From assembly GCA_002010305.1 (NCBI GenBank), contig MTND01000027.1, positions 154,369-218,368 of the forward strand: a DNA stretch of 64,000 nt, read 5' to 3'. The notes beneath the pieces are model-generated. The model did not search any database. It saw only the letters and a list, made by a program, of their open reading frames with translations, and had not been told where the DNA came from. A program made the position numbers and the translations under genes. The first letter of the stretch is position 1, and each line of letters opens with the position of its first letter. Positions 1-64,000 of the stretch are shown here, piece after piece. The stretch is from Archaeoglobi archaeon JdFR-42 (GTDB lineage: Archaea > Halobacteriota > Archaeoglobi > Archaeoglobales > JdFR-42).

Positions 1-1
1 G

Positions 2-1111
2 GCTGCAACTCTTGCGGATGTGGCCATAGCAAATTATCCTTTCACTACTATAGAACCTAATGTGGGTATTGCCCATGTGAAGACAGAATGTGTATGTAGA
101 CAACTTGATGTTGAATGCGAAAGATGTATAGAGGGGTGGAGATTCATACCAGTTGAATTAATCGATGTGGCTGGACTTGTTCCAGACGCCCACAAAGGTC
201 GTGGTCTTGGAAACGAATTTCTTGATACTCTGAGACAGGCTGAGGCCATCATTCATGTGGTTGATGCATCTGGCTCAACTGATCCAGATGGAAATGAGGT
301 GGGGATCGGTACTCATGATCCTCTGAATGATATCGAATTTTTGAAAAAAGAGCTCACAATGTGGATATATGGCTTGCTAAAAAAACACTGGGAGAGAATA
401 ACCAGAAGGATCCAGCTAGAAAAGGCTTTACCCCATAGACTTATCTCTGAACAACTGTTAGGTGCCGGAATTTCAGAATATCATGCAAAATCTGCCCTAA
501 TGGCCATACATAAGGACATATCAAAGTATACTGACGAAGATCTCCGTGAACTCTCTCAAGTTCTGATGGAGACCAGTAGAAAGATTGTGGTGGCTGCAAA
601 TAAGGCAGACATAGCTCCCAGAGATAACATCAATAGGCTTCTAGATCTTGGAGACCACGTAGTTGCTACATCCGGAGTCTTTGAATATGCTCTAAGAATG
701 GCTGCAAAAAATGGGTTTATATCATATATCCCAGGAGAGAAAGATTTTAAAATACTTAAAAAACTGAATGATAGGCAAGCTGAAGTTCTTGACAAAATAA
801 AAATATTTCTTGATGAATTTGGCTCTACAGGAGTTCAGAAAGTTATCAATAAAGTAGTTTTCGAAGAACTGAGTTATATAGTTGTATATCCAGTAGAAGA
901 CGAAAATAAATACACAGATTCAAATGGTCAAGTCCTCCCAGATGCATTTCTGCTGAAAGAGGGGGCAACTCCCAGAGACCTAGCAGCTAAAGTTCATACA
1001 GATCTGGAAAAACATTTTTTGTATGCTGTAGATGCAAAAACCAGGATGAGAGTATCAGAGGACTATCACCTCCAGCATAATGATGTAATAAAAATAGTGG
1101 CTACCGTCTGA
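2..1111 (+). CDS. YchF/Obg-type GTPase (5'-truncated by window edge)
   Basis: Ribosome-associated P-loop GTPase (ATPase in some members) of the YchF branch of the Obg family. The reading frame is open from base 2, and the translation before the track's GTG (AATLADVA) continues the family's switch I region ANYPFTTIEPN, so the true start and the Walker A/G1 motif lie upstream of the window. G3 is seen as DVAGLVPDAHKG and G4 as NKAD. The C-terminal ~90 residues form a TGS domain. The Cys-rich insert CVCRQLDVECERC after switch I is typical of archaeal members. The family is about 390-400 residues, so only ~25-30 residues are missing. It acts in the cytoplasm in translation and stress control. The 76-bp gap to the FmdE-like gene suggests a separate or loosely coupled transcript. 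Confidence 0.93.
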   Translation, partial: AATLADVAIANYPFTTIEPNVGIAHVKTECVCRQLDVECERCIEGWRFIPVELIDVAGLVPDAHKGRGLGNEFLDTLRQAEAIIHVVDASGSTDPDGNEVGIGTHDPLNDIEFLKKELTMWIYGLLKKHWERITRRIQLEKALPHRLISEQLLGAGISEYHAKSALMAIHKDISKYTDEDLRELSQVLMETSRKIVVAANKADIAPRDNINRLLDLGDHVVATSGVFEYALRMAAKNGFISYIPGEKDFKILKKLNDRQAEVLDKIKIFLDEFGSTGVQKVINKVVFEELSYIVVYPVEDENKYTDSNGQVLPDAFLLKEGATPRDLAAKVHTDLEKHFLYAVDAKTRMRVSEDYHLQHNDVIKIVATV

Positions 1112-1187
1112 ATGTATATCCGTTTCACGTCTATCTACTTCTACGCTAATCGCAATCCTTTCATATGATGGTCGAAGACGTCAAACT

Positions 1188-1748
1188 ATGAGTTTAGAAG
1201 AATACATAAATGATCCAGAATTGGAAGAAGTAGTGAATTTTCACGGTCATTTATGCTTTGGACTGGCTCTAGGCTTCAAAGTTGCTCATATTGCCAGAGA
1301 GGAGTTTCCAAGACCTGAAGACGAAGAGATCGTATGTATTGTGGAAAACAATTCTTGTGCTGTAGACGCAATTCAGTATATTATGGGTTGCACATTTGGA
1401 AAAGGGAATCTGGTTTTCAGAGATTACGGCAAACACGCTTACACCTTTATCAACCGGGTCAACAAACAAGCTATCAGAATATCACTGGCAGGTGATATAT
1501 CCAAGAAACTGAATGGGCTGAAAAAGAATGAAGTTATAGAGTACATCCTAAATAATCCCAAAGTGTTCCTTAAAATAGAAAGGTTCAAAGATTTTTCTGA
1601 CATCCCTCCTGAAGCAAGAATTCATACTTCAGTGGAGTGTGAGGAATGCAGAGAACCAGTGATGGAAACACGAGCACGGGTACTTGAAGGGAGAATCCTA
1701 TGCATACCATGTTTTAACAGACTCCTTAATACCCTTTTGAAAAAATAG
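1188..1748 (+). CDS. FmdE-domain protein with C-terminal zinc finger
   Basis: The N-terminal ~130 residues match the FmdE family (named for a subunit co-purifying with molybdenum formylmethanofuran dehydrogenase). The hallmark NFHGHLCFGLALG contains the conserved His and Cys, and a second Cys lies in NNSCAVDAIQ. The last ~45 residues carry CEECREP...CIPCF, a DksA/TraR-like four-Cys zinc finger common in archaeal FmdE proteins. Many FmdE proteins outside methanogens sit near molybdenum or tungsten enzymes, and none of their exact functions is settled. No other Fmd/Fwd subunit is in the window, so a role in methanogenesis is not supported. The start is the ATG at 1188. Confidence 0.82.
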   Translation: MSLEEYINDPELEEVVNFHGHLCFGLALGFKVAHIAREEFPRPEDEEIVCIVENNSCAVDAIQYIMGCTFGKGNLVFRDYGKHAYTFINRVNKQAIRISLAGDISKKLNGLKKNEVIEYILNNPKVFLKIERFKDFSDIPPEARIHTSVECEECREPVMETRARVLEGRILCIPCFNRLLNTLLKK

Positions 1749-1772
1749 AGAAAAGGTATTATTATATTGAGT

Positions 1773-1794
1773 CCGACGCCATAGCTGGTGTCGG
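1773..1794 (+). promoter_or_regulatory. Hairpin covering the ribosome binding site of fumarase alpha
   Basis: CCGACGCC and GGTGTCGG form an 8-bp stem (one G-U pair) around the loop ATAGCT. The 3' arm contains the GGTG Shine-Dalgarno core, and the stem ends 2 nt before the ATG at 1797. This is seen in the sequence. That it controls translation is inference. Confidence 0.45.
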
Positions 1795-1796
1795 TT

Positions 1797-2618
1797 ATGA
1801 TCACATACAATGCTGTAGTAAATAAGATTGTAGAGCTTTTCCACAAGGCTGAGACTGAGCTTCCAGATGATGTGGTCAGAGCTATCGAAAAGGCTCTCGA
1901 AAGAGAGGAGAACGAGATGGCTCAACGCCAACTTGAAGCAATCTTAAGAAACATAGAAGTTGCGAAAACCAAAAAAATTCCGATTTGCCAAGATACAGGA
2001 ATTCCAATCATATTCCTTGAAATAGGGATGGATGTAACTCTAGATTTTGATCTCAAATCAGCTATTGAAGAGGGTGTTAAAAAGGCAACAGAACTCATAC
2101 CACTTAGACCAAATGCTGTCCATCCGCTAACTCGCGAAAATCCTGGGACTAACATAGGAGTGGGTATTCCCGATATCCATTGTGAATTTGTAGAAGGAGA
2201 CCATATACAAATTACAGTAGCACCCAAGGGGGCAGGTTCAGAAAATATGAGTCGATTGCGAATGTTCAATCCATCAGAAGCTGGTGAAATAAAGAAATTT
2301 GTAGTAGAAACGGTAAAAAACGCTATGGGAAAACCGTGTCCACCCACAATAGTTGGAGTTGGGATCGGTGGTAGCTTTGATAAATGTGCAAGACTTGCAA
2401 AAAAAGCAGCCTTCAAAGTTCTTGGAACGCCTTCAGAGTATGAGGCTGAACTTTTGGAAGCGATAAACTCTCTTGGCATTGGACCTATGGGGTTAGGTGG
2501 AAGAACAACTTCTCTTGCTGTAAATGTGGAAATGGCCTATTGTCATACAGCATCGTTGCCTGTTGCAGTTAATATCCAGTGCTGGGCCTCGAGACGAGCT
2601 TCAGGAGTTTTGAGGTGA
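1797..2618 (+). CDS. fumA: Fumarate hydratase class I, alpha subunit
   Basis: Alpha chain of the two-subunit, oxygen-sensitive [4Fe-4S] class I fumarase (fumarate + H2O to L-malate; L-tartrate dehydratase is the close alternative). It shows the family's CQDTGIP motif and two further conserved Cys positions (GKPCPPTIVGVGIGG and MAYCHTASLPVAVN) that can ligate the cluster. Its 273 residues match the ~280 expected of archaeal alpha chains. The track starts at GTG 1788. I prefer ATG 1797, because GGTG lies 6 nt before it and GTG 1788 sits within that Shine-Dalgarno and hairpin. The stop is 4 nt before the beta-subunit ATG, so the two are one operon. Fumarase rather than tartrate dehydratase is inferred from the central-metabolism setting. 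Confidence 0.9.
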   Translation: MITYNAVVNKIVELFHKAETELPDDVVRAIEKALEREENEMAQRQLEAILRNIEVAKTKKIPICQDTGIPIIFLEIGMDVTLDFDLKSAIEEGVKKATELIPLRPNAVHPLTRENPGTNIGVGIPDIHCEFVEGDHIQITVAPKGAGSENMSRLRMFNPSEAGEIKKFVVETVKNAMGKPCPPTIVGVGIGGSFDKCARLAKKAAFKVLGTPSEYEAELLEAINSLGIGPMGLGGRTTSLAVNVEMAYCHTASLPVAVNIQCWASRRASGVLR

Positions 2619-2622
2619 TTAG

Positions 2623-3204
2623 ATGAAATATCAGTTTAATACCCCTCTTTCAAAGGAAGACATAATGGAATTGAATGTAGGAGATGAAGTATATCTCTCC
2701 GGGATAATTTATACTGCACGGGACAAAGCCCACATGAGAATTATGGAATATAGAAAAGAGAGTAAAAAGATTCCGTTTTCACTGGAAAACCAGGTAATTT
2801 ACCACTGCGGACCCCTCGTAAAAAAATTGGACAGTAAATGGAAAGTAGTAGCAGCAGGACCCACAACCAGTGCAAGGATGAACAGAGCCGCTGTTCCATT
2901 GTTACAGAACTTCGATGTGAGAGCACTTATTGGAAAAGGGGGAATGGATGGTAAAGTAACTGAAGCAATGCGAGAAAAATGTGTCTATCTAGCTTATACT
3001 GGAGGGTGTGCTGCCACTGCCGCCGAAACAATAACTTCAGTAAAGGACGTAATCTGGCTTGATCTGGGAGTGCCCGAAGCAGTATGGGTTCTTGAGGTGG
3101 AGAAGTTTGGCCCTCTACTGGTTGGTATTGATGCTCATGGGAACAGTATTTTCAGTAAAGTTGAGGAAGAAGTGAACAAACATTTTAGTGATATGTTTCC
3201 CTAG
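2623..3204 (+). CDS. fumB: Fumarate hydratase class I, beta subunit
   Basis: Beta chain partner of the preceding gene. The swivelling domain is marked by NVGDEVYLSGIIYTARDKAH near the N-terminus and by GPTTSARMN and LIGKGGMDG in the centre, where the substrate-binding residues of class I hydro-lyases lie. The 193 residues fit the family. The start at ATG 2623 is fixed by a strong GAGGTGAT Shine-Dalgarno overlapping the alpha-subunit stop codon, which implies translational coupling. The product acts in the cytoplasm in the C4-acid branch of the TCA cycle, downstream of the succinyl-CoA that the mutase at 12.7-14.8 kb could make. Confidence 0.9.
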   Translation: MKYQFNTPLSKEDIMELNVGDEVYLSGIIYTARDKAHMRIMEYRKESKKIPFSLENQVIYHCGPLVKKLDSKWKVVAAGPTTSARMNRAAVPLLQNFDVRALIGKGGMDGKVTEAMREKCVYLAYTGGCAATAAETITSVKDVIWLDLGVPEAVWVLEVEKFGPLLVGIDAHGNSIFSKVEEEVNKHFSDMFP

Positions 3205-3228
3205 TGACTCCTTAACTCTCCATATTTT

Positions 3229-3657
3229 TTATTCCGGATCTTTCAGGAAGTGTAGCTTTTTCTGCCTGGACACGCCAACCAGTTCAAATACATCGATGCT
3301 TTTTTCATACATCAAGTCTTCATCTATCTTGAAATTCCCTTTTTTGGTGGGTTTAAGATCCTCTACATCGATAAATCTCCATTCCTTATAATCCAGTCTG
3401 AATCCAACAAAAGGCATAGCCCCAAAACTCGCTGAAAACTCCTTAAGGGCGTTTACCTCATCGTCAGAGAGGTATATTGGAAACTCCTTCCTTCCTTTAA
3501 CTTCAATGGCCATGTATCTCCTGCCATTTCCTGCAATGATATCTGGCAAAGGTCTTTTTGTGGCAGCACCAGATGATGGCACGCGAATAGCTGGGCACTG
3601 AAGGTCCCATAACAGGTTGACCAGCTCCCTTTCGATCCTTGACCCTTTTTTCTTCAT
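3229..3657 (-). CDS. hjc: Holliday junction resolvase Hjc
   Basis: Archaeal Hjc nuclease of the PD-(D/E)XK superfamily, which cuts four-way DNA junctions during recombination and repair. The order of motifs is diagnostic: KGSRIERELVNLL at the N-terminus (catalytic Glu), RVPSSG, PDIIAG (catalytic Asp) and AIEVKG (E-x-K). The 142 residues match the family (~125-145). It is convergent with fumB (24-bp gap) and divergent from the aldolase gene, whose ATG is about 50 bp away, so the two divergent promoters must share this short space. Confidence 0.93.
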   Translation of the reverse strand: MKKKGSRIERELVNLLWDLQCPAIRVPSSGAATKRPLPDIIAGNGRRYMAIEVKGRKEFPIYLSDDEVNALKEFSASFGAMPFVGFRLDYKEWRFIDVEDLKPTKKGNFKIDEDLMYEKSIDVFELVGVSRQKKLHFLKDPE

Positions 3658-3679
3658 TCATTATTTTGAATGGGGTTAC

Positions 3680-3688
3680 TTTAATATA
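3680..3688 (+). promoter_or_regulatory. TATA box of class II aldolase gene
   Basis: TTTAATATA is centred 26 nt before ATG 3710, so transcription should start at or next to the start codon (leaderless mRNA). Confidence 0.6.
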
Positions 3689-3709
3689 GTCTTTCTCAAA
3701 TCATCCCTC

Positions 3710-4252
3710 ATGAACTTGGTGCAACAGTTGATATGCTGTGGTAAAGAGATGGTTCGATATTCCTTGGTGGCTGGAGCAAGTGGGAACATCAGTGCACATA
3801 GAGATCAAAAAATTATCATTACTCGAAAGGGAGCATTTTTAGGTTCTCTGTCACCAGAAGATTTCGTGAAGGTAGATTTTCATGGGAGCGATCCGAGAGC
3901 ATCCAGAGATCTAGTAATCCACCGAACGATATATGAGACAATTGACACCAAGTTCATACTTCACAGTCACGGCATTAAAACTATAGTTGTTTCTTTTTTG
4001 GTAGATACTTTCGAGCCAATTGACCTTGAAGGGAGATACGTTCTTGGGGCAGTTCCTGTAGTAGAAGGAGAATATGATGTAGAGCGTCTTTCTAAGAACA
4101 TTGCAGAAAAAATTTCAGAGAGTGAAGTCGTTGTAGTAAAAGGACATGGTGCCTACGCCTGTGGAGATGATCCCTTAGAGGCTCTTGCCAGATTGGTTAC
4201 TCTCGATCAGAGTTGTAAGATTTTTTATGATTATATGATTCTCACTAAATAG
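3710..4252 (+). CDS. Class II aldolase / adducin-family sugar-phosphate aldolase
   Basis: Zinc-dependent class II aldolase of the FucA/AraD/MtnB superfamily, which cleaves or forms phosphorylated or deoxy sugars to DHAP or related carbonyls. Visible features are the phosphate loop ASGNISAH, the zinc-binding HSHG, and KGHGAYACG with the third metal His region. The 180 residues from ATG 3710 fit archaeal FucA-like enzymes. The track begins at 3617, but those residues overlap the divergent hjc 5' region and are not aldolase-like, and the TATA box at 3680-3688 sits inside them. Known archaeal relatives act on L-fuculose-1-phosphate or lactaldehyde/DHAP. The substrate cannot be fixed here. Confidence 0.82.
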   Translation: MNLVQQLICCGKEMVRYSLVAGASGNISAHRDQKIIITRKGAFLGSLSPEDFVKVDFHGSDPRASRDLVIHRTIYETIDTKFILHSHGIKTIVVSFLVDTFEPIDLEGRYVLGAVPVVEGEYDVERLSKNIAEKISESEVVVVKGHGAYACGDDPLEALARLVTLDQSCKIFYDYMILTK

Positions 4253-4286
4253 TGTCCAATTAATTAATTATTTTGTATTAAAATTC

Positions 4287-4294
4287 TTATATAT
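4287..4294 (+). promoter_or_regulatory. TATA box before a tiny Cys-rich ORF
   Basis: TTATATAT lies about 32 nt before ATG 4323 and would place a transcription start a few bases before that codon. Confidence 0.45.
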
Positions 4295-4322
4295 TCGTTC
4301 ATAACAGAAACATTTATGTAGT

Positions 4323-4493
4323 ATGATTATTGTAGTAATAATGGTGGTAATAATAATGATGAAATGTTTTGGTACCCAAGCCTTTAAGATAGGAGATTAC
4401 AAATGTACACTATGTCCCATGTACACTGAATGCAAGAGAGTCTTTGGTACACCATCATCTAATATATGGGCAAGCTCTCCGGGTTTGAAATAA
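4323..4493 (+). CDS. Small Cys-cluster protein (56 aa, below ORF-track cutoff)
   Basis: I do not recognise this protein. The ORF reads a hydrophobic run (MIIVVIMVVIIMM), then KCFGTQ, CTLCP, TECKR and a short tail. This gives four cysteines in a C-x12-C-x2-C-x6-C pattern that could bind zinc or an Fe-S cluster. A TATA box 32 nt upstream supports transcription from just before ATG 4323. An alternative start at ATG 4356 or 4359 has GGTGGT upstream and would drop the hydrophobic stretch, leaving a ~43-residue soluble Cys protein. The low-complexity GTAGTAATAATGGTGGTAAT run encodes the hydrophobic part and could be chance. The rest of the gap (4494-4785) shows no gene. Confidence 0.42.
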   Translation: MIIVVIMVVIIMMKCFGTQAFKIGDYKCTLCPMYTECKRVFGTPSSNIWASSPGLK

Positions 4494-4785
4494 TGGAATA
4501 TAAAGCTATCCGCCAGTTGCAATAAAACTACTCTGTTAGATTTTGAGATTATCGGTAGATCCAACAATAGTTATAAGCCAAAACTAGCCTTACCGTTAGT
4601 CATATTTTGGGTCCAATGACTATATCCAATTTGCAAAAAAGATTGTTTCCAACGTTTTTGTTTCTGCTATCTTTGAGACTATGAGCGATTTTGTTCGAGG
4701 ACTTTTTAGTTTACGTATACCTTATCTGAAACATATGCTAGCATCAATGGGAATTGTACAAAAAAGAAGAGTCTCTACAAAAGAA

Positions 4786-6093
4786 TCAACTGGTATCTCT
4801 AAGATCAATAACTCGCTTGGCTTTTATACCATCTCTTGGAATCGTTCCTGGATCAACAATTCTGACTTTTGGAGTATATCCTGTAATGGCCTTTATTTCC
4901 TTAGTATAATGCCTTATAAGTTCCGTTTTTTCTTTATTCGAGAGTTTCTTAAGGGATTCCACTTCCACCGTCATCGTGTCCAGATACCCTTTCTTTTCAA
5001 CAATTATTCTATAATTGACTCCACTCTCCTGGTGTCTCATGAGAGCTTCTTCGATCTGACTGGGAAAGATATTGGTACCACTCACAATTATCATATCATC
5101 GGTTCTTCCTATAATCGTCGAATGCTTTATATGGGTCCTCCCACACTCACACTCTTTTGTATCATACAAGAAGGCCAAATCTCTAGTTCTGTATCTTAGA
5201 ATAGGCATCGACTCTTTAGTCAATGTGGATATTACAAGTTCCCCTTTCTCCTCCAGCTCAATTGGTTCACCTGTTTTTGGATCCACACACTCAACCAAGA
5301 AGTGATCTTCCCAGAGGTGAAGACCATCATGCTGGTCACAATCTGTTGAAACTCCGGGACCGCACATTTCGCTCAGTCCATATACGTTATGAGCATCCAT
5401 ATCCCATAAATCATTCATTTTCTTTCTCAACCCTTCAGTGAAGGTTTCTGCTCCAAATAATCCAGCTCTTACTTCGAGATCTTTTGAAGGATCTATTCCC
5501 ATCTCCATGGCTACTTTAGCCAGATGCAGTCCATAAGAGATAACACCAGACATGAAAGTGGTTCCATAATCCTTCATAAGAGTAATCTGACGGTTGGACT
5601 CTCCTCCACTACTTGGAACTATTAAGGCTCCTATTTTCCTCGCACCATAGTGAAATCCAAAGGCTCCAGTGAACAGCCCATAGGGTATTGGATTCTGAAA
5701 TATGTCCTTTTTCGATAAACCAGACATGGCTAGACAGCGGGCCATAACCTCGCCCCATACATCGATGTCGTTCAGAGTATATACTACCGTGGTGGGTTTT
5801 CCCGTAGTACCTGAAGAAGCATGAAGCTCCACTAGCTCTTCCATTGGAACCGCTAGAAGGCCAAAAGGATAGTTTTTCCTTAGATCCTCCTTTTCCATAA
5901 AAGGCAACTTTCTTACATCCTGAAGCGTTTTTATATCTTCAGGTTTAACACCCATTTCCTTCATCTTCCTGCGATAGTATGCTACATTCTCATATACTCG
6001 ATGGACGGTATTCTTTAACCTTTCAAGCTGAATGGCTTCGATTTTTTTTCTATCTAACGTCTCTATTTTTTCATTGAACATGTAATCCTTCAC
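4786..6093 (-). CDS. paaK: Phenylacetate-CoA ligase-like AMP-forming acyl-CoA synthetase
   Basis: ANL-superfamily ligase of the PaaK branch, which makes an aryl- or acyl-CoA from acid + ATP + CoA. The P-loop SSGTTGKPTTVVYT, the adenylate motif YGLSEM, the hinge-region RYRTRDLAFL and the C-terminal lid GTIPRDGIKAKR (catalytic Lys region) are all visible. Length (~435 residues) is right for PaaK (430-440). It is the last gene of the AOR operon, 18 nt after the MoaD-synthetase fusion. The track's GTG 6102 is inside GGAGGTG; GTG 6093, 6 nt after that Shine-Dalgarno, is the better start. A T-rich stretch follows the stop. An aromatic or phenylacetate-like acid produced or used by the AOR is a reasonable substrate guess. 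Confidence 0.86.
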   Translation of the reverse strand: MKDYMFNEKIETLDRKKIEAIQLERLKNTVHRVYENVAYYRRKMKEMGVKPEDIKTLQDVRKLPFMEKEDLRKNYPFGLLAVPMEELVELHASSGTTGKPTTVVYTLNDIDVWGEVMARCLAMSGLSKKDIFQNPIPYGLFTGAFGFHYGARKIGALIVPSSGGESNRQITLMKDYGTTFMSGVISYGLHLAKVAMEMGIDPSKDLEVRAGLFGAETFTEGLRKKMNDLWDMDAHNVYGLSEMCGPGVSTDCDQHDGLHLWEDHFLVECVDPKTGEPIELEEKGELVISTLTKESMPILRYRTRDLAFLYDTKECECGRTHIKHSTIIGRTDDMIIVSGTNIFPSQIEEALMRHQESGVNYRIIVEKKGYLDTMTVEVESLKKLSNKEKTELIRHYTKEIKAITGYTPKVRIVDPGTIPRDGIKAKRVIDLRDTS

Positions 6094-6111
6094 AATATTC
6101 ACCTCCAGTTA

Positions 6112-7734
6112 CTATCCGAATAGCATCCAGTTCGCCCTAGTAACAAGATTCTTAAAAGCATAAGCACATCGTTCAGGGGAGCTCAATACAGGAATCTTAT
6201 TATCCCGAAAAATTTTATGTATAACAGGTGTATCAACAACATAGGCCACAACAGGTTTTCCATATTTCCTGCTGGCATTTACAAAGGCCTCTGCAAACTC
6301 TCTGGAGTCGAGACCCACATTTATGGCAATCACACCCCCAATGTACTCCAGAGACATAACTATATCCACACATCTACTATAATTGGAAAAGGGGGTTGCT
6401 GGAGTCATATCTAGCGGATTTGATAGGGCGGCAATTGGTGATGCAACTTCCTTTAATTGTTTTTTAGCTTCAGAATCGAATTCCGGGACTTTCAGGCCGA
6501 GTTCCTCGCATAGGTCACTGACAGCTACACTTGGTCCACCGCTTATGGTTATGATCCCTACACTGTCACAGGAAGGGAGTGGTTGGGTGGACAAAACTTG
6601 AGCAGTGTCAAGCATTTCATCCATATTTTTAAACAACAAAACCCTGCTCTGCCTACATGCAGCCTCAAAGATCCTGAACTCTCCTGCCATAGAACCTGTA
6701 TGAGACCTTGCAGCTCTTGTTCCTGCACCTGTTCTCCCTATTTTGTAAACAAGAACAGGTTTTCTAGAAGAAATACTTCTAGCAGTATCAATGAATTTCC
6801 TTCCATCTTTCAACCCTTCCATCAAAAGCATGATCACATCAGTTTTTTCATCTGAACCAAGAAACTCCATCATTTCTACGAAATCTACATCTACCATGTT
6901 GCCTATACTTACAAACCGACTTAATTTTAATAGAGAATTTCGTACATAATGTAAAGCTATCCCTCCAAAGGCACCACTTTGAGAGATAAAAGCCACATTT
7001 CCTTCATCCATAGGAACTTCCCAGAAATAACTGGCATTAATTTTCGTATGGGTGTCAAGGATACCCATACAATTTGGTCCAATAATTCTGACCCCTGATT
7101 CCTTTGCAATCTCGTACATCTTTTCCTGAACAGCACGACTTTCCTGACTCTCAACCTCTCCAAATCCAGCTGATAGGATAACACAGGCTTTAACTCCTTT
7201 CGCAACACAGTCGTTCAGAGCAGGGAGAACGTATTTCCCAGGAATGGATATTATAGCAAGATCCACCTCCCCTTCTATTTCAAGGATACTCTGATACACT
7301 CTGTATCCCAGTATTTCCTTTTCCTTTGGATGTATCGGATACACCTGGCCATCAAAACCAGAATCGATGATATTCTTAAAAAGAACGTACCCCAACTTCT
7401 CTTTGTTTCCTGTTGCACCAAAGACTGCTATTGATCTGGGATTGAAAAAATAGGAAAGAGGATTTTCCAATATTCCTCCTCCCATGGGAAAGGATATGGC
7501 CACTTCGTCTCCATGAGCCAGAATATGGTCTCTCTTTACTTCCTTTCCATTCACCACAAAAATAGCTTCTCTATACCCTTCTCGTTCAATAGCGTTCCTG
7601 AACTCTCTGCCATATTTAGAAAAAAGAACCTGAAGTAGATCTTCCACTGTAGAACCCCTTTCAAGATTGATTCTCTCTTCTCTTTTTCCGGTTACCTGAG
7701 AAAAATAACCGAGAAACCTCACGAAGACTATCAA
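6112..7734 (-). CDS. MoaD/ThiS-like domain fused to ADP-forming acyl-CoA synthetase alpha subunit
   Basis: Residues 1-~88 are a MoaD/ThiS ubiquitin-like sulfur-carrier fold (start IVFVRFLGYFSQVTGK, end EVAISFPMGGG). Residues ~92-540 are the alpha chain of NDP-forming acetyl/acyl-CoA synthetase: CoA-binding Rossmann domain (PRSIAVFGATG), GPNCMGI, ISQSGAFGG, and the phospho-His loop SHTGSMAG. The ~450-residue synthetase part matches archaeal ACD alpha. The ATP-grasp beta chain is absent from the protein and from this window. The frame is continuous, so this is a fusion rather than overlapping genes. The start is TTG 7734, preceded by AGGTGAG and 6 nt after the zinc-finger stop. A C-terminal diglycine normally must be free for thiocarboxylation, so the internal GGG is odd. 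Confidence 0.85.
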   Translation of the reverse strand: MIVFVRFLGYFSQVTGKREERINLERGSTVEDLLQVLFSKYGREFRNAIEREGYREAIFVVNGKEVKRDHILAHGDEVAISFPMGGGILENPLSYFFNPRSIAVFGATGNKEKLGYVLFKNIIDSGFDGQVYPIHPKEKEILGYRVYQSILEIEGEVDLAIISIPGKYVLPALNDCVAKGVKACVILSAGFGEVESQESRAVQEKMYEIAKESGVRIIGPNCMGILDTHTKINASYFWEVPMDEGNVAFISQSGAFGGIALHYVRNSLLKLSRFVSIGNMVDVDFVEMMEFLGSDEKTDVIMLLMEGLKDGRKFIDTARSISSRKPVLVYKIGRTGAGTRAARSHTGSMAGEFRIFEAACRQSRVLLFKNMDEMLDTAQVLSTQPLPSCDSVGIITISGGPSVAVSDLCEELGLKVPEFDSEAKKQLKEVASPIAALSNPLDMTPATPFSNYSRCVDIVMSLEYIGGVIAINVGLDSREFAEAFVNASRKYGKPVVAYVVDTPVIHKIFRDNKIPVLSSPERCAYAFKNLVTRANWMLFG

Positions 7735-7740
7735 CAGGTC

Positions 7741-7941
7741 TCACCTGCGAATAAAGGAAAATCTAAATCCTTTTCTGGCCTCCATCTCCTCTTTACTGAT
7801 TCCCAGACAGCGATTACAGAGGTTCTTTGACTTGTCAAAATGCAGATCACAGAAAGTTTTACGACACTTCCAGCATATGTTTACTCTGACATATGGCTGA
7901 GATAAATCGATCCTTTCCTTACAGGTCTTGCACAGAGGCAT
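7741..7941 (-). CDS. Small double zinc-finger protein
   Basis: A 66-residue protein with four metal-binding pairs (CKTC, CWKC, CDLH, CNRC), which suggests two interleaved zinc sites of a FYVE/AN1-like treble-clef type, followed by a basic tail. I do not recognise a named family. It starts on the base after the AOR stop codon and ends 6 nt before the fusion gene, so it is co-translated with them. Possible roles are assembly of the tungsten enzyme or bridging the AOR to its partner proteins, but nothing in the sequence decides this. Confidence 0.7.
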   Translation of the reverse strand: MPLCKTCKERIDLSQPYVRVNICWKCRKTFCDLHFDKSKNLCNRCLGISKEEMEARKGFRFSFIRR

Positions 7942-9927
7942 TTATACCACCAGTCCTTCTTTTTCAAGAATCTTCAACACATCATGGAGTTCAAGATCCT
8001 CTAGAGTTTCCCGTTTTATCAACCCTGTTTCGGGGTCCCATCCTCTGATTTCATAATATCTGTCTATCATCTTGTTGAAGGTATCTCTGGTATATATTTC
8101 TCCTTTAGCTGGCCCACGAGGTACTTTATCCTTGAAAAATCTCTCTGGAAGAGTATCATCCTTTCTTCGAATTCCTCTTCGGATGTTAAATGCCCTCTCC
8201 ACATTAATAATTCGCTTTCCTATTCTGAGCAATTCTTCATAGCTGATGTTCCATCCAGTCACAGCCGAAATCCATTCATGATATTTCAGGGAATGCACTT
8301 CTCCCTTTAGCTTGAAGTACTTATGAATGAGTTCTGGTACTGGATATTGAGTATAATAACTTGCATGCATGAACCTGCAAGAACCTATGGAGTCTGTTAT
8401 TGCTCCCAGTTCTTCATGCCATGCGACCATCTCTGGTTTCCCTCCATATTTTCTCAGATCTACTGCTTCTGGATCTCCAAAGAGGTCTTTTCCTATTTCT
8501 GGTGGAAGTTTTATCATCTCAAACACAGGATGAGCTCGAAGATGGTCTGATCCTCTGCTCGCCACTGCATAGGCAAATCCAAATCCTTTGGCAGCCCTAG
8601 GATCACATGAAATGGAGTCCATTCCTTTAACATTGGAGGTGTAGTACATTGCTTTCTCAGATATGGCTTTCGCAGCAAGATAAGATCCAAGTCCCCCAAG
8701 TTCACCTATTTTACCCTCTCTATTGGCAATTTTGTGGATAGCTTCAACCATCGCATCGGCATTTCCAAATCTCAAATCAAGACCATCTAGAAACTCGTCA
8801 TCAATAATACCCTCTTCCCTCCATTCCATAAATGTAGCGATCATATTACCGCAAGACACGGCATCCATACCGTAATCATTGGCAATCATATTGGCGTGGA
8901 ATACTGCATCGAAATCGCCTACGCCACATTTACTACCAAAAGCCCCTATAGCCTCAAATTCAATATTGCCTCTTGTTCCCGCATATTTACCAGTTCGAAT
9001 AACACCATATCTCTTGCATCTGTTTGGGCATGACATACAGGCTCTTCCAGCAGGAATTGGCGACTCTTTGACAGAAAATCTATCTCTGAATTCTTCTCCA
9101 CTTATTTTGTCTGCATCTTCAAAGTAGGATTCTCTGAAATTTCTCGTGGGAAGCCATCCCTGAGCGTTGCCCCATCCAACACATACCGCAGTCCCAAGAA
9201 CAGAATGTTCCTGGGTCTTAAATCCAAAGTCGTTCATCAAAGCCAGCCAGCCATCTCTAGCAACCTCATAATATCTATCCGGATCTGCAACCTCTATAGA
9301 TCCCGTACCACTGACGCCAATGGCCTTAAGGTTTTTCGACGCCATTACCGTCCCCATTCCGGCTCTTCCAGCGGCATCCCAGTAATCAAAGATAACAGAG
9401 CCATATAACACACCATTTTCTGCTGCTCTGCCTACTGCAGCCACCTTCACATCGTCATGTCTCTCTTTAAGGACATCAGTGGTCTCAAAGACTCCACTTC
9501 CTTTCAGATCTGAGGCATCTCTCAACTCCACATGATCATCTTCTATCAGGAGATACACTGGTTTTTTAGATCTTCCCACCACCACGATGTTATCATAACC
9601 GGCGTATTTCAGCTCTGGAGCAAAATTGGTACCAGCATTGGAGTTTCCGAAAATACCTGTCAGCGGAGAGAGGGAAGTAACATCTACTCTTCCTGTAGTT
9701 AATCCCAGAAGACCATTAACAGGCCCTGTAGCAATCAAAAGCACATTATCCGGGCTCATTGGGTCAACATCGGGCCCAACGAGATCGAAGAGCAGTCTTC
9801 CATTGAGGCCACGTCCTCCAAGAAATCTTTTTACAAGATCCCTGTCCAGTGGTTCCTTTATAACTTTCCCTTTTGTCAAATCAACTTTCAGAGTTTGACC
9901 TGCATATCCATATAGTTTTTCCATCAT
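7942..9927 (-). CDS. aor: Tungsten-containing aldehyde:ferredoxin oxidoreductase
   Basis: AOR-family enzyme, which oxidises an aldehyde to the acid with ferredoxin, or reduces an acid in reverse, using a bis-tungstopterin cofactor. The N-terminal domain has FLGGRGLNGRLLFD and TGRVDVTSLSPLTG. The [4Fe-4S] ligands are CMSCPNRC plus the distal Cys in DSIGSCRF. The 661 residues are slightly longer than P. furiosus AOR (605) and close to benzoyl-CoA-pathway and WOR-type members. It overlaps the upstream ferredoxin gene by 4 nt (ATGA) and is followed directly by the zinc-finger gene. Pairing with a four-cluster ferredoxin resembles the two-subunit AOR arrangement of aromatic-acid degraders. The adjacent PaaK supports an aromatic or branched substrate. 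Confidence 0.93.
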   Translation of the reverse strand: MMEKLYGYAGQTLKVDLTKGKVIKEPLDRDLVKRFLGGRGLNGRLLFDLVGPDVDPMSPDNVLLIATGPVNGLLGLTTGRVDVTSLSPLTGIFGNSNAGTNFAPELKYAGYDNIVVVGRSKKPVYLLIEDDHVELRDASDLKGSGVFETTDVLKERHDDVKVAAVGRAAENGVLYGSVIFDYWDAAGRAGMGTVMASKNLKAIGVSGTGSIEVADPDRYYEVARDGWLALMNDFGFKTQEHSVLGTAVCVGWGNAQGWLPTRNFRESYFEDADKISGEEFRDRFSVKESPIPAGRACMSCPNRCKRYGVIRTGKYAGTRGNIEFEAIGAFGSKCGVGDFDAVFHANMIANDYGMDAVSCGNMIATFMEWREEGIIDDEFLDGLDLRFGNADAMVEAIHKIANREGKIGELGGLGSYLAAKAISEKAMYYTSNVKGMDSISCDPRAAKGFGFAYAVASRGSDHLRAHPVFEMIKLPPEIGKDLFGDPEAVDLRKYGGKPEMVAWHEELGAITDSIGSCRFMHASYYTQYPVPELIHKYFKLKGEVHSLKYHEWISAVTGWNISYEELLRIGKRIINVERAFNIRRGIRRKDDTLPERFFKDKVPRGPAKGEIYTRDTFNKMIDRYYEIRGWDPETGLIKRETLEDLELHDVLKILEKEGLVV

Positions 9928-10409
9928 CTGAGATCCCTCGCACGAGCCTGAGCAGCAGCTTCCTTTCTTGCTATCTTAACCTTCTTTATGGTATCAACAT
10001 CCAGAGAAGTGGAATAGCTAACAGCTCGAGTAAAACACCATTTCACACACTCTGGATCTCCTCTGCACAGATCGCACTTAAAAAAGACTTTTTTATCTTC
10101 ATCAAATCCTATGGCCCCAAAAGGACATGCGATCATGCAACGTTTGCATCCGATACAGATGTCAGGATCAAGAATCACCGCTTGAGTGTCTTCATCCCTG
10201 TATATCGATCTGACAGGGCATACAATCATACATGGGGCATCCTCACAGTGTTCGCATCCAGTAGGAACATCTATGCCGTCCCTATCAAACTTTACAACCC
10301 TTATCCTGGCTTTTGTTGGAGAAAATACACCCTCGTTGATAAAACTGCAGGCCAGCTCACACGCTCTGCATCCCGTACATAGGTCTGGGTTAAAGACCAA
10401 TTTCTTCAA
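9924..10409 (-). CDS. Polyferredoxin electron-transfer subunit (four [4Fe-4S])
   Basis: A 161-residue DMSO-reductase-B/HycB-type iron-sulfur protein. Four Cys quartets are complete: CTGCRACELAC, CEHCEDAPCMIVCP, CIGCKRCMIACP and CDLCRGDPECVKWC, giving four predicted [4Fe-4S] clusters. It likely carries electrons between the AOR active-site chain and soluble ferredoxin or another partner. The start is TTG 10409, 5 nt after GGAGGTG, and that Shine-Dalgarno lies in the last codons of the NrpR-like gene. It ends in a 4-nt overlap with AOR. The Lys/Arg-rich tail (residues ~140-161) could be a docking helix. Confidence 0.9.
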   Translation of the reverse strand: MKKLVFNPDLCTGCRACELACSFINEGVFSPTKARIRVVKFDRDGIDVPTGCEHCEDAPCMIVCPVRSIYRDEDTQAVILDPDICIGCKRCMIACPFGAIGFDEDKKVFFKCDLCRGDPECVKWCFTRAVSYSTSLDVDTIKKVKIARKEAAAQARARDLR

Positions 10410-10411
10410 TA

Positions 10412-11389
10412 TTACACCTCCAGATCCTTTACATCACAAAACTCAGAAAAGTCCAGTATTTCCTGAGATATGTGAACCTTAGTGGGGACTCCTGAAGCCC
10501 TTAGAATCCCAATTGGCGTTGAAGGGCCTACACATACAAACCCAATTTTATTTACCCCCCTCGGTGGAACTCCACACACAGGTTCGTCAAGACCTCCTAT
10601 AGCATGGGCAGGTTTGATATCATGTTCCTCTAGTAATTTCATAATCTCAACAAGTCTTTCTCGACCAACAAATGGAATTTCCCTGTAAATTCCAAAGACT
10701 TCTCCTTCTCCTTCGAAGATCGATTTCTCACTCACTTCAGAAAACATACGCTGTATGAAGAGATCAAGAGCAGTTATAGACGACTCCTCAAATCCAATCA
10801 CTTGAGTGAATCTTGTGAGCATGAAATTTGACATCTCTACTGATCCAGCAAATCTGAGAGTGGAGACGATCCCATTTCTGTATAAAATGGCATCTAAAGT
10901 AAAACTGGACAGATAGTATATACCTACCTTACCTTCTTCAATCAATGGAATGTCTCTTGCTGGGGCCACTCTACTGCTGAAAGCTAGGCCTTTTTTTCCA
11001 CATCGGTCAAATATCCCGGTAACCTTCTTCAGGCTATTTTTTGGAAAAATAGCCAGATTTGCAATTACTTTCCCTTCTCCGGTTTCGACATCAAAATTGG
11101 AATAAAATATGCATTCATGTATCCTGCTTAGACCATATCCAATCCGATCAGCTATGTTACCTTTTTCAATCTCTCTGAGACCTTTCTCAGTTATAACTCT
11201 ACCTTTGAGACCAAAATTCTCTGTCAGTCCCCTTTCATCCAGAATCCTTAGATGGTATCTTACTGCCTGTTCAGTAAGATATATCCCCCTTTCCCGAAGT
11301 TTATTGGCAATAAATCTCGCTCCAGTAGGTTTTTCCTGTTCAGCAAGAATTTTCAATATTTCAACAACTTTCCGCTCGATATTGGTCAT
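10412..11389 (-). CDS. NrpR-like transcriptional regulator (wHTH + one DUF128/NRD domain)
   Basis: Residues ~1-75 are a winged helix of NrpR type (ERKVVEILKILAEQ, then TEQAVRYHLRILDERGL). Residues ~80-320 are one DUF128/NRD ligand domain, with the GGLDEPVCGVPP and NKIGFVCVGPSTPIG segments typical of the family. In methanogens NrpR represses nitrogen genes and is released by 2-oxoglutarate. Here no nitrogen gene is near, and the protein heads an AOR operon with 2 nt to the ferredoxin start, so it more likely senses a related 2-oxoacid or CoA-pathway intermediate (inference). A perfect 19-bp palindrome about 60 bp upstream is a natural binding site and suggests autoregulation of the whole block. 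Confidence 0.85.
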   Translation of the reverse strand: MTNIERKVVEILKILAEQEKPTGARFIANKLRERGIYLTEQAVRYHLRILDERGLTENFGLKGRVITEKGLREIEKGNIADRIGYGLSRIHECIFYSNFDVETGEGKVIANLAIFPKNSLKKVTGIFDRCGKKGLAFSSRVAPARDIPLIEEGKVGIYYLSSFTLDAILYRNGIVSTLRFAGSVEMSNFMLTRFTQVIGFEESSITALDLFIQRMFSEVSEKSIFEGEGEVFGIYREIPFVGRERLVEIMKLLEEHDIKPAHAIGGLDEPVCGVPPRGVNKIGFVCVGPSTPIGILRASGVPTKVHISQEILDFSEFCDVKDLEV

Positions 11390-11449
11390 ATTTTCTCTTC
11401 TCCTGTTGTTTTATCTGATGTTTACACACTATCTTATTTTAACATTTTT

Positions 11450-11468
11450 TGTAAAGCATAGCTTTACA
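11450..11468. promoter_or_regulatory. Perfect palindrome, candidate operator of the AOR operon
   Basis: TGTAAAGC-ATA-GCTTTACA has perfect 8-bp arms and a 3-nt centre. It lies just upstream of an A/T-rich TATA-like stretch (minus strand TTAAAATAAG, about 11430-11440) in the only gap between the two metabolic blocks. A wHTH dimer from the adjacent NrpR-like gene is the obvious candidate ligand (inference). Confidence 0.55.
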
Positions 11469-11489
11469 TGATGAAATGGTACCTGCAAC

Positions 11490-12689
11490 TCAGTGGTTTC
11501 CGTTTCCGATTACTCCATCTTCTTTCAGCTTTCTTACTTCTTCTTCAGAGAGACCAAGGATGTGAGTGAGGATCCTCTCACTCTGTTCCCCCAATGTTGG
11601 TGCCGGATCAAATTCCTCCATCTCACCATGCATCTTCACAGGAGTGCCAAGAGTTTTCACCCTACCATAGGTTGGATGAAAGAACTCTACTACCATATTC
11701 CTCATGCGGATCTGCTCGTCTTTAACCACTTTATCAATGGTGTTGATAGGGGAACACGGTACTGCGTACCTGTTCAGGATCTCCAACCATTCATCTGTAG
11801 ACCTCTCGTGAAATCTTTCCTGTAAAATTGGAATAAGTGCTTCTCTGTTTTCCACCCTTTTTGAATTATTCAAGAACCTTGGATCATCAACGAGTTTTTC
11901 AAGTCCAAGAGCCTTACAGAACCCCTCCCAGATTCTTTCAGTAAACACTGCCACAACTAAGTAACCATCTCTGGTTTCGAAAGCCTGATATGGTACGATG
12001 GATGGATGGCCTGACCCAACTCTTTCTGTAACATAACCTGCACTTAGATAATACTGCACCATGTAAGTTAACAAAGAAAATGTACAATCAAGAAGGCTGA
12101 GTTCTATTCTGCAACCTTCTCCAGTTCTTTCCCGCTTCTGGAGCGCTGCAAGAACACTTATAGCTCCATATAACCCACCAGCCAGATCCCCAATAGGAAT
12201 CCCCATCCTCACAGGAGCTCTTCCAGGTTCTCCAGTAACACTCATGGCTCCGCTGTAGGCCTGAATTGCTAGATCAAAAGCAGGATGATCCCTTTTTGGC
12301 CCTTCTTCCCCATAAGCGGATATAGAGCAGCATATGATCTTGGGATTTATCTTTTTTAAGGTCTCATATTCAATTCCAAGTCGAGATAGTACACCTGGTC
12401 TAAAATTATCAACTACTACATCAGCCTTTTCGACGAGTTTATAGAATATCTCCCTTCCCTTATCGCTTTTCAGATCCAGTGCTAGGCTCTTTTTGTTCCT
12501 GTTTATGCTGATGAAATATGCACTCATACCGTCTACGAAAAAGGGGCCTATGTCTCTGGTTGGGTCTCCATTTTCTGGGTCCTCGATCTTTATAACTTCT
12601 GCTCCAAGATCTCCCAAGATCATAGTGGTAAAAGGTCCTGCCAGCATTCGTGTTAGATCTAGTACAATAACACCATCTAAAGCTTTCAT
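11490..12689 (-). CDS. Class III CoA transferase (CaiB/BaiF family)
   Basis: Moves CoA between carboxylic acids, as formyl-CoA transferase, CaiB or succinyl-CoA:(R)-benzylsuccinate CoA-transferase do; some relatives are 2-methylacyl-CoA racemases. N-terminal LDLTRMLAGPF, GAEVIKIE and SLALDLKS are diagnostic. The nucleophilic Asp is present in GIPIGDLAGG (residue ~170). Length (399) fits the family. It follows the mutase large subunit by 10 nt and is the last gene of the HyuA-to-CoA-transferase block. In this setting it could load the product of the HyuAB step onto CoA from succinyl-CoA, the mutase product. Confidence 0.88.
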   Translation of the reverse strand: MKALDGVIVLDLTRMLAGPFTTMILGDLGAEVIKIEDPENGDPTRDIGPFFVDGMSAYFISINRNKKSLALDLKSDKGREIFYKLVEKADVVVDNFRPGVLSRLGIEYETLKKINPKIICCSISAYGEEGPKRDHPAFDLAIQAYSGAMSVTGEPGRAPVRMGIPIGDLAGGLYGAISVLAALQKRERTGEGCRIELSLLDCTFSLLTYMVQYYLSAGYVTERVGSGHPSIVPYQAFETRDGYLVVAVFTERIWEGFCKALGLEKLVDDPRFLNNSKRVENREALIPILQERFHERSTDEWLEILNRYAVPCSPINTIDKVVKDEQIRMRNMVVEFFHPTYGRVKTLGTPVKMHGEMEEFDPAPTLGEQSERILTHILGLSEEEVRKLKEDGVIGNGNH

Positions 12690-12699
12690 GGGTCAACCC

Positions 12700-14316
12700 T
12701 CAAAAGATGGGGGGCTCTTTAAACACCCCATATTCATCTTTAAGAACCTGAGTTATCTCTCCTACTGTTGCATAATGTCTAACCGCTTCTATGATATAGG
12801 GCATTAGATTTTCGTCTCTTTTTATAGCCTTCTTTAGTTCTTCAAGGCTTTCCTTAACTTTCAGGTTATTGCGCTCATTTTTAACTTCCTTCAGCCTTTC
12901 CAATTGAGTTTTCACAGCAGTCATATCCAGATCATACAGTTCAATTTCTTTTTCTTCCTCTTCCATTCGATACTTGTTTACCCCCACTTTGACTATTTCA
13001 CCGGACTGGATTTTCTTTTCCATTTCATATGCCTGTCTGGCGATTTTTGACTGGATGTATCCTCTCTCTACTGCATTGATCATACCACCCCAACTCTCAA
13101 CCTCTTCCATTACTTCTATGATCTTCTTCTCCATTTCGTTGGTCAGCCATTCAATGTAATATGATCCGCCAAGGGGATCTACTGTATCACATACGCCGGT
13201 TTCTTCCATCAGAATCTGCATGGTCCTAAGAGCCAGAAGAGAAGCTTTAGCCGATGGAATGGTATATGCTTCATCAAAGGTACATAATGCCATGGTTTGA
13301 GTTCCGCTGAGAGCCGATACAAGAGCATAATAGGCCCCTCTCACTATATTGTTCTCAGGCTGCTCGAAAGTCAGTCCAGCTCCTCCTCCCCCAGCGATCA
13401 TCTTCATTTTCATGGATGCTGAGTTCTTCGCTCCATACTTGTCTCTAATAATTCTGGCCCAGAGTCTTCGTCCTGCCCTCAACTTGGCAATCTGCTCAAA
13501 CATATTCCCAAATATGTCGAAATTAAAGGAAAACCTAGGAACAAACTCATCCACTTTCAGACCTCTTTCCAAGACTTTATCAATGTATGTCTCAGCAATA
13601 CTGAAAGCGTAACCCATTTCCTGAGCAGGAGTTGCCCCACTCTCCCTGATGTGGTATCCACACACACTCACAGGATAAACTTTTGGAGCATTTCTGGCAC
13701 AAAACTCAATAATATCACATACCAGTTTGACAGAAGGCTCCACCGGGAATATCCATGCACCACGCCCTATTATCTCTTTGAGAATGTCATTCTGAGGAGT
13801 TGCTCTAACATCCTTCAAATCCACTCCCTGCTTCTCAGCCACCACAAAGTACATGGCCAGAATTATTGGGGCAGTTGCGTTTATGGTAAGAGACGTGCTT
13901 ATCTTGTCGATAGGTATACCATCGAAAGCTATTTCCATATCCTTTAAAGTGTCAACAGCCATCCCTACTCTGCCCACTTCCCATTTGGCGAGAGGATTAT
14001 CTGAGTCAAGGCCATTCTGAGTTGGGAGGTCAAAAGCGACATTCAGCGCATTCTGACCGTTTTCTATCAAAAATTTAAATCGGGAATTTGTATCTTCAGG
14101 AGTTCCAAAACCTGAGTACTGTCTCATAGTCCAAGGGCGGTAGCGGTACATGAACTTATGAATGCCCCTAGTAAATGGAAACTCTCCCGGATTTCCTATA
14201 TCTCTTTCATAATCCAGATCTTTAATATCCTCGGGTCGGTAAATGGGTTTAACCTCTATTCCCGATTCCAGTACAACTTTTCGAAGATCTTTCTCTGTGA
14301 TTTCTTTTTTCGCCAT
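12700..14316 (-). CDS. Methylmalonyl-CoA mutase, catalytic (large) subunit
   Basis: TIM-barrel chain of the B12-dependent acyl-CoA mutase that interconverts (R)-methylmalonyl-CoA and succinyl-CoA. Conserved pieces are RPWTMRQYSGF, VAFDLPTQNG, QNDILKE and GYHIRESGATP. By hand alignment to the P. shermanii enzyme, the substrate-carboxylate residues Tyr89 (RQY), Arg207 (IIGR) and His244 (GYH) are kept, which favours methylmalonyl-CoA over isobutyryl- or 2-hydroxyisobutyryl-CoA. The 538 residues match the split archaeal form, with the B12 domain encoded separately next door. A GGTGA Shine-Dalgarno precedes ATG 14316. No MeaB GTPase or epimerase gene is in the window. Confidence 0.92.
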   Translation of the reverse strand: MAKKEITEKDLRKVVLESGIEVKPIYRPEDIKDLDYERDIGNPGEFPFTRGIHKFMYRYRPWTMRQYSGFGTPEDTNSRFKFLIENGQNALNVAFDLPTQNGLDSDNPLAKWEVGRVGMAVDTLKDMEIAFDGIPIDKISTSLTINATAPIILAMYFVVAEKQGVDLKDVRATPQNDILKEIIGRGAWIFPVEPSVKLVCDIIEFCARNAPKVYPVSVCGYHIRESGATPAQEMGYAFSIAETYIDKVLERGLKVDEFVPRFSFNFDIFGNMFEQIAKLRAGRRLWARIIRDKYGAKNSASMKMKMIAGGGGAGLTFEQPENNIVRGAYYALVSALSGTQTMALCTFDEAYTIPSAKASLLALRTMQILMEETGVCDTVDPLGGSYYIEWLTNEMEKKIIEVMEEVESWGGMINAVERGYIQSKIARQAYEMEKKIQSGEIVKVGVNKYRMEEEEKEIELYDLDMTAVKTQLERLKEVKNERNNLKVKESLEELKKAIKRDENLMPYIIEAVRHYATVGEITQVLKDEYGVFKEPPIF

Positions 14317-14346
14317 TTTATTTCACCTTCCTCCAAAATTGTAAAT

Positions 14347-14796
14347 CTATGATTTATTACCTCTCAGCAATTGCTGGCAGAAATCTATAATCTCCTCAAA
14401 TCTCGTACCTACAGGGAACACAGCGGCAACACCCATCTCTTCAAGCCTCTTTATATCCTTCGGTGGGATGTTGCCCCCTACAATAACTGTGATATCATCT
14501 ACACCCGCTTCTTCCAGTTTTTCAAGGAGTTCTTTTGACGCTGGGATATGAATACCTGAATACACACTCAACCCGATCACATCCACATCTTCCTGAATGG
14601 CAGTATTTACAATGTCATCAATAGTCCGATGTAATCCTGTGTACAGTACTTCGAATCCTGCATCTCTTAATGCTAGAGCTATCACTTTTGCACCTCTGTC
14701 ATGACCATCTAAACCTGGTTTAGCTATCAAGATCCTCAACCTCTTTTTCTGCTCATGCACAGCATTCATTTCCTTTGATGTCACAACTCCAGTCAC
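14347..14796 (-). CDS. Methylmalonyl-CoA mutase, B12-binding (small) subunit
   Basis: Cobalamin-binding Rossmann domain. The lower-ligand motif DxHxxG is seen as GLDGHDRGAKV, followed by GLSVYSG and VGGNIPP, which line the nucleotide tail pocket. It pairs with the large subunit 30 nt downstream. The track starts at 14829, overlapping the acyl-CoA dehydrogenase by 23 nt. A GAGGTG Shine-Dalgarno 6 nt before GTG 14796 makes that the better start, giving ~149 residues (typical for the split subunit) and removing the overlap. Confidence 0.88.
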   Translation of the reverse strand: MTGVVTSKEMNAVHEQKKRLRILIAKPGLDGHDRGAKVIALALRDAGFEVLYTGLHRTIDDIVNTAIQEDVDVIGLSVYSGIHIPASKELLEKLEEAGVDDITVIVGGNIPPKDIKRLEEMGVAAVFPVGTRFEEIIDFCQQLLRGNKS

Positions 14797-14806
14797 TTTT
14801 GACACC

Positions 14807-15949
14807 TCATAATCCGAGTTCTGATCCAATTATTAACTTCAGAATCTCGGAAGTGCCTCCTCCAATGAGAAGGAATCTAACGTCCCTGTAAAATCTTTCA
14901 ATGGCATGATCCCTTGAGAATCCATAACTTGCAAAGACCCTCGAACCCTCATCTGCTGCTTTTACTGCTGCCTCACTGGCAAATAATTTAGCCATACTCG
15001 CCTCTTTTATAGGTCTTTTACCCTGGTCAATAAGCCATGCTGCGTAATAGACTAGCCATTTCGCAGCTTCAAGGTCTGTTGCAACTTCAGCTAGTTTGAA
15101 TTTTATGGCCTGGAATTTTCCTATAGGTCTTCCAAATTGCACTCTTTCTTTTGCATATTCAATGGCATCATTCAGTATTGCAAAGCCAGCACCAAGGCTC
15201 AAAGCACCGGTCATAATACGAATTTCTGCAAGAATCTCTCGAAGATACACGTGTCCCATTCCTTCTTTTTCCCCCAGTAGATAATCAGCAGGTATTCGAA
15301 CGTCATTGAATACAATCTCAGACGTTTTAGAACCTTTTAATCCCATCTTCTCTATATCTCGTCCTATTTCAACACCCTCTGTTCCTCTTGGAACGAAAAA
15401 GAAGTCGATACCTTTCATTCCATCTCCTTTGCTGGTTCTTGCTGCAACAGTATAAAAATCGGCCAATGGACCATTGGTAACCCAAGTTTTAACCCCATTG
15501 ATGACATACTCATCTCCCTCTTTTACTGCTGTGGTTGTAATACTACCCAGATCTGAACCAGCTCCTGGCTCTGTCATACATATAACTCCTTTTTTCTCCC
15601 CTTTGATAGCCGGAATGAGATATTTATCCTTGATTTCTCCATTTCCAAATTTTGCAATAAAATGAGTACCCATAAAAGCCTGCATGGTAGCACTTGCAGC
15701 AAGACTTAACGACCCTTTCGCGATCTCTTCACAAAAAATACAGAAAGTTACTCTATCTGCGTTTACACCTCCGTACTCCTCGGGATATCTTAGACCAAAA
15801 CATCCTAAGTCAGCCAGCCCTTTGAAAAGATCCTCAGGAAATGTATCCTTTTTATCCACATCATTGGCTACAGGTTTCACTTTCTTTTCTACATACTCTT
15901 GCAAAGTTCTTCTAAATATTTCCTGCTCTTCAGTAAAAGTAAAATCCAT
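14807..15949 (-). CDS. Acyl-CoA dehydrogenase
   Basis: FAD enzyme that makes a 2,3-double bond in an acyl-CoA and passes electrons to ETF. Seen are MTEPGAGSD, WVTNG, FGRPIGKFQ and the C-terminal RDVRFLLIGGGTSEI. Length (~380) fits. The position of the medium-chain catalytic Glu (YEGT in MCAD) is Gly here (GGGT), and the isovaleryl-CoA dehydrogenase alternative (Glu before Arg in helix G) reads Ile-Arg with Glu one residue earlier (AEIRI). The base is therefore unclear. The track's GTG 15958 is part of GAGGGGTGAT; ATG 15949, 4 nt after it, is the start. It sits between the V4R and mutase genes in one operon. Confidence 0.88.
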   Translation of the reverse strand: MDFTFTEEQEIFRRTLQEYVEKKVKPVANDVDKKDTFPEDLFKGLADLGCFGLRYPEEYGGVNADRVTFCIFCEEIAKGSLSLAASATMQAFMGTHFIAKFGNGEIKDKYLIPAIKGEKKGVICMTEPGAGSDLGSITTTAVKEGDEYVINGVKTWVTNGPLADFYTVAARTSKGDGMKGIDFFFVPRGTEGVEIGRDIEKMGLKGSKTSEIVFNDVRIPADYLLGEKEGMGHVYLREILAEIRIMTGALSLGAGFAILNDAIEYAKERVQFGRPIGKFQAIKFKLAEVATDLEAAKWLVYYAAWLIDQGKRPIKEASMAKLFASEAAVKAADEGSRVFASYGFSRDHAIERFYRDVRFLLIGGGTSEILKLIIGSELGL

Positions 15950-15954
15950 ACTTA

Positions 15955-16461
15955 TCACCCCTCTTTTGGTTCAACAACAATCTCACAAAAATCGTCTCCC
16001 ATAGCAACACATTTGATTTCTTTACTACTGGCACTTCCAAAAAACACTTCCCCAACGCCTGCAAACACACCCTCAATCAAATGACATACTCCATGATCCG
16101 AGATCCCATACTTTTCAGCAAAGGGAGAATTATACACTCTAACAACAATTCTGGTATCATCATACTCCCATTCCATCCTACCCCACCCAAGGGCGCCCCC
16201 CATGGAACACATGAATTCCATTATTTCTTCTGGTCCGAGATTGAACTCCTCCATGTATCTTACAGTGGACAATCTTCCTCCTTCAAAACCTCCCTTAAAC
16301 ATAGCCTCTTTTGCACTTTCACCAGACATGTCTTCAACAGCTTTCTGAAACCCAATTATGGTCTCCGGGCGAATAAGGAGATATCGGACTCCGCGATACA
16401 GCAGAGCCCCATTCTCCCTGTCATATTCCATCTCATCAAGCATGTTTAATTTGTTTTTCAT
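15955..16461 (-). CDS. V4R-domain (4-vinyl reductase-like) small-molecule binding protein
   Basis: A 168-residue V4R protein. The conserved C-terminal core NSPFAEKYG...CHLIEGVFAGVGEVFFG...KCVAMGDDFCEIVV holds three Cys (CH, KC, FC), matching the ligand-binding face seen in V4R/hydrocarbon-binding proteins (for example BchJ-like and XylR/DmpR sensory domains). There is no DNA-binding domain, so a carrier or co-subunit role is likelier than a regulator. Start and stop overlap HyuB (ATGA) and abut the acyl-CoA dehydrogenase Shine-Dalgarno, so production is coupled. It may serve as the small third subunit of the HyuAB-like enzyme, a position filled by unrelated small subunits in acetone carboxylase (inference). 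Confidence 0.75.
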   Translation of the reverse strand: MKNKLNMLDEMEYDRENGALLYRGVRYLLIRPETIIGFQKAVEDMSGESAKEAMFKGGFEGGRLSTVRYMEEFNLGPEEIMEFMCSMGGALGWGRMEWEYDDTRIVVRVYNSPFAEKYGISDHGVCHLIEGVFAGVGEVFFGSASSKEIKCVAMGDDFCEIVVEPKEG

Positions 16462-18182
16462 CCTTCCCTCCTGAGCCTTTTTGTTGCTTCCTCATCAACT
16501 TTCATGGTCTTCGGGTTAATTACAACTTTGTAATCTTCTTTCGCCTTTTCTATGGTAACCTTTCCGTCCCTGACATCCCGTTCAATCAGAGAGAAATCTC
16601 TTTCTAGTGGGTCGCCATATCCTCCTCCGCCAGGAAGTCTGAGGCTAACCACATCATTAAGTCTCAACGTGCTGATGCCCTTAGATTTCAGCCTTGTACC
16701 GTTTGAATGAGGATTGAGAATGAATCTGCCAGGAGTACCTGACTTACCTCCAAACAGACCATGAGGGGGGAATTCCTGGCTATCACCGTATCTTGCGAAA
16801 GAGACTTCATCTACAAGGAATCTGATATCTCTTCTCAATCCAAGAGCTCCTCTGAACTTTCCAGCTCCTCCAGAGTCGGGAATAAATTCGTACATCTCAA
16901 TCATAACAGGATACTCAACTTCAATAGCCTCGATAGGAGTGTTCATGAACCTAGCAAGATGGGAATCCTGTCCATCTTTACCATCTTTAATGGGTCTTGC
17001 TCCAGCACCTCCACCCTGTATTTCAGTATAAACCCATCTCTTTCTGGTACCTGGATAAAATCCACTAAACCCACAGGTAGAGATCTGTCCATGGCTCCCG
17101 GCCATTACCCTGTCTGGAGCTGCTTCGCTCAGAGCCTTCATCATGGCCTCGGTGATTTTTTGAGAACAATTCGTTCTGGCTGCTACAGCTGCAGGTGGAC
17201 GAGGATTCACAATGAGCCCTTCTTCAGCTTCAACACTCACAGGCCTGTAACATCCAGAATTTGTAGGGATATGGGGGTCTACAACCGCTATGATTGAATA
17301 ATACACTGCTGCATGAGTGGTTGCAATGGGACAGTTGATGTTACCCTTTACTTGCTTGGATGTTCCCTTAAAATCCACTTTTACATTGTCTCCATCAATT
17401 TGGACATTTACCTGTATTGGGATGGGGTCATCAGTCACACCGTCATTGTCGATGAAAACTTCTCCTGTGTATTTCCCGTCTGGTAATTTCTCAATCCCTT
17501 CTCTCATTCTTCTCTCCGAATAGTCAAGGAGAGCTGCAAGACATTCTTGAATTACCTCCTTGCCATATTTCTTATAAAGATCCTGGATTTTTCTGACCCC
17601 CACATAGTTGGCAGATACCTGAGCCCTGATATCACCCAGTGTTTTCTCTGGCACTCTGATGTTGTTTCTTAGAATAGCAAATACATCCTCATTTTCCTGG
17701 AATTTTTTATACAGTTTTATCATGGGCAACCGTAGACCTTCCATATAGATTTCTGTCATTCCACCAGCTACTCCTCCTGGAGCGGCTCCACCCATATCAG
17801 CCATATGAGCAATATTACCCACAAAACCCACCAGATCTCCATTATAATGCACAGGAGCAAAGGTCTGGACATCCATGATATGCTGACCACCCATATAAGG
17901 ATCGTTAGATATGATCACATCTCCTTCATCAAGGACTTCTGGCGGGAATCGCTTTACGAGTTCTCGCATGGTAATTTCAAAGCCTGTAAGCAACATTGGT
18001 GCATGATGGGCCTGAGCTATGGTACCTCCGTTCTCGTCAAACACAGCACAGGTGATATCCATGATCTCTTTAATGATGGTCGATCTGCCAGTTCTGACAA
18101 GGGTATAACCCATTTCGTCTGCTATTTGCTCAAGGGCGTATCGGATAACCTGCATGGTAATGGGGTCTGCTTTATACTTCAT
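16458..18182 (-). CDS. hyuB: Hydantoinase B / oxoprolinase / carboxylase alpha-like subunit
   Basis: HyuB-family catalytic chain, about 574 residues as usual. It opens with DPITMQVIRYALEQIADEMG and contains NDPYMGGQHIMDV, HMADMGGAAPGG, NCPIATTHAA and the C-terminal LRLPGGGGYGDP. With HyuA this family uses ATP either to open cyclic amides (N-methylhydantoin, 5-oxoproline) or to carboxylate ketones (acetone, acetophenone). The ATG at 18182 overlaps the HyuA stop by 4 nt behind a long AGGTGGT Shine-Dalgarno. Neighbouring CoA enzymes rather than amidases make a carboxylase-like role on the way to acyl-CoA an attractive but unproven choice. Confidence 0.88.
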   Translation of the reverse strand: MKYKADPITMQVIRYALEQIADEMGYTLVRTGRSTIIKEIMDITCAVFDENGGTIAQAHHAPMLLTGFEITMRELVKRFPPEVLDEGDVIISNDPYMGGQHIMDVQTFAPVHYNGDLVGFVGNIAHMADMGGAAPGGVAGGMTEIYMEGLRLPMIKLYKKFQENEDVFAILRNNIRVPEKTLGDIRAQVSANYVGVRKIQDLYKKYGKEVIQECLAALLDYSERRMREGIEKLPDGKYTGEVFIDNDGVTDDPIPIQVNVQIDGDNVKVDFKGTSKQVKGNINCPIATTHAAVYYSIIAVVDPHIPTNSGCYRPVSVEAEEGLIVNPRPPAAVAARTNCSQKITEAMMKALSEAAPDRVMAGSHGQISTCGFSGFYPGTRKRWVYTEIQGGGAGARPIKDGKDGQDSHLARFMNTPIEAIEVEYPVMIEMYEFIPDSGGAGKFRGALGLRRDIRFLVDEVSFARYGDSQEFPPHGLFGGKSGTPGRFILNPHSNGTRLKSKGISTLRLNDVVSLRLPGGGGYGDPLERDFSLIERDVRDGKVTIEKAKEDYKVVINPKTMKVDEEATKRLRREG

Positions 18183-20236
18183 GGAGAACCACCTACCTCA
18201 ATCAAAATGTTTCCATATATATCCACCAGTCCTTTAGCCCCTTCGTGCAATATGGTGGTGGAAAACTTTTCTTCTATGACACACGGCCCCTGAAGGACAT
18301 TTCCCGCAAGGAGCTGTTCTCTTGTATACACTGGAACGGTCACAAAACCCTCATTGAAATACACATCCCGCTCCTCTTTAAGAGCCTGGTTTGGATCCTT
18401 AGATCCCTTTTCAAGTTTTTTAAGCCTGATTTCAGGAGTTTTTCCTATGGCAGTAACTCTAAGGTTGACTATTTCAACTTTCTCGTTTTTAGAGCTATAT
18501 TCGTATTTCTGCTGATGTTTTTCATGGAATTTCTCTATTACGTCTTTGAAATTCTTCTCATTAAATCTGAAGCCCCTTTCAAGTGGGATGTTAAGCTCGT
18601 AACTCTGACCAAGATACCTCATATCCATGGTCCACCGGATCTCCATCTCCTTCTCGCTTACTCCTTCTTTTAACAGTTGATTCACACCCTGGCCTTCAAG
18701 CTCTGCGAAATATTCCTGCAATAATCCAAAATCAACATCATCCTCCCCAACAATGTAACTCCGGACATAATCATGTTTGATGTCTGCTACTAGCAATCCA
18801 AATGCAGAAAAGTCTGACGGAAGCGGTGGAATAATAACCCTTGGAATTTTGAGATCTGCCGCAATTTGAACTGCATGCAAGGGGCCAGCACCACCAAAAG
18901 CTATTAGGGTAAACTCCCTTAGATCATACCCTTTTTCAGTCGAACTCACTGATATGCCTTTTTCCATCTTAGCATCTGCCACTCTCAAAATACCCATGGC
19001 AGTCTCCTCGACACTCATATTCATGTTTTTTGCCAAATTAGAAATAACCTCTCTTGCCTTTTCTACATCTAGACTCATCTCTCCTCCAAGGAAATTCTGT
19101 GGAGATATTCTTCCAAGAACCACATTGGCATCTGTAACGGTAGGTCGGTTTCCTCCTCTTCCGTAGCATGCTGGACCTGGACTGGCTCCCGCACTCTCAG
19201 GGCCGACATTCAGCATACCTGCTCTATCCAGCCATGCGATACTTCCACCACCAGCTCCAATGGCATTAACATCTATAATTGGAACCTTAACAGGATATCC
19301 TTCAAAATTACCCTCTGTTGTGACAACAGGAACTCCCTTTTCGATTAAACATATGTCAAAGCTCGTTCCACCCATGTCAACAGTGATAATATTCTGGGAG
19401 CCTGCGATACCCCCAATAAAAGTACCTGCCAGAACTCCTCCTGCTGGTCCGGAATTAACAATGGTTACTGCATGCTTCTTAGCAGTTTCAGCAGGCATAA
19501 TTCCTCCATGAGCAAGCATGATTCTCAGATCTCCAATTCCATACTCTTTTTCCAGTTTACTGGCAAGTTTGTCTATGTAACGCTCAAGAATTGGCTGTAA
19601 ATATGCATTCAAAACAGTAGTACTGGTTCTCTCGAACTCTCTGAATTCTGGAGCAATTTCTGAAGAAAGAGAGACATACATCTCAGGACTTATCTCCTTA
19701 ATAATCTCTCTGACCCTCCTCTCATGGACCGGATTCATAAAAGAGAAAAGCAAGGATACTGCTACTGATTCCACTCCTTCAGATATGAAAAAATCTACTG
19801 CTTTCCTGACTGATTCTTCATTAAGATGCTTTACCACTTCCCCTTTGCTGTTAATTCTCTCTTCCACTCCTTTTCTAAGATATCTTGGTACTAAAGGATC
19901 AGGATTGTCAACCATTATATCATACAACCCCTCCTTGGGTCTCTGGAATCGTCCGATTTCAAGAACATCAATAAATCCCTGAGTGGTTATCAATCCAGTC
20001 TTTGCTCCCTTACGCTCTATAAGAGCGTTCGTTCCCACTGTAGTACCATGTACTATATGCTCGATTTCTTCAATCTTTACAGATCCAAGCTCAAGTACCT
20101 TTCTGATCCCATTGAAGACTCCTACCGTTAGATCCTCTGGCGTGGTTAGTGTTTTTGTGTGATATATGGTCTCTGTCCGATCATCCACCAGAACTACATC
20201 CGTAAAGGTCCCACCAACATCAATCCCTATCCTCAT
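18179..20236 (-). CDS. hyuA: Hydantoinase A / oxoprolinase / carboxylase beta-like ATPase subunit
   Basis: Actin-fold (ASKHA) ATPase chain of the HyuAB pair, 685 residues. Phosphate-1 is DVGGTFTDVVLVD at the N-terminus and phosphate-2 is VDMGGTSFDICLI. HGTTVGTNALIERKGA and GAGGGSIAWLD are family signatures, and AFGGAGPLHA marks the later sugar-kinase-like lobe. It is the first gene of the block: TATA-like TTTATAAT lies about 90 bp upstream, and GGGGTG sits 5 nt before ATG 20236, leaving a ~65-nt leader. It should energise the HyuB reaction by phosphorylating the substrate (known for acetone and acetophenone carboxylases). Confidence 0.9.
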   Translation of the reverse strand: MRIGIDVGGTFTDVVLVDDRTETIYHTKTLTTPEDLTVGVFNGIRKVLELGSVKIEEIEHIVHGTTVGTNALIERKGAKTGLITTQGFIDVLEIGRFQRPKEGLYDIMVDNPDPLVPRYLRKGVEERINSKGEVVKHLNEESVRKAVDFFISEGVESVAVSLLFSFMNPVHERRVREIIKEISPEMYVSLSSEIAPEFREFERTSTTVLNAYLQPILERYIDKLASKLEKEYGIGDLRIMLAHGGIMPAETAKKHAVTIVNSGPAGGVLAGTFIGGIAGSQNIITVDMGGTSFDICLIEKGVPVVTTEGNFEGYPVKVPIIDVNAIGAGGGSIAWLDRAGMLNVGPESAGASPGPACYGRGGNRPTVTDANVVLGRISPQNFLGGEMSLDVEKAREVISNLAKNMNMSVEETAMGILRVADAKMEKGISVSSTEKGYDLREFTLIAFGGAGPLHAVQIAADLKIPRVIIPPLPSDFSAFGLLVADIKHDYVRSYIVGEDDVDFGLLQEYFAELEGQGVNQLLKEGVSEKEMEIRWTMDMRYLGQSYELNIPLERGFRFNEKNFKDVIEKFHEKHQQKYEYSSKNEKVEIVNLRVTAIGKTPEIRLKKLEKGSKDPNQALKEERDVYFNEGFVTVPVYTREQLLAGNVLQGPCVIEEKFSTTILHEGAKGLVDIYGNILIEVGGSP

Positions 20237-20322
20237 TTAAACACCCCATCAACTGAGATAGCTTTACCATTGCCCACTGATTCCATCACCAATAATCACC
20301 ACCGATGGTAGAGTTGCTATCC

Positions 20323-20330
20323 ATTATAAA
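20323..20330 (-). promoter_or_regulatory. TATA-like element of the HyuA operon
   Basis: Minus-strand TTTATAAT about 90 nt before the HyuA ATG. It would give a leader of roughly 65 nt. The divergent space to the methyltransferase gene (20237-20429) shows no ORF. Confidence 0.4.
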
Positions 20331-20429
20331 TTTATCGGTAATCAATAAGTTATTGTTGATACAAAAACCATTACAAAAAAGATGTTGTTCGAGATATCTC
20401 CCTTAAGACGTGAAATCATGAATGCTAGA

Positions 20430-21053
20430 CTATTTTTCACCCGATCCAATAAATATGCTGATAGTGGCATATTCTTTTCCAGAACTAGAATGAGCACAAC
20501 AGGTTTCACCCAAACATTCAACTATTACCTTGTTGAGTCCTGACTCTATCAACCACTGTCTGACATTCTCTCTTTCGAAACCCATCCAGTGATCATGATG
20601 CTCTTTTTTCAGAAATTCGAAATCATGCTTAATAAGATCCGTAATTATAAGCTTCCCGCTAGGCTTTAAGATTCTTACCATCTCTCTAATCGTAATTGGG
20701 GGATTTTCTACATGGTGCAAGAACATATTGGAGAACACGTAATCAACACTTTCATTCCTGAACGGGAGGTATTCAGCATCGGCAATATAACAATCAATAG
20801 AACCAGTGCCCTGTAACTTCTTTTTCATCTCTCTAATCATCTCTTCAGAGCGATCAATTGCAATCACCTTCAAACCTTTATGAGTGAGACCTTCAGTGAT
20901 AAAACCCGTTCCTGCTCCAATATCAGCGGCAATTCTGTCGGATTGTACATCTGCTAATGAAATAGCTTTTTCTCTTACCGCTTCGGAGAAGAGAGTTTTT
21001 CGGATTTCATCCCATTGATGAGCAATGGTATTAAAATACTGTTTACCAGTCAT
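20430..21053 (-). CDS. Class I SAM-dependent methyltransferase
   Basis: Rossmann-fold methyltransferase of the UbiE/Methyltransf_11 group. Motif I is ADIGAGTGFITEGL, the acidic motif II region is VIAIDRSEEM, motif III is ADAEYLPF, and NMFLHHVENP corresponds to the post-motif. The C-terminal ETCCAHSSSGKEYATISIFI, with a Cys pair, is typical of a subset found beside ArsR-type metal or thiol regulators, so a small thiol or metalloid substrate is possible. The track's GTG 21089 lacks a good Shine-Dalgarno. ATG 21053 has GGTGAT 9 nt upstream. No partner gene overlaps, and the redox genes that follow are on the opposite strand. Confidence 0.8.
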   Translation of the reverse strand: MTGKQYFNTIAHQWDEIRKTLFSEAVREKAISLADVQSDRIAADIGAGTGFITEGLTHKGLKVIAIDRSEEMIREMKKKLQGTGSIDCYIADAEYLPFRNESVDYVFSNMFLHHVENPPITIREMVRILKPSGKLIITDLIKHDFEFLKKEHHDHWMGFERENVRQWLIESGLNKVIVECLGETCCAHSSSGKEYATISIFIGSGEK

Positions 21054-21224
21054 AATGTATTTATCACCATTCTCGAAGGATTGCAACACATACCGTATAA
21101 CATTTTCTAAGTTTAGAAGGTCATGTGATGCTGGATCTGACCAAACAACTTCTTTTAGAGTTTTATTATATTATTTGATTAGTTGTACCACTGATGACTG
21201 AACACCTCAATCAATCTAAAGTTT

Positions 21225-21233
21225 TTTATATTT
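21225..21233 (+). promoter_or_regulatory. TATA box of C_GCAxxG_C_C gene
   Basis: TTTATATTT centred 26 nt before ATG 21255, indicating a leaderless transcript. Confidence 0.55.
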
Positions 21234-21254
21234 AGTTCACACCTCCCAGAAGTC

Positions 21255-21761
21255 ATGGAACTCTGGAAGATGGCGAGAGAATACTTTGAGGGAGAGTATA
21301 ATTGTGCAGAAGCAATCATCAAAGCTGTTAATGAGTACTTTGATATCGAATGTGAACATATTCCGGATATTGGGAGTGGATTTGGAGCAGGTATGGGTGG
21401 TAGGGGCTCAGTATGTGGTGCCCTCGTAGCAGGGATCATAAGTATCGGACTTATATACAGTGAGAGTGAGCTTACTGGTAAGGATAAAAAAGATGCAATA
21501 ATCCACAAAACTCTGGAGCTTTTTGATACCTTTGAAAGTAAATATGGTGGGATTGACTGCTCTATTTTGATTCAGTTTGATGTTTTGAAACCAGATGAAA
21601 TTGGGGACATATCAAATTTGAATCTCAGAGACCTTGTACAGAGAGGAGTTATCCAGATAAAATGCTTTGATTACGTTTTCGAGGTGTGCAAGTTTCTGAT
21701 GGAGGTTGGCAATGAAGCCTTATCAGGTAAACTTTCATCAAAAAATACTCAAGGAGAGTAA
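21255..21761 (+). CDS. C_GCAxxG_C_C family redox protein
   Basis: Putative redox-active protein family named for its spaced cysteines. The first Cys is in YNCAEA, the core is GMGGRGSVCGALVAGI, and later Cys residues occur at GIDCS, IKCFDYVFEVCK. Length is 168 residues. Members often adjoin sulfur-transfer and oxidoreductase genes, as here, where TusA follows 39 bp downstream with its own TATA-like GCTTATATCC. No reaction has been established for the family to my knowledge. A leaderless promoter supports the ATG at 21255. Confidence 0.85.
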   Translation: MELWKMAREYFEGEYNCAEAIIKAVNEYFDIECEHIPDIGSGFGAGMGGRGSVCGALVAGIISIGLIYSESELTGKDKKDAIIHKTLELFDTFESKYGGIDCSILIQFDVLKPDEIGDISNLNLRDLVQRGVIQIKCFDYVFEVCKFLMEVGNEALSGKLSSKNTQGE

Positions 21762-21800
21762 TGCTTATATCCTATCACACATAGCTCAAGAGGTGGCATC

Positions 21801-22061
21801 ATGGTAAAAAAACTTGAGAAGACTGAAGCTGAATCCATCATCTATGATGAAGAATTGGATATACGCGGAGAGACGTGTCCGTATCCAGTGGTAAAGACAA
21901 AGATGATGCTAAAAAAGATGAATAGTGGAGAGATCGTTAAAGTAATTGTCGACTATCCTCCATCCGTAGACAATATCTTGAGAGCAACTCAGGACACTAC
22001 AGAGGCTCTGGGAGTGTTGAACGATAGTGGCACTTATATTATATACTTGAAAAAAAAGTAA
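21801..22061 (+). CDS. TusA/SirA-family sulfur-transfer protein
   Basis: Small sulfur carrier with the active-site Cys in LDIRGETCPYPVVKTK (CPxP motif) at residue ~28, followed by the usual two-layer alpha/beta fold. Its 86 residues include a short N-terminal extension. GAGGTGGcatcATG gives a clear start. It could pass persulfide sulfur from SufS (41.8 kb) to MoaD-like carriers or thiolation enzymes, or act in sulfur/selenium redox with the neighbouring flavoprotein. It is convergent with that flavoprotein gene (15-bp gap). Confidence 0.9.
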   Translation: MVKKLEKTEAESIIYDEELDIRGETCPYPVVKTKMMLKKMNSGEIVKVIVDYPPSVDNILRATQDTTEALGVLNDSGTYIIYLKKK

Positions 22062-22076
22062 TTAAGAGGTTTCCTA

Positions 22077-23402
22077 TCACATTTTCTGGAGAGCGTCTTC
22101 TGCTGCCAAGAACAAGGGCTCTTCTATTAGACTTGCAAATGGCTTAAAGGAAAGATCCATATTTAGGATCTTCTCTGGTGTGAATCCCTCACGTATAGCC
22201 AAGGATAACAAATCGATTCTCCATTTGATGTTCTTTCCACCCACAGCTTCTGCACCAATCAATTTGTCTGAGTTTTTATCAAATATAAGCAGGCATCGTG
22301 TCAGCTCCATTTCAGGGATGTGTCCTGGTCTGCCATTGCTTTCACCAAAACCTGCTATAGTTTCTATTCCCAGTTCTTTTGCACGCGTTATAGGTGTTAT
22401 TCCAACCCATCCAAACTGGATGGTGTCAAAAGCCATCACATAAGGAATAAGAAGAGGTAAGAGATATTTAGTACCTCCAGACGCGTTAATTCCTGCTACT
22501 TCTCCCTCTCTACTGGCTAGAGGCTCAGTAAAAGATTTCTGGGGTAGCCCTGTAAAATTAACGAATTCAATACAATCACCAGCGGCATAAATGTTTTCGA
22601 CAGAAGTTTCCATTGTGTTTCTAACTTTTATTCCACCAGTTTCACCAATCTCAATTCCAGCATCCCTTGCGAGGGATATACCCTCCATAGAAAATCGCTC
22701 GGTAGCATCAACAACTATATCCGCCTCAATCAGTTCTCCTTCAATTAAAATCCCTTTTTCTGAAATCTCTATTTCATCAAAGGAGACATCAAGTCTGACA
22801 TCGGTATTGGGATATCGATTTATATCCTCCTCTACCGGACTGCCAATCCAATCATCTAGGACACTATTGATTAACTTCAGTGAAGGAGCATCGTCGATTA
22901 GAGTCGTATAGAATTTCTTTCTGGCAAGAAGTAAAACCTCCATTCCAACAATTGAAGAGCCAAGAATTGCAATGTTCGTAGAGCGCCTCAGTCTTTCTGC
23001 AAGGTTTATTCCATCTTCTATGCCGTACAGCCTGAATACACATGAAGAGTCGATTCCTGAAATATCTGCAGGAAGAGGTGAACCATTACCCACACAGAGA
23101 ATGAGGCGATCGTATCCAATATCTCCACTTGTTGTTTTTAAAATTCTGTCCTCTGGTTTAATCTCTGAAACATGTACTCCTGTCAGTACCTCAATTTTCT
23201 GATGCCTTAGTGAATCCATAGATATTATCTGCATGCTATCTGGGCTGACTTCACGGGTAAAAAGAAGGGGAAGGGCACACCGCTGGTATCCAACATGTCC
23301 TTCTGAAGTTAGAAGCAAAATTCTGCTCTCAGGATTATTCTTTCTGGCAGCAAGGGCACTCGAAACACCAGCAGTGCCCCCTCCTACTATAACTATGTTC
23401 AT
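22077..23402 (-). CDS. FAD-dependent pyridine nucleotide-disulfide oxidoreductase (CoA-disulfide reductase/NADH oxidase-like)
   Basis: Two-dinucleotide-fold flavoprotein. The FAD motif is IVIVGGGTAGVSSALAA, and the NAD(P) fold starts at NIAILGSSIVGMEV. A single redox Cys occurs in GYQRCALP, at the place of Cys43 in CoA-disulfide reductase and NADH oxidase, and IYAAGDCIEF is the second FAD motif. At ~441 residues it fits the CoADR/NOX group. Likely roles are NAD(P)H-dependent reduction of CoA-disulfide, persulfide or polysulfide. The track's GTG 23414 is within AGGTGAT; ATG 23402 is correctly spaced from it. Confidence 0.86.
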   Translation of the reverse strand: MNIVIVGGGTAGVSSALAARKNNPESRILLLTSEGHVGYQRCALPLLFTREVSPDSMQIISMDSLRHQKIEVLTGVHVSEIKPEDRILKTTSGDIGYDRLILCVGNGSPLPADISGIDSSCVFRLYGIEDGINLAERLRRSTNIAILGSSIVGMEVLLLARKKFYTTLIDDAPSLKLINSVLDDWIGSPVEEDINRYPNTDVRLDVSFDEIEISEKGILIEGELIEADIVVDATERFSMEGISLARDAGIEIGETGGIKVRNTMETSVENIYAAGDCIEFVNFTGLPQKSFTEPLASREGEVAGINASGGTKYLLPLLIPYVMAFDTIQFGWVGITPITRAKELGIETIAGFGESNGRPGHIPEMELTRCLLIFDKNSDKLIGAEAVGGKNIKWRIDLLSLAIREGFTPEKILNMDLSFKPFASLIEEPLFLAAEDALQKM

Positions 23403-23740
23403 ATCCTGTATCACCTGTTGTTAAAGTTGCATCAGGTATGTGTAAAACTTTTCGAAAATTTTCTGCTGAGAACATCTCCATCAAAAGTCGAGTATATATT
23501 CGAACCACTCCATTAGTCAATTATTGACTGTCTCTCTAACCGGTGATATGAACTAGAATTTCTTCAAACCTTGTTCCAAAAAATAAGATGTTATAATAGC
23601 TTTTTATGGGAGAAATATAATGTATACAACTTTTTTTCCATACAAGCATCCCTAACGAATAATACCCTGTACACCATAATGCTACAATAGAAAATGTCAT
23701 ATAGTGTCAGTGTATTCGACAGCCTCTGAGGATGATGAAC

Positions 23741-25663
23741 ATGCTTGAGCATCTGTTTCAACCCATCAGGATAGGGAAATTTGAAGTGAAGAATAGAGTG
23801 AAGTACGCAGCATGCTCTGTCTCCAACTTTAACAATCTCGATGGAACAGTGTCGGAAAGGGAACTTGCAAGGATGAAGGTGGTTGCAAAAACAGGATGCG
23901 GGATTATAACCAATCAGGGAGCTTTCCCTGATAGCAAGAAAGAAGGGAAGGGTTATTTCAGACAGCTTGGCCTGTATGATGACAAATTTATTCCCGGATT
24001 AAAGAAAGTAGCTGATTTGATTCATGCTGAGGGTGCTATAGCCATTCAGCAAATACTTCATGCAGGGAGATATGGTGGAATCGATACAGGCTATGCTATC
24101 CAGCCATCTGACGTTCCTCAACGACTGAGACACTACAAGCCTGTAAAAGAAATGAGTAAAGAGGACATCCACAGAGTGGTAGAGGATCACGCGGAAGCAG
24201 CAAGAAGAGCCATTGAGGCTGGATTTGACGGTGTTGAGATAACCGCCTTCCAGGGATACATACTAGCCAATTTCCTTTCACCCTTCACTAATAAAAGAAC
24301 GGATGAGTATGGAGGAGAGATCGAAAACAGATGTCGCTTCATGGTGGAGACCATTGAAGCCATTAGAGATAGAATTGGAGGTGACAAACTTCTCTCAGTC
24401 AGACTGAATGGGACTGAATTACTGGATGAGGTTGGAGGTAGTACCGAGGAAGAGTGTATCGAGTACATGAAGATTGCTGAAAAAGCTGGCGCAGATATCA
24501 TAAGCATAGTGGTGGGATGGCACGAATCCAGTAGAGGGGCCCTTGGTAGAGATCTACCAACTACTCAGTGGCTGTATCTTGCTGAAAACGCTAAAAAACA
24601 TCTGAAGGTTCCTGTAGTATTTGGTCCAAGATTTGGAGATCCAAGACTGGCAGATAAGGCTATCAAAGATGGAATAATCGATATGTGGGAAATATGCCGA
24701 CCAGCACTGGCAGATCCTGAGATTCTACATAAAGCTAAGGAAGGGCGGTTTGAGGATATAAAACCATGCCTAGGGGGTTTGATGTGTCTTTCCACAATGT
24801 TTCATAACCTGCCATACATATGTACTGTAAACCCGCGCTTGGGACATGAAGTAGAACCAGAGTATGAAATAAGACCAGCAGTAAGAAAGAAAAGGATAGC
24901 TGTGATAGGAGGGGGAGTTGCAGGCCTAGAATGTGCTATGGTTGCTGCCAGAAGAGGTCACGATGTGGTATTATTTGAAAAAGAGGACAGGTTGGGTGGA
25001 CAACTCGTCCCTGCCTCTAAAGAGGTGGGTGGAGGCCATGTGTTCCTAGATCTAATACGTTACTATGAGACACAGCTAAGAAAATTGGGAGTAGAAATCA
25101 AGCTTAACACTGAAGTCGATGCCAGGCTAATCGCTAAAGGAGGTTTTGATGTTGCGGTAATTGCAACTGGAGCAGAAGTGGATAAAGTTACATTTAACGT
25201 CCCAACTTACACAGCCGTAGAAGTGCTGAAAGATGAAGTTGAAACTGGTAAAAATGTCGTGGTTGTCAGTGGTGAGAGAGCTGCACTAGTGGCTGCAGAG
25301 TATTTAGCGACAAAAGGGAAGAGAGTGACCGTGATTGAAGAAGGTAGAAGGGTTGGTAGTGATGTCATACCTACATTCCGATGGAGACACAAACTGTGGC
25401 TTAAAGAATTCAATATCTCTGTGCTTACAGAGAGCAAAATTAATAAGGTGGAGAACGGAATTGCTTATGTTGAGACTCCTGAAGGCATAGTAGAAGTGAA
25501 CGTAGACTCTATTGTGATCGGAGGGCCCAGAAAATCTGTGAACTACCTGTGGAAGGCACTGGAATTTGTGGTAGACGAGAAATACCTTATCGGGGATGCA
25601 GTGATGCCTAGAAACACAGCTTATGCAATACATGAGGGATATAAACTGGGAGTGCGAATCTAA
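23741..25663 (+). CDS. Old yellow enzyme/2,4-dienoyl-CoA reductase-type flavoprotein with altered Fe-S site
   Basis: Residues ~1-330 are an FMN TIM barrel of the NADH:flavin oxidoreductase family ([30 protein letters not shown]). Residues ~380-640 are an FAD/NAD(P) module ([21 protein letters not shown]). Between them the cluster motif reads CLGGLMC...YICTVNP; trimethylamine dehydrogenase and dienoyl-CoA reductase have a Cys where this protein has the second Gly, so only three of four ligands remain. Electron flow FAD-FeS-FMN may be changed. GAGG 9 nt before ATG 23741 favours it over the ATGs at 23732 and 23735. The 317-bp gap before it (23415-23731) holds no gene, only A/T-rich promoter-like sequence including TCGAGTATATATTCGA. 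Confidence 0.87.
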
Positions 25664-25694
25664 AAAATCTAACTTTTTCTCTTAATTTTTAACA

Positions 25695-27356
25695 CTAAAA
25701 CTGGCTCTCATAAATCTGTTCAATTCGGTCTATGGTGTCAGCATCCTCTGGACTTTTGTCATCCCTTACACGAACAAGCCTAGGAAATCTCAAAGCAAAT
25801 CCACTTTCATACTTTGGGCTCTTCTGAATCTCCTCATATGCCACTTCAAATACAATTTTGGGAATAAAATGGATGATTTTTCCTTCTTCCCCTTCGATCA
25901 GGTCTTTAAACATTCCAGTAAGCTCTTCTAGCTGTTCATCTGAAAATCCAGTTGCCACTCGACCAATCCTAAGGAAACTATTGGTTGAAGGATCATAACA
26001 AGCAAGTTCATAGGAACCTATAAACCTAGCTCGTCTTCCTTCACCCCATTCCCCCCCAATTACCACCAGATCTAGGGTTTCAAGAGTAGGTTTGAGTTTC
26101 AACCAATTTTTACCTCTTCGTCCTGGAATGTAATGACTCTCTGGGTTTTTCATCATAATCCCTTCGTGACCTGCTTTTAGAGCTTCAGTGTACACCTCAC
26201 GTATTACAGATATCTCGTTACTCATTATTTCTGTGGCAACAGAGACTCTTTCACTCTCTTTCACCACTTTCTCAAGAATTTTCCGCCTCTCTTTCAGTGG
26301 AAGATCTATCAAGACGATTCCATTCCAGTACAGTATATCGAAAAAGATTACATATAAGGGAATCTCTTCAGCTTTTTCTCTAACGTCATATTTCCTTCTG
26401 AACCTTCTTAGGATATTCTGAAAAGGCATGGGACGACCATCTTTAATGGCTATTACTTCTCCATCCAGTATGACATCTTCCTTCACGCTCTTATTTACTC
26501 CCTCCACTATCTCAGGTAGAGACGGAGTAACGTTTTCAAGTCTCCGAGAGTAAATAGTCAGTTTATCTCCAGTCTTGTGAACTTGGACTCTACTTCCATC
26601 ATACTTCCATTCAACCACTGGCATATCTATGTCTTTTAGGGCCTCCTCAATACTTTTAGCCATCTGAGCCAGCATCATTCTAATAGGGATATGAGGAGTG
26701 AGTGTAACTTTTTTTAGTCCAGAATTGCCTTCATTTTTGGCAATCACTGCGACCTTTCCAAGATCGCTAATAAGCATATAAGCCCTCTCTACCTGCTCTG
26801 ATGAAACAGAAAAGGCTCTGGCAATTGCATCTCGCATGATTCCCTCTCCCACACCTATCCTCAACTCACCCAGAACAAGTCTTGCTAGATATCTCGCCTC
26901 AAGAGGTGAAACCGACATGAAAATATCTGCAAGAGCTCTAATTTTATTAATCTGTGCTTTCTTGCCTGTCATTCTACTGATCTCATTAATTCTATTTCTC
27001 AGCGATTGTAAAGTGATCTCTTCCACATACAGCAATTGCTGCTTTTTTTTCCCTATTATGAATTCTACTGCAAGACCTACATCGCCCATTTCTTTAACTA
27101 TTCTTTCCATTTCTTCCTTGCTCAGACCAGTTGCAAACTTTAAAGCTTCGTACAGAAGTCCAATACCAATCCCAAGATCCCGCTCATCCCATGCTGGGAA
27201 CACATCCCCCATGAGGAACAATATGGTATTATATAAATCACCGTCATCTTCAATATCTTTAAGAAACTCTCCTAGAACATCCCGTATCTCAAGAGTGGAT
27301 GATATCCCCTCAATCTTCTCACATAAACGGGCTATTTCGTGAAAGGTTAAACTCAT
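25695..27356 (-). CDS. lig: ATP-dependent DNA ligase
   Basis: Archaeal/eukaryotic-type replicative DNA ligase. The N-terminal DNA-binding domain (residues ~1-220) includes MSVSPLEARYLARLVLGELRIGV. The adenylation domain has the nucleophilic Lys in EWKYDGSRVQVH (motif I), LDGEVIAI (motif III), EGIMMKNP (motif IV) and NWLKLKP (motif V). The C-terminal OB fold ends with GFALRFPRLVRVRDDKSPEDADT. The 553 residues are standard. A TATA-like GTTATACC ~30 nt upstream suggests a leaderless mRNA from ATG 27356. The gene is divergent from the Yip1 operon. Confidence 0.95.
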   Translation of the reverse strand: MSLTFHEIARLCEKIEGISSTLEIRDVLGEFLKDIEDDGDLYNTILFLMGDVFPAWDERDLGIGIGLLYEALKFATGLSKEEMERIVKEMGDVGLAVEFIIGKKKQQLLYVEEITLQSLRNRINEISRMTGKKAQINKIRALADIFMSVSPLEARYLARLVLGELRIGVGEGIMRDAIARAFSVSSEQVERAYMLISDLGKVAVIAKNEGNSGLKKVTLTPHIPIRMMLAQMAKSIEEALKDIDMPVVEWKYDGSRVQVHKTGDKLTIYSRRLENVTPSLPEIVEGVNKSVKEDVILDGEVIAIKDGRPMPFQNILRRFRRKYDVREKAEEIPLYVIFFDILYWNGIVLIDLPLKERRKILEKVVKESERVSVATEIMSNEISVIREVYTEALKAGHEGIMMKNPESHYIPGRRGKNWLKLKPTLETLDLVVIGGEWGEGRRARFIGSYELACYDPSTNSFLRIGRVATGFSDEQLEELTGMFKDLIEGEEGKIIHFIPKIVFEVAYEEIQKSPKYESGFALRFPRLVRVRDDKSPEDADTIDRIEQIYESQF

Positions 27357-27479
27357 CAGTATTTAATCCGTCATTCAGAGGTATAACTTTTCTCATTCTA
27401 TTCCAGCTTTTACCCAGTAATTCCAAAAGGATTAAATACGTTGTTGCTGAAACTACGACACCCGTAAGGGGGTCAATTC

Positions 27480-28094
27480 ATGGAAGTTCTATACAATCCT
27501 AAGAAATTCTTTACAAAGAAAGAGGAAGTCAGCTATATCCCTGCATTAATAATCCTGACACTAAACGGAATTATTTCAGCTTTTTTAGCCTATTACACTA
27601 TTAAAACTATAACACCAATGCTCCCTGTCGAAGCACATCAATTTATGGCGATAGGCATGGCCATAGGGTCAGTTTTTGGTTTCCTGACACCGTTTATAAA
27701 GTGGATTGTCCTTGGTTTGATATTCTATGGGCTATCAAGTTTGTTTGGCGGTAAAGGGAGTTTTAAAAAGCTCATTTCGTTTATTGGATACGGATTCATA
27801 CCTTTACTCATAGGCGATGCAATTGGAGGTTATATAGGTATTGAAGTTCTTTCATCCATGAGAGGTCTCACAATAGAAGATCTGGTAAAGTACAGAGAAA
27901 TACTCGAAACCAGTTTAGCAACACAGATTTCCGCTATAGTATCTATACTCTTCCTAATATGGGCTGCTAATATATTCATATTCGCTGTGGCCAGTTCAAG
28001 AAACATAAAAGTAAAGGATGCCACCATAACTGTCTGTATCCCAATTGGTCTATGGGTGCTATATACTCTATTTAAAGTGGTGAGTGTTATATGA
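27480..28094 (+). CDS. Yip1-domain membrane protein
   Basis: Five predicted membrane helices (for example IPALIILTLNGIISAFLAYY and FIKWIVLGLIFYGLSSLF) after the short N-terminal NPKKFFTKKEE, the usual opening of prokaryotic Yip1/YIPF-type proteins. The GGKGSFKKLISFIGYGFIPLLIG segment is the conserved centre. Length is 204 residues. The molecular role in prokaryotes is unknown. It overlaps the next gene by 4 nt, so it belongs to the ABC transporter operon and may help assemble or modulate it. Start ATG 27480 follows GGGGGTC. Confidence 0.8.
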   Translation: MEVLYNPKKFFTKKEEVSYIPALIILTLNGIISAFLAYYTIKTITPMLPVEAHQFMAIGMAIGSVFGFLTPFIKWIVLGLIFYGLSSLFGGKGSFKKLISFIGYGFIPLLIGDAIGGYIGIEVLSSMRGLTIEDLVKYREILETSLATQISAIVSILFLIWAANIFIFAVASSRNIKVKDATITVCIPIGLWVLYTLFKVVSVI

Positions 28095-29494
28095 AGACTG
28101 TTATCCTAGTGGCTTTACTGCTTTTGTTATTCCCTATCCCAGTCCTTGGTGGAGAATCAGGGCTTGTAATAAGCTCTTATTCGGTGAACCCTTCTACATT
28201 ATTTCCAGGGGATACTGGAAAATTGGTGGTGACAGTTACCAATACTGGAACTCGATCTGCTGAAATAAGAGAGGCTGTGCTATATGGTAACGGACTAAAA
28301 GTGCTCTCGCCGGGATACTCCAAACTAGGGACTCTCACCAGTGGAGGATCTGTTGACCTCACATTTGTGATTTCAGGTATGAAAGAAGGGGTATATTATC
28401 CTACTCTGGTGGTGCGTGGTAATGACTCTACTCTTCAATACCCTATTCTTGTAACCGTAGATTCTACTGAGCCAGAAGTATTGCTGGATACTGGAATACT
28501 GTATGTAAATGAAGTAAATCGGATTAACTTTACTATAATAAACCCAAGGAGTGGAGACCTCACTTCCATTAAAGTGCGACCGATTGTGGATGGAAATGTA
28601 TACCCAGAATATCTATATTTCGACAGGATTTCAGGAGGTTCATCCGCCAAAGGAGTGTTTTATCTCTACACCACTAAACCTGTAGAGACTGTACAATTCT
28701 CTCTTCAGTTCAATAATGGAGAGAATGTCAGATATACCAACACTACCGCACCCATTAATTCTCTACCGAGCAGAGAAATTCAGATCTCACTGGAAAAGTA
28801 TCCAAATGAAGTATTGAGATATGATACGGTCGTGTTCTCTGGCAATATAACAAATCTCAGGCAAGATACCATATATTCACTCATCATGTCTATTGAGGGT
28901 GATGGCATCGTTTCATCTAGAGATGTAGTACTGCCTGCTCTTTCTTCCATGGATTCGGTACCTTTCACCATCAGGGTAACTCCTATCTCTAGCGGTACGA
29001 AACACCTTACTCTAACATATATGTACTCCGATGTTCTTGGAAAGATTTATACTGGTTCAACCGACCTTTATATCCAAGTACCTGATAAAGATGTTCTTTC
29101 CTTGAATGGAGTCGAGATTAAAAAAGATGGGATAGAATTGAACATAATCGGTGATGTCAGTAATCTCGGAAACTATGAGGTGAAAGGGGTAACGGTTTCA
29201 GTCTTGGCAAGTGATTCTGAAGAAAGTTACTTTATTGGTGCATTAGCTCCATCAGATTTCAACAGTTTTGATATCAACATTCCGGTAAAAGAGAATACCT
29301 CCACCATCACCATCTCTATTCAGTTTGTCACAGGAGTTGGGCAGCTGATAACCATTCAGCAAAATCTTCCTGTGAAAGAAAAACCTGTCCTAAAAGAACC
29401 AGAAATACCAAAGAAATATTACATTCTAATTGGTTTGATCTCTGTTCTGGTATTAGTGGTAGTTGGTTATTCATGGAAGCGAGCAATGCAGTAA
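28091..29494 (+). CDS. Secreted multi-Ig (CARDB/NEW3-like) protein anchored by C-terminal helix
   Basis: An N-terminal signal peptide (VILVALLLLLFPIPVLGG) is followed by several ~100-residue beta-sandwich repeats of CARDB/COG1361 type (SYSVNPSTLFPGDTGKLVVTVTNTG and similar openings) and a C-terminal transmembrane helix (ILIGLISVLVLVVVGYSW) with a short positive tail. The bulk would face outside the cell. It overlaps the ATPase gene by 22 nt. In bacterial MacAB the periplasmic MacA fills this position; here an Ig-repeat protein may play the matching extracellular part (inference). Confidence 0.78.
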   Translation: MKTVILVALLLLLFPIPVLGGESGLVISSYSVNPSTLFPGDTGKLVVTVTNTGTRSAEIREAVLYGNGLKVLSPGYSKLGTLTSGGSVDLTFVISGMKEGVYYPTLVVRGNDSTLQYPILVTVDSTEPEVLLDTGILYVNEVNRINFTIINPRSGDLTSIKVRPIVDGNVYPEYLYFDRISGGSSAKGVFYLYTTKPVETVQFSLQFNNGENVRYTNTTAPINSLPSREIQISLEKYPNEVLRYDTVVFSGNITNLRQDTIYSLIMSIEGDGIVSSRDVVLPALSSMDSVPFTIRVTPISSGTKHLTLTYMYSDVLGKIYTGSTDLYIQVPDKDVLSLNGVEIKKDGIELNIIGDVSNLGNYEVKGVTVSVLASDSEESYFIGALAPSDFNSFDINIPVKENTSTITISIQFVTGVGQLITIQQNLPVKEKPVLKEPEIPKKYYILIGLISVLVLVVVGYSWKRAMQ

Positions 29495-30156
29495 TCAAGC
29501 TCGTCAAAGTCTATAAAATATACACCATGGGTCGCCAAGAAATTCGAGCAGTGAACAACGTATCTCTCTCCGTCAATAGTGGAGAGTTCATTTCCATTAT
29601 GGGGCCTTCTGGATCCGGGAAAACTACGTTGTTGAACCTTATTGGATGTCTGGATAGACCCACTAAGGGGAAAGTATTTCTAGATGGTGTGAATGTCTCA
29701 TCCCTCAACGATATTGCTTTGACCGGTATACGAAGAGATAAAATCGGTTTTGTATTTCAACAATTCAATTTAATCCCAACGCTGAACGCTATAGAAAATG
29801 TTGAGCTACCTATGATATTCAAAGGGATTGAAAAACAGAAAAGAGAGATGAGGGCAAAAAAACTCTTGGAATTGGTTGGAATGGAGGATAAAGCTGCTCA
29901 CAGACCTGCTGAAATGAGTGGAGGGGAACAACAGCGAATCGCCATTGCACGAGCCCTTGCCAACAATCCAGCCATCATTCTCGCTGATGAACCAACCGGT
30001 AATCTTGATTCGAAAACTGGAAGGGATATAATGGAACTGCTTAAAGATCTCAACATGAAGGGGAGAACCATTATTGTGGTAACCCACGATCCGGTAGTTG
30101 CTGAATATTCAGAAAGAATTATTCGGATAAAGGATGGTAAGCTGGATGTATCTTGA
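29473..30156 (+). CDS. ABC transporter ATP-binding protein, MacB/LolD type
   Basis: A 227-residue nucleotide-binding subunit. Walker A is GPSGSGKTT, the Q-loop lies in FVFQQFNLIP, the signature is MSGGEQQRIAIARAL, Walker B is ILADEPTGNLDS and the H-loop is VVTHD. This is the mechanotransmission (MacB/LolD/FtsE) subtype, which drives export or extraction rather than simple uptake. It starts inside the end of the preceding gene and ends overlapping the permease start, so the operon is fully coupled. Confidence 0.93.
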   Translation: MEASNAVIKLVKVYKIYTMGRQEIRAVNNVSLSVNSGEFISIMGPSGSGKTTLLNLIGCLDRPTKGKVFLDGVNVSSLNDIALTGIRRDKIGFVFQQFNLIPTLNAIENVELPMIFKGIEKQKREMRAKKLLELVGMEDKAAHRPAEMSGGEQQRIAIARALANNPAIILADEPTGNLDSKTGRDIMELLKDLNMKGRTIIVVTHDPVVAEYSERIIRIKDGKLDVS

Positions 30157-31273
30157 ACTCGCCCGCAGGAATCTTAAAAGACAGCGAATGAGAACACTTC
30201 TTGCCATTATTGGGATAATTATAGGAGTAATGACGATTTCTTCCGTTGGAATTTTCGGGAATAGCCTTAAAATGAGTACTATAGAGTTGTTTCAAGATGT
30301 CGCTAACGAAATTGTAATCTATCCTTCCTTCCCTGATGGTTATAACTCCATAGATCACCAGACCCTCAGAATAATTGACAAGATGGCCGATATAAAGATC
30401 GCTATACCGGTTAAGAGTGAATCTGGTCTTATAACATTAGGAAAGAAAAAAGCATATGTCACAATTTATGGTTTGGAAGAGGATGGCGTGAAGGAATTAT
30501 TCGATCTCAAGAGTGGGAGTGTTTCTTTAGCAGGAAACAATGTGGTTGTAGGATCTATTCTAGCAGAGAAATTCAATCTTCGTGTTGGGAGTAAGATCGG
30601 TTTGGAGAACCACAGCTTTAGAGTTGCTGGTATTCTAGAGGAAAAAGGACGAAGCTTTGACATAAATCCAGATCGTGGAATAATAATTTCAGAAAGAACC
30701 TTTGACACTCTGTATAGTGGAGAGTATGAGATGGTAATAGTCAAGACGGTTTCCATAGACAACGTGGAAGAAGTATCCAAAACCATAAAGGATGTGATCA
30801 ATAAACGAGAGACAAAAATTCGAGTATGGGAGATGAAGAACATTCTTGAATCGATAAACAGAGCATTTACCTATATATCCCGATTCCTTATGGCAATAGC
30901 AGGCATCTCATTGCTGGTAGCAGGAGTCAGTATACTGAACATCATGCTTATGTCTGCTATAGAAAGGACCAAAGAAATAGGCGTTATGAAAGCTATCGGC
31001 GCCTCAAGAAAAGAAATAATGTTAATATTCCTCCTTGAAACCCTTATTCTTGGAGCCATTGGTAGTTCCATTGGGGGGTTTCTCAGCATTCTGGGTGGAT
31101 ATGGAATTGACCTTATCATCCTAAAATCCACTAAATATATATTTATCCCAAAAACAGCCCTGTATGTAATGGAGGGTGTTGTTTTTGGTCTTGGGGTCTC
31201 TATCATCAGTGGTCTCTACCCCGCATGGAAAGCCTCTAACCTAGAGCCCATTGAAGCCCTGAGGTATGAATGA
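30146..31273 (+). CDS. ABC transporter permease, MacB/FtsX family
   Basis: A MacB-type permease with four helices. The first is in RTLLAIIGIIIGVMTISSVGIFG, then a ~220-residue extracellular MacB_PCD domain, then three clustered helices (for example ISLLVAGVSILNIMLMSAI), with the coupling motif ERTKEIGVMKAIGASRKEI between helices 2 and 3. ATG 30146 (MYLELARRNLKRQRMR) is a more family-like start than ATG 30134. The gene overlaps the ATPase stop. The cargo is unknown; export of a peptide, toxin or envelope component is usual for the family. Confidence 0.9.
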   Translation: MYLELARRNLKRQRMRTLLAIIGIIIGVMTISSVGIFGNSLKMSTIELFQDVANEIVIYPSFPDGYNSIDHQTLRIIDKMADIKIAIPVKSESGLITLGKKKAYVTIYGLEEDGVKELFDLKSGSVSLAGNNVVVGSILAEKFNLRVGSKIGLENHSFRVAGILEEKGRSFDINPDRGIIISERTFDTLYSGEYEMVIVKTVSIDNVEEVSKTIKDVINKRETKIRVWEMKNILESINRAFTYISRFLMAIAGISLLVAGVSILNIMLMSAIERTKEIGVMKAIGASRKEIMLIFLLETLILGAIGSSIGGFLSILGGYGIDLIILKSTKYIFIPKTALYVMEGVVFGLGVSIISGLYPAWKASNLEPIEALRYE

Positions 31274-31315
31274 CTCCCATATCAATACTGATTTAGAATC
31301 TTCAGTATCCAAGCG

Positions 31316-32008
31316 TTATTCAAGCCACCTTCCAATACCATCCATTATAACCTTTTCAGCTTTACGAAGACGGTGTAAAAAAGAGCTTCTGCTTATTCCA
31401 AGTACTGAGGCCATATCTTCAACCTTAATTTTTCTGGGCCATTCATAATATCCCATATCTAGAGCGATTTTTATAGCCTCTTTTTGTTTGTCCGTAAGCT
31501 GAATGTTTACTGTAACTGGGATGGTAGAAATTTGATGTTGAGCAATAAAACTGAGAGGATCAACAGGTTTATGGGATAGCAATTTTACTTCAATATTAGT
31601 AGATTCAAGCCACTTAAATAACGCTATAATACGGGTTTTTTCTGCAGAAAAGATATTCCATGTTTCCTTCCCTTCTGATACAATTACAGGAAAATTCGGA
31701 ATACAGCCACACTGAATAACTCCCTTAAGAACAGACTCATGTTCAGAAATTGATTTGTAAAAAAAGGTCGTTCCTGAATCATCTTCCGCTAGTTTTTTAA
31801 TTTCCCGTATAAAATCAGACAAATACATAATGTACTCGTCCATACTGCTCTCTTCCCCTCCAAACACTTTCAATATACCATAAGTCCCTTCACTACTTAG
31901 ATGAGGAAATACAAAAAGAAATATTTCAGGAAAATTCTTAGTAAGCTCAGTAAAACAGTTATTATGTGTGATTGCCATTTTTGTCAGATAAATATTTCCA
32001 TGAGTCAT
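31316..32008 (-). CDS. HTH_10 (Bat-like) transcriptional regulator
   Basis: The C-terminal ~55 residues are the bacterio-opsin-activator HTH (LTDKQKEAIKIALDMGYYEWPRKI...MASVLGISRSSFLHRLRKAE). The N-terminal ~160 residues are an unassigned sensor region of the type common in euryarchaeal Bat paralogues. The track's GTG 32020 lies in GAGGTGAG; ATG 32008, 7 nt after it, is preferred. The gene is convergent with the ABC permease and divergent from the AAA+/VWA pair, with a shared ~180-bp promoter region that contains minus/plus TATA-like TATATAAAG near 32068, so it may control either side. Confidence 0.85.
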   Translation of the reverse strand: MTHGNIYLTKMAITHNNCFTELTKNFPEIFLFVFPHLSSEGTYGILKVFGGEESSMDEYIMYLSDFIREIKKLAEDDSGTTFFYKSISEHESVLKGVIQCGCIPNFPVIVSEGKETWNIFSAEKTRIIALFKWLESTNIEVKLLSHKPVDPLSFIAQHQISTIPVTVNIQLTDKQKEAIKIALDMGYYEWPRKIKVEDMASVLGISRSSFLHRLRKAEKVIMDGIGRWLE

Positions 32009-32186
32009 AGATCTGCTCACCTCATGGAGGTTATATAGTGGATGGATATACTCATAAGGAGTGCTATATAAAGGATTGCTCCACTACAATTAGCAACAAC
32101 AAAAAGTAAAGTTACTTATGGGATAGAAATCATAATCAAGAAATATTTATTACTAATAAGTTACACATTCTCCACAATTGGTGTAG

Positions 32187-33665
32187 ATGATGGATGTGGA
32201 AGAAATATTTGAAGAAATTATGATTACTCCTTCCAATGCCCCTGTATATCTTCTCCATGGAGAAGAAGTAAACATCTGGGATGAACCTTTTGAGTATTAC
32301 CATTCCCGATCTCCTACGGAATACATCCGGGAAAAAATACTCGAGTTTGAGAAGTCCGGAAAGGACCCTTTTCCAGATATCGTAGGAAAAGAGAAGGAGA
32401 AGGAGATGGTTAAAACAGCCCTCATGAGCGGTTCAAGTATACTCTTCAAAGGTAAACGCGGATATGGAAAAACAACTTTTTCGAAAGCAATTGCAAAACT
32501 CCTTCCAGATAAGCTTCTGGCCATTAAAGGATGTAAAATCCATGACGATCCTACACGACCTACCTGTTTCTCCTGTAAAAAGAAAGTTCTTCATGAGAGA
32601 GAGGTAGAGCTTGAATGGGTTCCAAGAGTTTGGGTCAGGATACCGGGAGATCCAATGATGACCACTAGACAGTTGATTGGGGGTATATCCATCCAGAAAA
32701 TACGAGAAGGGTATGATCTGGACCACCCTGAAGTGTTTGTTCCCGGCAGAGCTCTTAAAGCCAACAGAGGGATCGGTTATTATGACGAGCTCGGGGCTAT
32801 TCCTACAGCCCTTCAGACTCTCCTTCATGAACTCTTCGAAGAGGGTCAGATAACTACTCCAGAGGGTGATGTGGTCCCTTTTCATCTAAACTCCATAGAA
32901 ATCGCTTCCACAAATCCTGCCAATTACCGTGGAACCAGTCCAATTAAAGAACCCCTTCTTGATAGGATGGAGCAGATTGAGATTGGTCCTCCAGAATCTC
33001 TGGAAGAGGAGATCGAAATTGGATTGAGAAACTCTCATTATAGAAAAATGGAAGAAGTGGCAAAAATCCCTGTCTGGCATATGAAAATCCTAGCTAGAAT
33101 TGTCAGATATGCCAGAAGCAAACGATGCCATATCGCCTCTAAAATAACTTCTGAGCCATCATGCAGGGCTACCATCAAACTATATGACCACGTCATATCC
33201 TACGCTATTCGTAATGGAAAGTCTGTTATTACTCTTGAAGACTATGGAAACAACTATGATGTGGTTAAACTCGCTCTTGGAGGGAGATTGGAAGTCACTT
33301 ATGAAGTAGAAACTGAGAAAGAAAAAATAATAGAAAAACTGGTTGAAGAGGCAATTAACAGAACATGTGCGGATATTTACGCTACAATACCCAGAGAAGA
33401 GTTTAATTTCATATTAAAAGAAATACTATCTATGGGCTACAAAATGAATGGAACCATAAAAATAGAACTTCGAGAAGCTGTTGAAAGGTTACCTGAATTC
33501 AAAAAAGTTAATGAGTTAATTCAAACTCTGGCGGAAGATAAGTGGATGCGTCTATCTGCCCTTGAGATCTTGCTTGAATCTATTGGGAGATGTACAGGAC
33601 TTATAAGGCGAGAATATAACCATTATGTGGTAGAATATGATGAAACCAGATTGCAGGCTATGTGA
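32187..33665 (+). CDS. AAA+ ATPase, MoxR/Mg-chelatase ChlI-like, with embedded Cys cluster
   Basis: The AAA+ core has Walker A in FKGKRGYGKTT and a Walker B-like GIGYYDELGAIP; sensor-1 Asn is in IASTNPANYRG. Between Walker A and B an insert carries CKIHDDPTRPTCFSCKKK, four Cys or His residues likely to hold zinc. About 200 further residues form the lid and a C-terminal domain. The ATG (32187 or 32190) overlaps no gene. Together with the VWA gene (overlap 29 nt) it resembles methanogen ChlI-like/VWA pairs whose target is unknown. No CobN/ChlH large subunit is present, so true chelatase activity is not supported. Confidence 0.85.
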   Translation: MMDVEEIFEEIMITPSNAPVYLLHGEEVNIWDEPFEYYHSRSPTEYIREKILEFEKSGKDPFPDIVGKEKEKEMVKTALMSGSSILFKGKRGYGKTTFSKAIAKLLPDKLLAIKGCKIHDDPTRPTCFSCKKKVLHEREVELEWVPRVWVRIPGDPMMTTRQLIGGISIQKIREGYDLDHPEVFVPGRALKANRGIGYYDELGAIPTALQTLLHELFEEGQITTPEGDVVPFHLNSIEIASTNPANYRGTSPIKEPLLDRMEQIEIGPPESLEEEIEIGLRNSHYRKMEEVAKIPVWHMKILARIVRYARSKRCHIASKITSEPSCRATIKLYDHVISYAIRNGKSVITLEDYGNNYDVVKLALGGRLEVTYEVETEKEKIIEKLVEEAINRTCADIYATIPREEFNFILKEILSMGYKMNGTIKIELREAVERLPEFKKVNELIQTLAEDKWMRLSALEILLESIGRCTGLIRREYNHYVVEYDETRLQAM

Positions 33666-34929
33666 AAGTGAGAGCAGTCTCACTGACTTGATGGGAGAAG
33701 AGAGAATAAAAGATTTGCTTCGATCTCTCTTTAATCCTTATGAAGAAATTGATAATGATTCTAAATTGGATCTTGAAGATTTTCTTAAAGAATTTCTGGA
33801 CGAATCAGGAAATACAGGTAGAGAGAACCAGAACTATTACTGGGATCTTTACAATGAACTTATGAAACACTTTGATGAGAGATTTGCTGAAGTTTGGCTC
33901 CAAGAATTTAGGAACTCCGTTGATTTTGATACAATGGGAAAATTTAAGAGAGCCAGACGACAGGCCTGGGAACAGCTACTAGAAATGATTCGAGAGGGGA
34001 TAGTCGACCCCTCAGATATTTCCATGAGTCAAATGGTCAGAACTTTCCACTCAGAAATCATAGAAGCCCTTGAAAAAGAAGAATACATTCAAAAGACTTT
34101 AAGATCCAGGATAACCAGACCGAAATTCACATTCAAAGGTGAAAAGCTTCTTGGAAAGAGAATTCTTGAGGTTTCAATGTCTCTTCTGAAAAAAGGATTC
34201 CATGGAATACACGAAGTTGAAGCTTTTGGATCAGGACTTACTCCTGGCGCGAATCTTGAAGACTATGACGAGGTCCTTCACACTTTCGATATGATAGACA
34301 TACAAGAATCTTGTTTGACTGCCGCTATAAAAGATCCCTTAAAAATGGAGCTAAAGGATGAGTTTATCAAGGTAAGAACTCCACATCAAATGGTACGATG
34401 CTCTATCGTAATCCTGATCGACTGCTCCGATTCTATGAAAGGCCATAAAATGATTGGAGCTATTGAAGCAGCCCTTGGACTGAAAGAACTTCTTGAAGAG
34501 GAATATAAAGAAGATCGTATATGGGTAGCAGGTTTTAATCACACGATCTCAGAGTTACAACCAGGAGAGATAGCAAATCTGAGACCTTATGGTACGACAG
34601 ATATAGGTCTAGCTCTCAATTACGCTAGGCGTATTCTTATGAAGGAGGACGAGAACAGGAGTATTTTCCTGATCACAGATGGAGAACCAACCACTTCGGC
34701 TCATTCAAGATACAGCCCAATAGAAAGCGCTCTAAGGGAATCATATCACATAGGAAAAGAAGATATAACTCTGAATATAATCATGCTTGATTCTCATCCT
34801 CGGCTTAAATATCTGTGTGTCGAAATGGCAAAAAGGGCCGAGAAAGCTCATGTAGCTTTCGTAAATCCTATCAACCTAAAAGAGTTCATAATACGGTCAT
34901 ATATAAGTCACAAATATTCTCGCTTCTGA
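33637..34929 (+). CDS. VWA-domain protein, partner of the AAA+ ATPase
   Basis: The C-terminal ~190 residues are a von Willebrand A domain with an intact MIDAS: DCSDSMKG, the Thr in YGTTDIG, and ITDGEPT. The N-terminal ~230 residues are helical and charged, as in BchD/CoxE/NorD-type adaptors. The start near CRLCES overlaps the ATPase end by 29 nt, so the pair is translated together. These pairs act as metal-insertion or complex-remodelling chaperones in known cases. Which enzyme is served here cannot be read from the neighbours; the tungsten AOR is only one possibility. Confidence 0.85.
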   Translation: MMKPDCRLCESESSLTDLMGEERIKDLLRSLFNPYEEIDNDSKLDLEDFLKEFLDESGNTGRENQNYYWDLYNELMKHFDERFAEVWLQEFRNSVDFDTMGKFKRARRQAWEQLLEMIREGIVDPSDISMSQMVRTFHSEIIEALEKEEYIQKTLRSRITRPKFTFKGEKLLGKRILEVSMSLLKKGFHGIHEVEAFGSGLTPGANLEDYDEVLHTFDMIDIQESCLTAAIKDPLKMELKDEFIKVRTPHQMVRCSIVILIDCSDSMKGHKMIGAIEAALGLKELLEEEYKEDRIWVAGFNHTISELQPGEIANLRPYGTTDIGLALNYARRILMKEDENRSIFLITDGEPTTSAHSRYSPIESALRESYHIGKEDITLNIIMLDSHPRLKYLCVEMAKRAEKAHVAFVNPINLKEFIIRSYISHKYSRF

Positions 34930-34986
34930 TTTTTTACATATAAAACATAAGAACTTCAATATGAGAGCGCGCAAATACAAGGCTTT

Positions 34987-35085
34987 GCTTACAACGTTGT
35001 AAATCGTTGATTTACAAGTCGTAAACAATAGTTTACAACATTGTAAATCGTTGATTACAAATTGTAAGCTCCGGTTACAACATTT
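34987..35085. repeat. Three ~44-bp degenerate repeats built from TTACAA/TTGTAA palindromes
   Basis: Units begin at about 34987, 35031 and 35074 (period 44 and 43). Units 1 and 2 share ACAACRTTGTAAATCGTTGA; unit 3 keeps only its start. Palindromes inside are TTACAACGTTGTAA (34989-35002), TTTACAA-CA-TTGTAAA (35032-35047) and TTACAA-A-TTGTAA (35055-35067). The block lies between two convergent gene ends, and the third unit covers the stop codon of the minus-strand wHTH gene. Confidence 0.75.
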
Positions 35086-35362
35086 TAGAAATGTCCAGCT
35101 CAAGAGAATCCATACTATCCATGAACTTCTTTGATTTTTTCAAAACTTCCAGTCCTTTTTTCGAAGTCTTATATATGGCCTGATCTTTCCCCTTTTTTAT
35201 TATCAGACCCTCAGATATCAACATGTCAAGATATCTTGATGCCTCTTTAAAATTCAGATTTGCTTCATATACTACTCTGGTTTTATTAGCTCCATTGATT
35301 GATATCTCTAATATTTTGAGGATTATTACAAATTTACTCCTTCTTTTCATCATTCCCCCCAT
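35075..35362 (-). CDS. Small winged-helix DNA-binding protein
   Basis: A 95-residue archaeal wHTH of the COG3432 type. KFVIILKILEISINGANKTRVVYEANLNFKEASRYLDMLI forms the three-helix core, and GLIIKKGKDQAIYKTSKKG forms the wing, followed by a C-terminal helix likely used for dimerisation. Starts at 35362, 35353 or 35350 are all possible because a G-run and two ATGs follow each other. It is the last minus-strand gene of the DUF1102/SipW locus, 30 bp after the DUF5305 gene, so it may regulate that locus. The palindromic repeats at its 3' end are possible binding sites. Confidence 0.8.
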   Translation of the reverse strand: MGGMMKRRSKFVIILKILEISINGANKTRVVYEANLNFKEASRYLDMLISEGLIIKKGKDQAIYKTSKKGLEVLKKSKKFMDSMDSLELDISKML

Positions 35363-35392
35363 TGAAACTGACTATTTGGTAGATATATCCTC

Positions 35393-36427
35393 TCATGCTG
35401 ATTTATTTTTGCTATAACCAGCTCGAAACATATATACTACATTTCCGTCTATTACTTTATAATCAGTACTCCCATTAATATGGATGATGGGTTTACCAAT
35501 GTCCTCAGCAACTTTTATTAAATCCTCAAAGGAGTTTACCAGTATCTCAGTTCCTTTCTCTTTCTGGCCTGATGACTTCACAATCCATGATCGGTACTTA
35601 GTGTTTATATTGTCTAGTGTGTTCTCAACAGTTGTTTTCCTCACCATAAGGTTGAACCCTGAGAACGCAAGCATAACCAGAGAGACTGCCAGTCCACCAA
35701 GACCCACTTTCCTAAGAGAACCAACTCCTATCTGGATTCCCATGAGGTTTACTAGGTTCTCTACATATTGCCTATTCTTTTTAACTATCCATTGTTTTTC
35801 CTCTTTCGGGTTGTTCACTTCTAGAATTTTTCCCAGTTTAAGAGATGATTTATGAATGATAGCTTCAGTGATCGGATTTCCATCAACATCTCCTTCAAGT
35901 TTTATTTTGGCAATGAAAGCTATACTACGGGTAGGTTCCTTTACTCCTGTTTCGCCTTCTATTTTGCTAAAAACCTGGTTAATCTCAGATAGATTAACCG
36001 GGAAAGTTGTTCTGACTCCTCCATCTTCCATAGAAAAAATTCCCGAATCAGAAAAGGGTAACTCATATGTCCATAGTGGAGACTCATATCTACCCTCAAC
36101 CAAAAGTGCTGAAATCACATACTCGCCCCGATAGCTACTGTTTCTAGGCATATCTGAAGAAAAAGAGTAAGTAACATTCATAGATTTTACCAGCTTCTGA
36201 AATATTTTTCCATCTTCACTAGTGATAGTTTTTTCAGGATAAAGAATGTTCGGATGTAGCTCTGCCATATATACAAAAGAGCTTCTAGTAGTGTATCCCA
36301 GTATATTTTCCTCAACAGTATATAAAGGCTTTGAATAACTAGCCCATAATAGAAATGCAGAGAGGAGAAGGAGTACAACTCCAATGACTGTAATGACTTT
36401 TAATATAATTACTCTGTTAGAGATCAT
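35393..36427 (-). CDS. DUF5305-like membrane-anchored extracellular protein
   Basis: The N-terminal helix (ILKVITVIGVVLLLLSAFLLWASY) is followed by YTVEENILGYTTRSSFVYMAELHPNILYP, the characteristic opening of DUF5305-type proteins, a beta-rich extracellular domain to residue ~230, and a second helix (VGLGGLAVSLVMLAFSGF) before a ~90-residue cytoplasmic tail. I assign DUF5305 from memory of the motif. Such proteins occur beside SipW-like peptidases and DUF1102 proteins in other Euryarchaeota. ATG 36427 has GGGGGTGG 7 nt upstream and is preferred to 36451. The 150-bp space upstream contains TATA-like ACTATATATAGT. Confidence 0.72.
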   Translation of the reverse strand: MISNRVIILKVITVIGVVLLLLSAFLLWASYSKPLYTVEENILGYTTRSSFVYMAELHPNILYPEKTITSEDGKIFQKLVKSMNVTYSFSSDMPRNSSYRGEYVISALLVEGRYESPLWTYELPFSDSGIFSMEDGGVRTTFPVNLSEINQVFSKIEGETGVKEPTRSIAFIAKIKLEGDVDGNPITEAIIHKSSLKLGKILEVNNPKEEKQWIVKKNRQYVENLVNLMGIQIGVGSLRKVGLGGLAVSLVMLAFSGFNLMVRKTTVENTLDNINTKYRSWIVKSSGQKEKGTEILVNSFEDLIKVAEDIGKPIIHINGSTDYKVIDGNVVYMFRAGYSKNKSA

Positions 36428-36601
36428 TTCCCTTCCACCCCCTAGGTTCATTAAACTTTACAAACCTTCTAAGAGTATCTTCTGAGATCTCATCATTATG
36501 ACTGATACTATATATAGTTATAGCTCATTTTATAACATATTCGATTTGAACATATATTGTTATAGAACCATAAGATACATACCTATATAACCAACTTATA
36601 G

Positions 36602-37549
36602 CTACTTATCACATCCATCATCGTTCTCATTTTCATGGACTTCGATACAGATTTTGTTACTTTTCATGTCTTCTATGCTGTAATGTTTACCATAGATGTC
36701 AAAACCTTTAACCTCAGCCCCCTCATTTAAACAATAATCTCCTGGTGAGGTGAAACCACACTTTTTCATCCCGTGTCCTACTTCCTTCTCCCTAGTCTCA
36801 ATCACCATATCTAGATATGCTCCTTCTCCAGATACAAGATCAAGAGTCCAAGTTATATGAGTTGAGCTACCATGAGTTTCTGAATCCGTTGAACCTTTAG
36901 ATGGTGAGAGAGAGATAAGTTCCAGTTCTCCAGGAATGACATCCTTTATCTCAATATCTGTCATGTCAACCATCCCTGAATTATTCACATATAATCTCAA
37001 GCCCCATTCATAGCTTGTATTAGTATGGAGGTCTTCAGTCTCTCCATATAGAAGTTCTTTCCGCAGATCCAGATTAGGATCTATAACCCGTATCTCGAGG
37101 GGACAGTCGGATGTGTTAACTTCTGCTTCTCCATCACTCCACTCAGATACAATTCTAAAATATGCATAATAAGTCCCTGCTACAGCATTCTCTCCAGCTT
37201 CAACCTCACCATAAATATCCTCGGTCTCTCCAGGTAACAGGGTAAATGAGTCTGGTGAGATATCGGATATACTCAGATCAGTTTGTGGGCCACTCCAACC
37301 CTCAAAAAAGATTTCCATATCCATGGTTCTGTTCATTTTGTTTCCGATTACTACCAGCTCTCCATAAGTAGAATCATCAATTAACACTGTTAGGTTTCCA
37401 CCTTCAAAAGAAATAAAGGCGTTTTCACATGGAGCAACATATACAAGAGAACTTCTTTCGGTCATATACCATGCAAAATCTGAGTTTATTCCCGCAAACC
37501 CTCCAGATATCCCGGCAAAAAGTATAATCATCAGCAGATATTTTTTCAT
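36602..37549 (-). CDS. Secreted DUF1102/TasA-like protein with a DUF11-type domain
   Basis: A signal peptide (YLLMIILFAGISGGFAG) leads into NSDFAWYMTERSSLVYV, which matches the mature N-termini of the two DUF1102 proteins encoded upstream (GADFASYDAQR, GADFADYTASR). A second beta domain (residues ~150-290) is of DUF11/repeat type (YVNNSGMVDMTDIEIKDVIPGEL). Cys residues occur in pairs (KKCGF, DYCLN, ICIE, GCDK). Length is 316 residues. The gene starts at ATG 37549 with AGGTGGT before it and overlaps the peptidase stop by 4 nt. It could be a minor, capping or anchoring subunit of the fibre proposed for this locus. Confidence 0.7.
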   Translation of the reverse strand: MKKYLLMIILFAGISGGFAGINSDFAWYMTERSSLVYVAPCENAFISFEGGNLTVLIDDSTYGELVVIGNKMNRTMDMEIFFEGWSGPQTDLSISDISPDSFTLLPGETEDIYGEVEAGENAVAGTYYAYFRIVSEWSDGEAEVNTSDCPLEIRVIDPNLDLRKELLYGETEDLHTNTSYEWGLRLYVNNSGMVDMTDIEIKDVIPGELELISLSPSKGSTDSETHGSSTHITWTLDLVSGEGAYLDMVIETREKEVGHGMKKCGFTSPGDYCLNEGAEVKGFDIYGKHYSIEDMKSNKICIEVHENENDDGCDK

Positions 37550-38631
37550 CCTGACCACCTTAACATTCCCATAAACTGTTTTCTCATCCTTCTCCTCATT
37601 CTGATTATGCTAGCCAGCCTCCACCGATATATCTCATCCCTTCCAAGTACACCGTAGGCTAAAAACAAACCAGCCAGAACAACCAGATCAACCACCAACA
37701 CTGGCAGATACTCATGCATAGCTGCCAGTCTATCAAGTACTGCAAGAGGGGTTAGTGGGAGGTATCGATACACCATAACTTCTTCTATATGAAGCCTAGT
37801 ATCGTCTGGTGCGTGTATTGTCACTTCAACATCTTTAGATTCCCCAGACTTCAGGAAAAACCCCGATGGAGAATTAAGCTCTAGATTTCTAGCTTTTTCT
37901 ACATTCAATATGACATATACTGGATAGAGAGCATTATTCTCTACTTGAAAACTTCGTTCAAATACTGCTCCTGGAGCAACCCATTCGGGCCTAAGCCCTG
38001 CAGCTGAGGTGGTTCCATACTGAATAATCTCTCTGTCAAAGGAACTTACCATGGTGAATGTCAAGACGGCGACCACAATTAGGGCAAATATTGAATAGAT
38101 TTGGAGGAATCGTACTTTTATAAACCTTTTTCTCCGCTTCTTTGTTCTTAATTTATCCTCTCCGATTGCCATCAAGTACATACCAGTAATAAATAAAATT
38201 GTAGAAATGAAAATCTTTTTCTCAACTCCAGAAAGGGACAGATACTTTCCAGCTCCTTTGAGAAGGATTGGTGAGTCCATGAATTCGATTACCTTACCTG
38301 CTATATCTTTCCTCATCACAATTTTTCCGCCACCAATCTGGTCAGTAGCCACATTAGCATCACCTTTGGTAATGTACCCACCTTCAGTAACACCAACAAT
38401 CCGATGGCAGATCCATTCGTCTCCAGCCTTAAAGACTATAATATCTCCAATCTGATAATCCCTGGCCAGAGGGTTAATAATAAAAGCATCATATCTGCTG
38501 ATAGTCGGCTCCATACTATCTGAATACACGTAAGCAAATATCACGGGCCTGTTGAATATTGCCCCCACTAAAGATACAAGGGCCAACAGAATTATTCCGG
38601 TTACTACTATATTTACAAGGATTTTTTTCAT
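37546..38631 (-). CDS. SipW-like signal peptidase I with C-terminal membrane/Ig extension
   Basis: Archaeal/ER-type signal peptidase: the catalytic Ser is in YVYSDSMEPTI, the His that replaces the bacterial Lys is in ICHRIVG, and the acidic box is ITKGDAN. Residues ~1-130 are the peptidase. Two more helices (FISTILFITGMYLMAIG, IYSIFALIVVAVLTFTMV), a ~100-residue beta-sandwich and a final helix (VVDLVVLAGLFLAYGVL) follow. The fused extracellular domain is absent from housekeeping peptidases. SipW processes TasA in Bacillus, so this enzyme probably processes the DUF1102 proteins around it. Confidence 0.88.
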   Translation of the reverse strand: MKKILVNIVVTGIILLALVSLVGAIFNRPVIFAYVYSDSMEPTISRYDAFIINPLARDYQIGDIIVFKAGDEWICHRIVGVTEGGYITKGDANVATDQIGGGKIVMRKDIAGKVIEFMDSPILLKGAGKYLSLSGVEKKIFISTILFITGMYLMAIGEDKLRTKKRRKRFIKVRFLQIYSIFALIVVAVLTFTMVSSFDREIIQYGTTSAAGLRPEWVAPGAVFERSFQVENNALYPVYVILNVEKARNLELNSPSGFFLKSGESKDVEVTIHAPDDTRLHIEEVMVYRYLPLTPLAVLDRLAAMHEYLPVLVVDLVVLAGLFLAYGVLGRDEIYRWRLASIIRMRRRMRKQFMGMLRWSG

Positions 38632-38660
38632 TTTCTTACCTTTTATTTAGTTTTTTATTA

Positions 38661-39152
38661 TTATGTTGGCTGGGTGACACTAATACTGACAATATCTTCA
38701 ATTAAATCCCCGGCAGAATATTCAGAAGTGTCTATCACCATGCCTATGTTAGCCTCTTCACCGGGGCTCAATATGAACGTGATAATATTAGAGGCTGTAT
38801 TTGAACTGGAATGAGAAATATCACCGGGAGAGTACAGCAGGACCCCTGCTTCCTGCACACTCACCGTAAACTCATACACTCCCGAGCTATTATTTACGTT
38901 CTTCACACTAAACAAACTATCTATTACATGTATCGAGTCCGGGGCAACTCCACCATCATACAGAGGGTTTTCAGGAGTTATGTTTATTTCCAGCTTTCCA
39001 GAATCATTAATATAAGAATAAGGGGAGTTGGGTATCAATTCATAGATGAGATTAACATCTCCATCTCCCTGAGTATACACACCCGTTCCCGTTAATAGTA
39101 TCAGGATAATCAATACAATGACAAATATTGTCGTTAACCCTTTTTTATACAT
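38661..39152 (-). CDS. Divergent DUF1102/TasA-like secreted protein
   Basis: An N-terminal hydrophobic segment (LTTIFVIVLIILILLTGTGVY) is followed by a ~130-residue beta domain. YSYINDSGKLEINITPENP...GVAPDSIHVIDSLFSVKN aligns in order with YAYITSDGVMTIDLSTNNP...GVSPDTHYNFDNVFYVSN of the next paralogue, so it is a third family member that lacks the DFAxY start. ATG 39152 has GGGTG 5 nt upstream; the track start at 39164 does not. It lies 30 nt upstream of the peptidase start, suggesting joint transcription. The gap between it and the next paralogue upstream holds a terminator. Confidence 0.68.
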   Translation of the reverse strand: MYKKGLTTIFVIVLIILILLTGTGVYTQGDGDVNLIYELIPNSPYSYINDSGKLEINITPENPLYDGGVAPDSIHVIDSLFSVKNVNNSSGVYEFTVSVQEAGVLLYSPGDISHSSSNTASNIITFILSPGEEANIGMVIDTSEYSAGDLIEDIVSISVTQPT

Positions 39153-39255
39153 TTTTACACCCATTCTAGATATTTTTTACTGATTGAGAAAATTTTGTTA
39201 AATCGACGATCTTGATTGATTCTGAATTTAATCCTATCACTCAATATCTATCACT

Positions 39256-39284
39256 CCTCCACTAAAAAAAATAAAAAATGGAGG
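39256..39284 (-). terminator. U-rich terminator after DUF1102 gene pair
   Basis: On the minus strand, 3 nt after the stop codon, CCTCCA and TGGAGG (6-bp perfect arms) flank TTTTTTATTTTTTTTAG. A poly-U tract of this kind ends transcription in archaea and would separate the two DUF1102 genes from the peptidase genes. Confidence 0.65.
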
Positions 39285-39287
39285 TAC

Positions 39288-39839
39288 TCAGGTGCTTGGC
39301 CATGCATTTATTGTCAAAGAGCCGGAAACCGAGTCAGGCGCACTCATACCGGTAGTATTGATGTCCAGTCCTACACCAACCTGTTCCCCTGGATCAACTG
39401 TAAAGTATATCTCTGTGGATGAAGTGCTTGAATTCACGTGACCATACCACTCATCTGGAGTATATAGCGCTATATGTGTCCCTGAAACCACTATTTGCAC
39501 ATCAATTGAGACGTTATCCCACAGACCATTGGATACATAGAACACATTGTCGAAGTTGTAGTGAGTGTCCGGACTTACACCAAGTCCCCACCATCCGGGG
39601 TTAAGACTTTCATTTTGATAGTTGGGGTTGTTTGTTGAGAGATCAATCGTCATAACTCCATCGGATGTAATATATGCATAATACTGGCCTGGAGTGAGGT
39701 CTATGAACTCCTGGTCATCTGCAACCACTGCCACTGTAAAATTCCTCTGTGCATCATAGCTGGCAAAATCAGCTCCAGTGCCAATGAAGGCAATAGTACC
39801 GATTGCAATCAGCATTAATACCATCAGTTTAGTTTTCAT
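39288..39839 (-). CDS. DUF1102-family (TasA/camelysin-like) secreted protein, copy A
   Basis: Signal peptide (LMVLMLIAIGTIAFIGTGA) with likely SipW cleavage before DFASYDAQRNFTVAVVADD, then an all-beta domain of ~155 residues ending LTINAWPST. The VAVVADDQEFIDLTP and NNPNYQNESLNPGWWG blocks are shared with copy B. There are no Cys residues and several N-x-S/T sequons (NES, NVS, NSS, NTT), suggesting surface glycosylation. GGAGGGTGAT 5 nt before ATG 39839 predicts high expression. A strong terminator follows. DUF1102 is assigned from memory. Candidate major fibre or matrix subunit. Confidence 0.75.
   Translation of the reverse strand: MKTKLMVLMLIAIGTIAFIGTGADFASYDAQRNFTVAVVADDQEFIDLTPGQYYAYITSDGVMTIDLSTNNPNYQNESLNPGWWGLGVSPDTHYNFDNVFYVSNGLWDNVSIDVQIVVSGTHIALYTPDEWYGHVNSSTSSTEIYFTVDPGEQVGVGLDINTTGMSAPDSVSGSLTINAWPST
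39585..39634 (+). repeat. 50-bp exact repeat, copy 1 (within DUF1102 gene A)
   Basis: Identical base for base to 40158-40207 (573 bp apart, direct orientation). It encodes the NNPNYQNESLNPGWWG block. Flanking bases differ at once on both sides. Confidence 0.9.
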
Positions 39840-39845
39840 CAGTCA

Positions 39846-40412
39846 TCACCCTCCATTATCAGCTGGCTCTGCATGAATGGTCAGTGTGCCGTTAAGCCAG
39901 TCACCTGCATCATTGGCCCATCCCATTAGATGCATTCCTACAGATACCTCTCCTCCTGGATACACGTAAAAGCTAATTTCTTGCAAAGCTGAGTCAGAGG
40001 ACCATGCACCTTCAAGTGATTCTTCATTGTGGGTGTAAAGTTCAACAAAAGGATTGCTAGAACTTATCGTTACAAGGATTGTGACGTTATCCCATAGGTC
40101 ATTGGATACGTTGAACACATCATTAAAGTTGTATCTTGAATCAGGGCTTATACCGATTCCCCACCATCCGGGGTTAAGACTTTCATTTTGATAGTTGGGG
40201 TTGTTTGCGCTGAAATCAATCACTAGAACTCCTCTGTCATCTATATACGCATAGGGTTGCATTGGAGTGAGATCAATTAACTCCTGATCGTCTGCAACTA
40301 CTGCTATGTGAGCACTTCGAGATGCTGTATAGTCTGCAAAATCAGCTCCTACACCGAGCACCATCAGTATCCCCAGAGCGACCATTATTGCTCCTAACAT
40401 TTTCATTTTCAT
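39846..40412 (-). CDS. DUF1102-family (TasA/camelysin-like) secreted protein, copy B
   Basis: Tandem paralogue of copy A, 6 nt upstream of it in the same transcript. Signal peptide (MLGAIMVALGILMVLGVGA), mature start DFADYTASRSAHIAVVADD, and the same beta domain ending LTIHAEP. Loops differ, with a more acidic central segment (THNEESLEGAW). The track's GTG 40424 is inside GAGGTGA; ATG 40412 is the likely start. As in copy A there are no Cys. Two similar, probably abundant secreted subunits next to a dedicated peptidase suggest a heteropolymeric fibre or S-layer-associated coat. Confidence 0.75.
   Translation of the reverse strand: MKMKMLGAIMVALGILMVLGVGADFADYTASRSAHIAVVADDQELIDLTPMQPYAYIDDRGVLVIDFSANNPNYQNESLNPGWWGIGISPDSRYNFNDVFNVSNDLWDNVTILVTISSSNPFVELYTHNEESLEGAWSSDSALQEISFYVYPGGEVSVGMHLMGWANDAGDWLNGTLTIHAEPADNGG
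40158..40207 (+). repeat. 50-bp exact repeat, copy 2 (within DUF1102 gene B)
   Basis: Second copy of the block at 39585-39634. Exact identity includes wobble positions, while the rest of the two genes has diverged. Confidence 0.9.
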
Positions 40413-40600
40413 TTTTCCTTTCACCTCATTTTTTCTGTTTTAAATGCATGATCATCATAAATCCAATGCTACATAGTTAATAGCCAACTAATTTAGAGCT
40501 ATTCAGCCATTAACTCATAGATAGTGAGATGTTACTCTCTGATAATGACCAATTGCTCAGATACACCACATAAGGTAATGGTATGTTACCCTTCAACCAT

Positions 40601-41074
40601 TCACATCTTCTCAAGGAATGATGAAGTTGTTCTCGCCTGTATTACCGAATGAGCAGCAGAACTCATGAAGAATATGGATGACACTACAATTGCCCACATC
40701 TCTCCCAGAAACAGACTGGACAACAGCATGATAGAAGACAAACCGAGGTAATAATAACTCCAAGGTATATTCCCTGATTCCACAGCCTCAAGATACAGCT
40801 TCATATCAGGAGAAGTATGGAGGAGTACAACGTTACCGTTGGAATCCATTTTTATAACACCCGATCTCTCAAGCTTGGGAATGTGTGTTTGAATAAGACT
40901 TACATATATGCTTTTTCTACCTTTGGATGTTGTACAGCCCTCTAATTCACTCATATAGGCCAAGATATCTTTTAAGCTTCCTTCACCCCCATTATTCATC
41001 AGGTATTTAATTAGATTCCTCCTTCGTCTGTTAGCGAGGAGGTAATGAATACCTTCATCTTTCATCCCGCCCAT
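40601..41074 (-). CDS. DUF7344-like winged-helix protein with two membrane helices
   Basis: Residues ~1-95 form a wHTH (HYLLANRRRRNLIKYLMNN, then KSIYVSLIQTHIPKLERSGVI, a pattern I associate with haloarchaeal DUF7344 regulators). Residues ~105-145 form two hydrophobic helices (WSYYYLGLSSIMLLSSLF, MWAIVVSSIFFMSSAA). A membrane-tethered DNA-binding protein could report envelope state. It lies ~190 bp upstream of the DUF1102 pair on the same strand and is the natural regulator of the locus. The exact start is 41074 or ATG 41065. The region between it and copy B (40413-40600) is non-coding promoter space. Confidence 0.72.
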   Translation of the reverse strand: MGGMKDEGIHYLLANRRRRNLIKYLMNNGGEGSLKDILAYMSELEGCTTSKGRKSIYVSLIQTHIPKLERSGVIKMDSNGNVVLLHTSPDMKLYLEAVESGNIPWSYYYLGLSSIMLLSSLFLGEMWAIVVSSIFFMSSAAHSVIQARTTSSFLEKM

Positions 41075-41175
41075 AGCAAAATAAGTTCTTATGTGATTAA
41101 ATATAAAGAATGTAACGAAATTAGGTTCAGGGGGATTTTTTCTGAGAAGATGACAGAAGGCTACATACTGATTAG

Positions 41176-41808
41176 TTATCCTATTTTGACCACCTTCTTT
41201 ATATACTCTGGAGAGATCTCTTCAGATAAGCAAATATCCTCTGTTGCCTGAATAATGGTGATTCCGTCTTCTCTTGCTTTTTTCGCATCTATCTCTAGTA
41301 TTATAGGCCTCTCTGTTCTCAACTTAGCAACCTCTATGCTCTTCTCAAGAGTTGTTGAAAGGTGAACATATCTCTGTCTTACTGGTTTGATTCCAACTTC
41401 CAGCAATCTGTCTGCTTCCTCCTCACTTGTCCCATAATACAGGACTTCATGATTACACTCAGGAAAATCCAGATCAACTTTGATAGAATGACCATATCTA
41501 GCTCGAATTTTATCATCAGTCAGCTCGTATCTTCCTTTAACATCAGATTTTAAGAGAGCAAGGACATGCCACTTACTGGCCCACGAATATTTTCTCCTGA
41601 CAACTCTCATTAACTCTTCAAAAGATACCCATCCTCTTTCGTCTATATCTAATTTCAACTTGTCGGGAAAATGTCTTAACGCTCCAGAAATGAATTTTCC
41701 AAGCCTTGTTGTCCGTTCTTCCGACATGATTACCTCGCCAGCCATACCACATTCACATCTTTCTCCCCTATAATATCCATGTTCAGGACAGAATCTGATT
41801 TCTTCCAT
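41176..41808 (-). CDS. kptA: RNA 2'-phosphotransferase KptA/Tpt1
   Basis: Transfers an internal 2'-phosphate from RNA to NAD+, as in tRNA splicing repair. Core motifs are LGKFISGALRHFPDKLKLD (catalytic Arg-His), WVSFEELM, RARYGHSIKVD and YYGTSEEEADRLLEVGIKPVRQRYVHLS. An N-terminal ~25-residue zinc ribbon (CPEHG...CECG) precedes the fold, as in many archaeal members. The start at 41808 has GGGGTGAT just upstream, overlapping the SufS stop, so the two are cotranscribed. Confidence 0.93.
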   Translation of the reverse strand: MEEIRFCPEHGYYRGERCECGMAGEVIMSEERTTRLGKFISGALRHFPDKLKLDIDERGWVSFEELMRVVRRKYSWASKWHVLALLKSDVKGRYELTDDKIRARYGHSIKVDLDFPECNHEVLYYGTSEEEADRLLEVGIKPVRQRYVHLSTTLEKSIEVAKLRTERPIILEIDAKKAREDGITIIQATEDICLSEEISPEYIKKVVKIG

Positions 41809-41813
41809 TCACA

Positions 41814-42989
41814 TCACCCCATATTGGATGCAATGTTCTCCACACCTTCAATAAGCTGATCAACCTCATATTTTGAATTGTAAACCGCTACAGAAGCCCT
41901 TACAGATCCCTCAGTTTTTAGAATTTTAAAGAGGGGCATGGCACAATGATGCCCACTCCGGACACATATATTAAAAACTTCATCCAGAATGATCGCCACA
42001 TCATGAGGATGTATTCCACGTATATTAAATGGAACTACTCCTGTAGTTCCACTCCCATATACTGTAACACCCTCTATCTCCTGCAAACCTTTTCGAATGC
42101 GATCTCCAAGTTCTCGTTCCCACTTTTCTATTTTTTTCACACCTATAGATTTCACATACTCTATGGCTTTACCCAGTCCTATAACCCCCGGAATGTTTGG
42201 AGTCCCTGGTTCGAAACAGTAAGGTGGATCTTCAAAGACCACTTTATTCACGGTAACACTTTTAACAGCTCCTCCCCCAAATATCGATGGTTCTAGAATT
42301 TCAGGGTCACTGACATATAATGCTCCTGTACCCTGAGGGCCAAGTAATCCTTTATGACCAGAGATGGCCATGAAATCACACTTCAATTTCTTAACGTTCA
42401 CTTCCATATGACCTACTGACTGAGCACCATCCACCACAGTCAACGCCCCATAATCGGCGGCTAGATTTACCAGACTTTCAACATCCTGAATGGTCCCAAA
42501 TACATTGGACACATGAGTAAAAGCCACAACCTTTGTATTTTCTCTGATACTGGCTTCAAAGCTTTTAACAGAAAGCATACCATGAGTTGATGGTTCAACA
42601 ATTGAAACTTCGATACCCTTTCTCCGCAAGGAAGTCCATGGAATGAAATTGGAATGATGTTCTAACTGGGTAGTAATAACGTGATCTCCTTTCTTAAATT
42701 CAAGACCATTAGCAACCAGATTCAGAGCTTCTGTGGTATTCTTGGTAAAAACTATCTGTTCAGGAGATGCTCCTAAAAATTTTGCCAGAGTTTCACGGGC
42801 CGTTTCAACCGCTTCTGTGGTTTTTCGAGCAAGGATGTGGGCACCACGCCCATAATTAGCTCCATACTCGTAAAAAAAAGAAATCATCTCTTCTACCACT
42901 GGTTTAGGAGTCTGAGTGGTTGCTGCATTATCCAAGTACACAACTTCTTCAAGAACCGGAAAGTCTTTTCGAATTGATTCTAATTCCAC
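41814..42989 (-). CDS. sufS: Cysteine desulfurase (SufS type)
   Basis: PLP enzyme that takes sulfur from cysteine as persulfide. It shows YLDNAATTQTPKPV, THVSNVFG, GAQSVGH, the PLP Lys in AISGHKGLLGPQG and the active Cys loop in CVRSGHHCAMP. The group II (SufS/CsdA) form is indicated by the RSGHHCA loop. The track start (43031) overlaps the upstream zinc-ribbon gene. GTG 42989, 7 nt after GGAGG and 14 nt past the upstream stop, is preferred and leaves the usual ~391 residues. It could supply sulfur for Fe-S clusters, TusA and the MoaD-like carriers in this window. Confidence 0.93.
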   Translation of the reverse strand: MELESIRKDFPVLEEVVYLDNAATTQTPKPVVEEMISFFYEYGANYGRGAHILARKTTEAVETARETLAKFLGASPEQIVFTKNTTEALNLVANGLEFKKGDHVITTQLEHHSNFIPWTSLRRKGIEVSIVEPSTHGMLSVKSFEASIRENTKVVAFTHVSNVFGTIQDVESLVNLAADYGALTVVDGAQSVGHMEVNVKKLKCDFMAISGHKGLLGPQGTGALYVSDPEILEPSIFGGGAVKSVTVNKVVFEDPPYCFEPGTPNIPGVIGLGKAIEYVKSIGVKKIEKWERELGDRIRKGLQEIEGVTVYGSGTTGVVPFNIRGIHPHDVAIILDEVFNICVRSGHHCAMPLFKILKTEGSVRASVAVYNSKYEVDQLIEGVENIASNMG

Positions 42990-43002
42990 ACTCTTTCCTC
43001 CA

Positions 43003-43191
43003 TCACCTGAAGGTTCCACTAATGGCTTCATTCAACGTTGGATCAGGAGAGTTGTACTCGCATTCGGAACAGATCCACAGACCTATGCCACTAAAAAACT
43101 TCAGAGTTTGTCTCTCACAATTCGGACATTTTTTTATCCTATCTTCATCTTCACTGTGATCCAGAGACTCTATAAAGATCACCTCGCACAT
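43003..43191 (-). CDS. Small zinc-ribbon protein upstream of sufS
   Basis: A 62-residue protein with one zinc ribbon (KKCPNCERQTLKFFSGIGLWICSECEYN; four Cys in CxxC pairs), an acidic N-terminus and a short tail. No named family recognised. Its stop lies 13 nt before the inferred sufS GTG, and the sufS Shine-Dalgarno follows directly, so it is likely the first gene of the sufS-kptA transcript. A minus-strand TATA-like TATAAATAG (near 43228) sits ~35 nt upstream of ATG 43191. A start at an internal GTG is possible. Confidence 0.7.
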   Translation of the reverse strand: MCEVIFIESLDHSEDEDRIKKCPNCERQTLKFFSGIGLWICSECEYNSPDPTLNEAISGTFR

Positions 43192-43238
43192 CCCACCGAC
43201 TGAATCCAGAAACCCACATGATAGTCCACCTATTTATA

Positions 43239-43510
43239 CATTATATATACTGAGGGATGGTATACCGGCATGAGAATCCATACCCTCGAAATATCATGGT
43301 ACACTTATCGCCACACGCATATTAATATTTCCGGTTAATTTCCTGCAATTTATTGTATTTTGCTGGATCCTATCAATTTATTAACGACATAACGTTTTGT
43401 AGATATACAAGACTAGCGGAGTCTCAATTGACCTTGACGGGGTCAGGATGGAGATAGGAGGCACTGGAGAATTACTCGAGACCCCTTATTTTCTTCTGAT
43501 TTTGTTCTCA
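43239..43510 (+). ncRNA. Possible independent small transcript in the sufS-carA gap
   Basis: This 570-bp gap has no convincing gene. TATTATATATAC-like TATA sequence at ~43239-43249 is followed 26 nt later by an ATG that opens only a 22-codon ORF. At 43435-43484 GGGGTC and GACCCC can pair (6 bp) ahead of CTTATTTTCTTCTGATTTTG, a T-rich end. An overlapping TGACC/GGTCA hairpin would compete with that stem. Promoter, structure and terminator together suggest a short RNA, but no known RNA family is recognised. Confidence 0.25.
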
Positions 43511-43742
43511 ACTATTATAACGACAATTAAACCCGCTTTCTTATTTTCCTTCTGGCATAAAGATTTTCTCAGATCTCATCAATATTTTCCCCACCATTAG
43601 GAAATATCCAGGTACTCATCAGGGATATAATGTGTCCATTTTTTGCTGTGAGTCATAAACGTACAATTTTTCATGTGTAACAACATAAGTTTCTATTTCT
43701 TATCCCACCAGCAATACATTAACAGACTCTTTACCGAAAGAC

Positions 43743-43750
43743 TTTTTAAT
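43743..43750 (+). promoter_or_regulatory. TATA box of carAB operon
   Basis: TTTTTAAT centred ~30 nt before the carA ATG, leaving a leader of a few bases. Confidence 0.5.
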
Positions 43751-43776
43751 CGAATTCAAAAAAGCAATGTGGTAAT

Positions 43777-44856
43777 ATGGATGCTATGCTGGTTTTGGAA
43801 GATGGAACCATAGTGTACGGTGAAGGATTCGGAGCGAAAGTTAACAGTCTTGGTGAGCTTGTTTTCGCCACTCCTTACACAGGGTATGAAGAGGCTTTGA
43901 CAGATCCTTCCTATAATGGTCAGATCCTGATGATGACATACCCGCTGATCGGCAACTATGGAGTTAACCCGGAAAATTTTCAGTCTACCAGAGTTCAGGT
44001 TGAAGGTTTTGTCATCAGAGAACTGTGTGATTATCCGTCACACCACAATATGGAAGTAGATGTGGACTCACTTCTTAAGCAATACAATGTTCCCGGTATC
44101 GCTGAGGTCGACACACGAATGCTCACCATTAAAACCAGACAGTTTGGTACCATGAAAGCAGGAATCTTCAGAGACAAAATAGAGGAGGAAAAGGCAATAG
44201 CCCTCGTTAGAGAACAACCTGATATTTCTGAAATGGAACTCATAAGAGAGGTTTCAACTACCAGCCCGTATAGAATAGAGGGGGTAGGTAAGAGAATTGC
44301 CGTTATTGATCTTGGAATCAAAAGGAATATTCTCAACAACCTCTCTAAAAGAGGTTTTGATATAATAGTATTGCCCTATAACGCCTCAAGATCGATGTTA
44401 GAGGAGTATGAACCAGAAGCTGTGCTGTTTTCAAATGGTCCTGGAGATCCAAAAAGGGCTGAAGAGGCAATTAAACTGGGAAAAGAACTGATAGGACAGA
44501 TACCTGTGTATGGAATATGCTTTGGACACCAGATCGTCGCACTTGCCCTCGGAGGAGATACATACAAGCTTAAATTCGGTCATAGAGGAGGAAATCAACC
44601 AGTAAAAGATTTCGTTCGAAATAGAGTGTTTATAACTTCTCAGAATCATGGATTTGCAGTTAATCCTGAAACTGTAGATCCAAAAGAGCTTCAGATCACG
44701 CAGATTAACGCAAATGATGGAACGGTGGAAGGTATGGAAGGGGATTACCTTGAAGTGTACACTGTACAGTACCATCCTGAGGGTAAGCCCGGGCCATATG
44801 ATACAGAATTTTTCTTTGATATGATGTATAAAAGGTTGCATGGTAGCAATGCCTAA
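43777..44856 (+). CDS. carA: Carbamoyl-phosphate synthase small (glutaminase) subunit
   Basis: Supplies ammonia from glutamine for carbamoyl phosphate, used in pyrimidine and arginine synthesis. The N-terminal half has [16 protein letters not shown] and [20 protein letters not shown]. The C-terminal class I glutaminase has the nucleophile in YGICFGHQ and His/Glu in YHPEGKPGP. Its 359 residues match the family. The gene overlaps carB by 8 nt from the preferred carB start, ensuring equal production. A TATA box 30 nt upstream supports the ATG at 43777. Confidence 0.96.
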
Positions 44857-47800
44857 GCGAGAAGATATCTCTAAAGTTTTAGTTGTGGGAAGCGGTCCCA
44901 TACAGATAGGCCAAGCAGCAGAATTCGACTACAGTGGGAGTCAGGCATGTAAATCACTCAAAGAAGAAGGAATCGAGGTTGTTCTAATAAACTCGAATCC
45001 CGCCACTATAATGACCGACCCTGAAATTGCAGATCGAGTATATATAGAACCCCTCCTTCCGGAAATTGTTGGTAAAATAATCGAAAAAGAGAGGCCTGAT
45101 GGTATCCTTGGCGGGATGGGGGGGCAAACTGGTCTCAATATTACAGCAGAACTAGCTGAAATGGGAATCCTAGATGATTACGGAATAGAGGTTATAGGAA
45201 CTCCTGTGGAAGCAATTTACGCCTCTGAAGACAGAGAAAAATTCAAAAATACCATGAACTCAATAAACGAACCAATTCCAGGCAGTAAAGCTGTTAACAA
45301 TGTGGAAGAGGCTGTTGATTTAGTAGATGAGCTTGGCCTCCCTCTGATTATAAGACCTGCATATACTCTGGGTGGTTTTGGAGGAGGAATAGCCTATAAT
45401 CTCGAAGAACTCAAAAGCATGGTAGAAAAAGGGATTAAAAGATCCCGTATAAATCAGGTTCTGGTAGAACAGAGCGTTCTGGGATGGAAAGAGATTGAAT
45501 ATGAGGTTATGCGTGACGGAGCAGGAACCTGCATAACAATCTGCAACATGGAGAACATAGACCCTATGGGAATTCACACTGGGGAATCCATTGTAGTAAC
45601 TCCTTCCCAAACCCTTTCAGACCACGAACATCAGATGCTGAGAAGTGCCGCCATAAAGATCATTAGCACCCTCAAAATAGAGGGTGGATGTAACATACAG
45701 TTTGCCCTTAAAGACGGAGAATACAGGGTGATAGAGGTCAATCCGAGAGTTTCAAGATCGTCGGCCCTTGCATCAAAAGCAACGGGTTATCCTATCGCTA
45801 GAGTAGCTGCCAAAATTGCAATTGGACTACATCTTGACGAAATTACCAACGATATAACTAAAAAGACTCCTGCATCCTTTGAACCCACTATTGATTATGT
45901 AGTAATCAAAATACCACGCTGGCCTTTCGATAAATTTCCTACGGCAGACTCCACTCTTACCACATCTATGAAAAGCACAGGGGAAGTTATGGCCATTGGA
46001 AGAACCTTTGAAGAAGCCCTCCTTAAAGCAGTGAGAGGATTGGACATTGGCCATGGAATAGAAGGGGATGAAGTTTTCAAGGCCCATGAGCTGGAGAAAT
46101 TGATAAAGACGCCCAACCATAAAAGACTCTTTGCTATCTATCAGGCACTGAAAAAAGGCTTCTCTCCTGAATATATTGCGACCATCTCCCAGATTGATCC
46201 CTTTTTCATCTATAAAATCAAGAAACTTGTGGATATGGAAGAATTGATTAAAAAAGACTGGAGAAAATATCTCAAGAAAGCCAAGAGGATGGGATTCACT
46301 GACGAATTCATTGGTAAACTGGTAGGAATTCCTAGAGAAAGGATAAAAGACGAAAGATTGAAAAATGGAATCGACGCTACCTTCAAAATGGTGGATACAT
46401 GTGCTGCAGAATTTGAAGCCACCACCCCGTACTATTATTCTACTTATGAAGATCACTGTGAAGCAAATCCGGATAACAAAAAGAAAGTGTTGATTATTGG
46501 GGCGGGACCAATACGAATCGGCCAAGGCATAGAATTTGACTACTGTACTGTCCATGCTGTCCAGGCCCTCAGAGAGGAAGGTATCGAGGCACTGATAGTG
46601 AATAACAACCCTGAGACTGTGTCCACTGATTATGATACTTCCGATAAACTCTTTTTTGACCCTCTTACTCTTGAAGACGTGATGAATATAATTGAGAAGG
46701 AGGTGCCTGATGGCGTGGTCCTCCAGTTTGGCGGTCAAACTTCTATTAATCTCGCCATTCCACTTCATAACGAGCTTAAGCGACTGGGTCTTAAAACAAA
46801 AATCCTTGGTACCCAACCATCCCATATAGATCTGGCTGAAGATAGAGATAAATTCAGTGCCTTGCTGAAAAACTTGAAAATCCTTCAACCTGATAGTGGA
46901 ATAGCCTTCTCCATAGATGAGGCAAAGCGAATCGCCGAAAAGATTGGTTATCCTGTGTTAGTCAGACCATCATATGTCCTTGGTGGTCGGGCTATGGAGA
47001 TTGTTTATGATGAACAAGAACTGGAGTTCTACATGAAAGAGGCGGTAAAAGTTTCTCAGCAACACCCCATTCTAATCGACAAATTCCTAGATAACGCAGT
47101 AGAGATCGATGTAGATGCAGTCTGTGATGGGAAAGAGGTCTTCATAGGTGCCATAATGGAACACATTGAAGAGGCCGGAATTCATTCCGGTGATTCAGCT
47201 TGTGTTATCCCCCCACAATCCATATCAAAGGAAATCCTTGAGACTATCAAGCAGTATACAGAAAAACTAGCCCTTGCTTTGAGAGTAATAGGCCTTATCA
47301 ACATACAGATGGCTGTAAAGGATGGAAAGGTGTATGTCCTAGAAGTAAACCCCAGAGCTTCAAGAACAATACCCTATGTATCTAAAGCAATAGGCATACC
47401 TCTCGCAAAAGTGGCCATGAAAGTCATCCTCGGTAAGACTATATCCGAACTTGGTCTGAAAAAACCAGAATTCTCACATGTATCAGTAAAAGAGGTTGTA
47501 TTGCCGTTTGATCGACTTCCAGGGGTAGATCCGGTACTAGGTCCTGAAATGAAAAGTACTGGAGAGGTTATGGGTATAGATGAGGACTTTCCTAAAGCAT
47601 TCTATAAAGCCCAACTAGCAGCATATAATAACCTGCCTCTCGATGGAGTGGTATTCATATCTATTGATGACAGGTTCAAAAACTATGCGGTTGATATAGC
47701 CAAAAAGCTTGCTGATGCAGGACTGAAGCTAAAGGCTACAAAAGGGACACAACAATTCCTCTCAGAATTTGGTATCAGAGCAGAGAGAGTTCTCAAAGTG

Positions 47801-48046
47801 GGCGAAGGAAGACCCAACGTGGTCGACCTGATAAAATCCAAAAAGATAGATCTGATTATTAACATACCTGGGGATAAAAAGTCTCGGGAAGAGAGCTATA
47901 TGATCCGGCGATCAGCGGTGGATTATAGCGTCCCATATATCACTACCATCCAAGCTGCTGGAGCGGCTGCTGAAGCCATTAAAAAAATGAAACATGGAGA
48001 GTTATCAGTAAGACCCATAACCGAATACTGGGTCAGTAGCCCATAA
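44849..48046 (+). CDS. carB: Carbamoyl-phosphate synthase large subunit
   Basis: Duplicated ATP-grasp enzyme that phosphorylates bicarbonate and then carbamate. Both halves are visible: [21 protein letters not shown] at the start and [19 protein letters not shown] at residue ~545, each with its ATP-grasp domain ([40 protein letters not shown]), plus a C-terminal MGS-like allosteric domain of ~130 residues. The 1065 residues are standard. ATG 44849 (MPKREDISK) is the family's usual start; the track's ATG is three codons earlier. The 3' end overlaps the convergent VIT gene by 14 nt. Confidence 0.97.
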
Positions 48047-48629
48047 TGTAGTCCAGGGAGATTATCACAGATAACGTCACCACACCTGCGACGACCATAC
48101 GCATACCTGCAATAACGACGTTCCTTTCTGTGATTTTCCCCAGATAGTATCCTATGAAAAAAAGCATCCCGAATCCAATTAGTAGTGAGATTTGCATTGC
48201 AAATATATAATCCAGACCAATTACAAAAGGGATTAGCAAAGGAAGGGCGGTTATCATAGGGGCAAGAGCATGAATCAGGCTGGTTATATATATAGCAAAG
48301 TTATGTGCTTTATGTGTGATTGAATTCTTCATGCTTATCAGCATGACTTTCCTTTTCCTTGCCATTATGGCAATATTCTCACTGACTTCCACCTCAAAAG
48401 CACCCCATCCACTGGAAATAGCAAGGGCTATGGCAGTTGCAATTCCAGCTGCAAAAATTATCTCATTGTTAGCCCTACCACTCAGATATGCCCCTATTAT
48501 CATCCCCAGTATGGTCAATACACCGTCAAAAGCCCCAATAACGAAGTATCTGCGAGATATTGAGCGGAGTCCTGTTATATCTGAATACACCTTCGCTTTA
48601 TTTTTAAACTCAGAGACTTTTCTCAGCAT
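48033..48629 (-). CDS. VIT1/CCC1-family metal transporter
   Basis: Membrane protein of ~198 residues with five predicted helices. The first carries the family signature [24 protein letters not shown] (normally GxxDGLxxxxG), and the charged linker [17 protein letters not shown] follows the second. VIT/CCC1 proteins move Fe2+ or Mn2+ out of the cytoplasm. The linker here is short and lacks the Glu-rich metal-binding domain of plant VIT. The stop codon lies inside the carB 3' end (tail-to-tail overlap of 14 nt). Confidence 0.8.
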
Positions 48630-48742
48630 TGTCTAAACAATCATCCGAGGAAAAGAAATTTATAGTTATCTGTCCGTGGTACTGACACAATCGGCGATGA
48701 GGTCTTATTTATTACTATTTGTAATATTAACCACAGAAAAAA

Positions 48743-48752
48743 TTATATATTA
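48743..48752 (+). promoter_or_regulatory. TATA box of threonine synthase gene
   Basis: TTATATATTA centred 26 nt before ATG 48773, so the thrC mRNA is probably leaderless. Confidence 0.65.
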
Positions 48753-48772
48753 GCATTTGGAAACCAGCTTTC

Positions 48773-50008
48773 ATGCCAAAAGTTACCGGATTGCGTTGCA
48801 GAGAATGCGGGGCTGAATATGAGACAACGCTCCAGAACACATGTTATGAATGTTTTGGCCCCCTTGAGGTTGTATACGACTGGGAATATATCGCTGATCA
48901 TACTTCAAAAGAGAGAATTCAATCAGGTCCAAATTCCATTTATCGATATATTGATTTTCTCCCCGTAGAAGGGAAAACTTTAGTGGATCTTGGAGCTGGA
49001 TTTAACAAACTCCATAAACTGGAAAATCTGGGTAAAACTCTTGGTTTGAAAAATCTATATGCAATGGATGATTCGGTTAATCCAACAAACTCCTTCAAAG
49101 ATAGGGTCACCTCTGTGGCTGTTACCAAAGCTCTTGAGTTTGGGGTAACTGCTGTTGGATGTGCTTCAACTGGAAATCTGGCTGCATCGGTAAGTGCTCA
49201 TGCCGCCAAAGCAGGACTGCCTGCATATATATTTATACCCGAGGGGATAGAAAAAGGGAAGATCGTTCAGAGTCTTGTGTATGGGGCTAACATCATAGAA
49301 GTAGAGGGAACATACGATGATGCCAATCGATTAGCCACAGAAATAGCTGATTTCCATCCAGATTGGGGATTCGTCAACATCAATGTGAGACCATATTATA
49401 CAGAAGGTTCTAAAACTCTGGCTTTTGAAGTAGCAGAGCAACTTGACTGGACCTCTCCAGATCATGTTGTAGTCCCTATGGCCTCAGGAGCACTGTTATG
49501 TGCCATTCATAGAGGCTTCAATGAATTTGCAAAAATCGGCTTAATCGATCCTCCTGATGATATGAAAGTTTCAGGTATGCAACCCAGTGGTTGCAATCCC
49601 ATTGTCAAGGCCGTAAAAGAAGATATGGAGATTGAACCGATTCGAAAGCCACATACTATCGCCCATAGTCTTGCCATTGGAAATCCGGCTGATGGATATT
49701 ATGCAAAAAGAATAATCAAAAATACAGGTGGATATGCCGAAGATCCTACAGATGAAGAGATAGTAAATGCCATTAAACTCCTTGCCAGCACTGAGGGCAT
49801 ATTTACAGAGCCGGCTGGAGGAGTCACCCTCGCAGGATTTCTGAGACTGGTGGAAAAGGGTTTAATTGAAGAAGATGAAACTGTAGTAATATACCTCACA
49901 GGTAATGGCTTGAAAACCCAAGATGCTGTACTAGATCATCTACCAGATCCGGTAAAAATCAAGCCGTTGATTTCAGACTTCGAAAAGAAAGTTGCAATAA
50001 AGACGTAA
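48773..50008 (+). CDS. thrC: Threonine synthase (or related PLP beta/gamma-replacement enzyme)
   Basis: Fold type II PLP enzyme converting O-phosphohomoserine to threonine. An N-terminal zinc ribbon (LRCRECGAEYETTLQNTCYECFGPLE), the PLP Lys in NPTNSFKDR, GCASTGNLAASVSAHAAKAGL and the C-terminal TGNGLKTQDAV are typical of archaeal ThrC (~410 residues). Fourteen nucleotides downstream (from the SD-supported start) lies a MoaD-like sulfur carrier, which raises the option that this copy or a subset of its activity makes homocysteine or another thiol from the phosphorylated amino acid (inference). Confidence 0.92.
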   Translation: MPKVTGLRCRECGAEYETTLQNTCYECFGPLEVVYDWEYIADHTSKERIQSGPNSIYRYIDFLPVEGKTLVDLGAGFNKLHKLENLGKTLGLKNLYAMDDSVNPTNSFKDRVTSVAVTKALEFGVTAVGCASTGNLAASVSAHAAKAGLPAYIFIPEGIEKGKIVQSLVYGANIIEVEGTYDDANRLATEIADFHPDWGFVNINVRPYYTEGSKTLAFEVAEQLDWTSPDHVVVPMASGALLCAIHRGFNEFAKIGLIDPPDDMKVSGMQPSGCNPIVKAVKEDMEIEPIRKPHTIAHSLAIGNPADGYYAKRIIKNTGGYAEDPTDEEIVNAIKLLASTEGIFTEPAGGVTLAGFLRLVEKGLIEEDETVVIYLTGNGLKTQDAVLDHLPDPVKIKPLISDFEKKVAIKT

Positions 50009-50021
50009 TGGAGGTGTGAGA

Positions 50022-50300
50022 ATGAAAATTAGGTTTTCATCGGCATTTTTTAATCTGACGAAGGAAAGAGAAGTCGAGCTTGAGCTGGATGATGTGCCTA
50101 TTAAGGAGGTCCTTAACACACTCGTAGAAAGGTATGGAGATGAGTTTAAAACAAGATTGCTTGAAGGAGATCAGGTAAGACGATTTGTAAACATATTTGT
50201 GAATGGAGAAGATATCAGACACTTAAATGGGCTCGATACATATGTCAAAAAAGATGATGAGATTTCCATACTTCCAGCTGTGTCTGGGGGGAGCCTCTAA
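50022..50300 (+). CDS. MoaD/ThiS-like sulfur carrier with masked diglycine (GG-Ser-Leu)
   Basis: Ubiquitin-like fold of ~92 residues: IRFSSAFFNLTKERE, VPIKEVLNTLVERYGDEF, VNIFVNGEDIRHL and DDEISILPAVSGGSL. The C-terminal GG that is adenylated and thiocarboxylated by E1-like enzymes is present but followed by two residues, Ser-Leu, confirmed at the DNA level (GGGGGGAGCCTCTAA). Such tails must be cut before activation, as known for HcyS (GG-Ala-Phe) of Wolinella. GGAGGTG 5 nt before ATG 50022 sets the start; the track's GTG 50016 is within it. It is cotranscribed with thrC. Confidence 0.88.
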   Translation: MKIRFSSAFFNLTKEREVELELDDVPIKEVLNTLVERYGDEFKTRLLEGDQVRRFVNIFVNGEDIRHLNGLDTYVKKDDEISILPAVSGGSL

Positions 50301-50428
50301 AAGGTATTGGCCAATTCTACCATATTTAATTTTACTGGAAGAAATTACACAATAATGTTTTTCACAGTTTATTTTTAAATTATAAAATATAAAAAAAATA
50401 CTTCACTGAAGCAAGAGCTTTGCGCTAA

Positions 50429-50443
50429 TTTATATATATAAAG
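50429..50443 (+). promoter_or_regulatory. TATA box of the 50.5-kb hypothetical gene
   Basis: TTTATATATATAAAG, a strong TATA element, lies about 35 nt before ATG 50471, leaving a ~10-nt leader that just includes the GGTG Shine-Dalgarno. Confidence 0.6.
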
Positions 50444-50470
50444 TCCCTTTAATGCTGATGGGTGCAATAC

Positions 50471-50947
50471 ATGAAAGATGATGAACTGGCAGATATGGAT
50501 GCGGTGGTATTGTTTCATGCAGTATCCTGCGCAATAAAACAATCTTTGCAGAATGGAACAGACAAAAAAGTACTGTTTTCTGCATATCAAACGTTTCCAA
50601 AAATTCTGAGCAAATTTGGATTTAACATAGATAAAGAAAAAAGCCTTACCGAAAACGTAAATGCAATTCTGGGAATTCTAAGTAAAACCGGATATGTGGA
50701 AGGTGTGGAATTTAGAGCACTGGATGAAAGAACATTTGAGCTGAAAATAGGGAAATGTGCTCTGGCTGAGATAGGGGATATGCATAGTGATAAAATTGTG
50801 TCAAGTAAAGTTCATTGCACCTATAGTATCATAGTGGGCAGTATCCTCCATGAACTCTTTGGAGGTTACGTGGCATTATCGCCTTCTAAACTAACTAGAA
50901 ATGGCTCAATCACTACTATGAAAGTCTATAAACATGCAATCCAGTAA
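50471..50947 (+). CDS. Conserved-looking hypothetical protein, possibly V4R-like
   Basis: A 158-residue soluble protein. The N-terminal half is helical (DAVVLFHAVSCAIKQSL, VNAILGILSKTGYVEG). The C-terminal half (FELKIGKCALAEIGD, KVHCTYSIIVGSILHEL, ALSPSKLTRNGSITTMKVY) has the order of strands, Cys positions and small-residue helix seen in V4R/hydrocarbon-binding domains, but the match is weak. GGTG 6 nt before ATG 50471 beats the track's GTG 50462. It has its own strong promoter and no close operon partner. The following 280 bp up to the tRNA contain no gene that I can support. Confidence 0.6.
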   Translation: MKDDELADMDAVVLFHAVSCAIKQSLQNGTDKKVLFSAYQTFPKILSKFGFNIDKEKSLTENVNAILGILSKTGYVEGVEFRALDERTFELKIGKCALAEIGDMHSDKIVSSKVHCTYSIIVGSILHELFGGYVALSPSKLTRNGSITTMKVYKHAIQ

Positions 50948-51197
50948 TCTTTCTAATTCATTCAGAATTTCATGGTTCTTGCCTAAAACAGTCTGTAACT
51001 TCATATAGGGTTACCATATCTCCATATACCTGTATATCATCACCTAATTTTTAAAAAACAGAGGAGAGTGGAGATACGGGAAAAACAAGCGGCCTACCGA
51101 AAAATAAATATAGATCGATCTCATATCCAGACTCGAAGATGTGAAAAATCTAAATCTGAGATGATTGTCTTCATTATTGAGAGAATCTTTGAGAGAG

Positions 51198-51205
51198 TTT
51201 AAATC
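51198..51205 (+). promoter_or_regulatory. Box A (TATA) of tRNA-Arg gene
   Basis: TTTAAATC centred 28 nt before the first base of the tRNA. Confidence 0.6.
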
Positions 51206-51228
51206 TTGAAAAGCACATAAAGTAAGAT

Positions 51229-51303
51229 GGGCGCGTAGCTCAGCATGGACAGAGCGGCAGCCTCCTAAGCTGTAGGTCGGGGGTTCAAATCCCCTCGCGC
51301 CCG
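51229..51303 (+). tRNA. tRNA-Arg (anticodon CCU)
   Basis: A full cloverleaf folds: acceptor GGGCGCG/CGCGCCC, D stem GCTC/GAGC, anticodon stem GCAGC/GCTGT with loop CTCCTAA (anticodon CCT, reads AGG), five-base variable loop, T stem GGGGG/CCCCT with TTCAAAT, and discriminator G at 51303. No intron and no encoded CCA. Confidence 0.97.
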
Positions 51304-51422
51304 CTATTTTCTAAATTAGGCTCTTCTCTAAGTTTTTCCTCTAGAAAACAGCTTATACTAATTTTTTCTCTGGTATTTTCTAAGGAGCTAGGTATTCAAT
51401 CTCCCAGTTACCATATACGCTA

Positions 51423-53051
51423 TTAAATTATTTGGATCTCTACTTTCCATCCTCCCTCTCCCTCTTCCCCAATTCTCTGCACTGCAAGATTTACGGGATT
51501 ATCTGATGTAGCGTTCTGGAGGAAGTTCTTAACACCAAGTAAAGCATTTTTTTCAGCGTTATTCAAGTTATCATAATTATCTACATCAAGCAAGTCTGTC
51601 CCAGTGCTATTAAAAATACTATTCCATGCAGTATCTGTAAGTTTCTCATTTTTAAATTCTTCATTACCATTTCTATATAGAGATACTTTACCAACTGGTA
51701 ACGGTGGACCTTCTCCGTGCTCAGTACCTCCTTTCATTTCAAAAACATAATATACAGAATCGTTATATACAACAAATTGTATCTCAAACTCACTCTGAGG
51801 CTCCCCAGTTATACTGGTGGCGTTCTTCAAGATGATCTTACTCGCATTATATATATCGGTCCACACAAAGTCGGGAGAGACAATAACAGAGGTATTAAAG
51901 GTATTCTGATCCCATTTACGTTCCTGTACGCTAACATCAACTACTGTAACTGGGAGAGAGGCTTGCTTTGAATCCGCCTGGAAATCTATGGTTCCCGAAC
52001 CTTCGAGAAGAGCAGTAAAGTAAAATGTGGCAACTCCATTGAGATCTGTGGTAGACGCATTTCTATCAAGATAGCCTATAGTACCATTTACCGATGCATT
52101 GATGGTTACCCCAGAGATCGGATTTCCAAACTGATCCCTGGCAAGAACTTCCACTTTTTCAGTCTCTCCAACAAAGAGATCCAGCCTTGATGATAATGGA
52201 ACTATTAAATCTAATTGGGGGGTTATGGTGACGTAATTCCCTTCTGTCGAAGTAGATAAAACTGCCAGGCTTATTATAGCATTCTCAATTTTAAGTTCCA
52301 CAAGATTGCCACTCACATTTACCTGACCAATGTCACGTAAAGTCTCATTCCAGTACTCTGGATTTAATGACTCAAAAGTCAATGTTGCATTATCCACTTT
52401 AATATTTCCTCCATACGATATTGGAGCAAAGACTAAACTCACAGGTTGGACCGAAGAGATAGAGTCAAAAGTTGTATTCAGTATGTAAAATGTAATGCGA
52501 TCGCTCCTAAAAGAACTCTGCTCCACGATAGTAATATTTGCTGTTTCAAATCTTTTGAAGGCATAGCCATGTTCATAGATTAAATCTCTTTTGTCCAGAT
52601 ACAGATAATTGGGTGTTAAAATTATCGCTGAAGTGTTATACTTGAGAGTCTTATTGTAAACAGATCCATTGGGAAGTGTTTCATTGTAGGTAATTGTAAA
52701 ATTGAGTTTTCTAACCTTTAAGGAACTAGCCATGTCTGGAGGAGTCAACAAAAAGGGATAACTGGAATGCTTGACACCAAGATCAATAGTCACTGTATTT
52801 GGGTCCCCAAGACTCGATGATAGTGATACTACTTTTGGAATTGCAGAAAATTCAGATAAGACCAGCTTAGAATAGCTTACCTCCTCAGTTCTCGTCCATT
52901 CCGGAACAAACACAGTCTGCATAATCCCGAATAACCCAATTATTATGGCAAAAGCCAAAATGAAACCGAGAATTGAACTGACACCGTTTTTATTACCAAT
53001 GATATTGTATCTAGGATTGTTTCCATATCTCATTTTATTCATTTTATCCAC
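51423..53051 (-). CDS. Large type IV pilin-like surface protein with Ig-like domain
   Basis: Third gene of a pilus-like operon. Near the N-terminus (residues ~20-45) NKNGVSSILGFILAFAIIIGLFGIM has the class III signal-peptide form: basic leader then a hydrophobic helix that both anchors and polymerises. The remaining ~490 residues are beta-rich with many N-x-S/T sequons. Residues ~285-375 resemble a Big_1/invasin Ig domain (VEVLARDQFGNPISGVTINASVNG and TTDLNGVATFYFTA). At 542 residues it is far larger than usual pilins (120-200), so it may be a tip adhesin or minor pilin. It overlaps the membrane-platform gene by 8 nt. Confidence 0.72.
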   Translation of the reverse strand: MDKMNKMRYGNNPRYNIIGNKNGVSSILGFILAFAIIIGLFGIMQTVFVPEWTRTEEVSYSKLVLSEFSAIPKVVSLSSSLGDPNTVTIDLGVKHSSYPFLLTPPDMASSLKVRKLNFTITYNETLPNGSVYNKTLKYNTSAIILTPNYLYLDKRDLIYEHGYAFKRFETANITIVEQSSFRSDRITFYILNTTFDSISSVQPVSLVFAPISYGGNIKVDNATLTFESLNPEYWNETLRDIGQVNVSGNLVELKIENAIISLAVLSTSTEGNYVTITPQLDLIVPLSSRLDLFVGETEKVEVLARDQFGNPISGVTINASVNGTIGYLDRNASTTDLNGVATFYFTALLEGSGTIDFQADSKQASLPVTVVDVSVQERKWDQNTFNTSVIVSPDFVWTDIYNASKIILKNATSITGEPQSEFEIQFVVYNDSVYYVFEMKGGTEHGEGPPLPVGKVSLYRNGNEEFKNEKLTDTAWNSIFNSTGTDLLDVDNYDNLNNAEKNALLGVKNFLQNATSDNPVNLAVQRIGEEGEGGWKVEIQII

Positions 53052-54966
53052 CTACGAACAATTTAAACACGAAAAATGTCATCAAAACTATGATCATTGA
53101 ATGCTTTAATCCAGATCTTACATCTCCTTCACCCATTATCCCCGCTGCAAGACCGCTAAAAAATCCTCCAAGGAGTGAGGTATGATAAAACAACCTAGTT
53201 AGCATTGGCAGATCCGGTACATTAAATGAGGTTCCAGCCACTTCAGGAACCTCAATACCTGCAAACACACTAATAAAATTTTTGAGAATAACAACTACAG
53301 TAAACAGAAACACTCCATAAGAGATATAAATCAACATCACATAAATAACCATCTCTCTCTTTATTCGACGAGCTGATTCAACTTCCATATACGCGCTAGA
53401 AGCTGCAGCCGACAAAGCATCCCTAATCCGATAAGATGATTCAATGGCTTTCACAAGCATGGATACAACTTTGGATATTAATATGCTACCAACTCTCTGC
53501 TCAAACTTCTGAAAAGCCTCTGTAAGCAATTTTCCCCATTCTACCTCTCTCTTTATTTTAATAATCTCTTTGGTTAAAACTCCTAAGTTTGCAGTAGAAA
53601 GAATTCTAATGGCTTCCACTGCATTCATGCCAGCTTCGTTAAGACTGGCCATCTGTCTGAGAAAATCAGGAATTAACTCTTCAATTTTAGCCATTTTTTG
53701 CTTTCTGATTTCGTAAAATACCGTGTATGGTAATATGTTTCCTGCCGCAAGAAAAATTACCTGAGACTCGAACACTATACGCTCTTTCATCGTAAATAAT
53801 ATGATCAAGGTGACAGGGATGGTAATATACAATATATTCTCAGGTCGAACAGTATAAATGCCAACATCAGAAAAAAGAATTCTAAGCCTGCTCTTAACCC
53901 TGCTGGTCATTCTTTTAAAGATAGAAGGTCTCTCAACTTCTGAAGGCTTATCTGGATCAACATTTGCCGAAAAAAAAGATAGACCTGTTATCCTTTTTGA
54001 TATCCACTTACCAGTTCCTGGTTTAACAATGGTTCTAATGATATATACAAACCCTAGAGACCCAAGAGGTATAAACAGATACACCACTATTTTGAGTAGA
54101 GATTCAACTTCCTGTCCCACTATCCCCATGACAACGAGTGTAATCATCAGGAACAGAGGTCCTACAACAAACAGAGCCAGATATACTTCTGCAAAAGCTT
54201 CGAGAGTATCCAGAAAAGCGCGCTCATATCGTTCTTTCTCTTCCATCAGATAATTACTTCTCATTTTAAGAAAATCATCGATTTTTCCACCACTCTCAAT
54301 TACTGCAATGAAGTCTTCTATGAAGTTAGAAAATCTGGAAGAAGGAGTTGTAGATGAAACATATCTCATAGCTGAGGTTATATCTTCATTGAAGTATGTT
54401 ATTCTCTTGATTACTTCACTGAACTCCTTTCCTATCTCTTGAGTGAGATTACGTTCTTCTGCAACAATTTTAAACATCTGAAGTAATGGAACTCCCCCTT
54501 TGGATGCCGCTAGCAGCATGTTCACCGCATGTGGTAGTGTGAGATCAATATTCCCCGCCCTTACTTTTGCTTTAAAAGATGGATATGCCAAAACGATGTA
54601 ATAGAACAAAAACCAGAAAATAAAAAAGATAGGTACAGCAATCACTTTTAGACTGAAAACTGGTCTTTTAAAATCGATTGGAAAAGATACTTCAATGGGA
54701 AGATGATATCGATTGAGATCTATCACATATGAAGGTAAAACCAAGTAAAGAAAGATTGACAAGCCCAGTGCAAGGATAAAACCATATAGGCTCCCCACAC
54801 CTATGATATAATAGGGAGTAATTGGAAGCCTTGCAGCCTTTATATCCTTTTCAAGGGCGAAATATTTTTCTTTCCTTTTATTGTAATAAGATCTCAAAAA
54901 CCGTACAAAAGGTCTAGGGAGATATATATTTATTACCTCGATGGCTTCTGGATTACTCAATCGCAT
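53044..54966 (-). CDS. Type IV pilus/archaellum membrane platform protein (FlaJ/TadC/GspF type)
   Basis: Multi-helix inner-membrane protein of 640 residues with two T2SSF domains. The first is around residues 140-270 (LPHAVNMLLAASKGGVPLLQMFKIV, SGGKIDDFLKMRSNYL) and the second around 440-570 (IPDFLRQMASLNEAGMNAVEAIRIL, SSYRIRDALSAAASSAYMEVESARRI). Double-domain proteins of this size are typical of archaeal non-archaellar pili. It is the platform on which the ATPase below acts. Its ATG overlaps the ATPase stop by 14 nt. Confidence 0.9.
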   Translation of the reverse strand: MRLSNPEAIEVINIYLPRPFVRFLRSYYNKRKEKYFALEKDIKAARLPITPYYIIGVGSLYGFILALGLSIFLYLVLPSYVIDLNRYHLPIEVSFPIDFKRPVFSLKVIAVPIFFIFWFLFYYIVLAYPSFKAKVRAGNIDLTLPHAVNMLLAASKGGVPLLQMFKIVAEERNLTQEIGKEFSEVIKRITYFNEDITSAMRYVSSTTPSSRFSNFIEDFIAVIESGGKIDDFLKMRSNYLMEEKERYERAFLDTLEAFAEVYLALFVVGPLFLMITLVVMGIVGQEVESLLKIVVYLFIPLGSLGFVYIIRTIVKPGTGKWISKRITGLSFFSANVDPDKPSEVERPSIFKRMTSRVKSRLRILFSDVGIYTVRPENILYITIPVTLIILFTMKERIVFESQVIFLAAGNILPYTVFYEIRKQKMAKIEELIPDFLRQMASLNEAGMNAVEAIRILSTANLGVLTKEIIKIKREVEWGKLLTEAFQKFEQRVGSILISKVVSMLVKAIESSYRIRDALSAAASSAYMEVESARRIKREMVIYVMLIYISYGVFLFTVVVILKNFISVFAGIEVPEVAGTSFNVPDLPMLTRLFYHTSLLGGFFSGLAAGIMGEGDVRSGLKHSMIIVLMTFFVFKLFVGG

Positions 54967-56509
54967 AGGCAGTTAACTCCTCAAATTCAAGATTTGGATT
55001 CCTGTAATATGTACGAACTACTCGGGTCACGTCAATATAGTTTCGAATTCCTTTTTCCCTCATATACTCAAGCAGTCGTTTTCTCTGTTGAATTTCTTCT
55101 ATCAGCTCAGAGATAGTCAGACCGCTTAAAGCAGAAATTTTCTCTAGCTTGCTTGGAGTATAAACCTGCCTGTGAGAGTCTCCTGATACACTCCATTCAT
55201 ATAGTTTATTCACTAGAAGGTCCTTACTGGCTGGATCCACTCCAACAATCTCATCTATTTCCTTACACCTTCGAACCCGTATACCCTTTCTTCTCCATTG
55301 AAGCTGAATATTCACTATGTCCAGCATTTGAATCATGGAACGGGGAACATCCAGGGGTTCGTTCTCCAGCCTGTAGACCACCTGGCCCACATCTCCAGCA
55401 TGAAGTGTAGAATAACAGGCATGACCTGTGGCCATAGCCTGGAATAATACCTGTGCCTCAATACCTCTTACTTCCCCCACCACGATATAATCCGGTCTTT
55501 GTCTAAGAGCTGCCTTAAGTAGGTCATACATAGTTATCTGCCCTTCTTCTGCCTCAAATCCGATATGCTCTCTGGTTATGGCAGCAATCCAGTTTTCATG
55601 ATACAACTGGATCTCTCTTGTATCTTCAATGGAAACTACCTTAGCATCAGTTGGAAGGAACATAAGCAATGCGTTCATGGTGGTCGTTTTTCCTGATGCA
55701 GTCTCCCCCACGATCATCATATTGAGCTTATACTCCACACACATCCAGAGAAATGCTAGCTCTTCTGGAGAATAGGTGTTGAAGGCTATAAGATCGACTG
55801 GAGTCAAAGGATCTATCGAAAACTTTCTGATGGTAAAAGAAGAACCTTTTGGAGTGATTTCAGTTCCAAGGGTTGCCTGAAGTCTGCTTCCATCGGAAAG
55901 AGTAGCATCAATTATCGGATTTCCATAACTTATATGCTTTCCCGTTCTCTGGACTAGGGAGACCACATATTTATCCAGATGTGCTGCACTAAAAATTAGA
56001 TTTGTTTTCAGATTGGAATACCTTCTGTGATATACATAAATGGGGATCTCATAACCATCACAGTGAATATCTTCTATATTTGGATCTTTCATCAAACCAT
56101 CAATTGGGCCAAGTCCGAGAAAATCCCTGAAAAGGTAGTAAAGGTACTTCAAGTTAAGATCTCGGCTCATCTTTATTCCATACTCATCAATGATATTCTC
56201 ATACGCATCCACAAGGACGGATTCTTTCTCCTCTATAGCGATGCTTACGTGTTTCAGTATCAGCAAATCACTTAATGCACTATAAATTTCTTCCAGAACT
56301 TTAAACTCAGTTTCAGAGAGTGTTGGCTCAAGCAGATTATACACATATTCTTGGGTAACCTCATCCCTTACTATCACGGCACGGGTATAAGGTTTCAACA
56401 ACCAATACTCCTCGAGAATCTCTCCTTTGACTGACTCAAAATTTGTTATTAAATTTTCATCTCCATGAGCATATCTGGAGAGCAATTCCCAATGAGAGGC
56501 CATTTCCAT
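54953..56509 (-). CDS. Type II/IV secretion system ATPase (FlaI/GspE/VirB11 family)
   Basis: Hexameric assembly ATPase. Walker A is MIVGETASGKTTTM, the Asp box is VVSIEDTREIQL, Walker B is PDYIVVGEVRGIEA and the His box is TGHACYSTLHAG. The N-terminal ~250 residues form the regulatory domain (HYRRYSNLKTNLIF, GSSFTIRKFS). At 518 residues it fits archaeal pilus ATPases. Minus-strand CATTTATATAAC about 27 nt before ATG 56509 predicts a leaderless mRNA. The operon order is ATPase, platform, pilin-like protein. No prepilin peptidase gene is present in the window. Confidence 0.93.
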   Translation of the reverse strand: MEMASHWELLSRYAHGDENLITNFESVKGEILEEYWLLKPYTRAVIVRDEVTQEYVYNLLEPTLSETEFKVLEEIYSALSDLLILKHVSIAIEEKESVLVDAYENIIDEYGIKMSRDLNLKYLYYLFRDFLGLGPIDGLMKDPNIEDIHCDGYEIPIYVYHRRYSNLKTNLIFSAAHLDKYVVSLVQRTGKHISYGNPIIDATLSDGSRLQATLGTEITPKGSSFTIRKFSIDPLTPVDLIAFNTYSPEELAFLWMCVEYKLNMMIVGETASGKTTTMNALLMFLPTDAKVVSIEDTREIQLYHENWIAAITREHIGFEAEEGQITMYDLLKAALRQRPDYIVVGEVRGIEAQVLFQAMATGHACYSTLHAGDVGQVVYRLENEPLDVPRSMIQMLDIVNIQLQWRRKGIRVRRCKEIDEIVGVDPASKDLLVNKLYEWSVSGDSHRQVYTPSKLEKISALSGLTISELIEEIQQRKRLLEYMREKGIRNYIDVTRVVRTYYRNPNLEFEELTAYAIE

Positions 56510-56531
56510 ATATAAATAAAAAAAACTAAAG

Positions 56532-56540
56532 GTTATATAA
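56532..56540 (-). promoter_or_regulatory. TATA box of the pilus-like operon
   Basis: Minus-strand TTTATATAA centred ~27 nt before ATG 56509. The rest of the 304-bp gap to 56814 holds no gene; AGGACG-N11-CGTCCT (56670-56692) can form a 6-bp hairpin of unknown use. Confidence 0.55.
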
Positions 56541-56814
56541 ATGTTGCCCTATAACATATTAATTATCCCTAAAAAATTTGTAAGTTAGACAGGATAAATA
56601 TATCTTAAACCAATATATCAAGACAGTAAACCATAACTCAGAGATTCCACGGTTACATAGGACGAACATAGATAACGTCCTTGTTTAGTTATACTGTCAC
56701 CGAAGTATAATGCTATCGATATACCTTTAAAACAAGTGGTAAAAATTTATAGCTCATATAGCACACAATATCACAAGACTTCGAGATTCACATGAGTTCC
56801 TAGGTGGTATTATC

Positions 56815-57405
56815 ATGAACATATTAAAAAAAGCACCAATTAAGACTTCTGGGGCATGTGGAATACTTGCGCCCTTTATCGCCTTAAGCTCCATTTCTCT
56901 CTCTATCTACCTCCATCCTTGGTTTAGGTGGGCTGACAACGCCCTGAGTGACCTTGGAGCTATTGGAGTGCCTTATAACTTCATCTTCAACCTAGGTCTG
57001 ATCCTTACAGGTATACTGGGTGTAATATTCACTTTTGGGTTAGCAACACTTATATCAAGGAAAATGTGGATTCTGGGAGTGGGGTTTTTTGGAGCTGGAA
57101 TGGTATCTCTAGCATTTATAGGGGTATTCCCTGAAGGGATTTTCCTCCACAAGCACGTATCTATAGCTTTCTATCTATTAAGTCTCATTGGGATGATACT
57201 TATGGGAGCAGATTTGCTACGAGTTAGATCAGAGCGTGTGTGGGGTCTATTCGTCCTCTCCATTGTGATCCTAGCTCTCACAGCAATAACGCTCCTGACT
57301 ACTATACCTTACCCGCTAGGTGTTGCCATCCCTGAAATTATCGGTGCCATAGCCTTTTGTGAGTTCTCAATCGGGTTTGGAGCACGATTGATAGAGATTT
57401 TTTAA
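56815..57405 (+). CDS. DUF998 integral membrane protein
   Basis: A 196-residue protein with six predicted helices. HPWFRWADNALSDLGAIGVPYNFIFNLGLILTG is the conserved DUF998 opening (the NALSDLG loop between helices 1 and 2), and GVFPEGIFLHKHVSIAFYLLS is the second conserved stretch. Function unknown. AGGTGGT precedes ATG 56815. It is monocistronic; the ribosomal cluster follows after ~95 bp with its own promoter. Confidence 0.85.
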   Translation: MNILKKAPIKTSGACGILAPFIALSSISLSIYLHPWFRWADNALSDLGAIGVPYNFIFNLGLILTGILGVIFTFGLATLISRKMWILGVGFFGAGMVSLAFIGVFPEGIFLHKHVSIAFYLLSLIGMILMGADLLRVRSERVWGLFVLSIVILALTAITLLTTIPYPLGVAIPEIIGAIAFCEFSIGFGARLIEIF

Positions 57406-57452
57406 TAGAGTATGACACTCTAGGATTGGTTAGTTAATACTTACAGCATAAG

Positions 57453-57461
57453 TTTTAAATA
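57453..57461 (+). promoter_or_regulatory. TATA box of the S13-S4-S11-RpoD operon
   Basis: TTTTAAATA about 45 nt before the S13 ATG, leaving a ~20-nt leader with GGTGAT as Shine-Dalgarno. Confidence 0.5.
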
Positions 57462-57501
57462 CAGAAGATTAATTTAGGGTGGTAAAATCTCGGTGATATT
57501 A

Positions 57502-57954
57502 ATGGCTGAAGAACAGTTTAAACATATAGTCAGGATCGCTAACACAGATCTGGATGGAAATAAGAGTGTTGTGTATGCACTAACAGGGATAAAGGGTATT
57601 GGATTCCGAGTGGCCCAAGCCCTTGTAAACGTCTCTGGCATAAAAGGAAAAGAGAAACTGGGGAATCTTCCAAATGATCAGATTCAGAAAATAAAAGAGT
57701 TAATTGAAGAGAATCTCGAGAATGCTGTTCCAACTTGGATGTTGAATCGAAGGAGAGACCTTTATACAGGAGAGGATTTCCATCTTCTCGGAAACGAGCT
57801 TGATATGAGTTATAAAGAGGACATTGATCTCCTTAGAAAGATTCGAGCTTACAGAGGTATTAGGCATGAGAAAGGAAAGAAAGTCAGGGGTCAGAGAACT
57901 AGAAGTACTGGTAGAAAAGGAGTTACAGTGGGAGTAATAAGAAGAAAGAAATAA
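57502..57954 (+). CDS. rps13: 30S ribosomal protein S13
   Basis: Archaeal S13 (uS13), at the small-subunit head near the P-site tRNA and the S19 interface. It shows [37 protein letters not shown] (helix-two-turn-helix) and the basic C-terminus [23 protein letters not shown]. The track's GTG 57493 is inside CGGTGAT; ATG 57502, 5 nt after that Shine-Dalgarno, gives 150 residues, the usual archaeal length. First gene of the S13-S4-S11-RpoD operon. Confidence 0.97.
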
Positions 57955-57967
57955 AAAGAGGGATAGC

Positions 57968-58504
57968 ATGGGAGATCCAAAAAAAGCACGAAAGAAGTAT
58001 TACATTCCTACCCATATGTGGGAAAAAACTCGACTGGAACGAGAAGTCGAGCTTATCAAAAATTATGGTCTCAGAAATAAAAGAGAGCTGTGGAGAGCTG
58101 AAGCATATCTCAGAAAATATAGGAGAGTTGCCCGAGAGTTGCTTGCCAGTATTAACCTTCCTGGGAAGGAAGGGGAAAGAGCAAGAGCTCAGGCTAAGAG
58201 CGTCATTAACAGATTGATGAAATACGGTGTGCTACAGGAAGGTGGAACCTTAGATGATGTACTGGATCTAACAGTAGAGGCCTTTCTTGAAAGACGATTG
58301 CAAACTCTGGTATATAGACTCGGTTTGGCAAACACAATCAAACAGGCTCGCCAGTTCATAGTGCACGGGCATATAGCTATAGGAGGTAGAAAAGTTAACT
58401 CTCCAGGATACCTGGTCAGAAAAGAGGAAGAGGGAGAGATCGGATTTTATTCAAACTCACCTGTTGCTGATCTGGTAATGGTGAAGGCTGGTGCAGAGGA
58501 GTGA
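57968..58504 (+). CDS. rps4: 30S ribosomal protein S4
   Basis: Archaeal/eukaryotic uS4 form (related to eukaryotic S9), a primary 16S rRNA binder. [24 protein letters not shown] opens the protein. The S4 RNA-binding domain is [42 protein letters not shown] (written here as [12 protein letters not shown] to PGYLV). The 178 residues are standard. Thirteen nucleotides separate it from S13 and six from S11. Confidence 0.97.
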
Positions 58505-58510
58505 TGGATT

Positions 58511-58900
58511 ATGGCAGATGAGAAATGGGGAATAGCCCATATATTTTCTTCTTTTAACAATACAATAATCACCATAACAGACCTGACTGGTGCAGAAACT
58601 TTTGCACGGGTATCAGGTGGAATGGTAGTAAAGGCAGATAGAGATGAAAGTTCACCCTATACAGCTATGCAAGTGGCAATGAGGGCAGCAGAAAAGGCTA
58701 AAGAAAGAGGGATAGTTGGAGTCCACGTGAAAGTGAGGGCTCCAGGTGGGAACAGACACCTGAGTCCAGGACCTGGGGCGCAATCTGCCATTCGAGCCCT
58801 TGCAAGAGCTGGTTTGAAGATAGGAAGAATAGAAGATGTAACACCCATCCCGCATGATGGAACTAAACCTCCAGGCGGGAAGAGAGGCAGGAGAGTCTGA
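58511..58900 (+). CDS. rps11: 30S ribosomal protein S11
   Basis: uS11, in the platform of the small subunit, contacting the mRNA exit region. [49 protein letters not shown] and the C-terminal [19 protein letters not shown] are all conserved in archaeal members. 129 residues. Its stop codon is followed at once by the rpoD ATG. Confidence 0.97.
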
Positions 58901-59701
58901 ATGGCTTCCATACAGATCCTAGAAATAAACAAACTGAAGGTAAAATTTATCATTGAAGGAGTGAGTGAGGTCTTTGCAAACTCTTTGAGGAGAGCAATGA
59001 TTTCGATGGTTCCAACCCTAGCTGTTGATTTCGTTGATATCTACATGAACAGCGGTCTCATGTATGACGAGGTTCTCGCCCATAGAATTGGCCTCATACC
59101 TCTTAAAACTGACCTAGAGAAATACAACCTCAAAGAGAAATGCACTTGTAGTGGGGAGGGCTGCCCCAGTTGTCAGGTATCCCTTCGACTTAACGTGGAA
59201 GGCCCCAAAACCGTGTATTCGGGAGATCTTATATCAGACGATCCAGATACCATCCCAGCTTTTGATAACATACCGATAGTCAAACTGAAAGAGGGGCAAC
59301 AACTCATGCTCGAAGCAACAGCTAGACTTGGATTTGGAACGGAACACAGTAAATATCAGGCTGTCTGCGGATGTGGGTATAAGATCATCCCTGAAATTAC
59401 CATTGAGGATAGCTGTAATAACTGTGGTAAATGCGTGGAAGAGTGTCCAAGAGATGTATTTTCGTCAAATAATGGCACAATCGAGGTAACAGATATATAT
59501 TCCTGTTCCCTGTGTTATCTGTGCGTTAAAGTATGTGAAGAGAATGCCATACAGATCGATGAGAATACAAACCGATTTCTGTTCTCTTTTGAGGTAGACG
59601 GTTCCATGACACCATTAAAGGTTATAAAAGTGGCCCTTAACCAGCTAAAGGAAAGATTTGCAGAATTCACCGAAAAAATGGAAAAGTTATCGGTTGAGTA
59701 A
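58901..59701 (+). CDS. rpoD: RNA polymerase subunit D with ferredoxin-like domain
   Basis: Archaeal Rpo3/RpoD, homologous to bacterial alpha and eukaryotic Rpb3, which starts RNAP assembly with subunits L, N and P. FANSLRRAMISMVPTLAVDFV and HRIGLIPL are core motifs. Residues ~165-215 hold two complete ferredoxin motifs, CNNCGKCVEECP and CSLCYLCVKVC, predicting two [4Fe-4S] clusters; other archaea have one or none. An extra zinc-like CTCSGEGCPSC lies in the insert domain. The 266 residues fit the cluster-bearing form. Last gene of the operon. Confidence 0.96.
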   Translation: MASIQILEINKLKVKFIIEGVSEVFANSLRRAMISMVPTLAVDFVDIYMNSGLMYDEVLAHRIGLIPLKTDLEKYNLKEKCTCSGEGCPSCQVSLRLNVEGPKTVYSGDLISDDPDTIPAFDNIPIVKLKEGQQLMLEATARLGFGTEHSKYQAVCGCGYKIIPEITIEDSCNNCGKCVEECPRDVFSSNNGTIEVTDIYSCSLCYLCVKVCEENAIQIDENTNRFLFSFEVDGSMTPLKVIKVALNQLKERFAEFTEKMEKLSVE

Positions 59702-59767
59702 ACACTTCTATTTTTAGGCAAAAAATTTACACTATAGCTGTACACACACTACACCGGTTGGTTTCAT

Positions 59768-60931
59768 ATGGATAAAAGACGCCAGGTATTTCTCAGTTTA
59801 TCTCTATCGGTTTTCGCTGCCATGCTCGGAGTGGGAATCATATCACCCATCATGCCCCTTTATGCAAAAAATCTTGGAGCTAGTGGTATATGGCTGGGTC
59901 TGATTTTTTCCATTTTCTCTATAACCAGAACTCTGACATTGCCCCTATTCGGAAAAGTTTCTGATAAACTGGGTAAGAAACCCCTTATCATATCTGGTCT
60001 TTCCTTATATATTGCATTTTCATTGATGTATGTTGTTTCCACTTCTATTACCAGTCTGATTGTCGTGAGGGCGTTTCATGGAATCGCCTCAGCCATGGTA
60101 GTTCCTGTAGCCATGGCTTATGTAGCAGAGACTGCACCCAAGGAAGAGATAGGCAAAGTTATGGGCACTTTCAATATTTTCCTATTTTTAGGTATAGGAG
60201 TGGGGCCTCTTTTTGGTGGACTACTCTCGGATTTTGACAGCTATTTCCTAGCGTTTTACGGGATGGCAGCTGTGACTGGAGTAGCATTGCTACTAAGTAT
60301 TCTATTGATCCCTCCATTTAGCCCACCTGACGCTAAAAAGGATACAAACATGATGAAGCTTCTCAAAAATAGGATATTTAGACTTCTACTCTTGTTCAGG
60401 CTATCCAATGCCGTAGGGAGAGGGAGTATCATGGCTTTTGTCCCTATCTACGCTGCAAAAATTGGACTTAATACCACTCAGATAGGGACAATAGTATCGG
60501 TTAATATTCTTGTCTCAGCATTGCTCCAGAGGAAAGGAGGAGAACTTGCAGACAGGTCGATTCCAGAATTACTTGTGTTCATCGGTACCGCGATAGCTGC
60601 GCTATCTCTTATCTTGTTGCCTGAGACCATTTCATTTCTTCAAATATTCCTGCTCTCTGTTATGTTCGGTCTTTCTAGCAGTATATCTCTCCCTTCTGCT
60701 GTGGTTATAGCAGCGAAAGCTGGAGAACCCAAAGACATAGGAAGTGCAATGGGATTGTATTCCGGCTCAAGGGGAGCTGGCAGAATGATTGGTCCGATAA
60801 TTGCTGGGGCCATAACTGAATGGTTTGGCCTTCGATACGCCTTTTATGCGGCTGGTCTCATCTCACTTATAGGTGCCTTAGTTTTCTATCTGGCGGCTAA
60901 ATCCTATCGATTACCCCCGTCAACTCTGTGA
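59768..60931 (+). CDS. Major facilitator superfamily transporter
   Basis: Twelve-helix MFS protein of ~387 residues. The motif A loop between helices 2 and 3 is GKVSDKLGKKPLIISG, and its second-half echo is in GGELADRSIP. GIISPIMPLYAKNLGASGIWLGLIFSIF is the usual helix 1-2 start of drug:H+ antiporter-like members (DHA1 group). The substrate is unknown. Its 3' end overlaps the remnant of a broken HAD gene on the other strand. Confidence 0.88.
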   Translation: MDKRRQVFLSLSLSVFAAMLGVGIISPIMPLYAKNLGASGIWLGLIFSIFSITRTLTLPLFGKVSDKLGKKPLIISGLSLYIAFSLMYVVSTSITSLIVVRAFHGIASAMVVPVAMAYVAETAPKEEIGKVMGTFNIFLFLGIGVGPLFGGLLSDFDSYFLAFYGMAAVTGVALLLSILLIPPFSPPDAKKDTNMMKLLKNRIFRLLLLFRLSNAVGRGSIMAFVPIYAAKIGLNTTQIGTIVSVNILVSALLQRKGGELADRSIPELLVFIGTAIAALSLILLPETISFLQIFLLSVMFGLSSSISLPSAVVIAAKAGEPKDIGSAMGLYSGSRGAGRMIGPIIAGAITEWFGLRYAFYAAGLISLIGALVFYLAAKSYRLPPSTL

Positions 60932-61308
60932 TAATAGAAAGATAACCCACTAATCCCAGTCTAGTCAGAGCTTTTCCAAGGGCTTCTTGTCCCACATTTG
61001 ATACCAAATCTACTGATACCCCTCTATCATGAAGCCAATCAAGTACCAATAACGCACCTTTTTGCAGTTTTCATTTTAAAAGAGTGTCGAAATCGTATCT
61101 ATCAAAAATACGGTCTACCTCATTGATAAGATCGGGATCTCCCAGCTTCACTATACAGTTGTAGATATCTGCGTAATACCTTCCAGTAAGGCATTTTATC
61201 CCTCTCTTTCTCAGAAAATCTATTGTGTTATCTACAGCTTCTTCAAGGTTCACTGAAAACCCCTAGAGTCCATTCAAAATCAAACAGGACGCATTCAACA
61301 TTCATCAT
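60897..61308 (-). pseudogene. Degraded HAD-superfamily phosphatase gene
   Basis: Pieces of one HAD hydrolase can be read in order. ATG 61308 opens VECVLFDFEWTLGVF (motif I, normally DxDGT, here DFEWT), then stops after a +1 frameshift near 61252. The new frame continues through a helical cap (EEAVDNTIDFLRKRGIK...VDRIFDRYDFDTLLK), reaches TGA at 61071-61073, and goes on in the same frame with GALLVLDWLHDRGVSVDLVSN (motif II Ser-Asn) and KALTRLGLVGYLSIITE. Motifs III and IV are lost, and the frame runs antisense into the MFS gene. The track's 60-residue ORF (61071-61253) is only the cap. The first ATG overlaps the upstream OB-fold stop (ATGATG), so it was once a coupled operon member. Confidence 0.8.
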
Positions 61309-61832
61309 ACTGGAACAAGCTCATAGGTTAGATATCCTTCCGGTTCTCTCTTTACCACTTCAAGCTTGACTTTCTGTCCTGGTCTAAGAGATTTTGGATC
61401 CCCCCTGACCCATGCAGTAATGGTAATATCTCCAAATCGAGCAATACCAACTGTGTAAGGAGAATGATGCATAAAGGAATATGGTCTTACAAACACCACA
61501 GTAAAGGTAAGCAGGAACCCTTCGTTTTCTATTTCTTTCCACTCAACATTATCGGTCAAGCATGAAGGGCAATCCTTTTGAGGTGGAAAATAAGTAATGT
61601 CACATACCTTGCAGTAAGTAGCCATGACCTTACCTCCCCGTAAGCCTCTAAAGAACCTATCAATTCCCTTTACACTTATCAGGTATCTGAGAGTAACTTC
61701 TCTCATATCAATCCAGATGGGATCTCCACTTTTATCATCCTGAACGATTGGAAAACCCTCGTTCTCTATACGAGACTTGACAAACATCTCAAACTGTTTT
61801 AGTTGTTCTAAAAGCCTGTCTTTTTCGTTCAT
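61305..61832 (-). CDS. Zinc-ribbon/OB-fold (DUF35-type) thiolase partner protein
   Basis: Accessory protein of the ChsH2/DUF35 family that binds thiolases or HMG-CoA synthase and helps pass acyl-CoA between enzymes. The rubredoxin-like zinc ribbon is YCKVCDITYFPPQKDCPSC (residues ~75-93). The OB fold follows (GFLLTFTVVFVRPYSF, YTVGIARFGDITITAWV). The N-terminal ~70 residues are helical. The gene starts at ATG 61832 behind AGGAGGTAA, 5 nt after the thiolase stop, as in archaeal thiolase-OB gene pairs that form one channelling complex. Confidence 0.92.
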   Translation of the reverse strand: MNEKDRLLEQLKQFEMFVKSRIENEGFPIVQDDKSGDPIWIDMREVTLRYLISVKGIDRFFRGLRGGKVMATYCKVCDITYFPPQKDCPSCLTDNVEWKEIENEGFLLTFTVVFVRPYSFMHHSPYTVGIARFGDITITAWVRGDPKSLRPGQKVKLEVVKREPEGYLTYELVPV

Positions 61833-61837
61833 CTCAT

Positions 61838-63013
61838 TTACCTCCTGTTAAGAGAGAGTACCGTGACATACGCATAATGTCCGGTCCCTCCCACGTTATG
61901 AGCCAGTGCATTTCCGTTGATAATATCAGTCTGTCTATCTTTCTCCACCCTTTGCTGAAGCTGTTTAGTTAGTTCAGCAATCATGCTTATTCCTGTCGCC
62001 CCTATCGGATGACCCTTAGCCTTAAGCCCTCCATCCAGATTCACAGGTATCTTTCCCCCTATATAGGTCTGTTCTTCCTTTAGCAACTCTACCCCCTCAC
62101 CTTGTTTTGCAAATCCCAGGTCCTCATAGGCCATGATTTCAGCTATAGTGAAGCAGTCATGGACTTCTGCCACATCAAAAAACCCTAAAGGTTCATGTAC
62201 CCCAGCCATTTTATATGCCTGTTCAGCAGCAACTCTTGCCGCTTTCAACCCCCAAAATTCTTTCCGTTTACTGAGATTGGCTGTATCACTGGCAGTCCCA
62301 ATCCCTCGAATCCATACCGGAGTGTCTGTATATTCTCTCACAACATCTTCTGACGCAAGAATAACACACGAAGAACCATCTGTGACCGGACTGCAATCAT
62401 AGAGTTTGAGAGGATACGCCACATAAGGAGACTTTAATACTTCCTCAATGGAAATGGGTTTTTGAAATTGAGCCTTGGGGTTTTTAGATCCATAATAGTG
62501 GTTTTTTACAGCAACGAGTCCCAGATCTTCTTCAGTAATACCGAACTTTGCCATATAGGAAACAGCATGCAGAGCGTAATATGCAGGAAATGTCAGACCA
62601 AAATTTTGAAACTCCCAGAAATAGTTGCCAGCTCTCCCAATGAACTCAACCACATTATGAAGAGGGGATTCATTCATCTTTTCCACACCAACTGCCATAG
62701 CAATATCTGCAAGTCCAGCCTGAATGGCTGAATATGCTACCATGACTGCAGCGCTTCCAGTGGCACATGCCGCTTCTACTTTCATGGTTCCTGTCGGATT
62801 AAGCCCTGCGTATTCTGATATCACTACAGCAGGGAGGGGTTCTGAACTCCACATCCCAAGATTACCAGTCACAACAAAATCAACATCTTTTTGAGAAACT
62901 CCAGAATCTTTCAACGCTTCTCTAATTGACTCCCATGCCAATTCGACGAGCTGTACATCACTTCTCTTTCCAAACTGGGAAGTCCCTACCCCGATAACAG
63001 CTACCTCTCTCAC
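61838..63013 (-). CDS. Thiolase (acetyl-CoA C-acyltransferase, SCP2/archaeal type)
   Basis: Makes or splits 3-ketoacyl-CoA. The acyl-accepting Cys is in KVEAACATGSAAV (residue ~85), and the catalytic His regions are AEVHDCFTIAE and LKAKGHPIGATG. The 391 residues are standard for archaeal thiolases, which act with a DUF35 partner encoded just downstream. The GTG start at 63013 is ~25 nt after minus-strand TTTATTATAAC, so the mRNA is probably leaderless. It may act in acetoacetyl-CoA formation for mevalonate or in beta-oxidation; no HMG-CoA synthase gene is adjacent, and the divergent acyl-CoA dehydrogenase favours oxidation. Confidence 0.92.
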   Translation of the reverse strand: MREVAVIGVGTSQFGKRSDVQLVELAWESIREALKDSGVSQKDVDFVVTGNLGMWSSEPLPAVVISEYAGLNPTGTMKVEAACATGSAAVMVAYSAIQAGLADIAMAVGVEKMNESPLHNVVEFIGRAGNYFWEFQNFGLTFPAYYALHAVSYMAKFGITEEDLGLVAVKNHYYGSKNPKAQFQKPISIEEVLKSPYVAYPLKLYDCSPVTDGSSCVILASEDVVREYTDTPVWIRGIGTASDTANLSKRKEFWGLKAARVAAEQAYKMAGVHEPLGFFDVAEVHDCFTIAEIMAYEDLGFAKQGEGVELLKEEQTYIGGKIPVNLDGGLKAKGHPIGATGISMIAELTKQLQQRVEKDRQTDIINGNALAHNVGGTGHYAYVTVLSLNRR

Positions 63014-63032
63014 AAAAAATTATTACCCAGGT

Positions 63033-63041
63033 TATAATAAA
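63033..63041 (-). promoter_or_regulatory. TATA box of the thiolase operon
   Basis: Minus-strand TTATTATAA about 25 nt before the GTG at 63013. Confidence 0.5.
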
Positions 63042-63118
63042 AGTAATTTTCCCTATTAGGTTTCAATAAATTATATTTTGCTCTGTTTAGAAGCAGGATG
63101 CTACCTCTCCACCCAATA

Positions 63119-63130
63119 TTTATATATATT
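63119..63130 (+). promoter_or_regulatory. TATA box of the acyl-CoA dehydrogenase gene
   Basis: TTTATATATATT about 34 nt before ATG 63159. The leader of ~10 nt would begin at the GGGGTG Shine-Dalgarno. Confidence 0.55.
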
Positions 63131-63158
63131 GCTCCCTGAAATCCATCAGGGGTGTATT

Positions 63159-64000
63159 ATGGAATTCGATATGACAAGAGAACAGAAAGCAATTAGAAAA
63201 GCTGCAAGAGATTTTGCTGAAGGAGAATTTCCTGAAATCGCTTCTGAATATGACAACGAAGAGAAATTCCCCAGAAGACTCTGGAAAAAGGCCTGTGAAC
63301 TGGGATTCGTTGGAGGTGCCATTCGAGAAGAATATGGTGGAATGGGTCTAACAAAACTTGAAGAGGCGATAATCATTGAAGAGTTTTGCAGAGTTGACCC
63401 TGGTATTGGTATCGCTATTCTTCTTCCTGCCTTTGGATCGGAAATTATCCAGAAATTTGGAAGTGAGGAGCTAAAACAAGAATATCTCCCGAAAATCTGT
63501 GATGGAAAAGCAATAATGGGCACCGCAGTGACAGAACCAGATGCAGGAAGCGACGTTGCTTCTGTCAGGACGAGAATAGAACGAGAAGGAGATGAGTACA
63601 TAGTCTCCGGAAATAAGATTTTTATATCTAACGGTTCTATTGCAGATTTCCTTATTATTCTGGGGCGCTCCTTCACAGTAGATGATGATGTCCATAAAGG
63701 AATCTCTATGATCTTGGTTGACACTGACACTGAAGGTTTTAAAGCCACTAAAATGTATGGGAAACTAGGGATAAGGCCTTCTGATACAGCAGAGATTTCC
63801 ATGAATAATATTAGAGTGCCTGTAAAAAATCTCATAGGAAAGGAAGGATATGGATTTTATTATCTGATGGACTTCTTCAATGAGAGCCGGGTGTGGGTAG
63901 CTGCACAGGCAGTAGGCACTGCCCAGGGAGCCTATGAGAAGGCTTTGAGGTATGCAAGGGAGAGAAAGCAGTTTGGAAGGTCTATAGCGGAATTCCAGGC
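63159..64000 (+). CDS. Acyl-CoA dehydrogenase (3'-truncated by window edge; missing from ORF track)
   Basis: The frame from ATG 63159 stays open to the window end (280 codons). The track lists only the antisense shadow (63146-63835). Family motifs are MGTAVTEPDAGSD, GNKIFISNG (FAD-binding middle domain), MYGKLGIRPSDTAEI and RKQFGRSIAEFQ, with the N-terminal helical domain complete. The C-terminal ~100 residues, with the likely catalytic Glu, lie beyond the window. GGGGTG 4 nt before the ATG supports the start. It is divergent from the thiolase operon across 145 bp, so the two may share control in fatty or branched acyl-CoA oxidation. Confidence 0.92.
   Translation, partial: MEFDMTREQKAIRKAARDFAEGEFPEIASEYDNEEKFPRRLWKKACELGFVGGAIREEYGGMGLTKLEEAIIIEEFCRVDPGIGIAILLPAFGSEIIQKFGSEELKQEYLPKICDGKAIMGTAVTEPDAGSDVASVRTRIEREGDEYIVSGNKIFISNGSIADFLIILGRSFTVDDDVHKGISMILVDTDTEGFKATKMYGKLGIRPSDTAEISMNNIRVPVKNLIGKEGYGFYYLMDFFNESRVWVAAQAVGTAQGAYEKALRYARERKQFGRSIAEFQ

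Follow-up and report, generated by a model that had tools for sequence, protein, structure and literature searches.

Organization of the locus

The window, a stretch of 64,000 nucleotides from Archaeoglobi archaeon JdFR-42 (contig MTND01000027.1), contains at positions 35075-41074 eight co-directed genes, A-H, all on the minus strand. Every gene that an earlier note on this DNA had described was found there:

40601..41074, minus strand: gene A, DUF7344 wHTH regulator with a hydrophobic (TM) segment at its C-terminus; it heads the cluster (PF24035, 57.2 bits, cut-off 27.8)
39846..40424, minus strand: gene B, first major subunit, DUF1102 (PF06510, 141.9 bits)
40317..40343, minus strand: donor motif of B, DFADYTASR, immediately following the predicted cleavage site between Ala27 and Asp28; Phe is P2'
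39288..39839, minus strand: gene C, second major subunit, DUF1102 (PF06510, 120.8 bits)
39744..39770, minus strand: donor motif of C, DFASYDAQR
39256..39284, minus strand: terminator-like element past C, CCTCCA - T6AT8AG - TGGAGG, recognized from sequence
38661..39164, minus strand: gene D, DUF1102 core but no donor motif, proposed as an end piece that only accepts (PF06510, 59.3 bits)
37546..38631, minus strand: gene E, SipW-like signal peptidase of the ER type, with additional TMs and, outside the cell, an Ig-like domain (archaeal signal peptidase I profile TIGR02228, 71.2 bits, cut-off 51.85)
37732..38037, minus strand: Ig-like domain of E, extracytoplasmic and placed by the TM scan between TM3 and TM4 (weak Ig-type HMM matches, residues 216-295)
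36602..37549, minus strand: gene F, secreted protein of two Ig-like domains that carries the donor motif and no DUF1102 domain, proposed nucleator or tip (DUF11, 25.8 bits)
37454..37480, minus strand: donor motif of F, DFAWYMTER
35393..36451, minus strand: gene G, DUF5305 membrane protein with two TM segments (PF17231, 85.6 bits)
35075..35362, minus strand: gene H, Sso10a/HTH_45 winged-helix protein (NF053610, 76.2 bits, cut-off 60)

A, B, C, D, G and H all score above the curated cut-offs of their families (gathering cut-off of PF06510, 22.2 bits). The likely start of B is the ATG at 40412; F starts with the ATG at 37549, in a 4-nt overlap with the stop codon of E (ATGA). The JdFR-42 genome has exactly three DUF1102 genes (B, C and D) and three signal peptidase genes. 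An Rfam search returned no match for the locus, and the promoter and terminator scans, which use bacterial models, were uninformative here.

The four secreted beta proteins of the earlier note are present as it described them, with the DFAxY...R start exactly in B, C and F and the DUF1102 core exactly in B, C and D. However, B and C are only 53% identical at the protein level and hence not the near-identical pair that it had supposed. A 50-nt tract is identical between the two genes.

The gene set is shared by 25 of the 57 Archaeoglobales genomes and also conserved in Thermococcales and haloarchaea; DUF1102 was found in 87 of 94 Thermococcaceae. About 27 loci in Archaeoglobales and 22 in Thermococcales show the order A-B-C-(D)-E-F-G. 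Thus the arrangement of the cluster is not due to chance. This gene kit spans three major archaeal groups and is apparently so far unstudied; our literature search retrieved no experiment and no published proteomics on these proteins.

A dedicated signal peptidase

E has an archaeal/ER-type S26 domain with an active site of the Ser-His and not the Ser-Lys type. In 22 homologues Ser39, His76 and Asp91 are invariant, as are Tyr205, Thr208, Ala210, Trp217, Pro220 and Phe224 of the Ig-like domain. The best PDB sequence match is SEC11 (1.9e-13). In the phylogenetic tree E falls into its own clade (support 99/99), apart from two housekeeping peptidases and from the SipWs of TasA loci. Among the 57 Archaeoglobales, the genomes that encode full-length E are exactly the 25 that bear DUF1102. 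No relative of E was found on viral contigs. The separation from both housekeeping enzymes bears out the dedicated SipW-like peptidase that had been proposed for this locus. Judged by its sequence, E is a dedicated peptidase, distinct from the housekeeping enzymes and tied to the putative fibre locus.

The donor motif and the proposed partial subunits D and F

The motif F..Y.A.R (x-Phe-x-x-Tyr-x-Ala-x-Arg), which we call the donor motif, is found on the major subunits and on F. Of 100 first and second majors, 99 have it, as do 36 of 45 F genes. The third-position (D) DUF1102 genes carry it in 3 of 23 cases and lack it in the other 20. In haloarchaea, 44 of 53 majors have the motif, and of the genes that lie upstream of E, 17 of 20 are without it. 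F29 and R36 of B are invariant in the alignment, as are the Ala and the Phe of the cleavage/donor site.

We consider it probable that the locus encodes a self-contained donor-strand-exchange fibre, which is started or tipped by F, polymerized from B and C, and closed at the membrane end by D. B and C would be exported and cut by E just upstream of the x-Phe-x-x-Tyr-x-Ala-x-Arg strand, and the freed N-terminal strand would complete the beta-sandwich of the neighbouring subunit. The single-chain AF2 model of F (pLDDT 88.5) has disordered residues 1-13 and two well-ordered beta domains. Since the donor strand of F sits on complete Ig-like domains, F is predicted to donate but not to accept, and would start or tip the fibre, the role that TapA has for TasA; the F model did not have TapA in its top 50 fold matches. 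D has kept the DUF1102 core and lost the donor strand, and so is predicted to accept but not to donate; it would close the other end of the fibre. Most likely D is the cell-proximal base and growth takes place from the membrane end, because the haloarchaeal D-equivalent usually ends in a membrane anchor (in most of the proteins examined, a C-terminal TM with basic residues behind it). The D of the window is without a membrane anchor.

The end roles of D and F could be read differently. A fibre might be formed in which F serves as an adhesin or as decoration and D is a subunit of a minor or alternative kind, the loss of the donor motif in D then reflecting relaxed function. D is indeed missing from roughly every second locus in Archaeoglobales and from several Thermococcales loci, the proteins at its position have diverged (20-34% identity to the D of the window), and F varies in length from about 120 to 460 aa, all of which would suit such roles, as would a DUF1102-VWA fusion regarded as a decorated subunit. 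Yet the combination of donor loss and core retention directly before E is repeated in Archaeoglobales, Thermococcales and haloarchaea, and F keeps the donor motif while the rest of the protein changes. We therefore regard this alternative as rather unlikely and prefer F as the donor-only end and D as the acceptor-only end. Some F genes are down to one domain with a shortened motif. The fusion protein mentioned above has 522 aa; decorated subunits thus exist.

Predicted fold of the major subunits

The AF2 model of mature B, computed as a single chain, is all-beta (pLDDT 84). Residues 1-7 (DFADYTA) have a pLDDT below 50 and are disordered; most of the remainder is well ordered. Among 350,542 PDB chains the best fold match was AbpA (7ueg), the pilin of the Pyrobaculum calidifontis bundling pili, with an E-value of 6.4e-5 and a probability of 1.00, but a TM-score of only 0.40, an rmsd of 8.9 and 11% identity. 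FimA provided the next-best matches. AbpA pili are described as donor-strand-complemented, TasA-like archaeal filaments (PMC9674648, PMC9715654). PDB sequence searches with the DUF1102 and F profiles gave nothing credible and no profile link to AbpA.

The TasA/camelysin profiles PF12389, TIGR04088 and NF046066 did not match B, C, D or F, and hhalign of DUF1102 against 13 archaeal TasA-type proteins reached a probability of 31% over 38 columns. This is too weak, and sequence homology of DUF1102 to TasA is not claimed. The designation of the subunits as TasA/AbpA-like in the earlier note is favoured by the best fold match of B, which was modelled blind, but is qualified by the TM-score and does not extend to TasA/camelysin homology in sequence. 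For C, the NCBIfam family TafA was considered and rejected, being a weak partial match (21 bits, cut-off 190) that was unmatched in the seven Thermococcales genomes tested and for which we found no paper. Likewise discarded was a joined B-C chain, continued in frame across two TGA codons so that strand exchange could be modelled, because the homologues aligned almost all to its first half.

With a TM-score to AbpA under 0.5 and no filament seen, one could also imagine the DUF1102 proteins as secreted beta-sandwich proteins, processed by SipW, that form an envelope coat or a monomeric or lattice matrix and no donor-strand fibres, the peptidase being specialized merely for unusual signal peptides. 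This is quite unlikely, as the best PDB matches of B are donor-strand pilins, the peptide at the mature N-terminus does not vary and yet is disordered when the monomer is modelled, and the donor-only and acceptor-only partners are conserved.

Expression and accessory proteins

In 36 of 49 loci the gene of the second major subunit is followed by a U-tract or GC hairpin. In the same comparison such an element was never found after S1, S3 or E, and after F in 4 of 38 cases. This supports a separately terminated minor-subunit/peptidase segment across loci. In the donor-strand fibre reading, the terminator-like element between C and D would keep the end pieces and the peptidase less abundant than the majors, and expression would be controlled by the DUF7344 and Sso10a-type wHTH proteins.

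Every above-cut-off DUF7344 of the Archaeoglobales adjoins a DUF1102 cluster. In about eight loci DUF7344 is replaced by a directly upstream Sso10a-type wHTH, and in several others it has no membrane hairpin; the H-type Sso10a wHTH of other loci lies upstream, replacing A or beside it. Because of this replacement and the hairpin-less forms, the envelope-sensing control suggested earlier is not supported. DUF5305 also accompanies TasA-type subunits with SipW in other Archaeoglobales; it is not specific to DUF1102 loci. Both DUF5305 and the Ig domain of E probably act at the membrane in assembly or anchoring. That E, DUF5305 and DUF7344 instead form a regulated secretion or quality-control module sensing envelope stress, with the DUF1102 proteins as reporter ligands, would fit the membrane linkage of DUF7344 and DUF5305 and the regulatory role also reported for B.subtilis SipW (PMC13082335), but is very improbable given the terminator-like element 3' of the majors, as expected for abundant structural products, and the missing TM hairpin of DUF7344 in several loci.

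Taken together, what stands of the first interpretation is a locus with a dedicated SipW-like peptidase for TasA/AbpA-like subunits, which neither the modelled fold of mature B nor the peptidase tree refuted; the near-identical majors and the specificity of DUF5305 do not stand, and the envelope sensing is not supported.

Comparison with known fibre systems

Like the TasA-SipW-TapA system of Bacillus subtilis, the locus has a dedicated ER-type signal peptidase beside its subunits. TasA, which is cleaved by SipW, has Phe at P2' (PMC10269814), as B has, and TapA, which donates a strand and cannot accept one (PMC10151520), would be matched by F, with its predicted N-terminal donor strand on a complete Ig fold. 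In contrast, B, C, D and F have no PF12389/TIGR04088 match, and E, which carries the added Ig domain, scores far under the cut-off of the SipW equivalog NF046067 (32.9 vs 190 bits). In the literature available, DUF5305, DUF7344 and an acceptor-only piece of the D type are not named for tapA-sipW-tasA. Camelysin/TasA-SipW-DUF5305 loci of other Archaeoglobales (L113-L119) share the SipW-type peptidase followed by DUF5305, but their subunits are of the PF12389/TIGR04088 type, their peptidases fall into other clades, and they have neither DUF7344 nor a full-length E.

The threads of Sulfolobus acidocaldarius (Saci_0406/Saci_0405) use donor-strand complementation and have a donor-only cap without acceptor site (PMC9715654), the logic that is proposed here for F. 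They differ in that the published model has processing by signal peptidase I without a dedicated SipW, with no acceptor-only partner reported in the text available; nor did B have them in its top 50 fold matches. Chaperone-usher pili (FimA) use the donor-strand exchange proposed here, but no chaperone or usher gene is present in the cluster. Hallmarks of type IV pili (class III signal peptide, prepilin peptidase, assembly ATPase) were found neither in the cluster nor in its homologues. The locus probably produces thin surface fibres with apparent start and end pieces of their own, akin in principle to the biofilm fibres of Bacillus.

Implications

Going beyond the single locus, we tentatively propose, with somewhat more doubt than for the fibre itself, an ancient family of donor-strand fibres in Archaeoglobales, Thermococcales and haloarchaea. 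With a donor-only tip F and an acceptor-only base D, the polarity of the fibre would be fixed, with the donor strands toward the cell and growth at the membrane. The Ig-fused peptidase would be a candidate assembly platform, and the haloarchaeal majors could be exported folded via Tat. The paper on the threads calls the polarity of archaeal donor-strand fibres unknown (PMC9715654); if our proposal is true, archaea that can be cultivated would allow this polarity to be tested via F and D. An unstudied surface fibre would then be encoded in almost all Thermococcaceae genomes and in a considerable fraction of the Archaeoglobales and haloarchaea, by genes that have so far mostly been listed as domains of unknown function. 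DUF1102, DUF5305 and DUF7344 would gain a job and would be linked to the SipW/TasA biofilm machinery of Bacillus.

The gene cluster

The gene content of the locus and the models of its products point to a fibre system of the donor-strand kind, served by its own SipW-like peptidase with a fused Ig domain; the fibre itself, strand insertion and the end roles are proposals. Eight co-directed genes occupy window positions 35075-41074 (identified by profile matches):

A, minus strand, DUF7344
B, C and D, minus strand, DUF1102
E, minus strand, signal peptidase
F, minus strand, secreted protein with a DUF11 domain
G, minus strand, DUF5305
H, minus strand, Sso10a-type winged helix
39256-39284, terminator-like element after C, CCTCCA-T6AT8AG-TGGAGG

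E and F overlap by ATGA. As the earlier note had said of a start and a core each shared by three proteins, DFAxYxxxR (the proposed donor strand) follows the signal peptide in B, C and F, and the DUF1102 core is common to B, C and D. These are the only DUF1102 genes of the JdFR-42 genome, which encodes two signal peptidases besides E. The major subunits B and C, previously described as near-identical, share only 53% of their protein and 69% of their DNA sequence. Recent gene conversion between their genes is suggested by a 50-nt identical tract (39585-39634 and 40158-40207), because it covers an insert, NESLNPGWW, that relatives mostly lack.

Convergent with the cluster are plus-strand genes for an ATPase-like protein and a VWA-domain protein (32187-34929). 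Two palindromic repeats, TTACAACRTTGTAAATCGTTGATT, lie between the convergent genes (34989-35056); the window contains three copies of TTACAANNTTGTAA versus 0.21 expected, the third at 16520.

Subunits and peptidase

The AlphaFold2 model of mature B (alignment of 54 sequences; mean pLDDT 84, pTM 0.80) is essentially all-beta with a disordered N-terminus (residues 1-7, DFADYTA, pLDDT <50). Among 350,542 PDB chains searched with Foldseek, the Pyrobaculum bundling pilin ranks first (E 6.4e-5) and FimA next. This favours the TasA-like fold proposed earlier; however, the TM-score to the pilin is only 0.40, so that the predicted fold is called TasA/AbpA-like by match ranking rather than superposition, and profile comparisons found no sequence link between DUF1102 and the TasA/AbpA type. 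Ala27 and Phe29 of B are invariant in the alignment. Predicted cleavage after Ala27 thus places Phe at P2'. TasA has Phe there too, and its signal peptide is processed poorly by the bacterial P-type peptidase LepB and cut by SipW (PMC10269814).

With Ser39 and His76, E carries the Ser-His dyad known from ER-type peptidases, and its best PDB sequence match is SEC11. Two further TM segments flank an Ig-like domain with invariant residues of its own. Full-length matches to the 345-position model, at 420-486 bits, are present in all 25 Archaeoglobales genomes with DUF1102 and in no other genome of the order; every other peptidase scores about 71 bits or less. The clustering with housekeeping signal peptidases that the earlier note had named as counter-evidence did not occur, since a catalytic-domain tree sets E off as one clade (99/99), with two housekeeping groups (100/100 and 100/99) and the SipWs of TasA-type loci outside it. 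Genome G026 has two E copies, of which one looks broken, its sequence divided between two overlapping frames (L047:6706-7723); the second is intact.

Donor motif and proposed polarity

The motif was counted over 51 loci, a few from the same genomes, with identical sequences counted once. It is present in 50/51 first and 49/49 second DUF1102 genes, 3/23 third ones and 36/45 F genes; several of the F exceptions are short proteins of one domain in which the motif is shortened. In D homologues the core is retained, and their signal peptide runs into it without a donor strand. Modelled alone, F folds into two ordered beta domains (pLDDT 88.5), with its donor segment (residues 1-13) disordered. This fits the logic described for TapA, a complete Ig fold that donates, cannot receive and hence can only start a filament (PMC10151520). 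Saci_0405 of threads is described with the same donate-not-receive logic (PMC9715654), which would also apply to F. The best fold matches of F are generic Ig-type proteins; because TapA is absent from the best 50, F may work like TapA and is not called a TapA.

Over 26 haloarchaeal loci that contain E, the motif is absent from 17/20 of the DUF1102-like genes immediately upstream of it, and present in 44/53 other DUF1102-like genes. These E-adjacent, D-like proteins are larger, with a predicted C-terminal TM segment in 11/15 examined and a similar tail that scores below threshold in two more. F-like proteins, whose genes often adjoin DUF7344, have Sec-type signals, the motif and no C-terminal TM segment. 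Within the same fibre loci (L137-L164) the majors carry twin-arginine (Tat-type, RRxF) signals and most D-like and F-like partners Sec-type ones. This distribution of motif, signals and TM segments suggests a polarity, inferred from gene architecture, in which D would occupy the membrane end and F the opposite one, donor strands directed toward the cell.

Expression

After the second major there is a U-tract in 17/27 Archaeoglobales loci and a GC hairpin such as GGAGCCTTTGCTCC in 19/22 Thermococcales loci, in line with the separate termination before the minor-subunit/peptidase part proposed earlier. Neither element was seen after the first subunit, the third or E in the compared loci; after F one was present in 4/38. 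Partial termination that leaves the majors in excess would fit this pattern.

Spread and partners

DUF1102 is present in 25/57 Archaeoglobales genomes, largely in the order A-B-C-(D)-E-F-G with H nearby, and in 87/94 Thermococcaceae genomes. A scan of named genomes gave matches in these two orders only (Archaeoglobales and Thermococcales), and in Thermococcales loci the operon is the same over the length that the contigs cover. In haloarchaea, reached via weaker Pfam matches, full-length E, DUF5305, DUF7344 and DUF1102-like proteins cluster again. The E profile matches 92/394 genomes of the phylum (E<=1e-20), some in the catalytic part only. Because the Thermococcales label requires three changes among Archaeoglobales in the E tree, a transfer of E between the two, probably together with the operon, is suggested. 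We found no paper on DUF1102 in the open-access literature, the scope of our search; an earlier description in subscription literature is possible. Two loci (L046:6959-8527, L048:9695-11263) encode a 522-aa protein in which the donor motif and DUF1102 core are combined with an integrin-like VWA and a NEW3-type domain; it is probably an adhesive subunit of the proposed fibre.

Of the two families whose co-occurrence with DUF1102 the earlier note had wanted tested, DUF7344 keeps to such loci: in Archaeoglobales it exceeds the cut-off only beside DUF1102 clusters. Loci without it often have an Sso10a-type protein directly upstream. DUF5305, by contrast, also occurs elsewhere in Archaeoglobales genomes. 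Those sites, where examined with intact neighbourhood, adjoin another SipW-like peptidase along with secreted subunits, mostly of TasA/camelysin type where tested (PF12389, TIGR04088). This second locus type (L113-L119), in which TasA/camelysin subunits are grouped with DUF5305 and one SipW-like peptidase or two, accompanies the first in some genomes, e.g. G020, G026, G001 and G004. Judged from these gene neighbourhoods, DUF5305 is therefore a general SipW-fibre partner, and as a component of both locus types it is an independent link between the DUF1102 loci and TasA-type fibres.
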